Shown here: one piece after another, positions 1 to 55,149 of the stretch
How the letters are laid out: each line of letters starts with the position of its first letter
Numbering within the stretch: position 1 is the stretch's first letter
Source: Falseniella ignava CCUG 37419
GTDB lineage: Bacteria; Bacillota; Bacilli; Lactobacillales; Aerococcaceae
DNA length: 55,149 nucleotides
Direction: 5' to 3'
Assembly: GCF_000301055.1 (NCBI RefSeq)
Contig: NZ_JH932301.1
Span: 270,879-326,027, forward strand
Notes under the pieces: model-generated
The model's database searches: none
What the model saw: only the letters and a program-made list of their open reading frames with translations
Told to the model about the DNA's origin: nothing
Position numbers and translations under genes: made by a program

Positions 1-6
1 AATCTG

Positions 7-34
7 AGTAGACCTTTTGGGGTCTACTTTTTTT
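7..34 (+). terminator. Rho-independent terminator of the gene upstream of phoP
   Basis: An 8-bp perfect stem (AGTAGACC at 7-14 with GGTCTACT at 21-28) is followed by a run of seven T. It ends a gene lying before the window and separates it from phoP. Confidence 0.85.
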
Positions 35-62
35 ACTGTAAGAGATAAAATAGGGATGTAAA

Positions 63-91
63 TTGTTGTTTAAGGCGTCATTTGCTATATT
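63..91 (+). promoter_or_regulatory. Possible sigma-A promoter of phoP-phoR
   Basis: TTGTTG (63-68) and TATATT (86-91) are separated by 17 bp and lie just before the AAAGGAG ribosome site (108-114). No TTTACA-type Pho repeat is present here, unlike the pstC, phoA and distal pstS promoters. The -35 match is weak. Confidence 0.4.
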
Positions 92-120
92 AAATGTAAT
101 ATGAAATAAAGGAGAGCACG

Positions 121-858
121 ATGAAACAGATACTTGTAGTAGACGATGAGTCAGCAATCTTAACACTGATTGAATACAATTTAAAACAAGCCGGATTTCA
201 AGTAACTCTGGCTTCTGACGGACGAGAGGCTTATCGAAAGATTCATAATGAAACATTTGACTTGATAGTGTTGGATGTTATGTTACCAGGTATGGATGGG
301 GTTGAATTGTGTCGAACCGTTCGTAAAGAAGGTGTTGAAACACCGATTATTTTATTGACGGCTAAAAGTGAAGAGTATGATAAAGTCATCGGGCTTGAAT
401 TAGGAGCGGACGATTATATGACCAAACCATTCAGTCCACGAGAATTAATTGCGCGAATTAAAGCCATTCTCCGTCGCTCCGATACAACCCGGAAACACAA
501 GGAAACAGCGATGAATGATTCTAACAATGACACAGAGAATTCAGAAGATAATATTATTCAAGCTGGAGATATTACGATTTACGAAGATCGCTATGAAGTT
601 CAAGTTCGTTCAGTTTGGGTTGAATTAACCCCTAAAGAGTTTGAATTACTTGTTTATTTAGCGAAGCGTCAAGGTAGAATATTAAGTCGCGAGCAATTAT
701 TAAGTAATATTTGGCAGTTTGATTATGCCGGGGAATCTCGTATTGTCGATGTTCATATAAGTCATTTACGTGAAAAAATCGAACAGGATTCAAAACATCC
801 GGAATATATTAAGACGGTTAGGGGATTTGGCTATAAATTTGAGGTGCCTAGCGTATGA
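121..858 (+). CDS. phoP: Phosphate-starvation response regulator PhoP (OmpR family)
   Basis: OmpR-type response regulator, 245 aa. The receiver domain (about 1-118) has the acidic pair D8-D9, phosphoacceptor D52, T80 and K102. A winged-helix DNA-binding domain fills about 145-240. The linker between them (about 124-145) is unusually long and rich in Asn, Asp and Glu. The start follows AAAGGAG. phoR overlaps its stop by 4 bp. Because the pst operon, a phosphatase gene and PstS genes follow, and three of their promoters carry Pho-type repeats, this pair is read as PhoPR rather than a second WalRK. The true walRK lies near 27 kb. It would activate the repeat-bearing promoters when phosphate is low. 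Confidence 0.9.
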   Translation: MKQILVVDDESAILTLIEYNLKQAGFQVTLASDGREAYRKIHNETFDLIVLDVMLPGMDGVELCRTVRKEGVETPIILLTAKSEEYDKVIGLELGADDYMTKPFSPRELIARIKAILRRSDTTRKHKETAMNDSNNDTENSEDNIIQAGDITIYEDRYEVQVRSVWVELTPKEFELLVYLAKRQGRILSREQLLSNIWQFDYAGESRIVDVHISHLREKIEQDSKHPEYIKTVRGFGYKFEVPSV

Positions 859-2564
859 GCCAGTCCGTAACATTCCCAGTACGTAGAAAAATTCGTTTAG
901 TTTATGGTATGTTGCTACTGCTTATTATCCTAATTGCTTTAGGCTTTAATGATCAATCGTATCGTTGGATGAATCATTATTTATTCGAACAAACTAAAAA
1001 TGAAGGTGAACGTATCGAACAATTAAACCTTCCAATGGAGCAAGCTTTGGAAAGTGACCTCGCAAAAGAACTTCCGGTATATAAGCGAATTCAGCGCGGT
1101 GTGCAATTACTAAATGGAACAACTTATGGTGAAATCCCATCTGAACGGTATCAGGATCAGGATGAAGCGATTAAGCGAGATCGGGACGGCGTTTTAATAC
1201 GTGTTCCGTTCAATTTACCACAAGCGCAAGGGTATTATTATCAATTTTATCCGAACTATGTATTAAAAAACCAGTTTCAAAAAGAATATTGGTTGCGCTA
1301 TGGAATGATAGGGCTTATAGGGTTAGGCTTGGTGTTACTCTTTATGGTTTATCGTTATCTAATCGTTCAGTGGATACAAAGTTTAGTTGTCCGTCTTCAA
1401 AATACGATGGAAGAAGATGGAGATTATCAGTATCAACCGGTTGGCTATCCTGCAATGGACCGATTGGATCAGTCTATCCATCAGCTAGTTCATACGAAGC
1501 ATGAAGAAGTATCTGAACTACACTCGAAGTTAAATCAGCTCCAACTTTTAATTAATCATCTCAATCTCGGAGTCATCCAATTGGATCCATCGGGGAAAGT
1601 TGTGTTGATGAACCCCTTTGCAGCGCGATTATTAGCGATTGATACGCCTTTATTGCATCAACATTATCAAGTTTTAATTAAGAGTCGAACTTTAGTTGAA
1701 ATGATCCAACAAACTAAGCAACATGAAGTGACATTGCATCGGGAAATTGAATTGTACGTTCCAACTTTTAAACAGATTGATGTAACGATTTTGCCGGACC
1801 GCTTGAAAAAGGGAGATCGCCCGATGATGTTAGTCCTTTTATACGATATTACAGCTGTCCGTCAGCTAGAAACTGTCCAATCTGAATTTGTAACCAATGC
1901 TTCGCATGAATTACGGACACCGATTACGGCGATAAAAGGATTTACTGAGACGTTGTTAAGTGGTGCGTTGCAAGATGAAGCAGCGGCTTATCAATTTGTA
2001 GAAATTATTGATCGAGAAGCGAATCGTTTAGAGTTAATTGCCAATGATATTTTAAGCTTAGCGCAAGCTGAACGCGGCGAAGAGTTAGCACAAGAAACTT
2101 TTGATTTAGCAGAGTCTATTTCGATGATTGTGGGGAATTTCCAGCCAATCGCTGAGGCCAAAGCGATTCAAATAGCTTCAAAAGTTGATTCATCAATTAC
2201 TATAACAAGTCACCGACCATGGGTAGAACAAATCTTGATCAACTTAATTGATAATGCCATCAAGTACTCTGAAGAAAATGGTCAAGTAGCAGTCAACTGT
2301 CGACGGGAAGCTGAGACGGTTGTAATCAGTATAAAAGATACGGGTTATGGAATTGCCCCCGAGGAGCAAGAACGTATCTTTGAACGATTCTACCGAGTAG
2401 ATAAAGCTCGCAGCCGTCATTCAGGAGGAACCGGCTTAGGGTTATCAATTGTGCGTCATATGGTGACGAGCTTGTCCGGCGAAATTTGGGTCGACAGTCA
2501 GTTGGGGAAAGGGTCAACCTTTTTTATTCGATTACCCATCAACGATAGATCCACTCACATCTAA
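855..2564 (+). CDS. phoR: Phosphate-sensing histidine kinase PhoR
   Basis: Membrane sensor kinase, 569 aa, overlapping phoP by 4 bp (ATGA), so translation is probably coupled. It has an N-terminal membrane segment (about 14-31), an extracytoplasmic domain of about 115 residues, a second membrane segment (about 150-170), a PAS-like region (about 230-335), the phosphoacceptor helix with H351 in SHELRTP, and an ATPase domain with N box (NLIDNAIKYS), DTGYGIA and GGTGLGLS motifs. It would phosphorylate PhoP at D52. In this family phosphate is sensed partly through the Pst transporter and PhoU, both encoded directly downstream. The length suits the PhoR/WalK class. Confidence 0.9.
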   Translation: MSQSVTFPVRRKIRLVYGMLLLLIILIALGFNDQSYRWMNHYLFEQTKNEGERIEQLNLPMEQALESDLAKELPVYKRIQRGVQLLNGTTYGEIPSERYQDQDEAIKRDRDGVLIRVPFNLPQAQGYYYQFYPNYVLKNQFQKEYWLRYGMIGLIGLGLVLLFMVYRYLIVQWIQSLVVRLQNTMEEDGDYQYQPVGYPAMDRLDQSIHQLVHTKHEEVSELHSKLNQLQLLINHLNLGVIQLDPSGKVVLMNPFAARLLAIDTPLLHQHYQVLIKSRTLVEMIQQTKQHEVTLHREIELYVPTFKQIDVTILPDRLKKGDRPMMLVLLYDITAVRQLETVQSEFVTNASHELRTPITAIKGFTETLLSGALQDEAAAYQFVEIIDREANRLELIANDILSLAQAERGEELAQETFDLAESISMIVGNFQPIAEAKAIQIASKVDSSITITSHRPWVEQILINLIDNAIKYSEENGQVAVNCRREAETVVISIKDTGYGIAPEEQERIFERFYRVDKARSRHSGGTGLGLSIVRHMVTSLSGEIWVDSQLGKGSTFFIRLPINDRSTHI

Positions 2565-2599
2565 GAGTCAGACCGATTCGTAATATATTCGAGGCAAAC

Positions 2600-2642
2600 T
2601 TTACCAGATATTTACATAAAATTTACAATTGCCACGTACAAT
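2600..2642 (+). promoter_or_regulatory. PhoP-type operator and promoter of pstC-pstA-pstB-phoU
   Basis: TTTACC (2600), TTTACA (2611) and TTTACA (2622) start exactly 11 bp apart on one face of the helix. A -10 box TACAAT lies at 2637-2642, 26 nt after the start of the middle hexamer. No ordinary -35 is seen, as expected for a PhoP-activated promoter. The same 26-nt register recurs before phoA and the distal pstS. Confidence 0.8.
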
Positions 2643-2688
2643 AGGAATGTAGTACAGATCCATCGGATAGAAAGCAAGGTGTGCTCGT

Positions 2689-3552
2689 ATGCAAAAGAAT
2701 TTTAATGAAGTATTGATGCGGTATATATTTTTAATATGTGCCTGCATGTCCATTGTATCGATTATCTTTATTTTTTATTTCGTCTTTGAAGGTGGCCTTC
2801 CTTTTATTATGGAAGAAGGCATTGGTAACTTTATTTTTAATACTGTTTGGCGGCCAACTGCATCCAATCCATCCTTTGGAATTGGACCGATGATTATTGG
2901 GTCCTTTATTGTCACAATTGGGGCTGTTATTGTGGGAGTTCCAATTGGTGTTTTAACAGCGGTCTTTCTGGCTTACTATTGTCCGAAAAATTTATATCGA
3001 TTGGTTAAACCTGCTGTCAACTTAATGGCTTCAATTCCTTCGATTGTTTATGGCTACTTTGCCTTGCGCATGTTGGTACCTTTCTTCCAAAAAGTGATGG
3101 GAGGATCCGGGATGAATATGGTTACGGCTTCCGTATTGTTAGGGATCATGATTTTACCGACAATTATCGGTCTATCTGAGTCATCAATTAGATCAGTGCC
3201 AAAATCTTATTACCAAGCGAGTATCGGATTAGGAGCAAATCATGATCGCTCAGTGATGGCTGTCGTTGTTCCGGCAGCTCGTTCTGGGATTTTTTCATCG
3301 ATTATTTTAGGAATTGGGCGAGCGATTGGGGAGACGATGGCGGTAATCTTAGTAACAGGGAACCAACCGAGAATTCCATCTTCATTGAACCAAGGGGTCC
3401 GAACTTTAACGACGAATATTGTGTTAGAGATGGGGTACGCATCGGGCCGACACCGTGAGTCTTTGATTGCTACAGCGGTCGTTCTATTTATCTTTATTAT
3501 TATTTTAAATGCGATCTTTATGGTAGTTAAGAATAGAGGAGTGAAAAAATAA
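2689..3552 (+). CDS. pstC: Phosphate ABC transporter permease PstC
   Basis: Inner-membrane permease of the high-affinity phosphate transporter, 287 aa, with about six hydrophobic segments and the ABC-permease coupling loop (region IGLGANHDRSV, about 180-190) in the cytoplasm. It pairs with PstA and is driven by PstB. The first membrane segment starts about residue 12, and ATG 2689 follows an AAGGTG site (2676-2681). It opens a compact operon in which pstA overlaps its stop by one base. No pstS lies upstream, which is unusual: both binding-protein genes are 7-12 kb away. Expression should follow the Pho-type promoter at 2600-2642. Confidence 0.92.
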   Translation: MQKNFNEVLMRYIFLICACMSIVSIIFIFYFVFEGGLPFIMEEGIGNFIFNTVWRPTASNPSFGIGPMIIGSFIVTIGAVIVGVPIGVLTAVFLAYYCPKNLYRLVKPAVNLMASIPSIVYGYFALRMLVPFFQKVMGGSGMNMVTASVLLGIMILPTIIGLSESSIRSVPKSYYQASIGLGANHDRSVMAVVVPAARSGIFSSIILGIGRAIGETMAVILVTGNQPRIPSSLNQGVRTLTTNIVLEMGYASGRHRESLIATAVVLFIFIIILNAIFMVVKNRGVKK

Positions 3553-4373
3553 TGAAAGATAAATTGACTTTAACCCGCGTACTTATCTGGGGAGCGGCTT
3601 TATTTACATTAGGAATTTTACTATTCATTATTGCTTATATTTTATGGCAAGGGGTTCCAGCGCTATCGCCGGAAATCTTCGCTTGGAATTACACAACGAG
3701 TAATGTTTCGATGATGCCAGCGATTATTTCAACATTGATTATTATTGTGATTTCACTTTTAATAGCTGGACCTATTGGTGTTTTCACAGGCTTTTACTTA
3801 GTAGAATATGCCAATCAAAATAATAAAATACTACCCATTATTCGTTTAGCAACCGACACGTTAGCGGCGGTCCCTTCGATTGTTTACGGTCTTTTTGGGA
3901 TGTTGCTCTTTGTGACGCGTCTGGAATGGGGTTATTCACATTGGGCTGGAATTATTACCATTACGATTATGATCTTGCCAATTATTATTTCATCAACAGA
4001 AGAAGCATTACGCGCAGTTGATAATTCGTTAAGGCAAGCTAGTTTTGGATTAGGTGCGGGCCAACTTCGTACAATCTTTACCGTTGTACTTCCGGTTGCG
4101 ATGCCCGGAATTTTATCGGGTATTATATTATCGATCGGACGTATTGTTGGGGAATCTGCAGCTTTCCTATACACGTTAGGTTCGTCATCAGGGATGCTTT
4201 CGAAGTTAACGGATTCAGGTAGAACCTTGGCCGTGCATATGTATGTTTTATCTAGTGAAGGTCGACATGTACAGGAAGCTTTTGCGACTGCGACCGTGTT
4301 AATTATTTTAGTGTTAGTCATCAATTACATTTCAACCCGACTCAGTCGTCGTTTAAGCCAAGGAGGAAAATAA
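3552..4373 (+). CDS. pstA: Phosphate ABC transporter permease PstA
   Basis: Second phosphate permease subunit, 273 aa, with about six membrane segments. The IASTLI-like and [10 protein letters not shown] segments and the cytoplasmic coupling region ([11 protein letters not shown]) match the PstA family. Its ATG shares a base with the pstC stop (TAATG), and pstB starts one base after its stop, so the three are probably co-translated. An AGGAG site lies in the end of pstC. Length is normal for the family. Confidence 0.92.
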
Positions 4374-4374
4374 A

Positions 4375-5133
4375 ATGCCAGTAAATAAATTTGAAATTAA
4401 AGATTTAGATTTCTTCTATGGGGATTTCCAAGCTCTTCACAAAATTAATATGGATATTGAGGAGAAATTAGTAACGGCATTAATTGGCCCTTCTGGTTGC
4501 GGGAAATCGACCTTTTTAAAAATTTTAAATCGAATGCAAGATCTAATTCCAGGCACGCGCGTGGAAGGGGATGTCTTGCTTGATGGTCAAGATATTTTCC
4601 AAAAAGGTTACGATGTGAACCAATTACGCAAACAAGTTGGAATGGTGTTCCAGCATCCGAACCCTTTCCCTAAAAGTATATACGACAATATTGCCTACGG
4701 GCCAAGAACGCATGGTATTAAAGACTCAACCGAATTAGACCGAATCGTCGAGGAAAGTTTGAAGTCTGCCGCTATTTGGGATGAAGTTAAAGACAAATTG
4801 GATAAGCCTGCTACAGCGATATCAGGGGGGCAACAACAAAGAATTTGTATAGCCCGTGCAATTGCCAATCAGCCCGAAGTTCTATTGATGGACGAACCAA
4901 CATCGGCTCTAGACCCAATCTCGACCGGTAAGATTGAAGAGTTAATTGAAGAATTAAAGAAAACTTACACGGTAGTCATCGTCACACACAATATGCAACA
5001 AGCTGCCCGTATTTCCGATAAAACCGCTTTCTTTTTAACGGGAGAAATGATAGAATTTGATGATACAGAGATTATCTTTACCAATCCAACAGATCAACGA
5101 ACAGACGATTACATTTCGGGTCGATTTGGTTAA
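4375..5133 (+). CDS. pstB: Phosphate ABC transporter ATPase PstB
   Basis: Cytoplasmic ATPase that powers PstCA, 252 aa. It has Walker [10 protein letters not shown] (38-46), a Q-loop, the signature SGGQQQR (150-156), Walker B with D173-E174 ([11 protein letters not shown]) and the switch histidine in VIVTHN. Full-length and typical of PstB. It begins one base after pstA behind an AAGGAGG-like site in the pstA 3' end. phoU follows after 17 bp, completing the transport and sensing unit. Confidence 0.95.
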
Positions 5134-5150
5134 TAAAGGAGTGAAGTGAC

Positions 5151-5816
5151 ATGAGAAAGTCTTTCCAAAATGAATTAGAACAATACCGTGATCATTTAAC
5201 GTATATTGCGAATGCGGCGAATGAAGCAATCTACAAAGCCATTCAATCATTGAATCAACACGATCAAGTTTTGGCTGAAGAAGTCGTTAATGGCGATTTA
5301 AAGATTAATACTTTAGCCATTCAAATTGAACAAGAGGCTTACCGAATTATTGCACTGCAACAACCTGTTGCGTCAGATTTACGTAAAGTCTTTGCGGTAT
5401 TATTGGCCAGTTCGGATATTGAGCGATTAGCTGACCATGCAAGTAATATTGCAGGGACAGTGATTCGTCGTCAAAATATCCCAATGGTGCGTGAAGCAGC
5501 AATTGATGAGATTATTAATCAAATGGCCGATATCGTGAAAGTGATGTTATCTGATGCGATTGAAGCATTTATTCAAGAAGATGCCACTAAAGCGCGAGAA
5601 GTAGCACTGCGCGATAATGAAGTGGATAGACTGCTGAAAGAAGTTTATGATCAAACAAATCATCTTATGTTGACACATACAGATGAAGACCGTATCGAAA
5701 TCGCACGGGATTATGTGATTATCGCCAAAGCGCTCGAGCGTATGGGAGACTATGTGACAAATATTTGCGAGCGGATTGTCTATATGGAATCTGGCGAGAT
5801 TGTAGAACTTGACTAA
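5151..5816 (+). CDS. phoU: Phosphate-signalling regulator PhoU
   Basis: All-helical PhoU protein, 221 aa, with two repeats of a three-helix bundle. The family's metal-site segments are visible as SDIERLADHASNIA (about 91-104) and ALERMGDYVTNI (about 193-204). In this family PhoU links the Pst transporter to the sensor kinase and dampens the phosphate-starvation response when phosphate is plentiful. The start follows AAAGGAG. It is the last gene of the pst operon, and an inverted repeat lies shortly after it. Confidence 0.92.
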   Translation: MRKSFQNELEQYRDHLTYIANAANEAIYKAIQSLNQHDQVLAEEVVNGDLKINTLAIQIEQEAYRIIALQQPVASDLRKVFAVLLASSDIERLADHASNIAGTVIRRQNIPMVREAAIDEIINQMADIVKVMLSDAIEAFIQEDATKAREVALRDNEVDRLLKEVYDQTNHLMLTHTDEDRIEIARDYVIIAKALERMGDYVTNICERIVYMESGEIVELD

Positions 5817-5840
5817 AGTTATGTGAGCCCACGATGAAGT

Positions 5841-5887
5841 GAGCTGCCCCCAAAAGTTAGACCAAAAATCTAACTTCTGGGGGTTTT
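5841..5887 (+). terminator. Terminator hairpin resembling an IS3-family (IS150-type) end
   Basis: A 15-bp stem with one mismatch (5847-5861 with 5869-5883) is followed by TTTT, so it can end the pst-phoU transcript. The left arm, CCCCCAAAAGTTAGAC, looks like the terminal repeat of IS150-group elements. No transposase is attached. A related hairpin lies at 10014-10077, on the other side of the phosphatase cluster. The IS link is from remembered family consensus. Confidence 0.65.
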
Positions 5888-5984
5888 ATTATGAGATGAA
5901 GCCCAATAATATTCCGACAAAAAGTCTTGAGATCAAGTCAGCTGGGGTTGTATTGCTTTTTTTGAAAATGTATGACAGAAAATA

Positions 5985-6038
5985 TTTACAGTAACTTTAC
6001 AGTAGTTTTACCTAAAAACTACTTCGAGTTGTTAATAT
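5985..6038 (+). promoter_or_regulatory. PhoP-type operator and promoter of the alkaline phosphatase gene
   Basis: TTTACA (5985), TTTACA (5996) and TTTACC (6007) lie 11 bp apart, followed by a -10-like TAATAT at 6033-6038, 26 nt after the start of the last hexamer. This is the same register as at pstC and the distal pstS, and supports PhoP control of the phosphatase. Confidence 0.8.
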
Positions 6039-6094
6039 GAGTATGAAATCATATGTATTTCAAAAATTATTAAAAAAAGAGGAGCATAGAGAAC

Positions 6095-7933
6095 ATGAAA
6101 AAAACAATCTTGAAGACCTTGTCAACAGCGTTATTTTTATCAACATTAAGCCCTGTTGCGGTCTTAGCCAAGCAAGAAGAAGGGCAATTTTCAGAATTAC
6201 CAGTTGTGGCATTAGAAGAAGGGAGAGCACTCACGGAAGACTTAAGCTTAATTAGTGAAAGTCAAGCCAAATATGTCTTCTTATTTATTGGGGATGGTAT
6301 GGGAAATATTCCAGTATCTGCGGCTGAATATTTCTTAGGACCTGATAATGGAAATGAAGGTAAAGGGCGAGCCCAAGCTCAACCTTTAAACTTCTCTCAA
6401 TTCCCAGTGATTGGTTTGCAAAATCCAACTGATGCCGACCACTATGTGCCAGATTCGGCAGCAACTGCAACCGCTTTTGGAAATGGTGTTAAGATTGATT
6501 CAAATGTGATTGGTTTAACACCAGGTTATACTGAACAGACGGAATCTGTGGCTGAAAAAGCAAAAAACGATGGTAAGTCAGTAGGGATTTTATCTACCGT
6601 TACTTTAAACCATGCGACTCCAGCAGCCTTCTATGCTAATGTAGAACACCGTCGTAATTACTACGAAATTGGCGAACAAATGGCTTTATCTAACTTTGAT
6701 TACTTTGCAGGTGGGTCTTTAGGTCGTCGTACTGGCGATAATAAAGACCAAAAAGACCTCTATGAAGTAATGGAAGAAAATGGATACACTGTAGCAGAAA
6801 CCAAAGAAGAGTTCGAAGCCATTACTGCTGAAACAGGTAAAGTATATGCTCCTTCTGAAGTAATGTCAGATGCGGATGGCTCCTCTATGAAATACGCCAT
6901 TGACCAAGAAGAAGGTGAACAAACCTTAGCAGATATGGTAGCAAAAGGTATAGAAGTATTATCTACTAATGAAAATGGATTCTTCATGATGACTGAATCT
7001 GGTAAGATTGACTGGGCAGAACATGCCAACGATGCAGCAACAACCGTCAAAGAAGTGATCGATTTCCAAAATGCTATCCAAGAAGCGGTTGATTTCTACT
7101 ATGAACACCCAGAAGAAACTTTGATTGTTGTAACTGCTGACCACCCAACCGGAGGCTTTACCATTGGTAACTCTGAAACAGGTTATAACTCTTATTTCCA
7201 CTTATTAAATAACCAAAAAGTTTCTCAAGAAAAATTTGATACCATTTTTGCTGAATTACTAGAGGCTAACCCAGAATTAACTTTTGAAGAATTCCTACCA
7301 ACTATTGAAGCGAATTTTGGTTTTGTATTTGACTTAGAAGCAAGTGAAGATGTGTTGACTTTTGGTGAACTCGAAGCGGCTGAAGAAGCAGGTGAAGTGG
7401 AAGAAAAAGACTTAATGCTAGTGACTCCTTATGAATTAGAGGAATTAAAATATGCTTTCGAACAATCTAAATTACCATTTGAAGAACGTAATGCCGGTCA
7501 ATCAGATATTATCAAGGGGTATCATTCATACCTACCAATCTCTATTGCTTCCACACGTTTACTTGCCCGTAAAGCGGGTCTAGCCTTTACAACCGTTGAC
7601 CACTCTCCAGAACGTGTACCTGTTTATGCTATTGGTGCTGGTGCTGCTATGTTTGAAGGAAACTATGAAAATATCGACATTGCATACAAGTTACTCGCAG
7701 CTATGGGTCTTTATGAAGGCGGCGACACAAAGGTTGACAAAATTACGGTCACAGGTAAGGTTGATGCAAGTCAAGAAAACATTTCTGAAGAGACTAACCA
7801 ACCAGGTGATGACTCGAGTGAAGTATCTGAAGAATCCGAAGAATCAAGTGAAGATAGTTCTGAAGAGGAAAGCGCTGAACAAGAAATTGTAGAAGAAAGC
7901 TCAGAGGAATCTTCTGAAGAAGCTACTGAATAA
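6095..7933 (+). CDS. phoA: Secreted alkaline phosphatase with acidic Ser/Glu tail
   Basis: Metal-dependent phosphomonoesterase that releases phosphate from organic esters outside the cell, 612 aa. A cleavable signal peptide (about 1-25, VLA before K26) is followed by metal ligand D67 in FIGDGMG, nucleophile S121 in PDSAATATAFGNG, the metal-site segments TESGKIDWAEHA and TADHPTGG, and a late VDHSPERVPV histidine. It is longer than typical PhoA (about 450-480 aa), owing to an acidic insert near 410-450 and a tail (about 570-612) made almost wholly of Ser and Glu. There is no LPXTG motif, so anchoring, if any, is not by sortase. It follows a GGAG site and the Pho-type promoter. Confidence 0.9.
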   Translation: MKKTILKTLSTALFLSTLSPVAVLAKQEEGQFSELPVVALEEGRALTEDLSLISESQAKYVFLFIGDGMGNIPVSAAEYFLGPDNGNEGKGRAQAQPLNFSQFPVIGLQNPTDADHYVPDSAATATAFGNGVKIDSNVIGLTPGYTEQTESVAEKAKNDGKSVGILSTVTLNHATPAAFYANVEHRRNYYEIGEQMALSNFDYFAGGSLGRRTGDNKDQKDLYEVMEENGYTVAETKEEFEAITAETGKVYAPSEVMSDADGSSMKYAIDQEEGEQTLADMVAKGIEVLSTNENGFFMMTESGKIDWAEHANDAATTVKEVIDFQNAIQEAVDFYYEHPEETLIVVTADHPTGGFTIGNSETGYNSYFHLLNNQKVSQEKFDTIFAELLEANPELTFEEFLPTIEANFGFVFDLEASEDVLTFGELEAAEEAGEVEEKDLMLVTPYELEELKYAFEQSKLPFEERNAGQSDIIKGYHSYLPISIASTRLLARKAGLAFTTVDHSPERVPVYAIGAGAAMFEGNYENIDIAYKLLAAMGLYEGGDTKVDKITVTGKVDASQENISEETNQPGDDSSEVSEESEESSEDSSEEESAEQEIVEESSEESSEEATE

Positions 7934-7962
7934 CTCAGCCTTCTCAACAAAATGATGACTTT

Positions 7963-7995
7963 AAGCATGGGGTGGGTTAGAACCCTGTGCTTTTT
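7963..7995 (+). terminator. Partial terminator after phoA
   Basis: AAGCATGGGGT (7963-7973) pairs imperfectly with ACCCTGTGCTT (7982-7992), followed by a short T run. It lies between phoA and the next gene, 18 bp before that start, so it may lower rather than abolish readthrough into the two downstream secreted-protein genes. Confidence 0.6.
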
Positions 7996-8012
7996 AGTTT
8001 AAAGGAGTAATT

Positions 8013-8624
8013 ATGTACAAAAATTTTATCAAGAGTTTGATATGTCTTTTCGTTCTATTGCCGGCGGGTATAACTCATAGAATTCAGGGCATGGAGTTAA
8101 AGGATTTACCCTTTGAAGGTTACTATATTAATCAAGAAGACAATGCCATCGAAGGATTGGTGTTTAAAGAGAATGAATTGTATGTTTATGTAAAGGTCCT
8201 TGAAGCTATTGATGAAGATCTGGCAGGTTACGAGGATCTAACCCAGTTAACGGAATTTCATTCTTTTCCTTATCCAGACTTAAACGCCTATAGCCAGTCG
8301 GTAAAACAGGTCTATATGGAAGAATTTAATTTACCTTTTGATTTACAGGAAATTTATCAAAATCTCCTAAATCAAATTGAGCCAAAGATGTCTCAAGAAG
8401 ATGTGCTCCACCTACTTAATCAGGAAATTCCTGGCATTTATTATACTCAAAGAGCGGGCTATCACTATTTTATCATTGCAAACCCTAGTGTTACTGAGGT
8501 GGATGATGGCTGGCAAGTTTTTCTATTCGGTCAGGAACTTTTCACTTTCAAACAAGCAGGACAAAAGATACTAGATCACGCCGGTCGAGAATTCGAGTAT
8601 GTGGATGGCATTATGCCCCATTAG
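8013..8624 (+). CDS. Secreted protein of unknown function downstream of phoA
   Basis: 203 aa, not recognised. The N-terminus (about 1-27) is a signal peptide with a basic start and a hydrophobic core. No Cys lipobox and no other membrane segment is seen, so it should be exported and released. The mature part is acidic and rich in aromatic residues, with segments such as YYINQEDNAIEG and VFLFGQELFTFKQAG that suggest a small beta-rich domain. It follows AAAGGAG, and the next secreted-protein gene starts 11 bp after its stop. Position behind a Pho-controlled phosphatase suggests a role in phosphate scavenging or phosphatase maturation, which is only inference. Confidence 0.75.
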   Translation: MYKNFIKSLICLFVLLPAGITHRIQGMELKDLPFEGYYINQEDNAIEGLVFKENELYVYVKVLEAIDEDLAGYEDLTQLTEFHSFPYPDLNAYSQSVKQVYMEEFNLPFDLQEIYQNLLNQIEPKMSQEDVLHLLNQEIPGIYYTQRAGYHYFIIANPSVTEVDDGWQVFLFGQELFTFKQAGQKILDHAGREFEYVDGIMPH

Positions 8625-8635
8625 AAGGAGAAATC

Positions 8636-9835
8636 ATGAAGAAAAAAATAGTCAATTACACCCTGATTCTTAGCTTAATGGTGGGATCTTTTCATAGTCT
8701 AATTCAGGTTCAAGCGAACGAATCTTCAACTGAGGATTCAACAGAAAAGGTCGCTCAGTCCTCTCAAGACGTGACAGAAGGTGAAGATGATCACGTCAAT
8801 CATGGACATCATCACCACCATGATCATAATGAAGAAGAGATAGAAGACTTACCTGACCATATTCAATCTATCAAGTCCTCTTTTGTCGATCATCATCATA
8901 ACCATGGCATTAAGCGAGCTAATTTCATCCCAGAGGAAATTCTGAATCCTGATGATTCAACTTATCAAGCTCCTAGAGAAGTAGCAGATTATCAGGGGTT
9001 TTACCAAGGGAATCTCCGTTTAGAGGAGCTAGGTGTTGATTTAAAAATTATTTTATCCATCGAAGATGATGGTCTTTTTAACCTAGCATATTACTTTGTT
9101 CAAGATGAAGATAACCGAGGTCAACGCTTTTATGCAGATGACCAGGGACAAGTGCGGTCACGCCCAGCAATCTATAACGACTTGGTTATTATGACTGGCG
9201 GCTTGAAGGAAGGAGAAGTTGGACTATTCGGTGGATTGATTCGTAAGACCCTTTCGCCGGTTGTGTTATTAGGACAAAGTGGGCAACCGGTTGCTCTATA
9301 TCCTTATACGAATATGGCTTATGACTTAAGAGAAACTTATCGTAAGTATCGTATCTACCAAAACATCGGTCTTTATTTGACAGAAGGTAGTGTTTATATC
9401 GATGTGAATCATCTGATTGGCTTGGATTCAGAGACTTCTTATCAAGTGGAATTAGAACGATTCGAGGAGGAGAGTGAGGATCATTTCTTAGTAGAAAAGT
9501 ATAGCTATGAAATCTTACAAGAATCCTTTGATCAATATTTAGTCGATCATAATGATTTTGCCTTTGATTTTGAGACAGCGAATGACTTCCTTCAAGAAAT
9601 TTTAGCTATGCATTTACAAACTAATCGCTCTTTTCCATTGGATACAAAGATTTCGATGGTTGATCCAAGCCAAGTTGCAGTTGACCTGGGAGAAGATCGA
9701 TTCATTAAATGGGCATTTATTATTGACCAGGCAGAGTTATATCTATACGATGGTGAGTCAGTTTATTTAGCGGATGGCTTACATAAAGAAGGCGGAATTT
9801 ATCACGCAGACCAATGGATAAAATCAAAAAATTAA
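8636..9835 (+). CDS. Secreted protein with His-rich metal-binding segment
   Basis: 399 aa, not assigned to a family. A signal peptide (about 1-28, VQA before N29) is followed by a Ser/Glu linker and a histidine-rich stretch (about 54-65, GHHHHHDHN), with a second cluster near 84-89 (DHHHNHG). The rest (about 105-399) resembles a beta-rich domain without recognised motifs. The gene is 11 bp behind another secreted-protein gene and near the Zn/Mg-dependent alkaline phosphatase. Such histidine runs usually bind zinc or other transition metals. A role in capturing or delivering metal to the phosphatase is plausible but unproven. The start follows AAGGAG. Confidence 0.75.
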   Translation: MKKKIVNYTLILSLMVGSFHSLIQVQANESSTEDSTEKVAQSSQDVTEGEDDHVNHGHHHHHDHNEEEIEDLPDHIQSIKSSFVDHHHNHGIKRANFIPEEILNPDDSTYQAPREVADYQGFYQGNLRLEELGVDLKIILSIEDDGLFNLAYYFVQDEDNRGQRFYADDQGQVRSRPAIYNDLVIMTGGLKEGEVGLFGGLIRKTLSPVVLLGQSGQPVALYPYTNMAYDLRETYRKYRIYQNIGLYLTEGSVYIDVNHLIGLDSETSYQVELERFEEESEDHFLVEKYSYEILQESFDQYLVDHNDFAFDFETANDFLQEILAMHLQTNRSFPLDTKISMVDPSQVAVDLGEDRFIKWAFIIDQAELYLYDGESVYLADGLHKEGGIYHADQWIKSKN

Positions 9836-9888
9836 AAATGAAAGAATATAATTCTCTTAAAGCAGAAAATAAAGATAGTAGCTATTTT

Positions 9889-10016
9889 AGGAGGTGTATT
9901 TTGTTTTGGTAGGCTTGCCACTCTTGGGCAAGGTTAATGACTCTATTGATGCACTACAAGTAAGCAAAAAATCACAGGTGTGGTTATTGAGAAAGGAAGC
10001 CCCTCGCTTAAGTTGA
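9889..10016 (+). other. Possible 36-codon open frame in the gap before the first pstS
   Basis: The gap 9836-10155 holds no recognised gene. AGGAGG (9889-9894) precedes a TTG-started frame, 9906-10016, ending in the hairpin region. Its product (segments VGLPLLGKVND and SKKSQVWLLRKE) matches nothing I know. It may be a tiny peptide gene or a gene remnant. TATAAT at 10120-10125 is a likely -10 for the following pstS-type gene. Confidence 0.25.
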
Positions 10017-10077
10017 GCCCCAAAAGTTAGACTAAATTTAACTTTTGAGATCGCAACAGTTATGTGGGCTTTTTTTG
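10014..10077 (+). terminator. Terminator with IS150-like arm, related to the one after phoU
   Basis: An inner stem (CAAAAGTTA 10021-10029 with TAACTTTTG 10039-10047) and an outer AGCCC/GGGCT pairing are followed by seven T (10070-10076). The left arm shares CCCCAAAAGTTAGAC with the hairpin at 5841-5887 in the same orientation. Confidence 0.6.
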
Positions 10078-10155
10078 TTTGAATCAAGTCTGAAGGTGGC
10101 ATCAAAGGTGAAGTCCGACTATAATGAAAGGTAGAACATGCAAGGAGGCACTATT

Positions 10156-11046
10156 ATGATTAAGAAGAAATATTTTACCTTACTATTAAGTATTTTATTA
10201 TTTATCCCTATTCGATCGGTTTCAGCTCAATCGGGACTGATTACCATTGTTTCTCGCGAAGATGGTTCAGGGACGCGCCAAGCTTTTACTCAAATTATGG
10301 GCGTCACCGATGAGCTGGGCGATGATATTACGACCTTTGAAGCGAATATCCAAAATCAAACGAGTGGCGCCATGCAAGTCGTTGCTAATGATCGTCAAGC
10401 AATTAGTTATATTTCGTTAGGCTCAGTTGATGACTCTGTTAAAATTTTAGCGGTAGACGGTGTCATGCCTACCCCAGAAACAGTGAATGATGGTAGTTAC
10501 CCAATTTCTCGACCATTTCTATTAACATGGGGTAAGGAATTAACGGATTTACAAAACGACTTCCTCTCATTTATTCATTCGAAGCAAGGACAAACGATTG
10601 TAGAATCGGCTGGTTTTATTGCAGTTTCTGAAAAGGAATCGATGCAAAGTGAGGATAATAGTGAGTCACTCATCGACAGATTGCCAGATTATAAAGCTAA
10701 CTCATCTCTTAAAGGAACGATTGAGTTAGTTGGGTCAACCTCTGTCACTCCTGTCTTGGAGCAATTGGCTGAAGTATATAGTGAATTAACCGGCGTCAAA
10801 GTCAATATCCAATCTACAGGTTCATCAGCAGGCATTCAAGCAGCCCTCGAAGGAACAGCTGATTTTGGGATGTCTTCTCGAGCATTAAGCGAAGCTGAAG
10901 ATGAGAAATTAGAATCATCGATTATTGCTCAAGATACCATCGCGGTGATTGTTAACCCCGATAATCCGCTAACGAGTTTAAGCTTAGAAGATATCCGAGG
11001 TATTTTTATTGGGGGTATTGAAGACTGGTCCCAAGTTACGAAGTAG
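10156..11046 (+). CDS. PstS-type phosphate-binding protein, proximal copy, permuted domain order
   Basis: Extracellular binding protein, 296 aa, with a signal peptide ending at VSA (about 24). There is no lipobox Cys, although Gram-positive PstS proteins are usually lipoproteins. The lobe that is C-terminal in Bacillus PstS (SREDGSGTRQAF, then SYISLGSVDDSVK and FIHSKQGQTIV) comes first, at about 28-170. The usual N-terminal lobe (GSTSVTPVLEQL, GSSAGIQAA, MSSRAL) follows at about 196-296. I recall the same order in pneumococcal PstS. ATG 10156 is chosen because AAGGAGG lies at 10142-10148. Its upstream region has no TTTACA repeats, so it may be expressed differently from the distal copy. mutT follows after 17 bp. 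Confidence 0.85.
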   Translation: MIKKKYFTLLLSILLFIPIRSVSAQSGLITIVSREDGSGTRQAFTQIMGVTDELGDDITTFEANIQNQTSGAMQVVANDRQAISYISLGSVDDSVKILAVDGVMPTPETVNDGSYPISRPFLLTWGKELTDLQNDFLSFIHSKQGQTIVESAGFIAVSEKESMQSEDNSESLIDRLPDYKANSSLKGTIELVGSTSVTPVLEQLAEVYSELTGVKVNIQSTGSSAGIQAALEGTADFGMSSRALSEAEDEKLESSIIAQDTIAVIVNPDNPLTSLSLEDIRGIFIGGIEDWSQVTK

Positions 11047-11063
11047 GAAAAGGTGATATTGAA

Positions 11064-11468
11064 ATGGTAAAACAAATTAAGGTTGTAGGGGCCGCAATCG
11101 TAGATCCAAAGACCGGTCATATCCTCATCGGCCAGCGCGGTCCGACCCAAAGTTTAGCAGGAATGTGGGAATTCCCTGGAGGGAAGATTGAGCCGGGTGA
11201 GACAGAACCCGAAGCATTGATGCGAGAAATTCAAGAAGAATTAAATTTATCGATTGAAGTGAATGAAGCAATCGATACAGCGTCTTATCAGTATGATTTT
11301 GGTCAGGTAACGATGACAGTCTATTACGCCACATTGCGAGGTGGGGAATTAAAAAGGCTTGAGCATGCTGAAATTCGATGGGTAAGTGTTGAGGAATTAG
11401 CTGACTTTAATTGGGCTCCGGTCGATATTCCCATCGTAAATACTATAATTAAGAAACATCGAGAATAG
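11064..11468 (+). CDS. mutT: NUDIX hydrolase, MutT-like 8-oxo-dGTP diphosphatase
   Basis: 134 aa Nudix-fold enzyme. The Nudix box runs from G40 through E46 and R54-E55 to E58-E59 (GGKIEPGE, REIQEEL), with Asn in place of the usual last Gly. In the MutT family it cleaves oxidised dGTP to the monophosphate and prevents A:T to C:G changes. The IGQRG and WEFPGGK segments are typical of MutT rather than of other Nudix enzymes. It starts after AAGGTGAT, 17 bp behind the proximal pstS-type gene, and is likely co-transcribed with it. The exact substrate cannot be fixed from sequence. Confidence 0.8.
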   Translation: MVKQIKVVGAAIVDPKTGHILIGQRGPTQSLAGMWEFPGGKIEPGETEPEALMREIQEELNLSIEVNEAIDTASYQYDFGQVTMTVYYATLRGGELKRLEHAEIRWVSVEELADFNWAPVDIPIVNTIIKKHRE

Positions 11469-11477
11469 CCTTAATAA

Positions 11478-11520
11478 ATAAGCTATCTGCCTGGGGTAAT
11501 TAGGTAGATAGCTTATCTTT
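11478..11520. terminator. Bidirectional terminator between mutT and the helicase gene
   Basis: A 15-bp stem with one mismatch (11478-11492 with 11502-11516) has T-rich sequence on the right and A-rich sequence on the left. It can end both the mutT transcript and the convergent helicase transcript. Confidence 0.8.
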
Positions 11521-14474
11521 TATGTATGGAGTGTGTGTGTTAAATAATGATAGAGGTCGTATTGAACTGGTGTCTCGAGGATTAGGTCCATCGTAACGAT
11601 ATCAAGTAGTTGATTATTTGCAGGTATTTTAGTTTCGCAAAATGATTCAGGGTGAGTTTGGACCGGACCTAAATAGTAAAAGTCACTTCCTTCAGCATCT
11701 TCCTTCTTCACAAAGAGGTGAATTTGTAGCCCCGTAGCTTGGCTATGATAAAGTTGTTGAACTTCTTTCGAAGCAAGCGTTCTCCGGCTGCGGGTATACC
11801 ACTGAAATATTTGTTGGTTGCGGAATTGGTCTTCGTACATCGTTGAATCTGAGATATCTTCATTTTTATGATAGGTTACAAAAATTGGACAAGTGCCGTG
11901 TTTTGTTTTATATCCATAAACAGTGCTACTCTCATCAGTGTTCCAATTGAGTAATCGACAAGCATCTTTTCGACTATACTTCATACCTATATCTAGTTGA
12001 CCTTGATAGCCCGCGGGATATTGCTTTGACTGATACAGACCGGTTTGAATAATATCATTGGCGACGTTTAAGGCAGCCGTATCATTGAACAGATTAGTGA
12101 GTCGTGAATCAAGTTGGTATTGTCCCTTACGGTAAATGACCACTGGCCCTTGATATCGCTTCTGTTCACTTTGAGTGTAAAATGATAGGTCGAGGATTCG
12201 GTGAACCGATTGACGCAACGCATCATTCCATGTGACACCTTCTTTTTTAAATACCGTTTGGAGCTCGGATTCATAAATAGTCCCGTTGCGACTAAAAATC
12301 TCTCGTAAAATAATCAATTCGTGGGGACGTTTGCCATTGAGTAATTCACGGGTCATAAAATCGAGTAGGGCATAATATTGGGGGTTGAGTGTAATGTGAT
12401 CATAATTTGAGAATTTATTGATTACATCCGCATATGTTTTAAAGGTCGGGTTTTCGAAAAATACGGCTGGATCCATCTGTTGTTGCGTTAAGTAGTCAAT
12501 CATCCAAGGAGTTCGTCCAAGCCGTTCCTCCAAGGTTAAATAATTTTTTCTCAGATGTTGGATGCTCGATAATTTCGCTTGGGTAATGGACGCGAAAATT
12601 TGATTTTTTGCAATTTGTTCAAAATTAACCGACGTTAATCCTTGGATCTGATTAAGATCACTCATTTGTCGACGATAATTATCTTTGTTAGAAGAGCGAT
12701 CCCCAAATAATGCAATGGGAATTAAGTAGTTATTTTGATAATTGCCGATAAAATCAATCACTGTCACAAATTCTTTTGAAGGATGTTTCCGTAGTCCTCG
12801 TCCAAGTTGTTGTGTAAAAATAATGCTGGAAGCAGTTTGGCGTAACATAATCACTTGATTAATCGAAGGAATATCAATCCCTTCATTGAAAATATCGACC
12901 GTTAAAATGTATTCCAGTTGTCCTGACTCCAATTGCTCGATGGCTCTTTGTCGAACAGGTTGCGGGTCTTTACCGGATAAGTAAGTTGTTTTTAAGCCAT
13001 ATTGATTGAGTTTATTCGATAGAGTACGGGCCTCTTCAACGGAACCGACAAATATTAATCCTCGAGAGGGGTGTCCTTCAAAGCTGTAATAATCAATCTT
13101 CTCAATAATATGTCGGACACGTTCATCAGAAGTCAATTGATTAAAGTGAGTGAACTCATCCAGTAGCTTGCCGTCGGACATTATTTCAGTGACCCCATAA
13201 TATAAAAATGGCGACAGCATTTCAGCCTCCAGTGCTTCACGCAATCGGATCTCATAGGCAATATTATAATCAAATAATTCATATAAATTATAATCATCCG
13301 TTCGATCCGGAGTGGCCGTCATTCCTAATAAAAAATCAGGTTTAAAATGGTCAATCACACGTAAATAAGAGGGAGCCCCAGCACGGTGTGCCTCATCAAT
13401 TAAAATATAATCAAAATCATCCGGGCTGAAACTTTGGAGATTATCTTCTCTCGAGAGCGATTGAATCGTTGCAAATAAATATTGAACATGTGAATCAACA
13501 GGTTGATTACTGCGGTATATGGCTGCTTGCCCTGCTGAAAAACCGAGTATACGTTGAAAATCATCCAAGGCTTGATTTAAGATTTGTTCTCGATGGACGA
13601 TAAATAACATTCGCCGAGGTTGATATTGCTTTACGTCAAAAGCTGCGAGATAGGTTTTCCCTGTTCCAGTAGCACTAATAACGAGACTACGATGTGCTCC
13701 ACTGTGACGAATTGAATCGAGTCCTTTCAATGCTTCTTGTTGCATGGCGTTAGGTTTTATTGAGACTGGATAATAGGGAGTAAGCGGATCGTTGATAAGT
13801 TCTAAAGGTAATGCTTGATTTGTCTTATCAAGGTCAGAACTCTTTCCAGTTCCCAATCTATTTTTGATTGAAAAAATTTGAGGTTGCCGAAGTTGTTCAT
13901 ATTTTTGGATATAGTGCTCATCAATATGAGAAGCTTGATCCCATACGGCACGGAATTCAGTCATCGCTTCCTGAATAAATTGTCCATTATGGGTTGAAGT
14001 TAGCGAGACATTCCATTCATAGTTCGTTTTAAGGGCCGAATCGGTTAGGTTTGAACTTCCGGTTATTAACACTTGATAACCATTTAAGTTGAACCAGTAG
14101 CTTTTTGCGTGATGATTTAGATTGGAATTTGCAATCTTTACTTCGACTTGGGGAAATTTTAATAATTCCCTTAAGGTGGCGGGATGATTGAAACTTAAGT
14201 AGGGCGAAACGAGAATTTTACCATGGCCCCCTCGCAATGCAAAATCAGCTAATTGCGTCTTAATCATTCCAAGTCCAGCTTGGGTGACAAAGGCAATATT
14301 AAAAGCAAATTCATTTGCTTCCATCAGTAATTCTTGAATACTCGTAATTACATGCCGACCTTCTTCATGCCGATTAATAATTAATTGAGGTGCATATGAG
14401 TATTGGGTATAGTGTTGGGGGTCTACGAGACTATGGCCAAGCGAGCTCATGAGTCTCTGTTCAAAATTAGTCAT
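11520..14474 (-). CDS. PLD-domain SF2 (DEAD/DEAH) helicase with C-terminal DUF3427-type region
   Basis: 984 aa. An N-terminal phospholipase-D-like domain holds one HxK motif (H122, K124, in NHHAKSYW) followed by TGSSNLTDSAL. An SF2 helicase core follows with Walker A SATGTGKT (about 267-274), DEAH (about 353), GMTATPDRTDD and the late motif QQLGRGLRKHPSK. The last 400 residues match the DUF3427-type C-terminus I associate with this architecture. ATG 14474 is chosen over an upstream TTG because AGAAGG lies 7 bp before it. The gene is alone on the minus strand between two Pho-related genes. The family is widespread in Firmicutes and may act in DNA repair or in defence against foreign DNA, but the role is unproven. 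Confidence 0.85.
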   Translation of the reverse strand: MTNFEQRLMSSLGHSLVDPQHYTQYSYAPQLIINRHEEGRHVITSIQELLMEANEFAFNIAFVTQAGLGMIKTQLADFALRGGHGKILVSPYLSFNHPATLRELLKFPQVEVKIANSNLNHHAKSYWFNLNGYQVLITGSSNLTDSALKTNYEWNVSLTSTHNGQFIQEAMTEFRAVWDQASHIDEHYIQKYEQLRQPQIFSIKNRLGTGKSSDLDKTNQALPLELINDPLTPYYPVSIKPNAMQQEALKGLDSIRHSGAHRSLVISATGTGKTYLAAFDVKQYQPRRMLFIVHREQILNQALDDFQRILGFSAGQAAIYRSNQPVDSHVQYLFATIQSLSREDNLQSFSPDDFDYILIDEAHRAGAPSYLRVIDHFKPDFLLGMTATPDRTDDYNLYELFDYNIAYEIRLREALEAEMLSPFLYYGVTEIMSDGKLLDEFTHFNQLTSDERVRHIIEKIDYYSFEGHPSRGLIFVGSVEEARTLSNKLNQYGLKTTYLSGKDPQPVRQRAIEQLESGQLEYILTVDIFNEGIDIPSINQVIMLRQTASSIIFTQQLGRGLRKHPSKEFVTVIDFIGNYQNNYLIPIALFGDRSSNKDNYRRQMSDLNQIQGLTSVNFEQIAKNQIFASITQAKLSSIQHLRKNYLTLEERLGRTPWMIDYLTQQQMDPAVFFENPTFKTYADVINKFSNYDHITLNPQYYALLDFMTRELLNGKRPHELIILREIFSRNGTIYESELQTVFKKEGVTWNDALRQSVHRILDLSFYTQSEQKRYQGPVVIYRKGQYQLDSRLTNLFNDTAALNVANDIIQTGLYQSKQYPAGYQGQLDIGMKYSRKDACRLLNWNTDESSTVYGYKTKHGTCPIFVTYHKNEDISDSTMYEDQFRNQQIFQWYTRSRRTLASKEVQQLYHSQATGLQIHLFVKKEDAEGSDFYYLGPVQTHPESFCETKIPANNQLLDIVTMDLILETPVQYDLYHYLTHTLHT

Positions 14475-14578
14475 ATGCAACCTTCTTTCTTTATTATCTA
14501 AGTACAATTAGTATAACAGATCTGATCTGTCCAGATCGAGTGCAATTCATCTTCTTTGATGAAGCGAAAGGATACGTC

Positions 14579-14632
14579 TTTACACAACCTTTACATTCAA
14601 TTTACTCAGAATTAATAATGGGTTGTTACACT
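14579..14632 (+). promoter_or_regulatory. PhoP-type operator and promoter of distal pstS
   Basis: TTTACA (14579), TTTACA (14590) and TTTACT (14601) start 11 bp apart. A -10-like TACACT lies at 14627-14632, 26 nt after the start of the last hexamer. It marks the distal pstS as the phosphate-regulated copy. Nearby, 14518-14536 carries overlapping GATCTG repeats upstream of the divergent helicase gene, of unknown meaning. Confidence 0.8.
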
Positions 14633-14706
14633 AACAGTGTACTGATGATGATGTCAGTCAATAATTAAAAACCAAGTAGTTTTTGTTAAAGGAGAGAATT
14701 ATTCAT

Positions 14707-15597
14707 ATGAAAAAAGCTTTATCATTTTTAACCGCAGCTGGTGTTGCTGTATCTGCCCTTGCATCAGTTTATGCACAAGAAGGTCCTATCACTATTATTT
14801 CTCGTGAAGACGGTTCAGGTACACGTACTGCTTTCGTTGAAATTGTTGGTGTCGTAGATGAAAATGGCGACGACATGACAACATTGGATGCAAGTATCCA
14901 AAATCAAACAAGTGGTGTTATCCAAGCGGTATCAAATGATCCATCAGGAATTGGTTATATCTCATTAGGATCTTTAGATGAATCCGTTAAAGCTTTAAAA
15001 GTCGATGGCGTTGAAGCTACTGCAGAAAATATCAATGCAGGCGACTATGCGATTGCGCGTCCATTCAACGTTGCATGGGGTGAAGAATTATCTGCAACAG
15101 CAGAAGACTTCTTATCATTTATCCACTCAAAACAAGGTCAAACATTAGTTGAAGAAGAAGGCTTCATTGCGGTAGCGCCAAGTAAAGAAGGCGAAGAAGA
15201 TAAAGCCGAAGAAGGCGCAAGTGTTATTGACTCATTAGAAGAGTACACACCAGGTGAAGGTCTTGAAGAAACACTTGAAGTAGTAGGTTCAACTTCTGTT
15301 GCACCAATTATGGAACGCTTAGCAGAAGAGTACAAAGCATTAACCGGTGTTACAGTAAACATCCAAGCGACAGGATCATCTGCCGGAATCCAAGCTGCGC
15401 AAGAAGGAACAGCTGACTTAGGTATGGCTTCACGGGCTTTAACAGAAGAAGAAGCCGAAACATTAAATTATGACCGCATTGCAATGGACGGAATTGCGGT
15501 AGTTGTTAACAATGAAAACGAACTTGAAGATATTTCTATTGAAAATGTTCGTAAAATCTTCTTAGGCGAAATCTTAAACTGGGAAGACGTTAAATAA
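14707..15597 (+). CDS. pstS: Phosphate-binding protein PstS, distal copy, permuted domain order
   Basis: 296 aa, the likely main binding protein for PstCAB. A signal peptide ends at VYA (about 22) and has no lipobox Cys. The order is permuted: SREDGSGTRTAF, YISLGSLDESVK and FIHSKQGQTLV come first (about 25-160), an acidic linker follows, then GSTSVAPIMERL, GSSAGIQAA and GMASRAL (about 195-296). The phosphate ligands of the family lie in the SGTR, GSTS and GSSAG loops. It is closely similar to the gene at 10156 over the full length, so the two are paralogues that arose after the permutation. ATG 14707 follows AAAGGAG (14688-14694). A TTG start at 14683 would put the ribosome site inside the gene. 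Confidence 0.9.
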   Translation: MKKALSFLTAAGVAVSALASVYAQEGPITIISREDGSGTRTAFVEIVGVVDENGDDMTTLDASIQNQTSGVIQAVSNDPSGIGYISLGSLDESVKALKVDGVEATAENINAGDYAIARPFNVAWGEELSATAEDFLSFIHSKQGQTLVEEEGFIAVAPSKEGEEDKAEEGASVIDSLEEYTPGEGLEETLEVVGSTSVAPIMERLAEEYKALTGVTVNIQATGSSAGIQAAQEGTADLGMASRALTEEEAETLNYDRIAMDGIAVVVNNENELEDISIENVRKIFLGEILNWEDVK

Positions 15598-15631
15598 TTA
15601 CAACTAAATTAAGCTAACCAATCAATTATAG

Positions 15632-15661
15632 AACCAAGTACCGAGCGTACTTGGTTTTTTT
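15632..15661 (+). terminator. Terminator of distal pstS
   Basis: A perfect 10-bp stem (AACCAAGTAC 15632-15641 with GTACTTGGTT 15647-15656) is followed by a T run. It insulates pstS from uvrA. Confidence 0.9.
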
Positions 15662-15672
15662 ATGCGAAGCGT

Positions 15673-15706
15673 CGAACGAACGTTTGTTTGCTTTGTGTGT
15701 TATAAT
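15673..15706 (+). promoter_or_regulatory. LexA-like SOS box and promoter of uvrA
   Basis: CGAACGAACGTTTG (15673-15686) matches the Gram-positive LexA/DinR box CGAAC-N4-GTTCG at nine of ten fixed positions. A TATAAT -10 box follows at 15701-15706, so the operator covers the -35 region and bound LexA would block the promoter. This fits the known SOS control of uvrA. Confidence 0.7.
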
Positions 15707-15739
15707 AGAAGGGTATGTGATAGGAGAGGAGCGATTGCC

Positions 15740-18562
15740 TTGGTACAAGATAAAATTATTGTAAAAGGTGCACGAACGCATAACTTAAAAAATATTAACC
15801 TTGAAATACCTCGTGATGCGATGGTTGTGGTTACTGGACTATCTGGTTCCGGAAAGAGTTCGTTAGCCTTTGACACATTATATGCCGAAGGACAAAGGCG
15901 ATACGTTGAAAGCTTATCGGCTTATGCGCGTCAATTCTTAGGTCAGATGGATAAACCCGATGTCGATTCAATCGATGGACTCAGTCCAGCAATATCGATC
16001 GATCAAAAAACGACGAGCCAAAACCCACGGTCAACTGTGGGGACAGCGACTGAGATTAATGATTATTTACGGTTATTATTTGCCCGTGTCGGGGTTCCAT
16101 ATTGTCCAACGCACCAAATTCCGATTGAACGACAAAGCCCGGAACAGATGGTGAATCGGATTCTTGAATTACCCGAACGCACCAGGATTCAAATTTTAGC
16201 TCCTTTAGTTCGTGAGAAAAAAGGACAACATGTAAAATTATTTGAACGCATCAATAAAGAAGGTTTCGTACGCGTTCGAGTGGATGGTGAAATCTACGAT
16301 GTCACCGAAGTACCTGAATTAAATAAAAATTCAAAACACACGATCGAAGTCGTCGTTGACCGTATCGTGATTAAAGATGGCATTCGCAGCCGACTATTCG
16401 ATTCGGTAGAGCAAGCCTTGACATTGAGTGAAGGCTATATGGTCGTGGATGTCATTGGCGAGGAACCGTTGTATTTTAACGAGCATTTTGCCTGCCCATT
16501 GTGTGATTTTTCGATTGATGAATTAGAACCGCGCTTGTTTTCATTTAACGCGCCGTTTGGCTCATGCCCAGCTTGTGATGGATTAGGTTTCAAATTAACG
16601 GTAGATGAGGACTTGGTCATTCCAGATCCGAGTTTATCCATTGAAGAAGGTGTCTTCGCTCCATGGAATCCAATCAGCTCGAATTATTATCCGTCGATGT
16701 TGGATCAGTTCGCGAAATCATATGGTATTCCAACAGATGTCCCTTATAACGAATTGACCAAAGACCAGCAAGAAAAGTTGAAATACGGGGGAGAAGGGAC
16801 GGCCTTTAAGTTTACCTTTAAGACCATGGCAGGTAAGACGCGGACGGTGGAGCAACCGTTTGAAGGTGTGATGAATAACGTAGAACGCCGCTATCACGAG
16901 ACCAATTCAGATTATACGCGCGATGTAATGCGTGAATATATGCAAGAATTAACGTGTAAGAAATGCCACGGCGCACGTTTAACGGATGAAGCTTTGTCGG
17001 TTAAGATTGCCGGAATGAATATTGCGGAAGTGACTGACTTATCAATTGGAGAAGCACTAGCTTTCTTTAATCAACTAACTTTTGAGTCCGGAGATCAGCT
17101 GATTGCCCGACCAATCTTAAAAGAAATTCAAGACCGTTTAACTTTCTTAAATGAAGTGGGATTGGATTATTTAACGTTAAGCCGGATGGCCGGAACGCTA
17201 TCGGGTGGGGAGTCTCAACGGATTCGATTAGCAACTCAAATTGGTTCTAACTTATCGGGAGTACTCTATATTTTAGATGAACCGTCGATTGGGCTGCACC
17301 AACGTGACAATTCGAAATTACTGAAGTCGCTTCAGCGGATGCGCGATCTAGGTAACACCTTGATTGTCGTTGAGCACGATGAAGAGACGATGATTGAAGC
17401 GGACTACTTGATCGATATTGGTCCAGGAGCAGGCGAGTTAGGTGGTCAAATTGTGGCGGCAGGAACGCCCGAAGAAGTTAAAGCCAATCCAGACTCGATT
17501 ACGGGCCGTTATCTCGCCGGTATTGAATCAATCCCGGTGCCGAGCGAACGCCGTCAAGAAGACTTAGGTTGGATTGAAATCAAAGGAGCGAAAGAGAACA
17601 ACTTAAAAAATCTGGATGTTGCCTTTCCAATTGGTCGTCTAACCGTAGTGACTGGTGTATCAGGTTCAGGTAAGAGTAGTTTGGTGAATTCGATTTTGAA
17701 GACATCGCTTGCCCAGAAGTTGAACCGAGCGAAGTTGCGACCAGGGCAATTTGATACCATTGACGGCTATCAATCCTTGGATAAAATTATTGATATTGAT
17801 CAGAGTCCGATTGGTAAGACCCCTCGGTCAAATCCGGCCACTTATACAAGCGTCTTCGATGATATTCGAGCCTTGTTTGCTCAGACGAATGAAGCGAAGA
17901 TGCGTGGCTACAGTAAAGGCCGCTTTAGTTTTAACGTGAAGGGTGGCCGATGCGAAGCTTGTAAAGGGGGCGGCGTAAAGCAGATTGAAATGCACTTCTT
18001 GCCGGATGTCGAAGTCCCTTGCGAAGTTTGCCATGGGACACGTTATAATTCCGAGACCCTTGAGATTAAATTCCGAGGCAAAAACATTGCCCAAGTCTTG
18101 GATATGACAGCGGATGATGCGCTAGAATTCTTCACAGCGCACCCAAAAATCAAACGTAAATTACAGACCATTGTCGATGTGGGGTTGGGTTATATCCGAT
18201 TAGGACAATCTGCTACTACTCTCTCGGGTGGGGAAGCCCAGCGGATGAAGTTAGCTTCAGAGTTGCAACGGGTGGCGACGGGGAATACCCTTTATATCTT
18301 AGATGAGCCAACAACAGGACTGCATACGCATGACATTAAGAAGTTACTACAAGTAATTGACCGCCTAGTTGAAGCGGGAAATACAGTCGTTGTGATTGAA
18401 CATAACTTAGATGTCATTAAAACAGCTGATTATATTATTGACTTAGGCCCTGAAGGAGGCTCCGGCGGAGGTGAAGTTATCGCCACCGGGACACCGGAAG
18501 CTGTGGCCCAAGTTCCAGAAAGTTATACCGGACAATATTTAAAACAATATTTAAAACAATAA
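15740..18562 (+). CDS. uvrA: Excinuclease ABC subunit UvrA
   Basis: DNA-damage recognition ATPase of nucleotide excision repair, 940 aa from TTG 15740 behind an AGGAGAGGAG site. An upstream ATG at 15662 lies in the promoter and is rejected. It has two ABC modules: Walker [10 protein letters not shown] (about 31-39) and GVSGSGKSS (about 640), and signatures LSGGESQR and LSGGEAQR. Zinc sites appear as CPLC/CPAC and CEAC/CEVC pairs. Full length is normal for UvrA. uvrB, often adjacent, is not here. The gene stop abuts the stop of the convergent yaaA gene with no base between. Confidence 0.96.
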
Positions 18563-19321
18563 TTATGACTTAGTGCAATAGACATAGTGAGTGGCTGACG
18601 AGCGCTCAGCATCAAAGGACAATCCTAGTTCTTGAAATGCTTTAAGCTTGGTCGGATCACTCACTTCTTTTTCTGCTAAAAAACGGACCATGGCGCCACG
18701 CGCTTGTTTTGCGAGCGTAGCAGGTTGGTAATAGCGTTCTTTTTCAACGTCGTATTTATAGAAGTCAAAGTCGATGACTTGGACTTTTGAACGGTCCAAG
18801 TATGGTAGGACTAATTTAGAGAATTCTGCGGAAGCTAAATTTAATAACGTTCCTCCATCAAGTGATAACGCTTGAGCCACTTTTTCACCCCAAAAGTCAT
18901 ATAGAGACGAGCTGGAATCGAATTGCAATTGGCAGTTAAAGTCCAATCGATAGGGTTTAATCGCATCAAAAGGACGCAACACCCCGTAAAGTGCGGATAA
19001 TATACGTAAGTGCTCAGTTAAGTAACGCCACATGGATTCGGTCATTACATCGGCTTGCATTGCTTTAAATTGCAGTCCATTATAGCACAGTAGCGCAGGG
19101 CTCATCTGCATGGCATCCCAGTCTTGGAAGCGTTGGTAATTTGTTAGTGCAATTGATTCATTGGATCGGTAGAGTTGTGCCAGATCTTTCGGTGAGTAAG
19201 TGGATAAATGTTGAATGAGTTGATCCGCTTTTGTCTGAAAAATAGGTAGGGATATAGAAGAAATAACTTCTTCATCCGTAAATGTTTTGGCAGGTGAAAT
19301 AATTGCAATGAGTGGTTGCAT
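18563..19321 (-). CDS. yaaA: Peroxide-stress protein YaaA (UPF0246)
   Basis: 252 aa protein of the YaaA/DUF328 family, which in E. coli limits intracellular free iron and protects DNA during hydrogen peroxide stress. Family segments seen are ISPAKTF near the N-terminus, YNGLQFKAMQ, LRILSALYGVLRPFDAI and PYRLDF, with KQARGAMVRFLAE near the C-terminus. The start at 19321 follows GGAGG. An in-frame upstream start would skip this ribosome site. It converges on uvrA with no gap, so its end and the uvrA end share no separate terminator. Confidence 0.9.
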   Translation of the reverse strand: MQPLIAIISPAKTFTDEEVISSISLPIFQTKADQLIQHLSTYSPKDLAQLYRSNESIALTNYQRFQDWDAMQMSPALLCYNGLQFKAMQADVMTESMWRYLTEHLRILSALYGVLRPFDAIKPYRLDFNCQLQFDSSSSLYDFWGEKVAQALSLDGGTLLNLASAEFSKLVLPYLDRSKVQVIDFDFYKYDVEKERYYQPATLAKQARGAMVRFLAEKEVSDPTKLKAFQELGLSFDAERSSATHYVYCTKS

Positions 19322-19466
19322 CGTTATCCTCCTCAATTTGTTCTTTAAATATCGTTCTTTGCTTAATTTTACCATAGGATGCAATATCAGTCTCGAGTAC
19401 CATGAATTAAATCATCGAGCGTGTCATAATATAATTAAGCTAGTCATCAAGTTAGGAGGAAATGTG

Positions 19467-20972
19467 ATGAATAAAAAAGAGCGTATTATCGAATTAGTCA
19501 AACAAAACATTATCACTTTAGAAGAAGCATTGGATTTGTTAGAAGCTTCTGACGTAGAGTTTGTCCAACAACAAGCACCTACCTCTCGCCAACAAACTGA
19601 AGAGGTGGAACATCCATTCACCTCAGATACAACGAGTTCCGATGAATACAATGAACCAGAAGTAACAGTGGAAGATTTGAGAAAGGATGAATTAAATCAA
19701 CGTCGCACTGAATTAGAAACACAATTAAAATCACTTGAAGAATCGAAGACAATCCTACAACAACGTCTTCGGGAATTTGATATTATGTCCGAGCTCGATC
19801 CATTAACGGAAGAGCTCATCGAACAGCGAGAAGCATTGATCGAACAACAAGAAGACCTATTAGATCAAATCGAAGATATTTATGATGAAATCGATGATAT
19901 CAATGATGAACTGGATGAGATCAACGAGGAGAGCCATGATGCATTTGATTGGCGTGAAGATTTGAAACGCGTGATTGATATTGATAGTGACCGTATCTCC
20001 AAAGAAGCGGCTTATTATGCTAATGAAGCCCGTCGTGGTGGTGAAAAATTAAGTAAATCGATCAAAGATTGGGCGACAGATTTTGCGGAAAATTTCAAAA
20101 TGAAAGAATGGAATGTCAATGTTCAAGTTCCATGGGTTAAAGACAATCCATTTGACGTGTCAGACCATTACCCCGCAGAAGGCATTCAAATGATTGATAT
20201 TAATAACTTGAATGGTGATGTTACGGTGCGTGGGGGAGAGAATGATCAAATTGAACTCGAATTAGTTGGTTCTATCTATGGAAAAGATGAATCAATCGAT
20301 GTACAATATTTCTATGATAACGGTTGGGTGATTCTTACCGAAGATAAGTTAGCGATTGCTTTAACGTCACCAAAAATTCAAGTCGATATCGTTCTAACGC
20401 TACCAAAAAAACATTTTGATAGGGTTGATGTTCGTACGGTCAATGGTGATATCGATGTGACATCGGTTGAGTCTGAGGAATTGAAAGTCAACTCAACGAA
20501 CGGTGATATTCAACTTGCTAAAACGCAAAGTAGTGAAGCAACGATTGATTTAGTCAATGGGGATACCCATATTAAAGATAGCCAGATTGATACCATTGTC
20601 CATAAGACAGTGAATGGCGATTTTTCAATCGACGGTCAATTGACCAATGCGTCAATTAACGCGGTTCATGCGGATTGTTACATTACCAAACGCGATACCA
20701 ACCCTGCGCGTATCAAAGTTGAGACGCAATCGGGAGATATTATGTTGGCGATGCCTCAAGCGATGAAAGTCGATATTCAAAGTAAAGCACAATTCGGTAA
20801 CATTAAGTATCGGATGACCGGTACGGAAGAAGAGGATGTATCTGAAGTGGATGGCGAGATGCGCTCGAGTCGTCTTCGCCGCAATCAATTATCGGCAGAT
20901 GATGGATTAGAGGCTACATTAAAAACACGTTTAGGTGATATTTATATTAAGGATAATGAATTTAATCAATAG
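19467..20972 (+). CDS. DUF4097 (YvlB-like) protein with N-terminal SHOCT-like helix
   Basis: 501 aa. The N-terminus (KKERIIELVKQNIITLEEAL) is the short helical segment typical of YvlB-type proteins. A Glu/Gln/Asp-rich stretch (about 70-155) is predicted coiled coil. The C-terminal half (about 235-495) is made of short beta repeats with the recurring motif NGDI/NGDV (for example NLNGDVTVRGG, TVNGDIDVTSV, STNGDIQLA), as in the DUF4097 fold. ATG 19467 follows TAGGAGG. The PspC-domain gene begins 14 bp after its stop. In Bacillus and Lactobacillales such pairs belong to cell-envelope stress circuits, which is the best guess here. Confidence 0.8.
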   Translation: MNKKERIIELVKQNIITLEEALDLLEASDVEFVQQQAPTSRQQTEEVEHPFTSDTTSSDEYNEPEVTVEDLRKDELNQRRTELETQLKSLEESKTILQQRLREFDIMSELDPLTEELIEQREALIEQQEDLLDQIEDIYDEIDDINDELDEINEESHDAFDWREDLKRVIDIDSDRISKEAAYYANEARRGGEKLSKSIKDWATDFAENFKMKEWNVNVQVPWVKDNPFDVSDHYPAEGIQMIDINNLNGDVTVRGGENDQIELELVGSIYGKDESIDVQYFYDNGWVILTEDKLAIALTSPKIQVDIVLTLPKKHFDRVDVRTVNGDIDVTSVESEELKVNSTNGDIQLAKTQSSEATIDLVNGDTHIKDSQIDTIVHKTVNGDFSIDGQLTNASINAVHADCYITKRDTNPARIKVETQSGDIMLAMPQAMKVDIQSKAQFGNIKYRMTGTEEEDVSEVDGEMRSSRLRRNQLSADDGLEATLKTRLGDIYIKDNEFNQ

Positions 20973-20986
20973 AAGGGGTGGAGAGA

Positions 20987-21283
20987 ATGAATAACAACAA
21001 ACGTCTTTATAAATCTTCGACAAACAAACAAATTATGGGGGTTTGTGGTGGACTTGCGGAATTTTTCAATGTTGATCCAACGGTCGTCCGTGTGATTACG
21101 ATTATCTTAATTTTCTTAGGGTCTTCAGGATTTTGGTTATATCTTTTATTAGGGATTGTCTTGCCGTATGACTATCAAGTCAACGGGCAAACTCGACCGA
21201 CTTATCGTTCCGTTAACTCACAAGGAAGTCGTTATAAAAAAGATGTAACACCTAAAAATGAAGGACGCTGGGACGAGTTTTAA
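20987..21283 (+). CDS. PspC-domain membrane protein
   Basis: 98 aa. A PspC domain covers about 4-65 with the family segment GVCGGLAEFFNVDP followed by a hydrophobic membrane helix (about 34-60). The tail (about 65-98) is basic and polar. ATG 20987 lies behind AAGGGGTGGAG. It forms a two-gene unit with the DUF4097 gene and ends at a strong terminator. PspC proteins sense or stabilise stressed membranes. A partner role with the upstream protein is inferred from adjacency. Confidence 0.85.
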   Translation: MNNNKRLYKSSTNKQIMGVCGGLAEFFNVDPTVVRVITIILIFLGSSGFWLYLLLGIVLPYDYQVNGQTRPTYRSVNSQGSRYKKDVTPKNEGRWDEF

Positions 21284-21294
21284 TCAATATATTT

Positions 21295-21326
21295 AAGCAA
21301 CTGCGATTGAGCAGTTGCTTTTTTTA
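21295..21326 (+). terminator. Terminator after the PspC gene
   Basis: A perfect 10-bp stem (AAGCAACTGC 21295-21304 with GCAGTTGCTT 21311-21320) is followed by a T run, separating the envelope-stress pair from hprK. Confidence 0.9.
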
Positions 21327-21425
21327 TGAACTGAAGATTCAATAGTGAGCAAGGTAATGTTAAGATGGATAGCTCAGGTTGAATATGGTAACATTTAACC
21401 AGATATAAAGCCATGGAGGGATAAC

Positions 21426-22358
21426 ATGACACGTACAGTTACCGTAGATAAATTAGTCAATACGCTTGCTGTGACCATTAAATACGGCAGTGAATTTAAG
21501 GATAACAAACTTTATACCAGTGAGGTTTCACGACCTGGACTTGTTTTAGCGGGATTCTCTCAAGGATTCCCTCACGAACGAATTCAGTTGATTGGTCGAA
21601 CAGAGATGGCTTATTTAGAACAAAAAACGGACAGCGAAAAAGAAGAAATCTACCAGGCGCTTTGCCATAATGACACGCCAGCGATTGTGTTTGCACGAGA
21701 TATTGAGATTCCTGCAAAGCTGATTCCATATGCTCAAGCGGCTGGGATTCCAATTTTAGGTGCAAAATCTAAGACCAGTCGCGTTCTTTCCAATTTGACC
21801 AATTTCTTAGAACATGAATTGGCTGAGCGCATCTCAAAGCATGGGGTGTTTATGGAAGTGTACGGGATGGGTGTGATGTTAACAGGAACGAGCGGAGTCG
21901 GTAAATCAGAGACCGCACTTGAGTTGATTCAACGTGGGCACCGACTCGTTGCGGATGATCGCGTCGAACTCTATCAGATGGATGAGTTAACACTCTTAGG
22001 GGAAGCACCGGATATTTTACAAAATTTAGTTGAAATTCGCGGCCTCGGCATTGTTGATGTCGTCTCACTCTATGGGGTCGCTGCAATACGCAGTAATTTA
22101 CAGCTTGAGTTAATCATTAATTTAGTTGTAGATGATGGTACGGTCGTCTATGACAGGTTAGGGAATATGGAAGATTATGAAGAAATCTTCGATGTTAAAA
22201 TTCCTCGCATTACCATTCCAGTAAAAACTGGACGAAGTCTTTCTGTAATTATTGAGTCCGCGGCAATGAATCACCGTGCCACTTTAATGGGCTTTGATGC
22301 GAAAGAAACCTTTAATCGCAAGCTCAGAGAGCTGATTGATAGCAATCGTGAGGTTTAA
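21426..22358 (+). CDS. hprK: HPr kinase/phosphorylase
   Basis: Bifunctional enzyme that phosphorylates HPr at Ser46 and removes that phosphate, 310 aa. This sets CcpA-dependent carbon catabolite repression. It has the catalytic His near 139, P-loop GTSGVGKS (154-161) and the family signature EIRGLGIVDV (203-212). The start follows GGAGGG. It opens the hprK-lgt-gpsA-trxB-pgcA cluster, with lgt overlapping its stop. The cre-like element near 44.6 kb would be one target of the pathway it controls. Confidence 0.96.
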   Translation: MTRTVTVDKLVNTLAVTIKYGSEFKDNKLYTSEVSRPGLVLAGFSQGFPHERIQLIGRTEMAYLEQKTDSEKEEIYQALCHNDTPAIVFARDIEIPAKLIPYAQAAGIPILGAKSKTSRVLSNLTNFLEHELAERISKHGVFMEVYGMGVMLTGTSGVGKSETALELIQRGHRLVADDRVELYQMDELTLLGEAPDILQNLVEIRGLGIVDVVSLYGVAAIRSNLQLELIINLVVDDGTVVYDRLGNMEDYEEIFDVKIPRITIPVKTGRSLSVIIESAAMNHRATLMGFDAKETFNRKLRELIDSNREV

Positions 22359-23155
22359 TGATGATAGGATTATTTTTAGCAATTTCTCGTGTTGCCTTTG
22401 AAATTGGCCCCCTCAAAGTTCATTGGTACGGTTTAATTATCGGTGTTGGAATGTGGCTAGGGTACTTTATCTTTAAACGTGAAGGGCTGCGACGTGGATT
22501 TTTATCAGAACATCTGTTTGATTTGTTTTTCTGGACGATGGTCAACGGCTTAATCGGCGCACGGCTCTATTATGTATTATTTAATTTAGACTTTTTCTTA
22601 CAAAATTGGTGGGAAATTCCCGCTATTTGGCATGGTGGCATGGCTATCTATGGTGGGGTTATCGGTGGAATATTGACCGTGTACTATTATAGTCGCCATT
22701 ATCACTTACCTCACTTGGAATTAGCTGATTGTGCAGCGCCAGGGTTAATGTTAGCTCAAGCAATCGGGCGCTGGGGAAACTTTATTAATCAAGAAGCACA
22801 CGGCCAAGTGGTGACGCGCCAATTTTTAGAAAGTTTGCACTTGCCAGAATGGTTGATCCAGCAAATGCATATTCAAGGGCAGTATTATCAACCAACGTTT
22901 CTCTATGAATCTGTTTGGAACGTCATCGGTGTTTCGCTGATGCTGATGCTGCGTCGTTACTGGAAATCTTTACGAGCAGGAACACTGACTAGTTTCTATT
23001 TAATTTGGTATGGGTTAGGACGTTTTTGGATTGAAGGAATGCGCACCGATAGCCTGTATTTAGGTCCGATACGGATTTCTCAACTTGTATCGCTCGTTGC
23101 AATCGTGAGTGGTATTGGTTTGTTAAGTTATGTAAATCGTCAAAAACAATCATAA
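22358..23155 (+). CDS. lgt: Prolipoprotein diacylglyceryl transferase Lgt
   Basis: Membrane enzyme that attaches diacylglycerol to the lipobox Cys of prolipoproteins, 265 aa, with about seven membrane segments. The Lgt signature GRWGNFINQEAHG is at 137-149, and the early HWYG segment (22-25) is conserved. Its ATG shares the last base of the hprK stop (TAATG). A second ATG is directly after it, so the true start could be three bases later. The operon order hprK-lgt-gpsA is typical of Firmicutes. Confidence 0.95.
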   Translation: MMIGLFLAISRVAFEIGPLKVHWYGLIIGVGMWLGYFIFKREGLRRGFLSEHLFDLFFWTMVNGLIGARLYYVLFNLDFFLQNWWEIPAIWHGGMAIYGGVIGGILTVYYYSRHYHLPHLELADCAAPGLMLAQAIGRWGNFINQEAHGQVVTRQFLESLHLPEWLIQQMHIQGQYYQPTFLYESVWNVIGVSLMLMLRRYWKSLRAGTLTSFYLIWYGLGRFWIEGMRTDSLYLGPIRISQLVSLVAIVSGIGLLSYVNRQKQS

Positions 23156-23169
23156 AAGGAGTGGACGGG

Positions 23170-24195
23170 ATGCGAGTAGCAGTATTAGGTAGCGGATCTT
23201 GGGGAACCGCCTTAGCCAAAGTATTAGCAGAAAACAAACATGAAACGACATTATGGGGAATTGAACCTGAAGTTATCGAGTCCATCAATATGCATCAGGA
23301 GAACGAACGCTATTTGCCTGAGGCGAAGTTACCAAGCGAGCTTGAGGCGACGTTGGACTTATCTCAGGCTATTCGACGAGTGGAGTTGATTGTCTTAGCG
23401 GTGCCAAGTCAAGCGATTCGTGAAGTATGTCAAACGTTAAAAGAGGAACTTCAGCATCAAGAGATTGCCCCAATTATTGTCCATGTCGCGAAAGGAATCG
23501 AACGTGGTACGGAGCTCCGTTTAAGTCAAGTGATTGAAGCAGTTATGCCACGCGAAACGTATCGTGGTATCGCTGCTTTATCTGGACCGAGTCATGCTGA
23601 AGAAGTTGCGCGACGTGACTTAACTTCCATTTCAGCAGCAAGTGAAGACTTGGCGGTTGCTGAAGCGGTTCAACAAGCGTTTATGAATGACTATTTCCGC
23701 GTTTATACCAACCAAGATGTTCTAGGTGTGGAATTAGGTGGTGCACTCAAAAATATTATTGCGGTCTGCGCGGGGATTATTGCCGGACTGGGATACGGCG
23801 ACAACGCGAAAGCTGGTTTAATTACCCGTGGCTTGGCAGAAATTACGCGACTCGGTGTTAAACTCGGCGCCGATCCTTTGACATTTAGTGGATTAAGTGG
23901 GGTTGGCGATCTCATTGTAACGTGTACCAGTGTCCACTCAAGAAATTGGCAAGCTGGGAATTTATTAGCATTGGGCTTAAATCTTGAACAAGTTCAACAA
24001 AAAATCGGCATGGTCATCGAAGGGACAGTGGCTTGCCAAGTGGCACGCAACTTGGCACGGAGCCAAGGTGTTGAAATGCCTTTAACCGAGATGTTATATC
24101 ATTATTTGTATGAAGATCCAGATTTTTCAATTCAAGAAGCCGTGCAACAATTGATGTTGCGCGAAGGCAAGCATGAGACAACCTATTACGATTAA
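23170..24195 (+). CDS. gpsA: NAD(P)-dependent glycerol-3-phosphate dehydrogenase
   Basis: Makes sn-glycerol-3-phosphate from dihydroxyacetone phosphate for phospholipid synthesis, 341 aa. The N-terminal Rossmann motif is VLGSGSWGTALA (about 4-15). The catalytic region shows the conserved ALKNIIAVCAGIIAGLG (about 189) and the later GLSGVGDLIVTC. ATG 23170 is preferred over GTG 23161 since AAAGGAG ends at 23160, which is too near the GTG. It lies 14 bp after lgt and 14 bp before trxB. Confidence 0.95.
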   Translation: MRVAVLGSGSWGTALAKVLAENKHETTLWGIEPEVIESINMHQENERYLPEAKLPSELEATLDLSQAIRRVELIVLAVPSQAIREVCQTLKEELQHQEIAPIIVHVAKGIERGTELRLSQVIEAVMPRETYRGIAALSGPSHAEEVARRDLTSISAASEDLAVAEAVQQAFMNDYFRVYTNQDVLGVELGGALKNIIAVCAGIIAGLGYGDNAKAGLITRGLAEITRLGVKLGADPLTFSGLSGVGDLIVTCTSVHSRNWQAGNLLALGLNLEQVQQKIGMVIEGTVACQVARNLARSQGVEMPLTEMLYHYLYEDPDFSIQEAVQQLMLREGKHETTYYD

Positions 24196-24209
24196 GGAGA
24201 CGGTAAAAT

Positions 24210-25154
24210 ATGACGAATTTATATAACGATGTGGATGTACTAGTAGTCGGGGCAGGTCCTGGGGGATTGACCGCTGCTCAGTATGCATCGCGCGCGAATT
24301 TAAAAACGGTAATTGTCGAACAAGGAGCTCCCGGAGGTGAGTTATTGAATACTGCCGATGTCGAGAACTATCCTGGCTTTACTAAAATTAGCGGTCCTGA
24401 ATTAGCCGCTAAAATTTACGACAGTTCGATGTGCTTTGGGGCGGAAAATGTGAGCGGTCACGTCGCTGACATTGTTTGCGAGGGAGCCTATAAAATCGTG
24501 ACAGTCGGTGACACAACCTATCGTGCAAAAGCGGTCATTATTGCGACGGGAGCGACGCACCGTGAATTAGGTTTAGAAAGTGAGAAGCGACTGACTGGTA
24601 AAGGGGTCTCTTACTGTGCGGTCTGTGATGGTTTCTTCTTCCGAAATCGCGATGTCGTTGTCGTAGGTGGAGGAGACTCTGCGGTCGAAGAGGGAACATT
24701 CTTAACGCAATTTGTAAATAAAGTGACACTAATCCACCGTCGCGATCAACTTCGCGCACAACAAATATTACAAGATCGCTTATTTGCGAATGAAAAAGTC
24801 GAAGTAATTTGGAATAGTGAAGTGAAAGAAATTAAAGGAGATCAAAGCGTCTCGTCCGTCTTGATTGAAAATACTGAGACCGATGAACAGTCTGAGATTC
24901 CAGCAGAAGGAGTCTTTATCTATGTTGGAATGGTGCCTAACTCACAAATGGTGGGACAGTTAGGTGTAACGAATGAGGAAGGTTGGATTGTGACGAATGA
25001 GCGAATGGAAACGACCGTTCCGGGACTATTTGCGGTTGGAGACGTGCGCTTAAAACATCTACGTCAAATTGCAACGGCAGTTGGCGATGGAAGTATTGCG
25101 GGACAAGCTGCGTATGAATATTTACAAACTTGGAATGAATTTGAAGGAGCATAA
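24210..25154 (+). CDS. trxB: Thioredoxin reductase
   Basis: FAD- and NADPH-dependent reductase of thioredoxin, 314 aa. It has the FAD motif GAGPGG (14-19), redox-active C136-x-x-C139 in SYCAVCDG, the NADPH motif GGGDSAVE (about 153-160) and the C-terminal FAD motif GLFAVGDVR. Length is normal for the low-molecular-weight class. The start follows AAGGAG. pgcA overlaps its stop by one base, so the two are probably translated together. Confidence 0.96.
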   Translation: MTNLYNDVDVLVVGAGPGGLTAAQYASRANLKTVIVEQGAPGGELLNTADVENYPGFTKISGPELAAKIYDSSMCFGAENVSGHVADIVCEGAYKIVTVGDTTYRAKAVIIATGATHRELGLESEKRLTGKGVSYCAVCDGFFFRNRDVVVVGGGDSAVEEGTFLTQFVNKVTLIHRRDQLRAQQILQDRLFANEKVEVIWNSEVKEIKGDQSVSSVLIENTETDEQSEIPAEGVFIYVGMVPNSQMVGQLGVTNEEGWIVTNERMETTVPGLFAVGDVRLKHLRQIATAVGDGSIAGQAAYEYLQTWNEFEGA

Positions 25155-26869
25155 TGATGGATTGGCAAAAAGCATATCAAAAGTGGCAAACACATATTGA
25201 AATGGATGAAGAGCTACGCCAAGCGATGGCAAATTATTCTCCCGAAGAAGCGCAAGAGGCATTTACGGGAGCATTGTCATTTGGGACGGCAGGCATGCGA
25301 GGAATCTTAGGGCCTGGCACCAATCGGATGAATCGCTATACTGTTCGTCAGGCGACGGAAGGGTTAGCTCAATTAATCATCCAACATCAAGCGCAAGAAC
25401 GCGGTGTGGCGATAGCGTATGACTCAAGACATTTTTCGCCCGAGTTCGCCCAAGAAGCAGCTTGCGTGTTAGGTCATCACGGAATTCAAGTCTATCTCTA
25501 TGAGCGTTTAAGACCGACACCGGTGTTATCATTTGCGGTACGATATTTTAAAGCCTATGCGGGAATTATGATTACTGCCAGCCATAATCCAGCCGAATAT
25601 AATGGTTATAAAGTCTATGGGGAAGACGGAGGACAGATGCCACCGGTCGAAGCTGAGCAGTTAATGGATTATGTTAGTCAAGCGGCAGATCCGTTGGAAG
25701 TTGCTACCTCGGATTTTGATGAATTGGTAGCATCAGGCAAGATAAAAGTGGTTGGTGACCAAGTTGATCAAGCTTATTTAGATGCGATGAAGTCTGTGAC
25801 CATTGATTCAGAGCTAATTCAACAACATCAATCGAATATTTCAATTGTCTATACACCACTGCATGGGGCTGGGATGTATCTTGGTCTTAAAGCATTGAAG
25901 CAAGCTGGCTTCGAACAAATTCATGTTGTTGCCTCGCAACAAGAACCGGATGGTGCCTTTCCGACCGTTAAAAGTCCGAATCCAGAGTCAGCTGAAGCTT
26001 TTGATGAGGCACTACAATTGGCTGAAGAAGTTAAGGCAGATATTATCTTAGCAACCGATCCCGATGCGGACCGGTTAGGCGCGATGATTCGCACTGCAAC
26101 AGGAGACTATCAAATGCTGACCGGTAACCAAATTGCGGCGATTATGCTCGATTACTTATTAGAAGCAGCTCAAAGCCAAGATAGCCTGCCTACAAATGGT
26201 GTGGTGGTCAAATCGATTGTCTCAACCGATCTTGTAAGACCGATTTGTCAACATTACGGCGTCGAAGTCGAGGAAGTATTGACCGGCTTTAAATTTATTG
26301 CTGAGAAGATCAAGGGATATGAACAATCTGAGACAAAACAATTTTTAATGGGATTTGAAGAAAGTTACGGCTACTTAATCCGTCCATTTGTTCGGGATAA
26401 AGATGCGATTCAAGCATTGGTCGTCTTGGCAGAACTTACAGCGTACCATCAATCCCAAGGCAGAACGCTCGGTGATGCGCTGGAATCAATCTATCAACGT
26501 TACGGCTGCTATTATGAACATACCATCGCCATTACGTATCCTGGGTTAGATGGTGCCGAGCGCATGCGTCAGATTATGGCACATATTCGTCAACAAGGTC
26601 CAAGCCAACTCGGTGAGATCGCTGTCGTTCAAAGTGATGATTATTTAACGAGCCAGTCAATGCAAAGCGATGGACACAGTGTGCCTTTAACGTTACCAAC
26701 TAGTGATTCGTTGAAATATCATTTAACGGATGGCAGTTGGGTAGCGTTAAGACCGAGTGGTACCGAGCCGAAAATTAAACTTTACATTGCGACGAAAGCA
26801 GATTCGATGAATCAAGCAGAAGCCAAAGCCCAGCGGATTGAAGCAGACTTGCGGACCTATGTTCAATAG
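25154..26869 (+). CDS. pgcA: Alpha-phosphoglucomutase
   Basis: Interconverts glucose-1-phosphate and glucose-6-phosphate, feeding UDP-glucose for cell-wall glycolipids, 571 aa. It has GTAGMRG (about 44-50), the phosphoserine loop TASHNPAEYNGYK with S143, the metal loop DPDADRLG (about 298-305), and the sugar-phosphate site RPSGTEPKIKLY near the C-terminus. It overlaps trxB by one base (TAATG), and a second ATG at 25157 could also serve. No strong terminator is seen before the walR promoter, so some readthrough is possible. Confidence 0.93.
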   Translation: MMDWQKAYQKWQTHIEMDEELRQAMANYSPEEAQEAFTGALSFGTAGMRGILGPGTNRMNRYTVRQATEGLAQLIIQHQAQERGVAIAYDSRHFSPEFAQEAACVLGHHGIQVYLYERLRPTPVLSFAVRYFKAYAGIMITASHNPAEYNGYKVYGEDGGQMPPVEAEQLMDYVSQAADPLEVATSDFDELVASGKIKVVGDQVDQAYLDAMKSVTIDSELIQQHQSNISIVYTPLHGAGMYLGLKALKQAGFEQIHVVASQQEPDGAFPTVKSPNPESAEAFDEALQLAEEVKADIILATDPDADRLGAMIRTATGDYQMLTGNQIAAIMLDYLLEAAQSQDSLPTNGVVVKSIVSTDLVRPICQHYGVEVEEVLTGFKFIAEKIKGYEQSETKQFLMGFEESYGYLIRPFVRDKDAIQALVVLAELTAYHQSQGRTLGDALESIYQRYGCYYEHTIAITYPGLDGAERMRQIMAHIRQQGPSQLGEIAVVQSDDYLTSQSMQSDGHSVPLTLPTSDSLKYHLTDGSWVALRPSGTEPKIKLYIATKADSMNQAEAKAQRIEADLRTYVQ

Positions 26870-26933
26870 TTCAACTTACTGAATTTAACAAGCGAACACC
26901 TTGCTCTACCAAAGCCCTGTAAGCGTTCAAATT

Positions 26934-26961
26934 TTGACAGAAAATAGAATAAAGGTATAAT
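26934..26961 (+). promoter_or_regulatory. Sigma-A promoter of walR
   Basis: TTGACA (26934-26939) and TATAAT (26956-26961) are consensus boxes with a 16-bp spacer, 38 bp before the walR start. It is the strongest promoter match in the window and fits an essential two-component operon. Confidence 0.85.
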
Positions 26962-26999
26962 AGATTAGAAGTATATGTCCCAGATAAGGAGGGCACGGA

Positions 27000-27707
27000 A
27001 TGAAAAGAATCTTAGTAGTCGATGACGAAAAACCAATCTCGGATATTATTAGCTTCAACTTAAAAAATGAAGGATTTGAAGTATTAACTAGCTTTGACGG
27101 TGAAGATGCGATTGAGACATTCAATGAAGAACAGCCAGACCTTGTTATCTTGGATCTTATGTTACCGAAAGTGGATGGACTTGAAGTCTGTCGCCAAATT
27201 CGTAAAGAGAGTGCCGTTCCCATTATTATGTTGACGGCAAAAGACTCAGAAATTGATAAAGTGCTTGGACTGGAACTGGGCGCAGATGATTATGTGACAA
27301 AGCCTTTCTCAAATCGAGAACTGATTGCTCGAGTCAAAGCAAACTTACGACGTAATTCTGCGATTCTTAACGAAGCATCTGAGCAACGTCCGAATGATAT
27401 TGAAGTTGGTGATTTAGTCATTCATCAAGATGCCTATACTGTCACTAAAAATGGGGAAGATGTTGAATTGACCCATCGTGAATTTGAACTGCTTAGCTAC
27501 TTGTCGCAACATATCGGACAAGTGATGACCCGTGAGCACCTATTAGAAACAGTGTGGGGTTATGACTATTTTGGTGATGTGCGAACGGTCGATGTTACCA
27601 TTCGTCGTTTACGTGAAAAGATTGAAGATCAGCCAAGCCATCCGACTTATATTTTAACGCGACGTGGCGTAGGCTACTACTTAAAAAATCAAAATGGCGA
27701 CAATTAA
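27000..27707 (+). CDS. walR: Essential cell-wall response regulator WalR (YycF)
   Basis: OmpR-family regulator of peptidoglycan hydrolases, 235 aa. The receiver has D8-D9, phosphoacceptor D52, T79 and K101. T100, in YVTKPF, aligns with a site known to be phosphorylated by the Ser/Thr kinase in staphylococci. A winged-helix domain fills about 130-232. It follows AAGGAGGG. It is distinguished from phoP by walK, walH, walI and walJ downstream. A stable hairpin lies between it and walK. Confidence 0.96.
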
Positions 27708-27725
27708 TTTGTCGCAAATAATTAG

Positions 27726-27748
27726 CCCCGTAGATTGATTCTACGGGG
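27726..27748 (+). terminator. Hairpin between walR and walK, possible attenuator
   Basis: A perfect 9-bp GC-rich stem (CCCCGTAGA 27726-27734 with TCTACGGGG 27740-27748) has only TTGACTATT after it, not a T run. It may partly stop or process the transcript so that more WalR than WalK is made, or act as an RNA-stability element. Confidence 0.5.
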
Positions 27749-27808
27749 TTGACTATTAATAAAAATTAAGGGAAGATTATTTGTAATAAGAAGATAATAG
27801 GTGACTTT

Positions 27809-29659
27809 ATGAGAAAAACACGGTTTCGTTTCTATCAATCGATTTACTTTAAAATACCTCTCCTGTTTTTATTTATTTTACTGATTAGCTTTCAGTTTAT
27901 TGGGGTATTTTTTATTGACCAGTTAGAATCTCAAACGATTAATCAAACGAAAGCTCAAATTAATACGCAAGCGGACTTTTTAATGAATAACGTGGTCAAT
28001 GTAATGGTCAATAATGCGGAAGATAGTCAACAGACTTATGTCCAACTCAATCAGACTTTAGATACCTTTACATCGACTTTGCCCGTTCGAATTAATGTGG
28101 TTAATAATTCAGAGACGATTATTGCGACCAATCAAGGATCGGAGCTGAGTTTGATTGGAACTCAAACGACGGAGCCGGAAGTTCGCAACGTTATTTTAAA
28201 TCGTTCGATGATGGAGTTAGAATCGTATGATAATGAGACGAAAACACCGCAGTATCAAATTATTAAGCCTTTGTTAACACCTGACGGGACCAGTATCTTA
28301 GGCGCTTTATTAATCGAGACCAATTTAAATCAAGTGTATCAGCAAAACAATAATATTATTGATTTATTTGTTCAAGCAACCTTTTTGGCGATTGTCATTG
28401 CGATTGTGATTGCCTTAGTCCTCAGTCAAGGTCTGACACGACCGATTGAAGAGATGCGTCAACAAGCCTTGCGAATATCAGAGGGAGTCTACAATTATCC
28501 TGCGACAATCTATGGAACGGATGAGCTGGGTGAATTGGCTAATACGATTAACGAACTTGCGATTAAAGTAAAAGATGCCCAAGAATCGACCGAATCTGAA
28601 CGTCAGAGATTGGACGGGATTTTACGGCATATGACAGACGGCGTGATTGGAACCGATCACCGCGGTAAAGTCTTGCTAGTGAATGATCGTGCGCTATCTT
28701 TACTTAATTTACGTGAAGATCAAGCGCACGGCCAGTCAATTTTGAAGTTATTAGGTATTGAGGATCAATTTAAACTAAATGATTTGTTCCGTAAAGAGCA
28801 AGAAATTTTAATGGTACAAGATGACGCAGAGCAGTCTATTTATAAAGGGGAATTCTCGATTATCAAACGCGATAGTGGATTTATTTCAGGGTTAGTTTGC
28901 GTCCTAACTGACGTTACCGAGCAACAAAAGACAGAACAAGAGCGACGTGATTTTGTATCGAACGTCTCTCATGAGCTAAGAACGCCACTCACAAGTATTA
29001 AAAGTTACTCTGAGGCTCTGGCTGAAGGCGCTTGGCAAGATGAATCAATCGCCCCTCATTTCTTAGAAGTTATCGAGTCTGAAAGTAATCGGATGATTCG
29101 AATGATTTCGAACTTATTAGATCTTTCCAAAATTGATGGTGGACAGATTGTTTTAAATAAAGATTATGTCGATTTAAAGCGCGTGCTGAATTTTATTTTA
29201 GACCGCTTAGAATTTACCGTTGCCAATGATCCAAACGGAGAGAACTATCAAATTGTTCGCGAGTTTACGCCGCGTGATATCTACGTGGATATCGATCAAG
29301 ACCGGATGACTCAAGTGATTGATAACTTACTGAACAATGCGATTAAGTATTCACCAGATGGCGGCACCGTGACGGTCAGACTATCAGAAGAGCAAGGTTA
29401 TGTAAAAGTGAGTGTGATTGATGAAGGCTTAGGAATTTCGAAATCTGACGCTGAACGCTTATTTGAACGCTTTTATCGAGTTGATAAGGCGCGCTCACGA
29501 GAACAAGGTGGGAGCGGTCTTGGCTTAGCGATTTCTAAAGAGGTCATTGAATTACACGGTGGTCAGATTTGGGTTGAAAGCGTAGAAGGAAAAGGAAGTA
29601 ACTTCAGCTTTACATTACCATCGACATCTTTTGAAGATATCGAAGAAGATTGGGGGTAG
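27809..29659 (+). CDS. walK: Cell-wall sensor histidine kinase WalK (YycG)
   Basis: 616 aa. It has membrane segments at about 14-34 and 186-206 around an extracellular PAS-like domain, a HAMP domain (about 207-260), a cytoplasmic PAS domain (about 268-370), the phosphoacceptor H388 in VSHELRTP, and an ATPase domain with NLLNNAIKYS, DEGLGI and GGSGLGL motifs. It phosphorylates WalR. Two extracellular segments, as here, are typical of staphylococcal, enterococcal and bacillar WalK and not of streptococcal WalK, which has one. This argues against Streptococcus. Confidence 0.95.
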   Translation: MRKTRFRFYQSIYFKIPLLFLFILLISFQFIGVFFIDQLESQTINQTKAQINTQADFLMNNVVNVMVNNAEDSQQTYVQLNQTLDTFTSTLPVRINVVNNSETIIATNQGSELSLIGTQTTEPEVRNVILNRSMMELESYDNETKTPQYQIIKPLLTPDGTSILGALLIETNLNQVYQQNNNIIDLFVQATFLAIVIAIVIALVLSQGLTRPIEEMRQQALRISEGVYNYPATIYGTDELGELANTINELAIKVKDAQESTESERQRLDGILRHMTDGVIGTDHRGKVLLVNDRALSLLNLREDQAHGQSILKLLGIEDQFKLNDLFRKEQEILMVQDDAEQSIYKGEFSIIKRDSGFISGLVCVLTDVTEQQKTEQERRDFVSNVSHELRTPLTSIKSYSEALAEGAWQDESIAPHFLEVIESESNRMIRMISNLLDLSKIDGGQIVLNKDYVDLKRVLNFILDRLEFTVANDPNGENYQIVREFTPRDIYVDIDQDRMTQVIDNLLNNAIKYSPDGGTVTVRLSEEQGYVKVSVIDEGLGISKSDAERLFERFYRVDKARSREQGGSGLGLAISKEVIELHGGQIWVESVEGKGSNFSFTLPSTSFEDIEEDWG

Positions 29660-29663
29660 GAAC

Positions 29664-31076
29664 ATGATAAATCGTTTGAAGCGACTATTACCTTATATTT
29701 TAAGTGCTTTAGTTATTTTAGGGTTATGCTTGTCCTACTTTATTTTCTACGATATTCGAGGGATTCAAAGACTGATTGGGATTGAACAAAGATTAACCAC
29801 TCCTGAAGTGAGTGAATCGGACGACGAATCGAAGGTGGGGAGTTATCTCTATTCACCGATTCAGCAACGTTACTCGGATATTGTTACTCCGTCAACGATC
29901 TATTATCGTATGGTGGATCAAACGTATTGGGTTCGTTCACAAAATACGTATCAATCGATTAAAACATTAATTGAATCTCGCCCGATCCACGTGAATGACT
30001 CGCATGAGACGGTCAATCCTGGAACCTTAAATTATTTATGGGAGATTGAGCATTTACAATTAACCTTTCCACACCGTATTCCTTTAGGGGTGTTGAATCA
30101 TCTCGTGGAAACTGAAGATGGGGACCTTGAGGACTTTTTAATTGACCGAATTGTTATCCCTCTAATTCCTGATGAAGGTGGCAATGTTTACTTGATGGAT
30201 ACGGGAGCGAATCGATTCGTTGTTGGACACCTTTCTAGACAGCTTAAAATCGAAGATTTAAAAGAAACATCCGAACAAAATAAAGAAAATCTCGTCCCAA
30301 TGATTCGCTATGCAGGGCGTAGGGGGCCGATTTATTTACCTGAATTAGCCATGACGTTATCGACTCAGTTGTATACGCTCGAAGCGGTCCCGGAGAACTT
30401 ATTAGTGAATCAGATTTTTCCGGACAGTGATTACAGTCTATTAGAAATCAACCCTGCGGGAGACGCACCAATTTATCGCTATCAAAACTATTTAAACACG
30501 CTCGATATTGATCGGACGAAGCAGTTGATTAGTTTACAACCCAACCGAGTCGAACAAGGAGAGGCACGGACCATTAGTGATAAAGTAACCAATACTTATT
30601 CCTACTTACAACAATTGGAGTATTGGCAAGGGGAATTACAACTCGAGCGAGCGGCTAATAATCATATTATCTATCGGCGATTGGTCAATGGGCTTCCAGT
30701 TCGCAGCGGATCGAAAGAAGCCGATTATGGGGAAATTACCTTTCAATTAAGAAATGACCGGAGCGGTGATGTTTATCGCTATCAACAGCCAACGTTATTT
30801 CCAAATATTTTTATCGACTCACTCTTTCAAGAAGTGACGCTAGATAATCATGAGCAGTTGCTCAATAATATTCAACAATATAATATGATGCTAGGGAGCT
30901 TTGATGCGATTTTTATAGGGTATTACTGGGAGAAAGATATGGAGAATTTCCGTAAAGTTCAGCTAACACCCCAATGGTTCTTTGAGTATCGCGGCGAAGT
31001 TTATACTTACGACGAAGTGATGAGCGAAACCTTTATTGATTATTGGTTCCAAAAAGAGGCAGAGGAGGAAGCGTAA
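29664..31076 (+). CDS. walH: WalK regulator WalH (YycH)
   Basis: 470 aa, with one N-terminal membrane segment (about 8-27) and a long extracellular part. Its family modulates WalK through contacts in and outside the membrane, with WalI. ATG 29664 is chosen 4 bp after the walK stop behind GGGGGTAGGAA. Sequence conservation in this family is low, so the identity rests on position, size and topology plus segments such as TPSTIYYRM and WFFEYRGE. walI overlaps its stop by one base. Confidence 0.88.
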   Translation: MINRLKRLLPYILSALVILGLCLSYFIFYDIRGIQRLIGIEQRLTTPEVSESDDESKVGSYLYSPIQQRYSDIVTPSTIYYRMVDQTYWVRSQNTYQSIKTLIESRPIHVNDSHETVNPGTLNYLWEIEHLQLTFPHRIPLGVLNHLVETEDGDLEDFLIDRIVIPLIPDEGGNVYLMDTGANRFVVGHLSRQLKIEDLKETSEQNKENLVPMIRYAGRRGPIYLPELAMTLSTQLYTLEAVPENLLVNQIFPDSDYSLLEINPAGDAPIYRYQNYLNTLDIDRTKQLISLQPNRVEQGEARTISDKVTNTYSYLQQLEYWQGELQLERAANNHIIYRRLVNGLPVRSGSKEADYGEITFQLRNDRSGDVYRYQQPTLFPNIFIDSLFQEVTLDNHEQLLNNIQQYNMMLGSFDAIFIGYYWEKDMENFRKVQLTPQWFFEYRGEVYTYDEVMSETFIDYWFQKEAEEEA

Positions 31077-31915
31077 TGGACTTTAAACGAATTCAAATTG
31101 CACTGATTATCTCGTTTTTGCTATTTGATATTTATCTAATCTTTATGCTCTTCGCACGAATCAATACGATTTCAACGTATAATGCTACAGCTAGAAACTT
31201 AACCATCGAACAAGAGTTGAGTGCTAGAGGTATCTCTTATCCTAAGTTAAAATCCGACTCGCAAGAAGTCCCTTATGTCGTTGCTTCCAAAAATAATTAT
31301 TTAGCAGCAAATATTGGACAGCTTAGCAATCAAAATGCCTCTGTTGATGGTGAAGGGACTCTTACAAGTACCTTTGATGAGCCTGTTAAGTTAAACTTGA
31401 ATTTAAATGATCAAACGACGGGATTGTCTGAAGAAGACCGGACCCTCTTAACGAATAACTATTTATCGGATCCAGAAATGTTTATTGGCGGTCAATACTA
31501 TCGAAATTTCTGGTATGTCAACAGTCAGCGAACCATCTATATTCGAATGACGGCATATGATGGCAATCCCATTACCGATGGAACCGCAGAAATTCAAATT
31601 AATTTAGATGAGAACTATAATATGGTAGGCTATATTCAAACCTTCCAAGCAGATATTACCGCTTTGAAGCAAAAAAGTCGCATGATTACTGAACGCGAAG
31701 CCATCGAAGTGATTGACCGTCGAGCTGAGACATTAATTCCTGACGGTTCACAAATTCATTATTCGGTTTTCACGTATTATCGATCACAAGAATTGGATAA
31801 ATTTAATGTGTATTCACCCGCATGGCAAGTCGTTTATGATAATCAAAATGGACGTTATACCATTACTGTAGATGCAATCCGAGGAACTGTAATTCAACGA
31901 AGACAAATCAGCTAA
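31076..31915 (+). CDS. walI: WalK regulator WalI (YycI)
   Basis: 279 aa with one N-terminal membrane helix (about 6-26) and an extracellular YycI-type domain. It forms a complex with WalH to tune WalK. The ATG shares a base with the walH stop (TAATG) and follows GGAGG inside walH. The C-terminal segment (SPAWQVVYDNQNGRYTITV) is like a YycI/PepSY-type repeat. The next gene is not walJ but a DUF2207 protein. Confidence 0.88.
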   Translation: MDFKRIQIALIISFLLFDIYLIFMLFARINTISTYNATARNLTIEQELSARGISYPKLKSDSQEVPYVVASKNNYLAANIGQLSNQNASVDGEGTLTSTFDEPVKLNLNLNDQTTGLSEEDRTLLTNNYLSDPEMFIGGQYYRNFWYVNSQRTIYIRMTAYDGNPITDGTAEIQINLDENYNMVGYIQTFQADITALKQKSRMITEREAIEVIDRRAETLIPDGSQIHYSVFTYYRSQELDKFNVYSPAWQVVYDNQNGRYTITVDAIRGTVIQRRQIS

Positions 31916-31936
31916 GTATAGAAGGAGTTGAAATGT

Positions 31937-33832
31937 ATGAAACGCAATCCATTTAAAATAATTCCGATTCTTTTATGTCTTTTATGGCAAGTAGGGCTGA
32001 CAGCGATCCATGCGCAAGAAGTTCGTTTTGATATGAATCAGATTGAAATGAAGGGAGAAATCTCTTCGGAAGGTCATATGACGTTCCGCGAAATCTATAC
32101 GTATGACGTCGAATTTATGAATGGGATGTATATTACAATCGATCATGATCAACATAACTTAACAAATTACCGCGTAGGGATTGTGGATGAACAAGGAGAT
32201 GTGACGTATTTAAGCGAAGGTTTAAATGGTCGAGAAGGAACTTATAAAACGTCGGATGATGGAAAACTTTTAAAATTTCAAATTTTCTATCCAGCAAAAA
32301 ACGAACAAGTCCGCGTTTTAATGGAATATACGCTAGAAAATTTAGTCACAAACTATTCTGATACAGCTGAACTCTACTGGGCGTTGACAGGAGATCAATT
32401 CGACTCCGCTTACGATTATCATGCGATTATTGAGCTTCCTGGTAAAGTAAATCAAGTTGAAGACTTTCGAACCTGGGCGTACGGCCATTATGAAGGAGAA
32501 GTCTATCCTCGAACAGAAGATCGAAGTTATATCGAGGTGACTGTGCCGAATAATCCACCGAATCAACTGATTGGTTTACGTGCGATTTTCCCAACATCAT
32601 TAACCCCGAATAATCCAAACAAAGTGGATGCAGCGATGAAAGAGCAAATTATTGAGAAGGAGAATCAGCAAGTAGAAGCGGATCTCCAGCGTCGCGAAGC
32701 AAAACAACGTAGTTTAATGCGTCGCTTATTGGCCTTATCTCTTGCGCCACTCTTTACGATTTACGTGGGCTATTATTATTTTTCACGGAAACGTCGCTTG
32801 AATCCGAATCCGGTTCATATTCCAGATCATGTCTATTCATTACCCGCTGATTTAACACCGGCGATTATGGCAACGACCGTTTTGCGTAATGAACCTAATT
32901 CGGATGATTTCTCGGCTACGATTATCGATATGGCACGAAAGGGTTATATAATGATTGAAGAAGTTGACCGTGAAGAAGGAAAAATTTTCCGTCGACGTTC
33001 TCAGACGGTCCGAATCAGCCCATCGTCGCATTTGACTCAGGAAAGATACAATCAGCTCGAACGACACGAGAAATATGTCTATGATTACTTATTACCTGAT
33101 GATGAGCCGGTTATTTTACGTGATATCGAAGATCGAATTCGCAAAGAATCGCACTTTGCTCGCACTAAAAATCGTCTATGGAATCAGTTCAGCAACTATG
33201 TCTCAGCGGTCGGTGAAAAACAACGTCAAGCTCCAGCTGAAAGACAAGTTGCCATAAGCTTAGCAATGTTTAATGTATTTGTATCTATTGGCTTATGTGT
33301 GCTCATGCTTGTTTGGGTGATTGACTCACCTTTAGCAAATTGGCTCCAATATATTGGTTTCTATTTTGCAATAAATGCAATCGCTGCGATTATCCTAATG
33401 ATTTTGACTGCCGCAAAACCCATTCGTTCTTACGAAGAAGATAAGCAAATCAAAGAATGGCAGGGCTTTGCGAATATGTTAGACGATATTGGTAATATGC
33501 GAATGCGTGAAATAGCCTCCCTCCCATTGTGGGAAGAGTATTTGGCTTATGCAGTTTCGCTCAATGTGGCAGATAAAGTGATTGAAGCCATGAACCAGCA
33601 ATATCATATTGAAGAATTACAGACAGAAATGCATATGCCGCTTGTTTTCTATCGTAATCCTTATTGGATTAATCAGGTCATTCGACCAACGATTAATCAA
33701 TCGATTGCGGACGCCGCACCAAAACCTGTTTCAAGTAAATATACTGGATCAAACACCGGCGGCTTCGGTGGAGGCTTTTCAGGGGGCTCCTTTGGCGGCG
33801 GCGGTGGTGGCGGCGGAGCCAGTGGTTTCTAA
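31937..33832 (+). CDS. DUF2207 membrane protein inserted in the wal operon
   Basis: 631 aa. A signal peptide (about 1-27, IHA before Q28) leads an extracellular DUF2207 domain (about 28-240). A membrane helix follows (about 270-288), a cytoplasmic region, two further helices (about 435-490) and a C-terminal Gly-rich tail with GGFGGGFSGG and a run of nine Gly, typical of this family. Function is unknown, though such proteins are often near envelope genes. ATG 31937 is preferred to an upstream TTG because GAAGGAG lies at 31921-31927. It is 21 bp after walI and ends at a strong terminator, so it is the last gene of the walR transcript. Confidence 0.82.
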   Translation: MKRNPFKIIPILLCLLWQVGLTAIHAQEVRFDMNQIEMKGEISSEGHMTFREIYTYDVEFMNGMYITIDHDQHNLTNYRVGIVDEQGDVTYLSEGLNGREGTYKTSDDGKLLKFQIFYPAKNEQVRVLMEYTLENLVTNYSDTAELYWALTGDQFDSAYDYHAIIELPGKVNQVEDFRTWAYGHYEGEVYPRTEDRSYIEVTVPNNPPNQLIGLRAIFPTSLTPNNPNKVDAAMKEQIIEKENQQVEADLQRREAKQRSLMRRLLALSLAPLFTIYVGYYYFSRKRRLNPNPVHIPDHVYSLPADLTPAIMATTVLRNEPNSDDFSATIIDMARKGYIMIEEVDREEGKIFRRRSQTVRISPSSHLTQERYNQLERHEKYVYDYLLPDDEPVILRDIEDRIRKESHFARTKNRLWNQFSNYVSAVGEKQRQAPAERQVAISLAMFNVFVSIGLCVLMLVWVIDSPLANWLQYIGFYFAINAIAAIILMILTAAKPIRSYEEDKQIKEWQGFANMLDDIGNMRMREIASLPLWEEYLAYAVSLNVADKVIEAMNQQYHIEELQTEMHMPLVFYRNPYWINQVIRPTINQSIADAAPKPVSSKYTGSNTGGFGGGFSGGSFGGGGGGGGASGF

Positions 33833-33855
33833 ATAAAGGATGTTTAAAAACCCAT

Positions 33856-33890
33856 AAGGTGAGTTTTCCAAGTGAAAGCTCACCTTTTCT
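33856..33890 (+). terminator. Terminator of the wal operon after the DUF2207 gene
   Basis: An 8-bp stem (AAGGTGAG 33856-33863 with CTCACCTT 33879-33886) with a further inner TTTC/GAAA pairing is followed by TTTTCT. walJ beyond it has a TATAAT (33931-33936) of its own. Confidence 0.8.
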
Positions 33891-33964
33891 AATGAGCCAC
33901 CATCGATTAGCAGTTTAGAGAAGATTTTTGTATAATAAAGATGAAGAATGAGAGAAGTGATGAA

Positions 33965-34822
33965 ATGATCAGTAATTTAAATAGTCTAAAACTCGGCTCG
34001 TCCTCGAAGGTTGCTACAGTCGAATTGGATTCGCTACAATTTTCGGTATTAGCGAGTGGCAGCAGTGGTAATTGTACGTATATTGAATCAAGCACAACTC
34101 GTTTAATGGTCGATGCTGGCTTGAGTGGAAAAAAGATCGAGGGGCTTTTTCAACAAATTGACCGTAGTTTGAAAGATGTCGATGCAATTTTAGTGACGCA
34201 TGAGCATAAAGACCATATTCATGGGCTTGGTGTGCTAGCACGACGCTATCATATACCAATTTATGCGAACCGTCGGACTTGGGATGCAATGATGCCTTCG
34301 TTAGGTAAAATCGATCCAGAGCTCTGCTTCCTCTTTGAAACCGATACAATGTTAACGATTGGAGACATCGATATTATCAGTTTCCCGGTCAGTCATGATG
34401 CGATTCAACCGCAATTCTATGCCTTTCAGAAAGCAAAGAAACAATTTGTGATGTTGACTGATACGGGTTATGTGAGTGATCGATTGCGCGACCAGTTAAA
34501 AAATGCGTCCGCCTATTTAATTGAATCTAATCATGAGTTGGAGATGCTCCGATCAGGACGCTATCCTTGGTCATTGAAGCAACGGATCTTAGGTGATAAA
34601 GGACACTTGAGCAACGAGGATGGAGCCTTAGCGATGGTCGATTTGATTGGGAACCAAACCAAGTCTATCTATTTAGGGCACTTAAGTCGTGATAATAATA
34701 CAAAAGAAATTGCGATGAAATCGATGGAGTATATTTTGCACCAGCATGATTATTCTACGACCGATTCCATGCGTCTTTATATGACACACCCTGATCAGGC
34801 AACTGGATTGCGCCGAATTTAA
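33965..34822 (+). CDS. walJ: Metallo-beta-lactamase-fold exonuclease WalJ (YycJ)
   Basis: 285 aa MBL-fold protein. Motifs are FSVLASGSSGNCTYIE near the N-terminus, the metal loop THEHKDHIHGLG, D in MLTDTGYVS, and a late LGHLSRDNN. In Bacillus the orthologue is a 5'-3' exonuclease linked to mismatch repair and to coordination of cell-wall synthesis with division. A TATAAT box at 33931-33936 implies its own promoter. An earlier ATG at 33941 would lie at the expected transcript start, so ATG 33965 is preferred. Either way the N-terminus is about 20 residues longer than usual. Confidence 0.85.
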   Translation: MISNLNSLKLGSSSKVATVELDSLQFSVLASGSSGNCTYIESSTTRLMVDAGLSGKKIEGLFQQIDRSLKDVDAILVTHEHKDHIHGLGVLARRYHIPIYANRRTWDAMMPSLGKIDPELCFLFETDTMLTIGDIDIISFPVSHDAIQPQFYAFQKAKKQFVMLTDTGYVSDRLRDQLKNASAYLIESNHELEMLRSGRYPWSLKQRILGDKGHLSNEDGALAMVDLIGNQTKSIYLGHLSRDNNTKEIAMKSMEYILHQHDYSTTDSMRLYMTHPDQATGLRRI

Positions 34823-34827
34823 TTCAT

Positions 34828-34843
34828 ATTTTGTTAACAAAAT
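34828..34843. promoter_or_regulatory. Perfect 16-bp palindrome upstream of htrA
   Basis: ATTTTGTTAACAAAAT is an unbroken inverted repeat between walJ and htrA. It is too AT-rich and lacks the loop for a good terminator, so it may be a protein-binding site for htrA control. No known regulator consensus is claimed. Confidence 0.35.
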
Positions 34844-34933
34844 GACTCGAATATCTCTTAAATAGTTCATAATGTATTCATATTTTCGTGTTACATTAGT
34901 TTTAGTTAATTAATAGATAAGAGGGGATTCACA

Positions 34934-36190
34934 ATGCGAAATCAACAACAAAATATTCAATGGTGGAAAAATATTTGTGCAGGGATGTTAGGGACACTGG
35001 CCGTATTAGTGGTGGCTGGATTGTTTGGTCTAGGATTAACAGATCCGGTTCAACCTCGCAATGTCCATTCACAAGCAAGCTTATCTGATTTTGAAAGTAC
35101 CATTACCGGTGTAGTTGATCAAGTTCAAGACTCCGTTGTGACGGTGAATAACTACCAACGCGATCAACAAATGGGGAATATTTTCTGGGGCAATGATGGT
35201 CTAGAAATTAATGATATTCAAAAAGAACCCGTCCTAGCTGGTACAGGTAGTGGTGTTGTCTATAAAGTAGACGGAGATACTGCCTATGTCGTAACCAATA
35301 ACCACGTGATTGCCGGGGCGGATCAAGTTGAAGTCGAGTTACGCGATGGTACCGTACATGAAGCGGAAGTCGTTGGATCGGACCAAATTAGTGATCTGGC
35401 CGTGCTAAAAATTTCTGCTAAGGGAGTTGGCAATCCAATTGAATTTGCGAATTCAGATGAAGTAAAAGTAGGTCAAACGGCGATTGCGATTGGCTCACCT
35501 TTAAGCTCACGCTTTGCATCTTCAGTGACGCAAGGGATTGTATCAGGGCTTAACCGTTCGATTCCGGTAGATATTAATGGGGACGGTCAACAAGACTGGG
35601 AAATGACCCTAATGCAAACAGATGCAGCGATTAACCCAGGTAACTCCGGAGGAGCGCTCGTTAACTCGCAAGGACAGTTAATGGGAATTAACTCCAGCAA
35701 ATACGCCTCTTCACAAATTGATGGGATGGGATTTGCGATTCCAAGTAATGAAGTGAAACACATTATTAGCATGCTAGAAGAGCACGGCGAAGTGATTCGT
35801 CCAGTCTTAGGTGTGGGAACTTATAACTTAAATCGTTTCAGCCGTCGTAGTTTGGAAGAAGAATTGAACTTACCTGAAACGGTCACAGAAGGAGCTTTAA
35901 TTGCCAATGTACAATCTCAATCTGCTGCGGATAAAGCAGGATTAGAAGCATTGGATATTATTACTGCCTTAAATGGTGAACCCGTGACTGACTCACAAAG
36001 TTTGAAACGAATTTTATATCAATATCAAGTTGGTGATACGGTGACCTTAACGATTTATCGTGAAGGTGAAGAAATGCAATTAGAAGTTACGTTAACGAAT
36101 AAATTAAATCATCAAGATTCATCGCCAATGTATCCGGTTGAAGATGACGGTGGGGAACAACCTAACTCAGAAGATGAGATTATCGGATAA
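34934..36190 (+). CDS. htrA: Surface serine protease HtrA (DegP family)
   Basis: Membrane-anchored quality-control protease, 418 aa. One N-terminal membrane helix (about 14-36), a trypsin-like domain with H124 (TNNHVIAGAD), D154 (SDLAVLKI) and S238 (NPGNSGGALV), and one PDZ domain (about 285-385) that binds misfolded substrates. The tail is acidic. The start follows AGAGGGG. The order htrA then rlmH near the wal genes is common in Lactobacillales near the replication origin. It ends at a UUCG-loop terminator. Confidence 0.94.
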   Translation: MRNQQQNIQWWKNICAGMLGTLAVLVVAGLFGLGLTDPVQPRNVHSQASLSDFESTITGVVDQVQDSVVTVNNYQRDQQMGNIFWGNDGLEINDIQKEPVLAGTGSGVVYKVDGDTAYVVTNNHVIAGADQVEVELRDGTVHEAEVVGSDQISDLAVLKISAKGVGNPIEFANSDEVKVGQTAIAIGSPLSSRFASSVTQGIVSGLNRSIPVDINGDGQQDWEMTLMQTDAAINPGNSGGALVNSQGQLMGINSSKYASSQIDGMGFAIPSNEVKHIISMLEEHGEVIRPVLGVGTYNLNRFSRRSLEEELNLPETVTEGALIANVQSQSAADKAGLEALDIITALNGEPVTDSQSLKRILYQYQVGDTVTLTIYREGEEMQLEVTLTNKLNHQDSSPMYPVEDDGGEQPNSEDEIIG

Positions 36191-36194
36191 TAAG

Positions 36195-36347
36195 TTATCC
36201 ACAGGAACTTCGGTTTCTGTGGATATTTTTATACAAAAAACAGAGAAATGGACTCTATTTGTGAAAAAAAGTTTTTTTTCACTAAAAAATAAACATTTTT
36301 CAACTTGTTTTACACAGAAAATATGGATATGAACAGACTTATCCACA
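36195..36347. other. DnaA-box-like 9-mers in an AT-rich gap between htrA and rlmH
   Basis: TTATCCACA, the DnaA box consensus, is exact at 36195-36203 and 36339-36347. An 8-of-9 inverted copy (TGTGGATAT) lies at 36218-36226, and a weaker TTTTACACA at 36308-36316. Between them is a very AT-rich stretch with a GTGAAAAAAA/TTTTTTTTCAC inverted repeat (36261-36282). The first pair also serves as the htrA terminator arms, so only the 36339 box is free of another explanation. Confidence 0.45.
36196..36232 (+). terminator. UUCG-tetraloop terminator of htrA
   Basis: TATCCACAGGAAC pairs with GTTTCTGTGGATA around a TTCG loop (36209-36212), followed by a T-rich stretch. The outer arms also match the DnaA box, as an inverted pair. 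Confidence 0.85.
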
Positions 36348-36418
36348 GCGTCAAGTGAAAAGGGGTTCGCAAAGCGTTGGCAAGATAAGGTATACTATAG
36401 ACAAAGGGGCGTGAAGCA

Positions 36419-36898
36419 ATGAATATTGAAATTATTGTAGTAGGCAAACTTAAAGAAAAATATTTAAAACAAGGCATCGCAGAATATATGAAACGTATGA
36501 AACCGTATGCGAAAGTCTCCATCATTGAAGTTCCCGATGAACCAACGCCAGATCAACCGAGCGAAGTCGAAAAAGAACAAATTCTTGAACAAGAAGCAGA
36601 ACGGATTTTAAGTCGGGTGGGTGCGAACCGACGACTGATCGTGCTAGCCATCGAAGGTAAGTTGATAACTTCTGAAGCGTTAGCGAGCACCTTAGAACAA
36701 TATGCTATTTATGGTGATAGTAAAGTGACTTTTGTAATTGGAGGGTCACTCGGCTTATCCGAAGCCATTAAAAAACGCGCAGACCATTCGATTAGCTTTG
36801 GTCGAATTACATTGCCTCACCAATTGATGCGTTTAGTGTTAATGGAACAAATTTATCGATCTTTTCGAATTATTAATCATCATGCGTACCACAAATAA
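36419..36898 (+). CDS. rlmH: 23S rRNA (pseudouridine-1915-N3)-methyltransferase RlmH
   Basis: SPOUT-class methyltransferase acting on helix 69 of 23S rRNA, 159 aa. Family segments are [13 protein letters not shown] (SAM-binding knot), [19 protein letters not shown] and the C-terminal NHHAYHK. The start follows AAAGGGGCGTGAAG. In staphylococci this gene (orfX) carries, in its last codons, the attachment site of SCC elements. Here the last codons and the following bases are repeated 111 bp downstream. The reading frame is complete, so integration would not have harmed it. Confidence 0.95.
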
Positions 36899-36906
36899 AT
36901 GAGGTT
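36884..36906 (+). repeat. Attachment-site-like repeat, copy 1, in the rlmH 3' end
   Basis: From the codons for the final Y-H-K and stop, TACCACAAATAA, then ATGAGGTTT. The same string with one change (A to G after the stop) recurs from 36998. It resembles, from memory, the SCC direct repeat GC-TATCA-AAATAA-TGAGG at staphylococcal rlmH. An inverted repeat GGTTTT/AAAACC follows at once (36903-36919). Confidence 0.6.
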
Positions 36907-36994
36907 TTTACGTAAAACCACAGCTCAAACTAATACGGATTCACTAGCTGATTTTAAAAGCTAGTCATAATTGTGATCAGTAGTTCAGAATGAG

Positions 36995-37017
36995 CCTTAC
37001 CACAAATAAGTGAGGTT
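36995..37017 (+). repeat. Attachment-site-like repeat, copy 2
   Basis: TACCACAAATAAGTGAGGTTT starts at 36998, 111 bp after copy 1, with 20 of 21 bases identical, and both are followed after 6-9 variable bases by CCACAG. The stretch between the copies holds a 7-bp hairpin (36943-36965) and no gene. The accessory mosaic starts immediately to its right. Confidence 0.6.
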
Positions 37018-37055
37018 TCTTCGAGTAACCACAGTACAATCTGGTGTGGGCCCCC

Positions 37056-37136
37056 GCACTATTGGGGCTATTTATCGCACTAGTCGGGGCTAAAGTCCGC
37101 ACAGCTGGAGCTTTCGCTCCGCAGTATTCAGTGGAC
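37056..37136 (+). repeat. Degenerate 21-22 bp tandem repeats beside the second att-like copy
   Basis: GCAC/GCAG-started units begin at 37056, 37077, 37099 and 37121. The first three continue as ACTATTGGGGCTA, ACTAGTCGGGGCTA and ACAGCTGGAGCT. The block is GC-rich against its neighbours, contains a GGAGC/GCTCC hairpin, and ends where the broken epimerase gene begins. Confidence 0.4.
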
Positions 37137-37488
37137 GTACAAACACTATATTAAACGATTCAGACTGTAACTTTTCTAACAGCTGTTCAGCTTGGAGCTT
37201 ACTATCACCATAAAAATTATCCGGATTAGGTAATGTTTCCTTAGTAATTACTGCTTCCTTTGTTCCAAAGACAATAATACTACTCATATAAACAAAATGA
37301 GGAACGCCTTCGCTCTTGGCTTTTTGGGCAACTTGAACTGATAAATCACGATTCACTTCGTAATATAAACTTTCAAGTGACTTATCAGAAGAATTATGTG
37401 CAATCCCAGCGACATGAACAATAGAGTGATAATCACTTGTTAATGCTAAATTAGATTCAGCAATTATTGATAGATAAGTTTCGGCACT
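37129..37488 (-). pseudogene. Internal fragment of an NAD-dependent sugar epimerase/dehydratase
   Basis: About 120 codons on the minus strand read as the middle of an extended short-chain dehydrogenase: HVAGIAH, then EVNRDLSVQVAQKAK, VYMSSIIVFG, and the catalytic YGDSK. The N-terminal GxxGxxG segment is missing because the frame hits a stop at 37489-37491, beside the IS21 sequence. The C-terminal half is lost at the tandem-repeat block, after FVRPL. Such genes usually act on nucleotide sugars for capsule or cell-wall polysaccharide. It is dead in this form. Confidence 0.75.
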
Positions 37489-37553
37489 TTATTCCAAAAA
37501 AAGAACCAATTCAGTTATACTTTTGCAGTATCAATTGAATTGGAGGATAAGAG

Positions 37554-37833
37554 GTGAACGAAAAAAAGATGAGTATTTATCATGAAATCCATCGATTACA
37601 TCGATTGGGATTCAATAAAAGTCAAATTGAACGAAAAGTTGGAGTGAATCGAGACACGGTGAGGAAATATCTGGCAAAGGACTTTAAGTAAATGTCCGAA
37701 TGGACATATACTTTACAAAATCGAGCCAAGAAATTAGATCCTTACGCAGACATAATTCTGGAGTGGCTGAAGGAGCACAGCGATTTATCGGCTGCTCAAA
37801 TTGAGGACTGGCTATTGGAAGAATATCCGGATC
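37554..37833 (+). pseudogene. Truncated IS21-family transposase IstA (copy A)
   Basis: A GTG start behind GGAGGATAAGAG begins an IstA N-terminus with a helix-turn-helix (GFNKSQIERKVGVNRDTVRKYL). A TAA at residue 46 interrupts it, reading resumes in frame (MSEWTYTLQNRAKKLDPYAD), and the gene is cut at 37833 where the second IS21 begins. No right end of this copy remains in the window. Confidence 0.75.
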
Positions 37834-37941
37834 TGTAAAAGGCAATTATATAATGTAGGAAATCGGCAATTTAAAATTGTTGGTTTTCCTACATTTTTTA
37901 TATACTTTTCTTATCCCCTTTTCAGAAATGGAGGAATCAGG

Positions 37942-39187
37942 ATGAGAAAAGATATTTGAGAAGGAGTGAAGAAACATATGATAGATGGTATCAAACCCAA
38001 TTATGCCGCGTTAGCGAAACAATATGGCTGTGATTACCGAGCAGTCAAAGCAGCCTATCATGAACCTTTAGAAGGAGGAAAAAGACCGGTACAGAGGAAG
38101 AAGCGGCCAAGTAAACTGGACCCTTATAAAGCAACGATTGAAGAGAAACTGAAAGACCAATGTAGTGCGTATAGTATTTTTAAATTTATTGAGAAGAAAG
38201 GTTTTGATGGGAGTTACAGTTTAGTCAAACAATATTGTCGGTCATTGTCGGTCCTTTAAGCAAGAGAAAATTAAGAAAGCAACGGTACGAATTGAGTACA
38301 CTCCTGGCCTGTCGGCCCAAGTGGACTGGAAAGAAGAAATGAAAGTGATCAGCAATCAAGGAGAAATCTTTACGTTTAACATTTTTCTTCACATACTGCC
38401 TTATTCAAAGAAGAGGTATATCACGCTTACCTTTGATTGTAAACAAGATACCTTATTTTCTTGCCTAAATGACGCCTTTTACTACACCGGTGGTGTGCCT
38501 GAAGAAATCTGGTTCGACAATATGAAGACGGTCGTGGATCATTCAAGAACACAGTTTTCAAAAGCGCAACGGAATGAGCGGTTTTATGCCTTCAGTAAAG
38601 ACGCCGGTTTTCGGACGATGGTTTGTCGTCCCTTCCGACCACAAACGAAAGGCAGCGTCGAAGCACTAGCACGAGCAGTTGAATGATTGCGTGTCTATAA
38701 TCACGAGTTCTATGACAGCGTGGATTTAATCCATATCGTCAATGATTTATGTGAAGAAATGAATTCAGAAGTGAGCCAGGCGACCAATGAGATTCCCAAT
38801 CTCCGAAGGGAGATGAATGAAAAAGAGCACCTACACAAATTGAAGAAAGACCTTTTGAAACCTTACTTTAAAGACTTTATTACCCGTAAAGTCACCAATG
38901 AGGCGATGGTCAATTTCCGTCAGTGTAAGTACTCTGTCGACCCTCGTTATATCGGAAAAGAAATTGAAGTCGAACTTTTCGAAAACGAAGAGCACGTGCA
39001 CTTCTATTATAACGGAGAGCGGATTCGTTCGCACCAGAGAACCACAAAAAAATTGAATAACCATCAAGAGGATCTGGTACAAATCTTAAAATCAGAAGCC
39101 ATGAGCCACAAAGAAGACGAAATACAGGAACACATTAGACAAAGTATGAAATTATATGATTTATTGGAGGACGAAACCGATGAGTAG
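37942..39187 (+). pseudogene. IS21 transposase IstA, inactivated by three lesions
   Basis: DDE transposase of about 411 residues if restored. Lesion one is TGA at codon 6 (37957-37959). Lesion two is a 10-bp tandem duplication ATTGTCGGTC at 38234-38243 and 38244-38253, shifting the frame. Lesion three is TGA at 38684-38686, within ARAVE-LRVYNHEF, probably from CGA. The catalytic-domain segments (AQVDWKEE, IWFDNMKT, RPFRPQTKGSVE) are still readable. istB overlaps its end by 8 bp. The element cannot move by itself unless another copy supplies IstA. Confidence 0.85.
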
Positions 39188-39926
39188 TTCATATCAGAAA
39201 CTATTAAACAACCTAGAAGCCTTGAATTTAGGCTTTATGCGAGAATATGTGCCAAATTATATAGATATCGTAAATGAACAAGAAATCCCCTTTACTGAAG
39301 CTCTTTTAAAACTCACAGAGCAGGAGCTGGTTTTTCAAGAAGAACAGAAAGTTGAGCGCGTCATCAAACGCGCTCGATTTCCTAAACGAACCACTTTAGA
39401 CGAATTCGATTTTGATTTTCAGCCCAGCATCAATAAAAAAGAGATCCTTGATTTAAAGTCGCTCAGTTTTTTAGAAAAGAACGAGAATTTGATTTTTATT
39501 GGCAATCCCGGAGTCGGCAAAACACATCTCGTCATTGCCTTAGGTATTGAAGCCTGTCGACAGGGCCATCGGACCTTGTTTATCAGTTGTCATGAGCTCC
39601 TTTTGCGCCTGCGGGCGGCTTACGAGAAAGGCACAATCAAACGAGTGATCAAACGATACGTACGGTATGATGTACTAATTATTGATGAAATTGGCTATCT
39701 GCCTATTCAAAAAGTTGAGGCTGACCTCTTCTTTCAATTACTCACCTTGCGTTATGAGCAGAAAACAACCATGGTCACTTCAAATATTACACTGTCCCGC
39801 TGGGGTGAGCTTTTCCAGAACACTGAAATAGCCGCCGCCATCTTACACCGACTGGTCCATCATGCGAAGATTTTTAAAATCACTGGAAAGTCCTACCGTC
39901 TAAAAGGAAAGTTAAAAAATGACTAA
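39180..39926 (+). CDS. istB: IS21-family helper ATPase IstB
   Basis: 248 aa AAA+ ATPase that assists IstA in target selection. Walker A GNPGVGKTH is at about 108-116 and Walker B LIIDEIGYLP at about 168-177, followed by sensor segment MVTSNITLSRW. ATG 39180 follows GGAGG and overlaps the istA stop by 8 bp, the usual IS21 arrangement. The frame is intact although istA is not. Confidence 0.9.
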   Translation: MSSSYQKLLNNLEALNLGFMREYVPNYIDIVNEQEIPFTEALLKLTEQELVFQEEQKVERVIKRARFPKRTTLDEFDFDFQPSINKKEILDLKSLSFLEKNENLIFIGNPGVGKTHLVIALGIEACRQGHRTLFISCHELLLRLRAAYEKGTIKRVIKRYVRYDVLIIDEIGYLPIQKVEADLFFQLLTLRYEQKTTMVTSNITLSRWGELFQNTEIAAAILHRLVHHAKIFKITGKSYRLKGKLKND

Positions 39927-39995
39927 CTAATTAAATTGCCCAAAACCTACATTTTTAGATTGCCGAATACCTACAATTTTAAATTGCCCTTGACA

Positions 39996-40592
39996 ATTGT
40001 TGAGAACGTACTTGATAGCGTTCCAACTAACACGACTTGTGCTTTTATTTTACCTGATAAAAAGTTAGATAAGCACAATGATAAAAAAATTTTAAAGAAG
40101 CATAGACTTGAAAAGATTATTAAATTACCCGAGACTACCTTTTTTGGAATAGGTATGACAACCTCTGTCTTCATTTTTACTGCAGGCATTAAGCAAAGTG
40201 GTCAAAGTATTTTTGCTTGCTACATTGAAGAAGATGGACTAGTAACAGTTAAGAATCAAGGGTGACAAGATGTTCATAATCGTTGGGCGGAGATTGAAGA
40301 TTACTGGGTAGAAGTTATTCGTCGCCAAACAGGTCATGGAACTATTCAATGGTTAGATCCGAATGAACATTTATCATGGCAAGAACCAGAACCACCGTTT
40401 GAATTATTTGAAGAGGATTTTATGAGGTCTTTAATGGACTATGAAATGTTTAAACAGGGGATTGATGTTAAAGAGTTCAAGTCAGAGATGTCCGATAATG
40501 TTTTCTATAATTCTACTACAGAACTTAACGATAACATATTATCAATAAACATAGATACGGTAGATGAGGTGTTGGATGATGACGAGAATTAA
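39996..40592 (+). pseudogene. Remnant of type I restriction-modification methyltransferase HsdM
   Basis: Only the C-terminal 200 codons remain. The frame starts at the last base of IS21 copy B, so the SAM-binding N-terminal region with the NPPF motif is lost. Readable segments are CAFILPDKKL, KIIKLPETTFFGIGMTTSVFIF and EIEDYWVEVIRRQ. A TGA at 40263-40265 interrupts between KNQG and QDVHNRW. It overlaps the hsdS gene by 17 bp in the order usual for type I systems. No hsdR is seen. The methyltransferase cannot be active. Confidence 0.8.
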
Positions 40593-41661
40593 TATCCATT
40601 CTTGGGAAGAGTTTAAACCGGAGAGCATTTTTTCTCATGTATCAAGAGGTACTCGATTAAAGGTTGCAGATAGAATTTCTGGAGATATTCCATTGGTTAC
40701 TGCTGGATTTGAAAACTATGGTATTGCTGATTATGTCTCAATCAAAGAGGTTGAAAATAAATTATACGATGGGATCAATATTACTATTGATATGTTTGGT
40801 AATGTCTTTTTAAGAGATGAGCCTTTCATATGTGACGACAATATTTTGGTACTATCTAATGACAAATCTAAAGAAGCTAATCTATTCTTGGTGGCTGTGT
40901 TGACTGCAACTTTGTCAGGGAAGTATAGCTATAAGAATCAATTTCGATTAAAGTCTTTAGATAAAACAGTTCTAAATCTTCCAGTGACTTCCCAAGGAGA
41001 ACCTAATTGGAAGATGATGGAGGAAGTCGTTGAAGTTCACCATGAGAAAGTTAGCAATCACTTGAACAGTTTCAAAGTAACACTCAACCAAGAATTTGTT
41101 CCAATTCCTATTGAAACTTGGAAAAGCTTTCTTATTGATGACTTATTTGAACGTAAACCCGCTAAATTTAAAGCTGATCGTAAGTTTTCAAAGGCTAATG
41201 ATGTGTCTGAGGTAAAAGACGATGAATTTTCATTACCATTGACCAATGCTAAGCATGGTGATAACGGAATTATGTACTATGGTCGCCCTGATGATTGGAA
41301 TGCAGTTGAGATGTCAATTGATGTAGTGGCTAACGGAGCTATTGCTGTTGGGGATGTTTATGTTCAAGTCCAACCTACTGCTACACTTGGAGATTCATTT
41401 TTGATGAAACTTAAAAATGAATACCAAAAACATGAATCAGAAAATATGTTGTTATTTTTAGCTACAGTTTTAGAAAAAACTATAAAACATAAATTTAGCT
41501 ATGATCATAAATCTACTTGGAATCGTGTGAGAAAAGAATCCATTCTTTTACCTGTAACTGATGAAAATCTCATAGATTGGGAATACATGGAGGAATTTAT
41601 AAGTTCATTACGCTTAATTTCTGAAGAACAAGTCAATAAACTAGGTGAATTAATAGTCTAA
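40576..41661 (+). CDS. Type I restriction-modification specificity subunit (HsdS-like), orphan
   Basis: About 361 aa with two target-recognition halves, each followed by a short helical spacer: first about 5-175, second about 185-355. Typical segments are PLVTAGFENYGIADYVS, GKYSYKNQFRLKSL and, in the second half, LPLTNAKHGDNGIMYYGR and HKFSYDHKSTWNRV. It is intact, but its partner hsdM is broken and no hsdR is visible, so it is an orphan. It could still work with a modification enzyme encoded elsewhere. ATG 40576 or 40579 follows TGAGGTG. Confidence 0.8.
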   Translation: MMTRINIHSWEEFKPESIFSHVSRGTRLKVADRISGDIPLVTAGFENYGIADYVSIKEVENKLYDGINITIDMFGNVFLRDEPFICDDNILVLSNDKSKEANLFLVAVLTATLSGKYSYKNQFRLKSLDKTVLNLPVTSQGEPNWKMMEEVVEVHHEKVSNHLNSFKVTLNQEFVPIPIETWKSFLIDDLFERKPAKFKADRKFSKANDVSEVKDDEFSLPLTNAKHGDNGIMYYGRPDDWNAVEMSIDVVANGAIAVGDVYVQVQPTATLGDSFLMKLKNEYQKHESENMLLFLATVLEKTIKHKFSYDHKSTWNRVRKESILLPVTDENLIDWEYMEEFISSLRLISEEQVNKLGELIV

Positions 41662-41722
41662 AAATTAAAAAAAAGATGAATTATAAAAAATGGAAAATAT
41701 AACTAGAAAAGTATAATTTTTG

Positions 41723-41965
41723 AACTTTATTCTCACTCAACTCCCTCTCTATGAATTCATTGAAGATAATTATTTATTAGAAAGAGATAAATAGTTAAGC
41801 AGTTCCAGTAATAACTTATTGGACAATAATGATTATCATATTTTTGGTCTGCCGTTTTATAATACTGAATATAACTTAGAAGGATTTCCAGATAAAATAA
41901 ATGAATTTTTAGAATATACTATAATTAAAATTGGCTTTGCAGATTATTACAAGAACTGCAAAGCC
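41723..41965 (+). pseudogene. Decayed gene end interrupted by the IS256-family element
   Basis: A frame with one stop (TAG 41792-41794) reads TQLPLYEFIEDNYLLERD, then NDYHIFGLPFYNTEYNLEGFP and IIKIGFADYYKNCKA. Removing the IS256-family element and one target copy gives KAI-stop with TAA at 43423-43425. So the insertion hit the last codons of this gene. The family is not recognised. Confidence 0.55.
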
Positions 41966-43410
41966 CATAGTGTAAAATTTCTTGTGTAACCTCCAAAGTC
42001 CATAGAAAAAGGGACCTTTATCTTGTAAGATTGTAGTTACGACAAAACAATCACTTACAGGAGGTCCCTTATGGAAAACTTTAACACAAAATTAATGACA
42101 GCACTAGCTAAAGGTGAGTCTATTCATGAAATTTTTAGACAAGCCTTGGAGGATGCAGTTAATCTTTTGCTAGAATCCGAAAGAACCGTCTTCTTAGATT
42201 ATGAAAAATGGGATATTAAAGGATATAATTCTGGAAATTCAAGGAATGGTTATTACTCTCGGCGTTTAAAGACGGAATATGGCACCCTCGAACTCAAGAT
42301 ACCCCGAGATCGCTTGGGTGAATTAGAAATTCAAACGGTTAAAGCCCTGAAAGAGTCTCATTCGCATCTCGAACAAATGATTATTTTGATGTATCAAAAA
42401 GGGATTACGACTCGTGAAATATCGGATCTCATCGAAAAAATGTATGGGCATTATTATTCAGCAGCTACCATCTCGAATCTATCAGACAGTTTTAAAGACG
42501 AATTGTATGCTTATCGTCAGGAAGTGATTCAGGCTGATTATGTGTGTCTTTATTGCGATGCAACCTTTATCCCAGTGAGACGAGGGACGGTTTCTAAAGA
42601 AGCTGTGCATACCATCGTGGGCATTGATTCGAAAGGCTATAAGAAAATACTCGATTTTCAAGTATATCCTACAGAGTCAGCGCTCCATTATCGTGAAATG
42701 CTTCAAGATTTGAAACGTCGCGGTCTCCAACAGGTCCTACTCTTTGTTTCAGATGAATTAACCGGTTTAGCAGAAGCCGTTACCCATGAATTCCCTCAAG
42801 CCTTACACCAAAGTTGTTGGACCCATCTTTTGAGACAAATGGGTTCAAAAGTGAGAGTAAGTGATCGTTCAGAAGTTCTAGCGGCTTTAAAACAGATCCC
42901 CAAAGCTTCCAATATCAAGGAAGCGACACAGCTACTGGGTGAATTCTGTCAACAATGGGAATCTAAATATCCAAAACTGGTAAAACAGATGAGAAACAAA
43001 CAGAATCTCTTCTCTTTTATGCATTTTCCAAAAGTGATTTGGCCTTCATTGTATACCAACAATCTTTCCGAAAGTATCAATAAACAACTGAAGCGACGTA
43101 CAAAAACGAGAGAACAATTTCCACATGATTATTCATTAGAGAAAACCGTTTACTGTTATGTTTCAGAATATAACACACGATTTAGCCAACGAATACATAA
43201 GGGATTTGGACAAGTAACGTTTGAATTAGAGGCGCTCTTAGCACAGAAACAATCCGTTAAACGGAGTCAAATGACACTAAAGAAGAATGAAACACACGTT
43301 TCATAAGTAATCAATTAAACACTTAAATAAAGTATTAAAATTATCATATGAACTGATTCGTATAAAATACAATTTTACAATCGAGTTTACACAATTTTTT
43401 TGACACTACC
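41966..43410 (+). mobile_element. IS256-family insertion sequence with 9-bp target duplication
   Basis: A 1445-bp element. TGCAAAGCC is duplicated at 41957-41965 and 43411-43419. The ends are imperfect inverted repeats (ATAGTGTAAAATTT at the left, GTAGTGTCAAAAAA read inward from the right). It carries one complete transposase gene. The target lies at the foot of an inverted repeat GGCTTTGCAG/CTGCAAAGCC (41933-41965). Confidence 0.85.
42071..43306 (+). CDS. IS256-family (Mutator-like) transposase
   Basis: 411 aa DDE transposase. The DDE residues appear to be D in LYCDATFIPVRR, D in LFVSDELTGLAEAV, and E in NNLSESINKQLKRRTKTR. The C/H-containing segment HQSCWTHLLRQM is typical of the family. 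It begins after CAGGAGGTCCCTT and is full-length and undamaged, so this copy may still be mobile. Confidence 0.92.
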   Translation: MENFNTKLMTALAKGESIHEIFRQALEDAVNLLLESERTVFLDYEKWDIKGYNSGNSRNGYYSRRLKTEYGTLELKIPRDRLGELEIQTVKALKESHSHLEQMIILMYQKGITTREISDLIEKMYGHYYSAATISNLSDSFKDELYAYRQEVIQADYVCLYCDATFIPVRRGTVSKEAVHTIVGIDSKGYKKILDFQVYPTESALHYREMLQDLKRRGLQQVLLFVSDELTGLAEAVTHEFPQALHQSCWTHLLRQMGSKVRVSDRSEVLAALKQIPKASNIKEATQLLGEFCQQWESKYPKLVKQMRNKQNLFSFMHFPKVIWPSLYTNNLSESINKQLKRRTKTREQFPHDYSLEKTVYCYVSEYNTRFSQRIHKGFGQVTFELEALLAQKQSVKRSQMTLKKNETHVS

Positions 43411-43455
43411 TGCAAAGCCATTTAATATATTTATTTAAAATAAGTATTAAATACT

Positions 43456-44313
43456 TTATTTTAACTGTGACTTACCTAAAAGTAAACTTCCAACAATACC
43501 TGAGTCACTTCCTAATCCAGTTGGAATAATATACTCATCAATAGGCGGCAAATTAACATAGTCATTTAATAATTCTAAGAATTTAACTTTAATTAAATCA
43601 AGAAGATGTTTTTGATTCATTACACCGCCACCAAATATAATACAATCAGGACTGAGTATTAATGTATAGGCCATTGCCGCATGAGCTAAATAATGAGCTT
43701 CAATTTCCCAAGCCTCATGTTCCTCAGGTAAATTTTTTGCTCTAATACCAAAACGTTCTTCAATTGCGGGTCCAGAAGCTAACCCCTCTAAACAATCTTT
43801 ATGGTAATCACAAACACCTTTATAAGTATCCTTTTTATGTCGTGGTACTAAAAGATGCCCCATTTCTGGATGTCCAAAGCCAGTTAATAACTCTTGATTT
43901 ACAACAGCGCCCCCTCCAATACCTGTTCCTACTGTGATATAGACACAAGATGATTTCCCTTTAGCTGCTCCCAGAGTTATTTCACCTAATGCCGAAGCAT
44001 TTACGTCAGTATTCCAACCGATAGGAATATTATAACGTCTTTTAACTGTCCCTAAAAAATCAATATTGCGCCATAGTTTTTTTGGAGTAGATGTAATATA
44101 TCCGTAAGTTTCTGATTGTCGGTTTACATTAATTGGCCCAAAAGATCCTATTCCAATAGCTTTTAATTCGTATTGATCAAAAAAATTAAAGATACTATCA
44201 AATGTTTCTTCTGGGTGAGTTGTCGGAATAGTGACTCTTTCTATAATATTTAAACTGTTGTCACTTACTGCACAAACAAACTTAGTTCCTCCAGCTTCAA
44301 TAGCTCCTATCAT
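43456..44313 (-). CDS. scrK: ROK-family fructokinase
   Basis: 285 aa sugar kinase. It has the N-terminal phosphate loop GAIEAGGTKFVCAV, the ROK signature region (TVGTGIGGGAVVN, then GFGHPEMGH with the family's CX-type zinc motif reduced to H-x10-C-x2-H-x4-C: HKKDTYKGVCDYHKDCLEG). These are features of ScrK-type fructokinase. Start follows AAGGAAG on the minus strand. It is divergent from the mannoside PTS operon. In that setting it could also phosphorylate mannose or fructose set free by the mannosidase. A -35/-10 pair lies at 44383-44388 and 44360-44365. Confidence 0.85.
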   Translation of the reverse strand: MIGAIEAGGTKFVCAVSDNSLNIIERVTIPTTHPEETFDSIFNFFDQYELKAIGIGSFGPINVNRQSETYGYITSTPKKLWRNIDFLGTVKRRYNIPIGWNTDVNASALGEITLGAAKGKSSCVYITVGTGIGGGAVVNQELLTGFGHPEMGHLLVPRHKKDTYKGVCDYHKDCLEGLASGPAIEERFGIRAKNLPEEHEAWEIEAHYLAHAAMAYTLILSPDCIIFGGGVMNQKHLLDLIKVKFLELLNDYVNLPPIDEYIIPTGLGSDSGIVGSLLLGKSQLK

Positions 44314-44359
44314 ATCTTACTTCCTTTCAATATTTAGTTTATATATTTATGCTACTAAC

Positions 44360-44388
44360 ACTATATATGCTAATTTGTTATACTTTAA
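44360..44388 (-). promoter_or_regulatory. Probable promoter of the fructokinase gene
   Basis: Read on the minus strand, TTAAAG and TATAGT are separated by 17 bp. The rest of the 44314-44666 gap is very AT-rich with no gene seen. Confidence 0.45.
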
Positions 44389-44605
44389 TGTAATTAAAAT
44401 GGAATTACTAATAAGTACATAAATTTCTGGTTTAGTAAGGATTCTTTGCCATAGTACTTAGGAGAGATGCAATTTTATATTAAATTAACGTAATGCGAAG
44501 ATTTTGTTTCTATTCACAATATAGAAGAGCAACTTAACCTTATGTAACTAGTATAAGATGCAAATGATAGAATATGTACCTAATTTTTTTAAACTATATT
44601 TAAAA

Positions 44606-44642
44606 GTAAAACGTTTTCAACGGTGTTTATTAATTTTATAAT
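44606..44642 (+). promoter_or_regulatory. cre-like site overlapping the promoter of the mannoside PTS operon
   Basis: GTAAAACGTTTTCA (44606-44619) matches 12 of 14 bases of the symmetric CcpA site TGAAAACGTTTTCA. TTTTCA (44614-44619) and TATAAT (44637-44642) are a -35/-10 pair with a 17-bp spacer, so bound CcpA-HPr-Ser-P would block the promoter when better sugars are present. Confidence 0.65.
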
Positions 44643-44666
44643 GAAAGCGTCAATAGGGGGATAACA

Positions 44667-46580
44667 ATGAATAATCAACATTTTAAACTTTTAAAAATTA
44701 TTTATGAGAACAATGTAGTTTCTTATAAGGAACTAATAAATAGATTTAAATTGTCAAGGTATTTAATAGGTAAATATATTGAGGAAATAAATTTATATTT
44801 AGAAAGTTTAAAAATTAATTCAAGGATTAATTTTAAACCTAGAATTGGTTTTTCAATTGGAGGTGAAACTAATAAAATTGAAGAATTATTAAATTCTTTC
44901 GATGATACAAGTGACTTAACGAAAGATAAAAGAATAGTACAGCTTCTATCTTTGCTACTTGATATTAAAGGTCGTGTTACCATTCAAGAATTAGCGGATA
45001 ATATGTATATTAGTAGAAGTACACTTGAAAATCTATTAAAGGATGTTCGAAAATTACTAAAGAAATATGACATTAATATTATTGGAACGAAGTCTGGTAT
45101 TTATCTAGATTTAGAAGAAGAAGATAAAAGACAACTTATTTCAAAACTTATTAACACTTATAAAAGAAAATTAGTGGCTGGTAGTGATCATAAAGAGGGA
45201 TTAAAGATATCTTTAAAATTTTCAGAAGATATTAAAGGTTTTATTGATTTAAAAACAATAAATAAAGTGGCAGATATTGTGGGAAACTTTATTAATGAAA
45301 CTAATTTATACCTAACTGAATATGAATATAATTCCCTTGTGATACACATAAGCATCTCGATTGATAGAATGAAAAAAAATTTCATTGTTAGACAAGAAAG
45401 TCAAATATACGATTTAGAGAAAAACACTAGAAAACTGATTATGAAAATAGAAAACGCATTTGGAATTCAATTACCAGAATTTGAAAAAAATTATATAGAT
45501 ATCCATATTAAATTTATACAACAGAATAATGTTAACAAAATTGAGTATAGCGATGAAAAACACCCTAATGACAATAAAGAAATTTCAAAGTTTAGAGAAA
45601 TAACTAAGGAGATATTAAGCGATCTAAATCCTGATGAAGAACTTATTGAAGATTTGACTGTGCATTTAAAAAGTGCTGTTAATAGATTAGGGAATAATAT
45701 AAGTATTCGCAACCCTTATCTGGAACAAATTAAATCTAATTTTATACCGGCATTTGAACAAAGCAAAAGATTAGTTCTTGGTTTGGAAGACGACTTTGAT
45801 ATCGAATTTGATGAAGACGAAATAGCTTACATTACTATTCATATCCAATCTTTTTTTGAGCGAACTAAAAATGATGATGTTACAGATATAATCTTGGTCT
45901 GCAGTAGTGGCTATGGTACTTCTAAGCTATTAGAACAAAGAATAAAAAATTTTTTTGGAGAAAAAATTAATATTGTAGATACTGTGGGTATAAATCAATT
46001 AAGTACTTTGAAATTGGATGATGTATTAATAGTAACCACAGTACCTATAACAGATTCTTTTACCAAGTCTGTATATGTGAATCCTTTACTTACAAAAAAA
46101 GATATTGATAAAATTCAAATGCATATAAAATCGGCGAATCGAAGTTCTAATTTTATTAAATTATTATCTGAAGATTTTTTTAAAATTGATAATAAAAATA
46201 TGAAACAAAAAGACGTTATTAGGAATATGGTAAACGACTTAGAAGAGAATAATTTTGTGAAGCCTCAAATATATGAAAGTATAATTGAAAGAGAAAAGCT
46301 ATCATCTACTGCTATAGGAAACATTGCTATACCTCACGGAGGAGTAGAATACGTAAATTATCCATTAATTTACGTATATATAAATAAAAATGGAATTGTT
46401 TGGGGAGAAGAAAAGGTCCAAATAGTATTTTTATTTTTGTTAAATGAGAGCAAAAAAAAGGAACTTGATGATATCTATAGTTTCTTTAATGAAATAATTA
46501 ATAGTGAAGATGTTTTAAATAAAATAACAAAAGTAAGAGATTTTGAAGAGTTTATAGAAGTCTTAGTGGAAGAGGGATGA
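44667..46580 (+). CDS. PTS-controlled transcriptional regulator, BglG/MtlR type (HTH-PRD-PRD-EIIB-EIIA)
   Basis: 637 aa activator. Two N-terminal helix-turn-helix segments (about 1-60 and 85-145), two PTS regulation domains (about 185-285 and 300-395), an EIIB-Gat-like domain with C412 in VCSSGYGTS, and an EIIA-fructose-like domain with H557 in IPHGG. In this class phosphorylation on these domains by HPr and PTS components sets activity, so it should switch on its own PTS operon when substrate is taken up. Start follows AGGGGGATAACA. The downstream EIIA gene overlaps its end by 4 bp. The region is AT-rich compared with the core genes. Confidence 0.88.
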   Translation: MNNQHFKLLKIIYENNVVSYKELINRFKLSRYLIGKYIEEINLYLESLKINSRINFKPRIGFSIGGETNKIEELLNSFDDTSDLTKDKRIVQLLSLLLDIKGRVTIQELADNMYISRSTLENLLKDVRKLLKKYDINIIGTKSGIYLDLEEEDKRQLISKLINTYKRKLVAGSDHKEGLKISLKFSEDIKGFIDLKTINKVADIVGNFINETNLYLTEYEYNSLVIHISISIDRMKKNFIVRQESQIYDLEKNTRKLIMKIENAFGIQLPEFEKNYIDIHIKFIQQNNVNKIEYSDEKHPNDNKEISKFREITKEILSDLNPDEELIEDLTVHLKSAVNRLGNNISIRNPYLEQIKSNFIPAFEQSKRLVLGLEDDFDIEFDEDEIAYITIHIQSFFERTKNDDVTDIILVCSSGYGTSKLLEQRIKNFFGEKINIVDTVGINQLSTLKLDDVLIVTTVPITDSFTKSVYVNPLLTKKDIDKIQMHIKSANRSSNFIKLLSEDFFKIDNKNMKQKDVIRNMVNDLEENNFVKPQIYESIIEREKLSSTAIGNIAIPHGGVEYVNYPLIYVYINKNGIVWGEEKVQIVFLFLLNESKKKELDDIYSFFNEIINSEDVLNKITKVRDFEEFIEVLVEEG

Positions 46581-47047
46581 ATGTGCAAGAAAATAAATTA
46601 GTGATTAAAAAAGAGAATATTATATACGGCTTGAAAGCCGAAAATATGAATGAGGTCATAGATAAACTTTCAAAGTGTTTATACGAAAATAAAGATATTG
46701 ATAATGTTGAGAAGTTCAAGGAGGCAGTTTACAACAGAGAAGCAGAAGTACCTACAAGTATTGGGAAAGGAGTTGCTATACCACATGGAAAAAGTAGTAT
46801 AGTAAATAATTCTACTGTAGCGTTAGGAGTGTTAGAATCATACATCCCATGGGGAGAAGAGTCTGAAGATGAAGTTAAATTTGTTTTTTTAATTGCTATT
46901 AAAGATGCAGATGAACCTGAAAAACATTTACGAATACTAGCAAATTTATCTGCTAATTTGATGAATGATAATTTCGTCGCAGAATTTAAGTCTGCCGAAA
47001 ATAAAGAAGAAATATTTAATGTTATAAATAATTTTAATAAAGACTAA
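46577..47047 (+). CDS. PTS fructose/mannitol-type EIIA
   Basis: 156 aa phosphocarrier. The active H70 is in VAIPHGKS, with ligand-side segment VPTSIGKG before it. It accepts phosphate from HPr and gives it to the next-coded EIIB. It overlaps the regulator by 4 bp (ATGA). The EIIB gene follows after 22 bp. Confidence 0.92.
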   Translation: MNVQENKLVIKKENIIYGLKAENMNEVIDKLSKCLYENKDIDNVEKFKEAVYNREAEVPTSIGKGVAIPHGKSSIVNNSTVALGVLESYIPWGEESEDEVKFVFLIAIKDADEPEKHLRILANLSANLMNDNFVAEFKSAENKEEIFNVINNFNKD

Positions 47048-47069
47048 CAGGAAAAGGAGAAAATATATA

Positions 47070-47375
47070 ATGAAAATTGTGGCAGTAACTGCATGTATAG
47101 CAGGTTTAGCCCATACTTATATGGCTAAATCTAATTTAGAAAAGTTTTCTAAACAGTATGGACATGAAATTAAGGTAGAGACACAGGGAGCAATGGGGTT
47201 AGAAAACAAAATTTCTCAAGAGGAAGTAGAAGAAGCAGACGTAGTTATATTTGCTGTAGATACAAATGTGACAGAAAGAGATCGTTTTTCAGGAAAAAAA
47301 ATTCTAAAAGTTACAACACAAGAAGCGATAAGGGATGGCGAAAATGTTATAAAGAAAGCAGAAAATTTAAATTAA
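47070..47375 (+). CDS. PTS fructose-type EIIB
   Basis: 101 aa. The phosphorylated C9 is in VTACIAGLAHTYMAK, the standard fructose-EIIB loop but with Ile where Pro is usual. It passes phosphate from EIIA to the sugar bound by EIIC. A clear AAAAGGAG site precedes it, and EIIC follows after 15 bp. Confidence 0.93.
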   Translation: MKIVAVTACIAGLAHTYMAKSNLEKFSKQYGHEIKVETQGAMGLENKISQEEVEEADVVIFAVDTNVTERDRFSGKKILKVTTQEAIRDGENVIKKAENLN

Positions 47376-47390
47376 GAAAAGAGGATTAAC

Positions 47391-48434
47391 ATGGCAGACA
47401 ACAAAAGAAATATAGGTAAAGAAATAGTAAGACATTTTCAAGGTGGCGTTTCATATATCATTCCACTTGTAACAGCCTCTGGTTTACTTACCTCTCTTGC
47501 TGTTATTTTTGGAGGGACAGATGTTTGGGATCATACTGATACAATATGGGGTGTCTTAAGATTAATCGGTCAATCAGGTTTAGGTTTTATTGTCCCAATG
47601 ATTTCAGGATATATAGCATACTCAGTGGCTGATCGACCAGGCCTGGCACCAGGATTTATAACGGGAATTATCGCAAATGAAATGGGAACTGGATTCTTAG
47701 GTGGGATGATTACAGGGTTAGCTGTTGGATACTTGGTTGAGCAGCTCAAAAAAATAAAAGTACCTGACAATATTAATTCTTTAAAATCTATTATTATTAT
47801 TCCTTTTATTAGTACCGGTCTTGTCGGACTTGCAATGTGGTATATTATTGGCCCACCTATCGCAGGTTTAACTCAAGCTTTAACAAATTGGTTGAATAGT
47901 ATGAGTGGAGCTAATGCAGTATTATTATCTGCATTGTTAGGTGCTATGATGGCAATAGATATGGGAGGGCCAGTAAATAAAATTGCTTATGCGTTCGGTA
48001 CAGCTGCTTTTACTTCGGGAAGTTATATTGCAAGTACAGCTATGTTATTAGGTATTGGTTTGCCGAATTTTGGGATGTGGCTAGCTACTGTTCTTAAAAA
48101 AGATTTATATACGCCTGCTGAAATTGAAAATGGAAGAACTGCGTTGATTATGGGATTAGTAGGAATTACAGAAGGAACTATTCCTTTTGCTGTAGCAGAC
48201 CCAGTACGTGTTATTCCTAGTATTGTAGTAGGAACAACTGTCGGCGCTGGATTAAACGGATTTTTTGGATCTACACATTCAACGATGTTATCAACTTTTA
48301 TGGCAATTCCATTTGTTGATAATATCATCGGATATGTCGTTTCAATACTAGTAGGTGGGTTAGTAACAGCGCTTATGGTTAACTTCTTAAAATCAAGAAA
48401 AGCAAAGCAAGTTAGTGACACAGTAACTGAATAA
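47391..48434 (+). CDS. PTS fructose-type EIIC permease
   Basis: 347 aa membrane protein with about nine or ten hydrophobic segments. Fructose-EIIC segments are VADRPGLAPGFITG, AIDMGGPVNKIAYAFG and GITEGTIPFAVADP. It carries the sugar through the membrane while EIIB phosphorylates it. IIA, IIB and IIC are separate genes, unlike the fused FruA, as in mannosylglycerate- or mannoside-linked systems. The following GH38 gene suggests the substrate is an alpha-mannoside. Confidence 0.92.
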   Translation: MADNKRNIGKEIVRHFQGGVSYIIPLVTASGLLTSLAVIFGGTDVWDHTDTIWGVLRLIGQSGLGFIVPMISGYIAYSVADRPGLAPGFITGIIANEMGTGFLGGMITGLAVGYLVEQLKKIKVPDNINSLKSIIIIPFISTGLVGLAMWYIIGPPIAGLTQALTNWLNSMSGANAVLLSALLGAMMAIDMGGPVNKIAYAFGTAAFTSGSYIASTAMLLGIGLPNFGMWLATVLKKDLYTPAEIENGRTALIMGLVGITEGTIPFAVADPVRVIPSIVVGTTVGAGLNGFFGSTHSTMLSTFMAIPFVDNIIGYVVSILVGGLVTALMVNFLKSRKAKQVSDTVTE

Positions 48435-48455
48435 TATATATTATGGAGGATATTA

Positions 48456-51104
48456 ATGAAGAAAAAGAAAGTACATGTAATTCCTCATACACATTGGGAT
48501 AGAGAATGGTATTTTAATACATCAAGATCTACTATATATTTACTAAAGCATATTAAAGAAGTTCTTAATGTGTTAGAAAATGATGAAAAATTTAAAACGT
48601 ACATTCTTGATGCTCAAACCTCTCTCGTTGAGGACTACCTAGAGTATTACCCTGAGGATAAGGAAAGAATACAAAATTTAGTAAAAGATGAACGATTATT
48701 CATAGGTCCTTGGTATACACAAACAGATCAGCTAGTTATTTCTCAGGAATCAATTGTTAGAAACTTATTATATGGGATTGACAAAGCAAATGAATTTGGT
48801 CATTCATTTAATGTGGGCTATGTGCCAGATGCTTTTGGTCAAGGGGGTAATATGCCACAAGTTTATAATAGTTTCGGAATAAATACGGCAGTTTTTTGGA
48901 GAGGAGTAGCAGATACTACTTTCGATGATACCCAATTTATTTGGAAAGGCACTGATGGAAGTCAAGTCGTTACAAATATAATGAGAAATGGATATCATTA
49001 TGGTGGCGAGCATGGAATTCCTGAAGATGATTCTGAAATGATGGAATATATAAATAACTTTATAGGTAAATTGGATAAAGAATCCAATACTAATCATATC
49101 TATTTCCCATACGGACATGACCAAGCACCAATTAGAGAAAATTTACCAGAATTAGTTGATAAATTTAATAGTATTGATTCTGAAAGAGAATATGTTATGG
49201 GAAATCCCGAATCATTTTTTACCGAATTAGTTGATGATTATAACAGTAAGCTAAAGTCTTTTTCTGGAGAGTTAACTCAAGCTAAGCATAGTAGAGTTCA
49301 TAAATCTATTTTTTCAACACGAGCAGATATGAAACAACTAAATAATAAAATTGAAAATTATTTAGTAAACGTTTTAGAGCCAGTATTAGTAATAGCAGAC
49401 AGCCTAGGGATAGAATACCCTCATGCACAAGTAGAAAAAATATGGAAGCTGATGTTTGAAAATGTTGCACATGATAGTATCGGAGGCTGTAATAGTGACT
49501 CAACAAATAGAGATATTCTACATCGATATAAGGTAGCTGAAGATTTAGCAACTAATCTACTTGAATTAACCATGCGTACAATATCAAACAAAATCAACTT
49601 TGACCATGATTTAAATATAATATCTTTTAACCCTTTACCATACGATTACGAGGGGATAGTTGAAATTGAAGCATATGTTCCAAGTTTAGATTTTACTCTA
49701 TTCAACTCTAAGACAGGTAAAGAACAAGATTATGTAATAGAAGAAGCACAAGAACTTACAGAATATGTATTAAATCAAACAATACAGGTGGATCCAAGCA
49801 AAGATATATATATTCCAGACAAAGTTTATAAAGTAAAACTAAAAGCTTATTTAGAAGACTTGCTAGCCTTAGGTTATCAGACTTTCCATATAGAACCAGC
49901 TAAAAAACATAATGAAACCAATCATTATAAAGAAGATAATGGTTCGACTATTGAGAACGAAAAGTATCATATTAAACTAAGAGATGACAACACTTTAACA
50001 ATTACAGATAAAGCTACAGATACTGTTTATGAAAAACAAATGGTATTTATTGATTCAGGAGATGATGGTGATTCTTACAATTATTCACCTCCTAAGAATG
50101 ATTTGTTGATTTCATCAGAGAATTCTAAAAGAATTGATTCAAATGTTTATAAGAATCAATTAAATCAACGATTAGAATACACATTCGTAATGGATGTTCC
50201 TTATGATTTAGAAGAACGTGCAAAAGGTGAAATTACAAGTAAACTTCCAGTCAAGGCTTCTATTGATTTAGAAAAAGGAAGTGAGATTATAAAGTTCAAT
50301 ATTGAAGTGGATAACAATGTATTAAGTCACAAATTATCTGTTCAATTTGATTCTGATATTGCAAGTAATTTTTCTTATGCTGATCAATTATTTGGTCCTA
50401 TTCGACGTCCAGTCTACCTTGAAGAAGAGGAAGTATGGGTAGAAGAAGAGTGGGACGAAAAACCAATTGCAATAGAGCCAATGCAAAGTTATGTTGCTTT
50501 GTCTTCTGACTCAGAAGTTTTCTCAGTACTTACAGAAGGAGTACGAGAATATGAAATAGTAGGTGAGAACTACAGTACTATTCAACTTACACTATTTAGA
50601 ACATTTGGTTATATGGGTAAAAAAGATTTATTGTATAGGCCAGGACGTGCTTCTGGTGAAACTATAGTAGAAACGCCAGATGCTCAATTATTAGGAAAAA
50701 TTAATTGTGACTTTGGTATATACATTAATTCTCAAAAAGGATTTAATGATATTAATATGTCAAACATCTCTAAAGAATACCTAACTGATATTCCGACATA
50801 CCAAAATTCAGATTTCTTAAATGGACGAATGATTTTTAGTCAGAAACGAGAAGAGAAGAATTTACCTGAAGTGTACAATTTAGCCAATTTTGATGTAGGA
50901 AATCTTGGCGTGAGTGCGATAAAGGCATCTGAGAAGAATAGTGATTATTTAATTAGAGTTTACAATCCTTATTATGATAAGTCTGTTGAAATACCCGAGA
51001 GCTTTAAAAATGGTTCGGCTTTAGAATTAGACGAAACCACTGAAATAGATTTCCCAGATAAACTTGGACACAATAAGTTTATTACAATTAAGGTAAACAA
51101 ATAA
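48456..51104 (+). CDS. mngB: Cytoplasmic alpha-mannosidase, glycoside hydrolase family 38
   Basis: 882 aa, no signal peptide, so it acts on sugar brought in by the PTS. The zinc-site start HTHWDREWY (11-19), the nucleophile D125 in YVPDAFGQ, and ENVAHDSIGGCNSD are GH38 motifs. The C-terminal two thirds are beta-sandwich domains. By analogy with the E. coli MngA-MngB pair it would hydrolyse 2-O-(6-phospho-mannosyl)-glycerate or a similar phosphorylated mannoside to mannose-6-phosphate. The real substrate, such as a host-glycan mannoside, is not fixed by sequence. Ribosome site GGAGG; manA lies downstream beyond a terminator. Confidence 0.88.
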   Translation: MKKKKVHVIPHTHWDREWYFNTSRSTIYLLKHIKEVLNVLENDEKFKTYILDAQTSLVEDYLEYYPEDKERIQNLVKDERLFIGPWYTQTDQLVISQESIVRNLLYGIDKANEFGHSFNVGYVPDAFGQGGNMPQVYNSFGINTAVFWRGVADTTFDDTQFIWKGTDGSQVVTNIMRNGYHYGGEHGIPEDDSEMMEYINNFIGKLDKESNTNHIYFPYGHDQAPIRENLPELVDKFNSIDSEREYVMGNPESFFTELVDDYNSKLKSFSGELTQAKHSRVHKSIFSTRADMKQLNNKIENYLVNVLEPVLVIADSLGIEYPHAQVEKIWKLMFENVAHDSIGGCNSDSTNRDILHRYKVAEDLATNLLELTMRTISNKINFDHDLNIISFNPLPYDYEGIVEIEAYVPSLDFTLFNSKTGKEQDYVIEEAQELTEYVLNQTIQVDPSKDIYIPDKVYKVKLKAYLEDLLALGYQTFHIEPAKKHNETNHYKEDNGSTIENEKYHIKLRDDNTLTITDKATDTVYEKQMVFIDSGDDGDSYNYSPPKNDLLISSENSKRIDSNVYKNQLNQRLEYTFVMDVPYDLEERAKGEITSKLPVKASIDLEKGSEIIKFNIEVDNNVLSHKLSVQFDSDIASNFSYADQLFGPIRRPVYLEEEEVWVEEEWDEKPIAIEPMQSYVALSSDSEVFSVLTEGVREYEIVGENYSTIQLTLFRTFGYMGKKDLLYRPGRASGETIVETPDAQLLGKINCDFGIYINSQKGFNDINMSNISKEYLTDIPTYQNSDFLNGRMIFSQKREEKNLPEVYNLANFDVGNLGVSAIKASEKNSDYLIRVYNPYYDKSVEIPESFKNGSALELDETTEIDFPDKLGHNKFITIKVNK

Positions 51105-51155
51105 AAGTTATAGTATATAACCTATAAATCAGAATATTGATAATAATCTTATTAA

Positions 51156-51201
51156 AAAACAGGGTATTGAAATCGTTCATTGATTTTTAATGCTCTGTTT
51201 T
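51156..51201. terminator. Terminator after the alpha-mannosidase gene
   Basis: AAAACAGGG-ATT (51156 on) pairs with AAT-CTCTGTTTT (to 51201) with a few mismatches, followed by T-rich sequence. manA is thus probably transcribed mainly from a promoter of its own in 51205-51320. Confidence 0.6.
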
Positions 51202-51338
51202 AATATTCTTTCTCCAGAAAAAATAAATAAAATTTGAATTAATAGAAAAATATATCAGATTGCTTTTAGGATTCTGAGAATTAATATAATACAGATTTTT
51301 TAAAATTAGTATGAAAGATAATGAAATGGAGTGATAAA

Positions 51339-52280
51339 GTGGAACCATTATTTTTAGAAGGTGTATTGCAAGACAAAATCTGGGGTGGGACAAAATTACG
51401 TGATGAATTTGGCTATGATATCCCTACAGAGACAACAGGAGAACTTTGGGCGATTAGTGCCCATCCAAATGGTCCAGCGACGATTAAAAATGGCGAATAT
51501 GCTGGGAAAACGTTAGCGGAGTTGTGGAAGACGAATCGAGGATTATTTGGCAATCAAGAAGGCGAAACTTTCCCTCTTTTGACGAAAATTATAGATGCGC
51601 ACAATGATTTATCGGTACAAGTACACCCTGATGATGCATACGGATTAGCTCATGAAGGTGAACTTGGAAAAACAGAATGCTGGTATGTTCTTTCTGCAGA
51701 ACCAGGAGCTAAAATTGTATTTGGACACAATGCAACATCAGAAGAAGAGTTTAAATTGTTCATTGAGAATGACAAATGGGAGGACTTACTGCGTTCGGTT
51801 AAAGTGGAAGCAGGGGATTTTTTTTATGTTCCAAGTGGGACTGTCCATGCCATTGGCAGCGGTGTGATGATTCTTGAAACGCAACAATCGAGTGACACCA
51901 CGTATCGTCTATATGATTATGAACGGAGAGACGATTCAGGAAATCTACGTGAGTTGCACATTAAAGAATCCATTGACGTGACGACTATTCCGCATAGTGA
52001 CGAGCAGCCAAAGTTTGTTATAAATAAACAGGAAAATGGATTTTTGAAAACTTTAATTTCAAATGAATTTTTTACTGTGTATGAATGGGATTTATGGGGT
52101 GAAGTTTCTTTTGACCAAAAGGGACTTTATACATTAATTAGTGTAATAGATGGACAGGGTGAATTATTACTTTCAGATAGCAAATTTAAAATTAAGAAAG
52201 GAGACCATTTTATTTTACCAAATAATATTGAACATTGGAAATTTTTAGGAGACCTTAAAATTATTGCTTCTCATCCATAA
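51339..52280 (+). CDS. manA: Mannose-6-phosphate isomerase, class I
   Basis: Zinc enzyme joining mannose-6-phosphate to fructose-6-phosphate, 313 aa from GTG 51339 behind ATGGAG. An ATG at 51321 would contain the ribosome site and adds six residues not usual in the family. Zinc ligands are in VQVHPDD (Q94, H96), the Glu of KTECWYVL, and the His of SGTVHAIG. It would feed the mannosidase product into glycolysis. The base composition changes inside the gene: up to about 52010 it is core-like, then sharply AT-rich, suggesting a recombinant gene. Confidence 0.92.
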   Translation: MEPLFLEGVLQDKIWGGTKLRDEFGYDIPTETTGELWAISAHPNGPATIKNGEYAGKTLAELWKTNRGLFGNQEGETFPLLTKIIDAHNDLSVQVHPDDAYGLAHEGELGKTECWYVLSAEPGAKIVFGHNATSEEEFKLFIENDKWEDLLRSVKVEAGDFFYVPSGTVHAIGSGVMILETQQSSDTTYRLYDYERRDDSGNLRELHIKESIDVTTIPHSDEQPKFVINKQENGFLKTLISNEFFTVYEWDLWGEVSFDQKGLYTLISVIDGQGELLLSDSKFKIKKGDHFILPNNIEHWKFLGDLKIIASHP

Positions 52281-52358
52281 ATATATACAGAAGTATGATG
52301 CATTTTTTATAAATCATAGTTGATTGGATCAAAAATTTAGATGGAAATTTCAAGTTCA

Positions 52359-53406
52359 AGTTAGCCACTTAGTCCCAAAAAATATTAGTGTTCTTACTTT
52401 GTATTAACTTAACTATTTCTGACCTCTACATGTTTTGTTTACCAGGCGTTCCTGATGGAAAGCGCGGATAAAGCGTTCATAAGGTGTGTCATAACCCAAG
52501 ATGCGGCGTGGATAGGCATTCATCCATTGTTGTATCTTTAAACATTACTCTTCGGTGATATCTTTCAAGGAACATCCTTTGGGGAGGAAGCGCCGAATCA
52601 ACTTATGTTGGTTCTTACTGGTCCCTCTTTCCCAAGAGGCATAAGGGTGGGCAAAGTAGACCGCAATGTTCTCTTTAAGTAAGTCATATAAATCCGAGAA
52701 TTCCGACCCGTTATCCGAGGTAAAGCTTTTAAAGAGCTGAGAAAAGGCATCCCCGGCACGCTCCTTTAAGTCTGTGATGGCTTGATTAACGGATTGGGTA
52801 TCTTTCCCCGTCAATTTCATGATAATTTCAAAGCGGGTTTGGCGTTCGACCAGGGTGAGTAAGACAGGGTCTAATTTCGTTTGTTGCCCAATGACCGTAT
52901 CAATTTCCCAATGCCCAAATTCGGATCGGTCATTAATTTCCTCCGGGCGCAGGTCAATCGAAGGACCCAGCATCTTCTTATCGGCCCAGTCGATAAAAGA
53001 ACTGGCTTGGATCCATTTCGGCTGGCGACCGCTCATTAAACGTTGTTCATCATAAGAGGCTTGGCCTGCATCGGCAAAATAAATGTCCTCGAAGTAAGTA
53101 TAAACCTTACCCTTAGACGTCACGCGATTGATTTGGGTCACAGTGCCTCGCTTGACTTCATTATTGATGGTTTGATGATTGCGGCCTAAAACACGGCCGA
53201 TATGGCGGTGGGAGTAGCCTTCCTTTAATAGAATCTGGATTTGATAACGTTCGCCGTCGGTCAGGTGTTTTCCTTTACGGGCATTTATGTTAGAATTAGT
53301 TTGCGTCATGTGAATTCATCCTTGTCTATTGAGTGTTAGTGGTAACTTCAATATAACATGAAAATTCACATGGCGTATTTTTTTATGCCTTTTTAAGGGT
53401 GGCTAA
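52359..53406 (-). mobile_element. Degenerate IS30-family insertion sequence
   Basis: About 1.05 kb. TTAGCCAC near 52361 and its inverted copy GTGGCTAA near 53399 mark the ends, and GTTCA is on both sides (52354-52358 and 53407-53411) as a possible target duplication. The only gene inside is a damaged transposase. Confidence 0.65.
52413..53309 (-). pseudogene. IS30-family transposase with internal deletion and premature stop
   Basis: The N-terminal helix-turn-helix (GYSHRHIGRVLGRNHQTINNE) is intact, as are the catalytic D in EIDTVIG and D in FTSDNGSEF. Between DWADKKML and GPSID about 60 residues normally present in the family are missing in frame. A TAA at 52545-52547 stops the frame after DITEE. 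The rest, including QQWMNAYPRRILGYDTP, is still readable to TAG at 52413-52415. Probably inactive. Confidence 0.8.
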
Positions 53407-53486
53407 GTTCATTATAAAATCCACCTTTCAAAATATATATGCATTTTAGCCAAGCAGAAATAGATAAATTAAATGATTATATTAAT

Positions 53487-53526
53487 AAAGAGTCAACAGC
53501 AAAAGATAATGCTGTTGGCTCTTTTC
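53487..53526 (+). terminator. Terminator, first of two near-identical copies
   Basis: AAAGAGTCAACAGCA (53487-53501) pairs with TGCTGTTGGCTCTTT (53510-53524). Almost the same hairpin, preceded in both by ATTAATAAAGAG, is at 54827. It follows no intact gene: upstream is only the IS30 remnant. Confidence 0.8.
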
Positions 53527-53645
53527 ATTTGCCTCATGTATTAAGGCTTTCTATTTGATGAATTAGTTTAAGTAGTTAAATTGGGGTTTAATTGGTAGAC
53601 TGGAAGAGTGCAAGTTAAAGTATACAATTTAATGGGAGGTAAAGT

Positions 53646-54089
53646 ATGGTTGAAAGCTGGCTGTGTGATTCTTGTGGGAGAAAGATTGAATCTGTTGAAG
53701 ATGGATGGATTGAATGGTTGAAAGATAGAAGTACAGAAAAACTTTATGGGTTAAGGATAGTACACCACCAAAATGATTGTATGTACGATGATAGATGGCA
53801 ATTTGATAATAATAATGCACTTGAGAAAAATATGGACCTAGAGCATTTTCTCAACCAAGATGGTTTCATGACTTTGTTAAGCTTTATTAGTGAAAATGAA
53901 TTTAAAGATAATAATGAAGTATTGGAAGTAATCAAACACCTTTTTATACCAGATTATGAAGCTGCCAGACATCACTTTGGAGGTGCTATCCAAGAAGAGT
54001 ACTTTGAACCAAATACTCTTAAAGGCTTTTATCGTCAATCAGATATAGAAAGAACTATGGATTACATGCGAGATAATGGTTTACTATAG
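53646..54089 (+). CDS. Unknown protein with N-terminal CxxC motif
   Basis: 147 aa, not recognised. CDSCGRKI (7-14) may be half of a zinc site, but no second CxxC follows; H40-H41 and C45 (IVHHQNDCMYDD) could complete it. No signal peptide or membrane segment. The protein is acidic with few repeats. It follows GGGAGGTAAAGT. It lies alone with the next gene between two near-identical terminators. Confidence 0.65.
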   Translation: MVESWLCDSCGRKIESVEDGWIEWLKDRSTEKLYGLRIVHHQNDCMYDDRWQFDNNNALEKNMDLEHFLNQDGFMTLLSFISENEFKDNNEVLEVIKHLFIPDYEAARHHFGGAIQEEYFEPNTLKGFYRQSDIERTMDYMRDNGLL

Positions 54090-54205
54090 TACCTATTATG
54101 AAATGGATTTTTTTGATAATAATATTAGTTAAAGATTGTCATAAGAAACTGAACCTTTATTAATAAAATGCTGAGTAAGACCATGTAATAGAAAGTTGGT
54201 AGAAA

Positions 54206-54796
54206 ATGAGAAAAATTATGTCATTGTTAGGTATCTTATTTTTATCTTTTCATATAAATGTTGTACACGCACACATAACTCCTGACGGTGAGTTTTATAA
54301 TCCAGCCGGTTTTCGGGCAGAATGGACGAACCCTTACTCAGTTGAATACATAGCGAGTTTAAATAAAAAATTTTCCGATTGGGAAAAGTCGATGGATCAA
54401 GAGTACTATAGCATCACTTTAGATAATGGCAAGAGATTTCATTCATATGATATTTATAATTTACTTTCATTCACTCAAGTTTATGGGGTGAATACTGGAT
54501 TTGCCTATCAGGAGGAATCTTTTTTTGGAGCAACAGATGAAATCAGGTTCTATGTTGTGGATGTTAAAGCATCATATGACGGACAGCATTTATATATATT
54601 TGCGATTGATATAACAGATTACGAGCCAAGAGTGCTTTACATGGAAGGAGACTTTAGTGAAGGGAAGGGATTAGATTTAGTTGATACTGCAAACGAGGAA
54701 TTATATCAACTATTCTATAATCATGTAAAAGATGAATTAGTGGAACGAATGGGCCAAGATCTTTACCTTTATGATTTCTTCTTTCTAAAACAATAA
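54206..54796 (+). CDS. Secreted protein of unknown function
   Basis: 196 aa with a signal peptide (about 1-23, VHA before H24) and no lipobox. The mature part is acidic and rich in Tyr and Phe (for example YYSITLDNG, IRFYVVDVKAS, YIFAIDITDYEPR), suggesting a small beta-rich domain, family unknown. The ribosome site is weak. It ends 30 bp before a strong terminator. It may be cargo left from the mobile region. Confidence 0.65.
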   Translation: MRKIMSLLGILFLSFHINVVHAHITPDGEFYNPAGFRAEWTNPYSVEYIASLNKKFSDWEKSMDQEYYSITLDNGKRFHSYDIYNLLSFTQVYGVNTGFAYQEESFFGATDEIRFYVVDVKASYDGQHLYIFAIDITDYEPRVLYMEGDFSEGKGLDLVDTANEELYQLFYNHVKDELVERMGQDLYLYDFFFLKQ

Positions 54797-54826
54797 CACC
54801 AAACAATAACTAAATTAGAAATTAAT

Positions 54827-54873
54827 AAAGAGCCAACAGCATCTTACGATGATATGCTGTTGGCTCTTTTTCT
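54827..54873 (+). terminator. Terminator, second of two near-identical copies
   Basis: A perfect 16-bp stem (54827-54842 with 54854-54869) and a T run. Compare 53487-53526: the stems differ by one base pair while the loops differ. Confidence 0.9.
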
Positions 54874-54918
54874 ATCTGGTGTTCCTGGTTCTATTTACAT
54901 ATAGATGGAGACAAACAA

Positions 54919-54942
54919 AGCTCATCACTACGGTGATGGGCT
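54919..54942. other. Hairpin between direct GGAGACAAAC repeats
   Basis: AGCTCATCAC (54919-54928) pairs with GTGATGGGCT (54933-54942) around TACG. GGAGACAAAC is repeated in direct order at 54907-54916 and 54949-54958. It may be the outer end of the IS1182-type element whose transposase starts beyond the window. Confidence 0.4.
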
Positions 54943-54950
54943 CAGATTGG

Positions 54951-54997
54951 AGACAAACCCCGTTTGAGTTAATCTCAAAATAAGGGTTTGTCTTTTG
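54951..54997. terminator. Terminator-like hairpin near the IS1182-type transposase end
   Basis: AGACAAACCC (54951-54960) pairs with GGGTTTGTCT (54984-54993), with an inner TTTGAG/CTCAAA pairing and a T run to the right. It lies 43 bp from the transposase stop. Confidence 0.6.
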
Positions 54998-55039
54998 TTT
55001 TAGTGAAATATCCTCTGAAAATAAAAAAACGAAGCCTTT

Positions 55040-55149
55040 CTAGCTTCTCAATGCCAGTATATTGGCCAGTTTCTTCATGTTTAAGCAGGCAAAAGTGAGC
55101 CCTGCTTTGAATTCCATCAAGGCTTTCCCAACTAAATGGGTATATCGAA
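55040..55149 (-). CDS. C-terminal end of an IS1182-type transposase (partial)
   Basis: The last 36 codons on the minus strand end with KALMEFKAGLTFACLNMKKLAN, a common C-terminus of IS1182/DDE transposases, and a TAG at 55040-55042. The gene continues past the end of the window. Whether it is intact cannot be told. Confidence 0.7.
   Translation of the reverse strand, partial: RYTHLVGKALMEFKAGLTFACLNMKKLANILALRS

Follow-up and report, generated by a model that had tools for sequence, protein, structure and literature searches.

In Falseniella ignava and some other Facklamia-related Gram-positive bacteria, the gene for a special type of alkaline phosphatase (phoA) is followed by genes for two fast-evolving, apparently secreted proteins, at least one of which is His-rich, a combination that suggests a zinc-loading helper pair working under phosphate scarcity. 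The cassette was analyzed in a 55,149-nucleotide stretch of the F. ignava genome (referred to here as the window), where the gene order is pnpR-pnpS-pstC-pstA-pstB-phoU, then phoA, orf203, HIS399, a PstS-like gene, and a mutT-like gene. The initial annotation had described a secreted-looking His-rich protein at positions 8636-9835, some 0.7 kb behind phoA, and had proposed that it buffers metal outside the cell or supplies it to the phosphatase; the open reading frame (ORF) is indeed there, begins 0.7 kb 3' of the phoA stop (position 7933), and codes for 399 amino acid residues with a signal-peptide-like start (HIS399). That picture was without the second partner, orf203, another secreted-looking gene with a signal-peptide-like start that sits in the gap between phoA and HIS399 and belongs to the same cassette, and without the Pho-box-like repeats and the hairpin. 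The features of the cassette are as follows.

5985 to 6028, forward strand: Pho-box-like direct repeats, with TTTACA hexamers spaced by 11-nt steps and 20 of 24 letters matching; they begin 110 nt ahead of phoA
6095 to 7933, forward strand: phoA, long-form alkaline phosphatase of 612 aa with a signal-peptide-like start and an acidic Ser/Glu tail (PF00245, E = 1.4e-70)
7963 to 7992, forward strand: terminator-like hairpin with a T-run, between phoA and orf203 (RNAfold output)
8013 to 8624, forward strand: orf203 (partner 1), 203 aa; the His-rich loop found in half of its relatives is absent in the window copy
8636 to 9835, forward strand: HIS399 (partner 2), 399 aa; signal-peptide-like start, disordered His-rich N-terminal part, then a folded part
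8792 to 8827, forward strand: His-rich run, HIS399 residues 53-64, similar in Facklamia hominis
8888 to 8905, forward strand: D-H-H-H-N-H motif, HIS399 residues 85-90, just before ANFIP, conserved in 14 of 14 orthologues

A search of the 76 genomes of the window's family with a profile built from 11 HIS399 proteins detected HIS399 in 14 genomes, its own included, and left 62 without it; the closest named relative comes from F. hominis (79% identity). Full-length orf203 is found in the same 14 genomes (any match at all in 16, the extra two being weak only), and in every one of the 14 loci (the window and 13 others) the three genes follow each other in the order phoA-orf203-HIS399 on one strand. 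The co-occurrence with phoA that the initial annotation had proposed to check was thus borne out, with HIS399 lying two genes behind phoA in each of the 14 family genomes that encode it. The link has to be narrowed, however, because an alkaline phosphatase of some kind is encoded in 28 of the 76 genomes and 14 of these 28 lack HIS399: the pair belongs to one long PhoA subfamily and not to phoA in general. When compared to the window PhoA, the PhoA proteins of the 14 cassette genomes score from 951 to 1326 bits, the next one, from genome G004, scores 586 bits, and all others score at most 144.4 bits. In the order sample, HIS399 is present in 13 of 395 genomes, and PhoA proteins matching at an E value of 1e-60 or better are confined to the same 13 genomes and G004; in the class sample, 1 of 398 genomes matches HIS399, namely, its own. 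No HIS399 was found outside the window's family in these two samples, nor was there any match in the plasmid and phage collections. Genome G075 encodes a second, short PhoA besides the cassette one. The PhoA of G004 is of a related long type (58% identity to the window protein) and has Pho-box-like repeats in front of its gene, and neither partner is encoded beside that gene or elsewhere in the genome, so the long PhoA type has no strict need of the pair. This G004 gene (locus L086, positions 4961-6661) could serve as a naturally occurring control for the proposed helper role.

Two arrangements that the initial annotation had set against its proposal, a gene common far from phoA or one located near zinc-uptake genes, were not seen: no true orthologue was found away from phoA, and the three ZnuA-family genes of the F. 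ignava genome are on another contig. One weak HIS399 match, in genome G014, does adjoin a ZnuA gene, but it is a different protein, of 305 aa with ZinT and histidine-triad domains, encoded behind that ZnuA gene (locus L011, positions 2-2418). It matched HIS399 in a single-sequence search (E = 1.4e-5, 24 bits, 29% over residues 1-116), was not found with the HIS399 profile at 0.001, and was left out of the 14 orthologues.

Within seven ORFs on each side, the neighbors of the cassette vary between genera, some being common within a genus or to at most three genomes, and the pst operon is found in none of the 13 other loci. In the window, the PstS-like protein encoded at positions 10138-11046 has its halves arranged in the opposite order to that in some PstS proteins (4q8r, 4gd5) and is collinear with 4h1x, called PstS 2, a known arrangement; a second copy of its gene lies ∼4.6 kb further on, and PstS-like genes of this kind match at an E value of 1e-20 in 55 of the 76 family genomes. 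The partners evolve faster than the phosphatase, with a mean identity of 48-49% versus 79% for PhoA. The correlation of distances among the three proteins is moderate (Spearman coefficients of 0.39-0.49) and was given no weight as evidence.

The presumed client looks like an ordinary alkaline phosphatase. The window PhoA passes the curated PF00245 cut-off (238.8 bits versus 24.4), and its metal-site ligands and catalytic Ser (D67, S121, T175, E301, D306, H310, D349, H350, and H503) are the same in all 14 cassette proteins. PhoA enzymes need zinc and, because the cassette PhoA keeps these ligands and the catalytic serine, it should need zinc like any other. All 14 proteins have His and Trp at the positions that correspond to Escherichia coli PhoA residues 153 and 328. 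The long subfamily differs in having 149-154 residues between the E. coli positions 370 and 412, compared to 33-100 in the four short forms aligned, and in a tail whose last 40 residues are 53-93% Ser, Glu, Thr, and Asp. The G004 protein has the long spacing and lacks the tail, and the short PhoA of G029 has a similar tail and no partners. Simple LPxTG and lipobox patterns matched none of the three cassette proteins in any of the 14 genomes.

Upstream of phoA, all 14 cassettes carry four TTTACA-like hexamers at 11-nt steps, with scores of 18-23 out of 24 against the Pho-box motif, TTNACA-like direct repeats at this spacing. In 11 genomes, including that of the window, none of 500 dinucleotide shuffles reached the score, and in G031, G010, and G015, 1 or 2 of 500 did. 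The reverse strand scored 13-15, and other spacings scored lower, except in G010, where the 10-nt step gave 19. Similar repeats are seen before the phoA gene of G004 (score 21) and before pstC (score 19), both scores being without a shuffle control. By its upstream repeats, the cassette is a candidate member of the Pho regulon, with binding of the regulator predicted. Control by zinc limitation is unsupported: when the 400 nt preceding phoA were scanned with simple patterns, the AdcR-type one was matched nowhere and the loose Zur-type one in G016 only.

The gap between phoA and orf203 spans 67-126 nt and, as judged on RNAfold output, contains a hairpin with a T-run in all 14 cassettes. Two versions of a strict hairpin detector found it in 12 of 14 each (G031 was missed by both, G075 by the first, and G088 by the second), and with the second version, a hairpin of any kind turned up in 0-4 of 200 letter shuffles. 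Generic scans of the 4.6 kb at window positions 5700-10300 were at chance level for terminators (3 found versus 2.7 expected) and for promoters (12 versus 12.6), so the case for the hairpin rests on its repeated position in all 14 cassettes. The distance from the hairpin end to the orf203 start is 17-53 nt in the 12 cassettes measured, which leaves little room for a separate promoter. From this layout, we infer read-through past the hairpin, by which the partners would be made in smaller amounts than PhoA.

HIS399 has a signal-peptide-like N terminus, with a likely cut after VQA at residue 27 (by eye), and in the AlphaFold2 model its folded part begins at about residue 95-110. The two His runs, placed by the initial annotation at about residues 54-65 and 84-89, lie within one or two residues of those positions, at 53-64 (HVNHGHHHHHDH) and 86-90 (HHHNH). 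The whole genome (98% complete) contains a single instance of the DNA pattern of four His codons, one pyrimidine-ending codon, and a His codon, and none of its backward control. Among the 14 orthologues, all have, before the folded part, an HHx(1-2)H motif and, no more than a few residues later, A[NS][FY][IL]P; the N-terminal part is otherwise variable in length and sequence. A His-rich stretch, defined as at least 6 His in 30 residues, is found in HIS399 of 8 and in orf203 of 7 of the 14 genomes, so that at least one partner has it in every genome, compared to none of 247 other ORFs from the window and the 13 related loci (mechanically called ORFs of at least 70 aa, not all of which are real genes). 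In the window and in F. hominis, the stretch is in HIS399 and not in orf203; in G002, G022, and G017, it is in orf203, and HIS399 has little beyond the motif. Three His columns in the HIS399 core (window residues 259, 305, and 326) are kept in 13, 11, and 12 of 14 sequences, respectively, and the orf203 alignment contains no invariant His. In both proteins, most of the invariant columns fall in the folded parts.

Nine distant orf203-like proteins encoded away from phoA, and two look-alikes encoded next to them, do not exceed 4 His in 30 residues. Such distant proteins, without a His stretch, are encoded in tandem at L077 (5132-6480), L078 (5215-6496), and L079 (4259-5540), where they adjoin genes for a GHKL sensor-like protein and a LytTR response regulator (Pfam assignments from L077 only).

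In the window, both partner proteins score below the Pfam and NCBIfam cut-offs. At an E value of 1, the Pfam ZinT profile matched none of 11 orf203 and 11 HIS399 proteins, and the Pfam Pht profile matched none of the 11 HIS399 proteins; the best Pfam rows among the members, with E = 0.002 for orf203 (YodL, 3 of 11 proteins) and 0.0079 for HIS399 (2 of 11 proteins), are considered not credible. A PDB sequence search with both partner profiles gave nothing better than an E value of 0.7. AlphaFold2 modeled orf203 with a pLDDT of 78.6 and HIS399, poorly, with 58.2, and a Foldseek comparison of the two models to PDB returned nothing under E = 0.001. The matches found by VIA-align are lipocalin-like, YedD being the best for both orf203 (Z = 6.5) and HIS399 (Z = 9.0), on a scale where a best Z of 7-8 is typical of models without a clear match. 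The orf203 model also matched ZinT (4arh, Z = 5.4) and the ZinT-like domain of AdcA (7jja, Z = 5.3), tied with unrelated lipocalin-like proteins. Given the poor HIS399 model and the best Z values typical of unmatched models, no family is claimed; at these weak scores, the partner folds look lipocalin-like, which provides leads rather than membership. Homology between HIS399 and orf203 was rejected, as hhalign aligned 22 columns only (probability 60).

The reading that we prefer, with its chances appearing evenly balanced, is that orf203 and HIS399 constitute a dedicated extracellular zinc-loading helper pair for one PhoA subfamily, made below the amount of the enzyme. Both would be made from the same phosphate-starvation transcript as phoA, but their yield would be lower owing to the terminator-like hairpin behind phoA. 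Zinc would be collected extracellularly by the His-rich stretches of HIS399, of the orf203 loop, or of both, together with the HHx(1-2)H motif; the folded, probably lipocalin-like, parts would dock on newly secreted PhoA, and the docked partners would pass the metal to its two-zinc site. The constant gene order, the subfamily linkage, the motif and the His stretch present in all 14 genomes, the retained ligands, the repeats, the hairpin, and the fast evolution of the partners jointly suggest such a function, and the hairpin behind phoA is what would be expected if the helper is needed in less than enzyme amounts. The strongest point against it is G004, with its related PhoA and no pair, and partners are likewise missing for the other PhoA types of the family. 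The length of the His-rich stretch is variable and its place shifts between the two proteins, as would be expected of a buffer under loose constraint. The lack of an invariant His in orf203, the poor HIS399 model, the weak resemblance of orf203 to ZinT, the three Pho-box-like scores (of 14) reached by shuffles, and the better 10-nt step in G010 count on the same side. A more elaborate version, which we regard as possible and advance tentatively, is a split zinc-loading machine for one secreted enzyme that consists of two unrelated, probably lipocalin-like secreted proteins, carries the zinc-storing His segment in either of them, is kept below the enzyme level via the hairpin, and in some genera is accompanied by a further, small protein that has DPHxP repeats and no visible signal peptide.

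Several other explanations would account for parts of these data. Lipase-specific foldases provide a logical analogue for a pair acting as a steric folding or release helper of this PhoA subfamily, with the His stretches secondary and used, for example, in sensing or tethering. The strict linkage, the concentration of invariant columns in the folded parts, and the weak likeness of both models to small lipocalin-like domains, including YedD, for which the structure of a complex with LptDE is available, would all fit; such a helper appears unlikely to us, and it leaves unexplained why all 14 genomes have the His motif and a His-rich stretch in one or the other partner. The fixed cassette of three secreted-looking proteins could also encode an extracellular phosphatase complex in which the two partners are stoichiometric subunits and serve to hold it at the cell surface or to capture substrate. 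The hairpin behind phoA argues for lower amounts of the partners, however, no LPxTG or lipobox pattern was matched in the three proteins, and the PhoA ligands are ordinary, which makes such a complex rather improbable.

The His-rich stretches themselves would suit a general extracellular zinc buffer or scavenger merely coexpressed with phoA, as would the presence, in 3 of 14 genomes, of genes for an E1-E2 P-type ATPase and a protein with a heavy-metal-associated domain close to the cassette and the weak match of the HIS399 N-terminal part to the ZinT/histidine-triad protein beside ZnuA in G014. A protein with so general a role is, nevertheless, distinctly improbable here: no orthologues were found without the long PhoA subfamily, the upstream region has Pho-box-like repeats and no AdcR-type match, and the ZnuA-family genes lie elsewhere in the genome. 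That all members come from a single bacterial family would be compatible with unrelated secreted genes hitchhiking by chance behind phoA, an explanation that can be given very little credence, since the outside neighbors differ between genera and the cassette is intact in all 14 genomes.

The proposed helper pair would work like PhtD or AztD, except that the client would be an enzyme and the signal phosphate starvation. Zinc transfer from a domain of PhtD of Streptococcus pneumoniae to AdcAII has been shown by NMR, and the Pht proteins are described as built from units with HxxHxH (PMC3842936); they are under AdcR control, according to a reference title in PMC6689063. PhtD resembles HIS399 in being a surface His-rich protein of a Gram-positive bacterium encoded in one operon with its client (PMC3842936). 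The client differs, AdcAII being a binding protein for zinc uptake and the presumed client of the cassette an enzyme. The cassette also has no Pht match in Pfam and no AdcR-type match, carries Pho-box-like repeats instead, and has phoA and orf203, not the gene for a zinc solute-binding protein (SBP), next to HIS399. AztD from Paracoccus and Citrobacter is presented in PMC6689063 as an extracytoplasmic zinc metallochaperone that hands zinc to the SBP AztC, with His-rich tracts that are located at the termini or in the interior in different homologues and are disordered in crystals. This variable placement is much like that of the moving His stretch of HIS399 and orf203, but the client AztC and the regulon differ from those of the cassette; there was no relevant Pfam or NCBIfam match to AztD (these libraries may have no AztD model), and no zinc ABC operon is conserved beside the cassette. 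The lipocalin-like zinc-binding fold of ZinT and of the ZinT-like domain of AdcA is among the weak matches of the orf203 model, at 5% identity in the fold match, but orf203 has neither a Pfam ZinT match nor an invariant His. Compared to PF00245 proteins at large, the cassette PhoA is ordinary by profile and ligands and differs in the longer 370-412 spacing and in the company of partners that other phoA genes of the family lack.

To our knowledge, secreted bacterial zinc enzymes are generally thought to acquire zinc unaided, and no bacterial PhoA-specific metal-loading helper was named among the matches listed in a literature search, for which subscription literature was largely out of range. 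If the proposed function is true, there would be an extracellular metal-loading system that serves an enzyme and not an uptake transporter, the phosphate-starvation response would be tied to zinc supply, and enzyme-specific extracellular metal loading would become testable in one small operon.

In 9 of the 14 cassettes (L101, L102, L104, L105, L106, L109, L110, L111, and L112), a small gene follows 7-25 nt behind HIS399 and codes for a protein of 47-128 aa with 1-4 DPHxP motifs; no such gene was found in the window. The protein has no signal peptide by eye and, in the 4 members tested, no Pfam match at E = 0.01; the motif takes the longer form DPHxPxHPRN in 6 of 9. The heavy-metal-associated domain and E1-E2 ATPase genes (Pfam assignments for three of these proteins) are located at L105 (2943-5116), L106 (3721-5893), and L108 (10950-14839).
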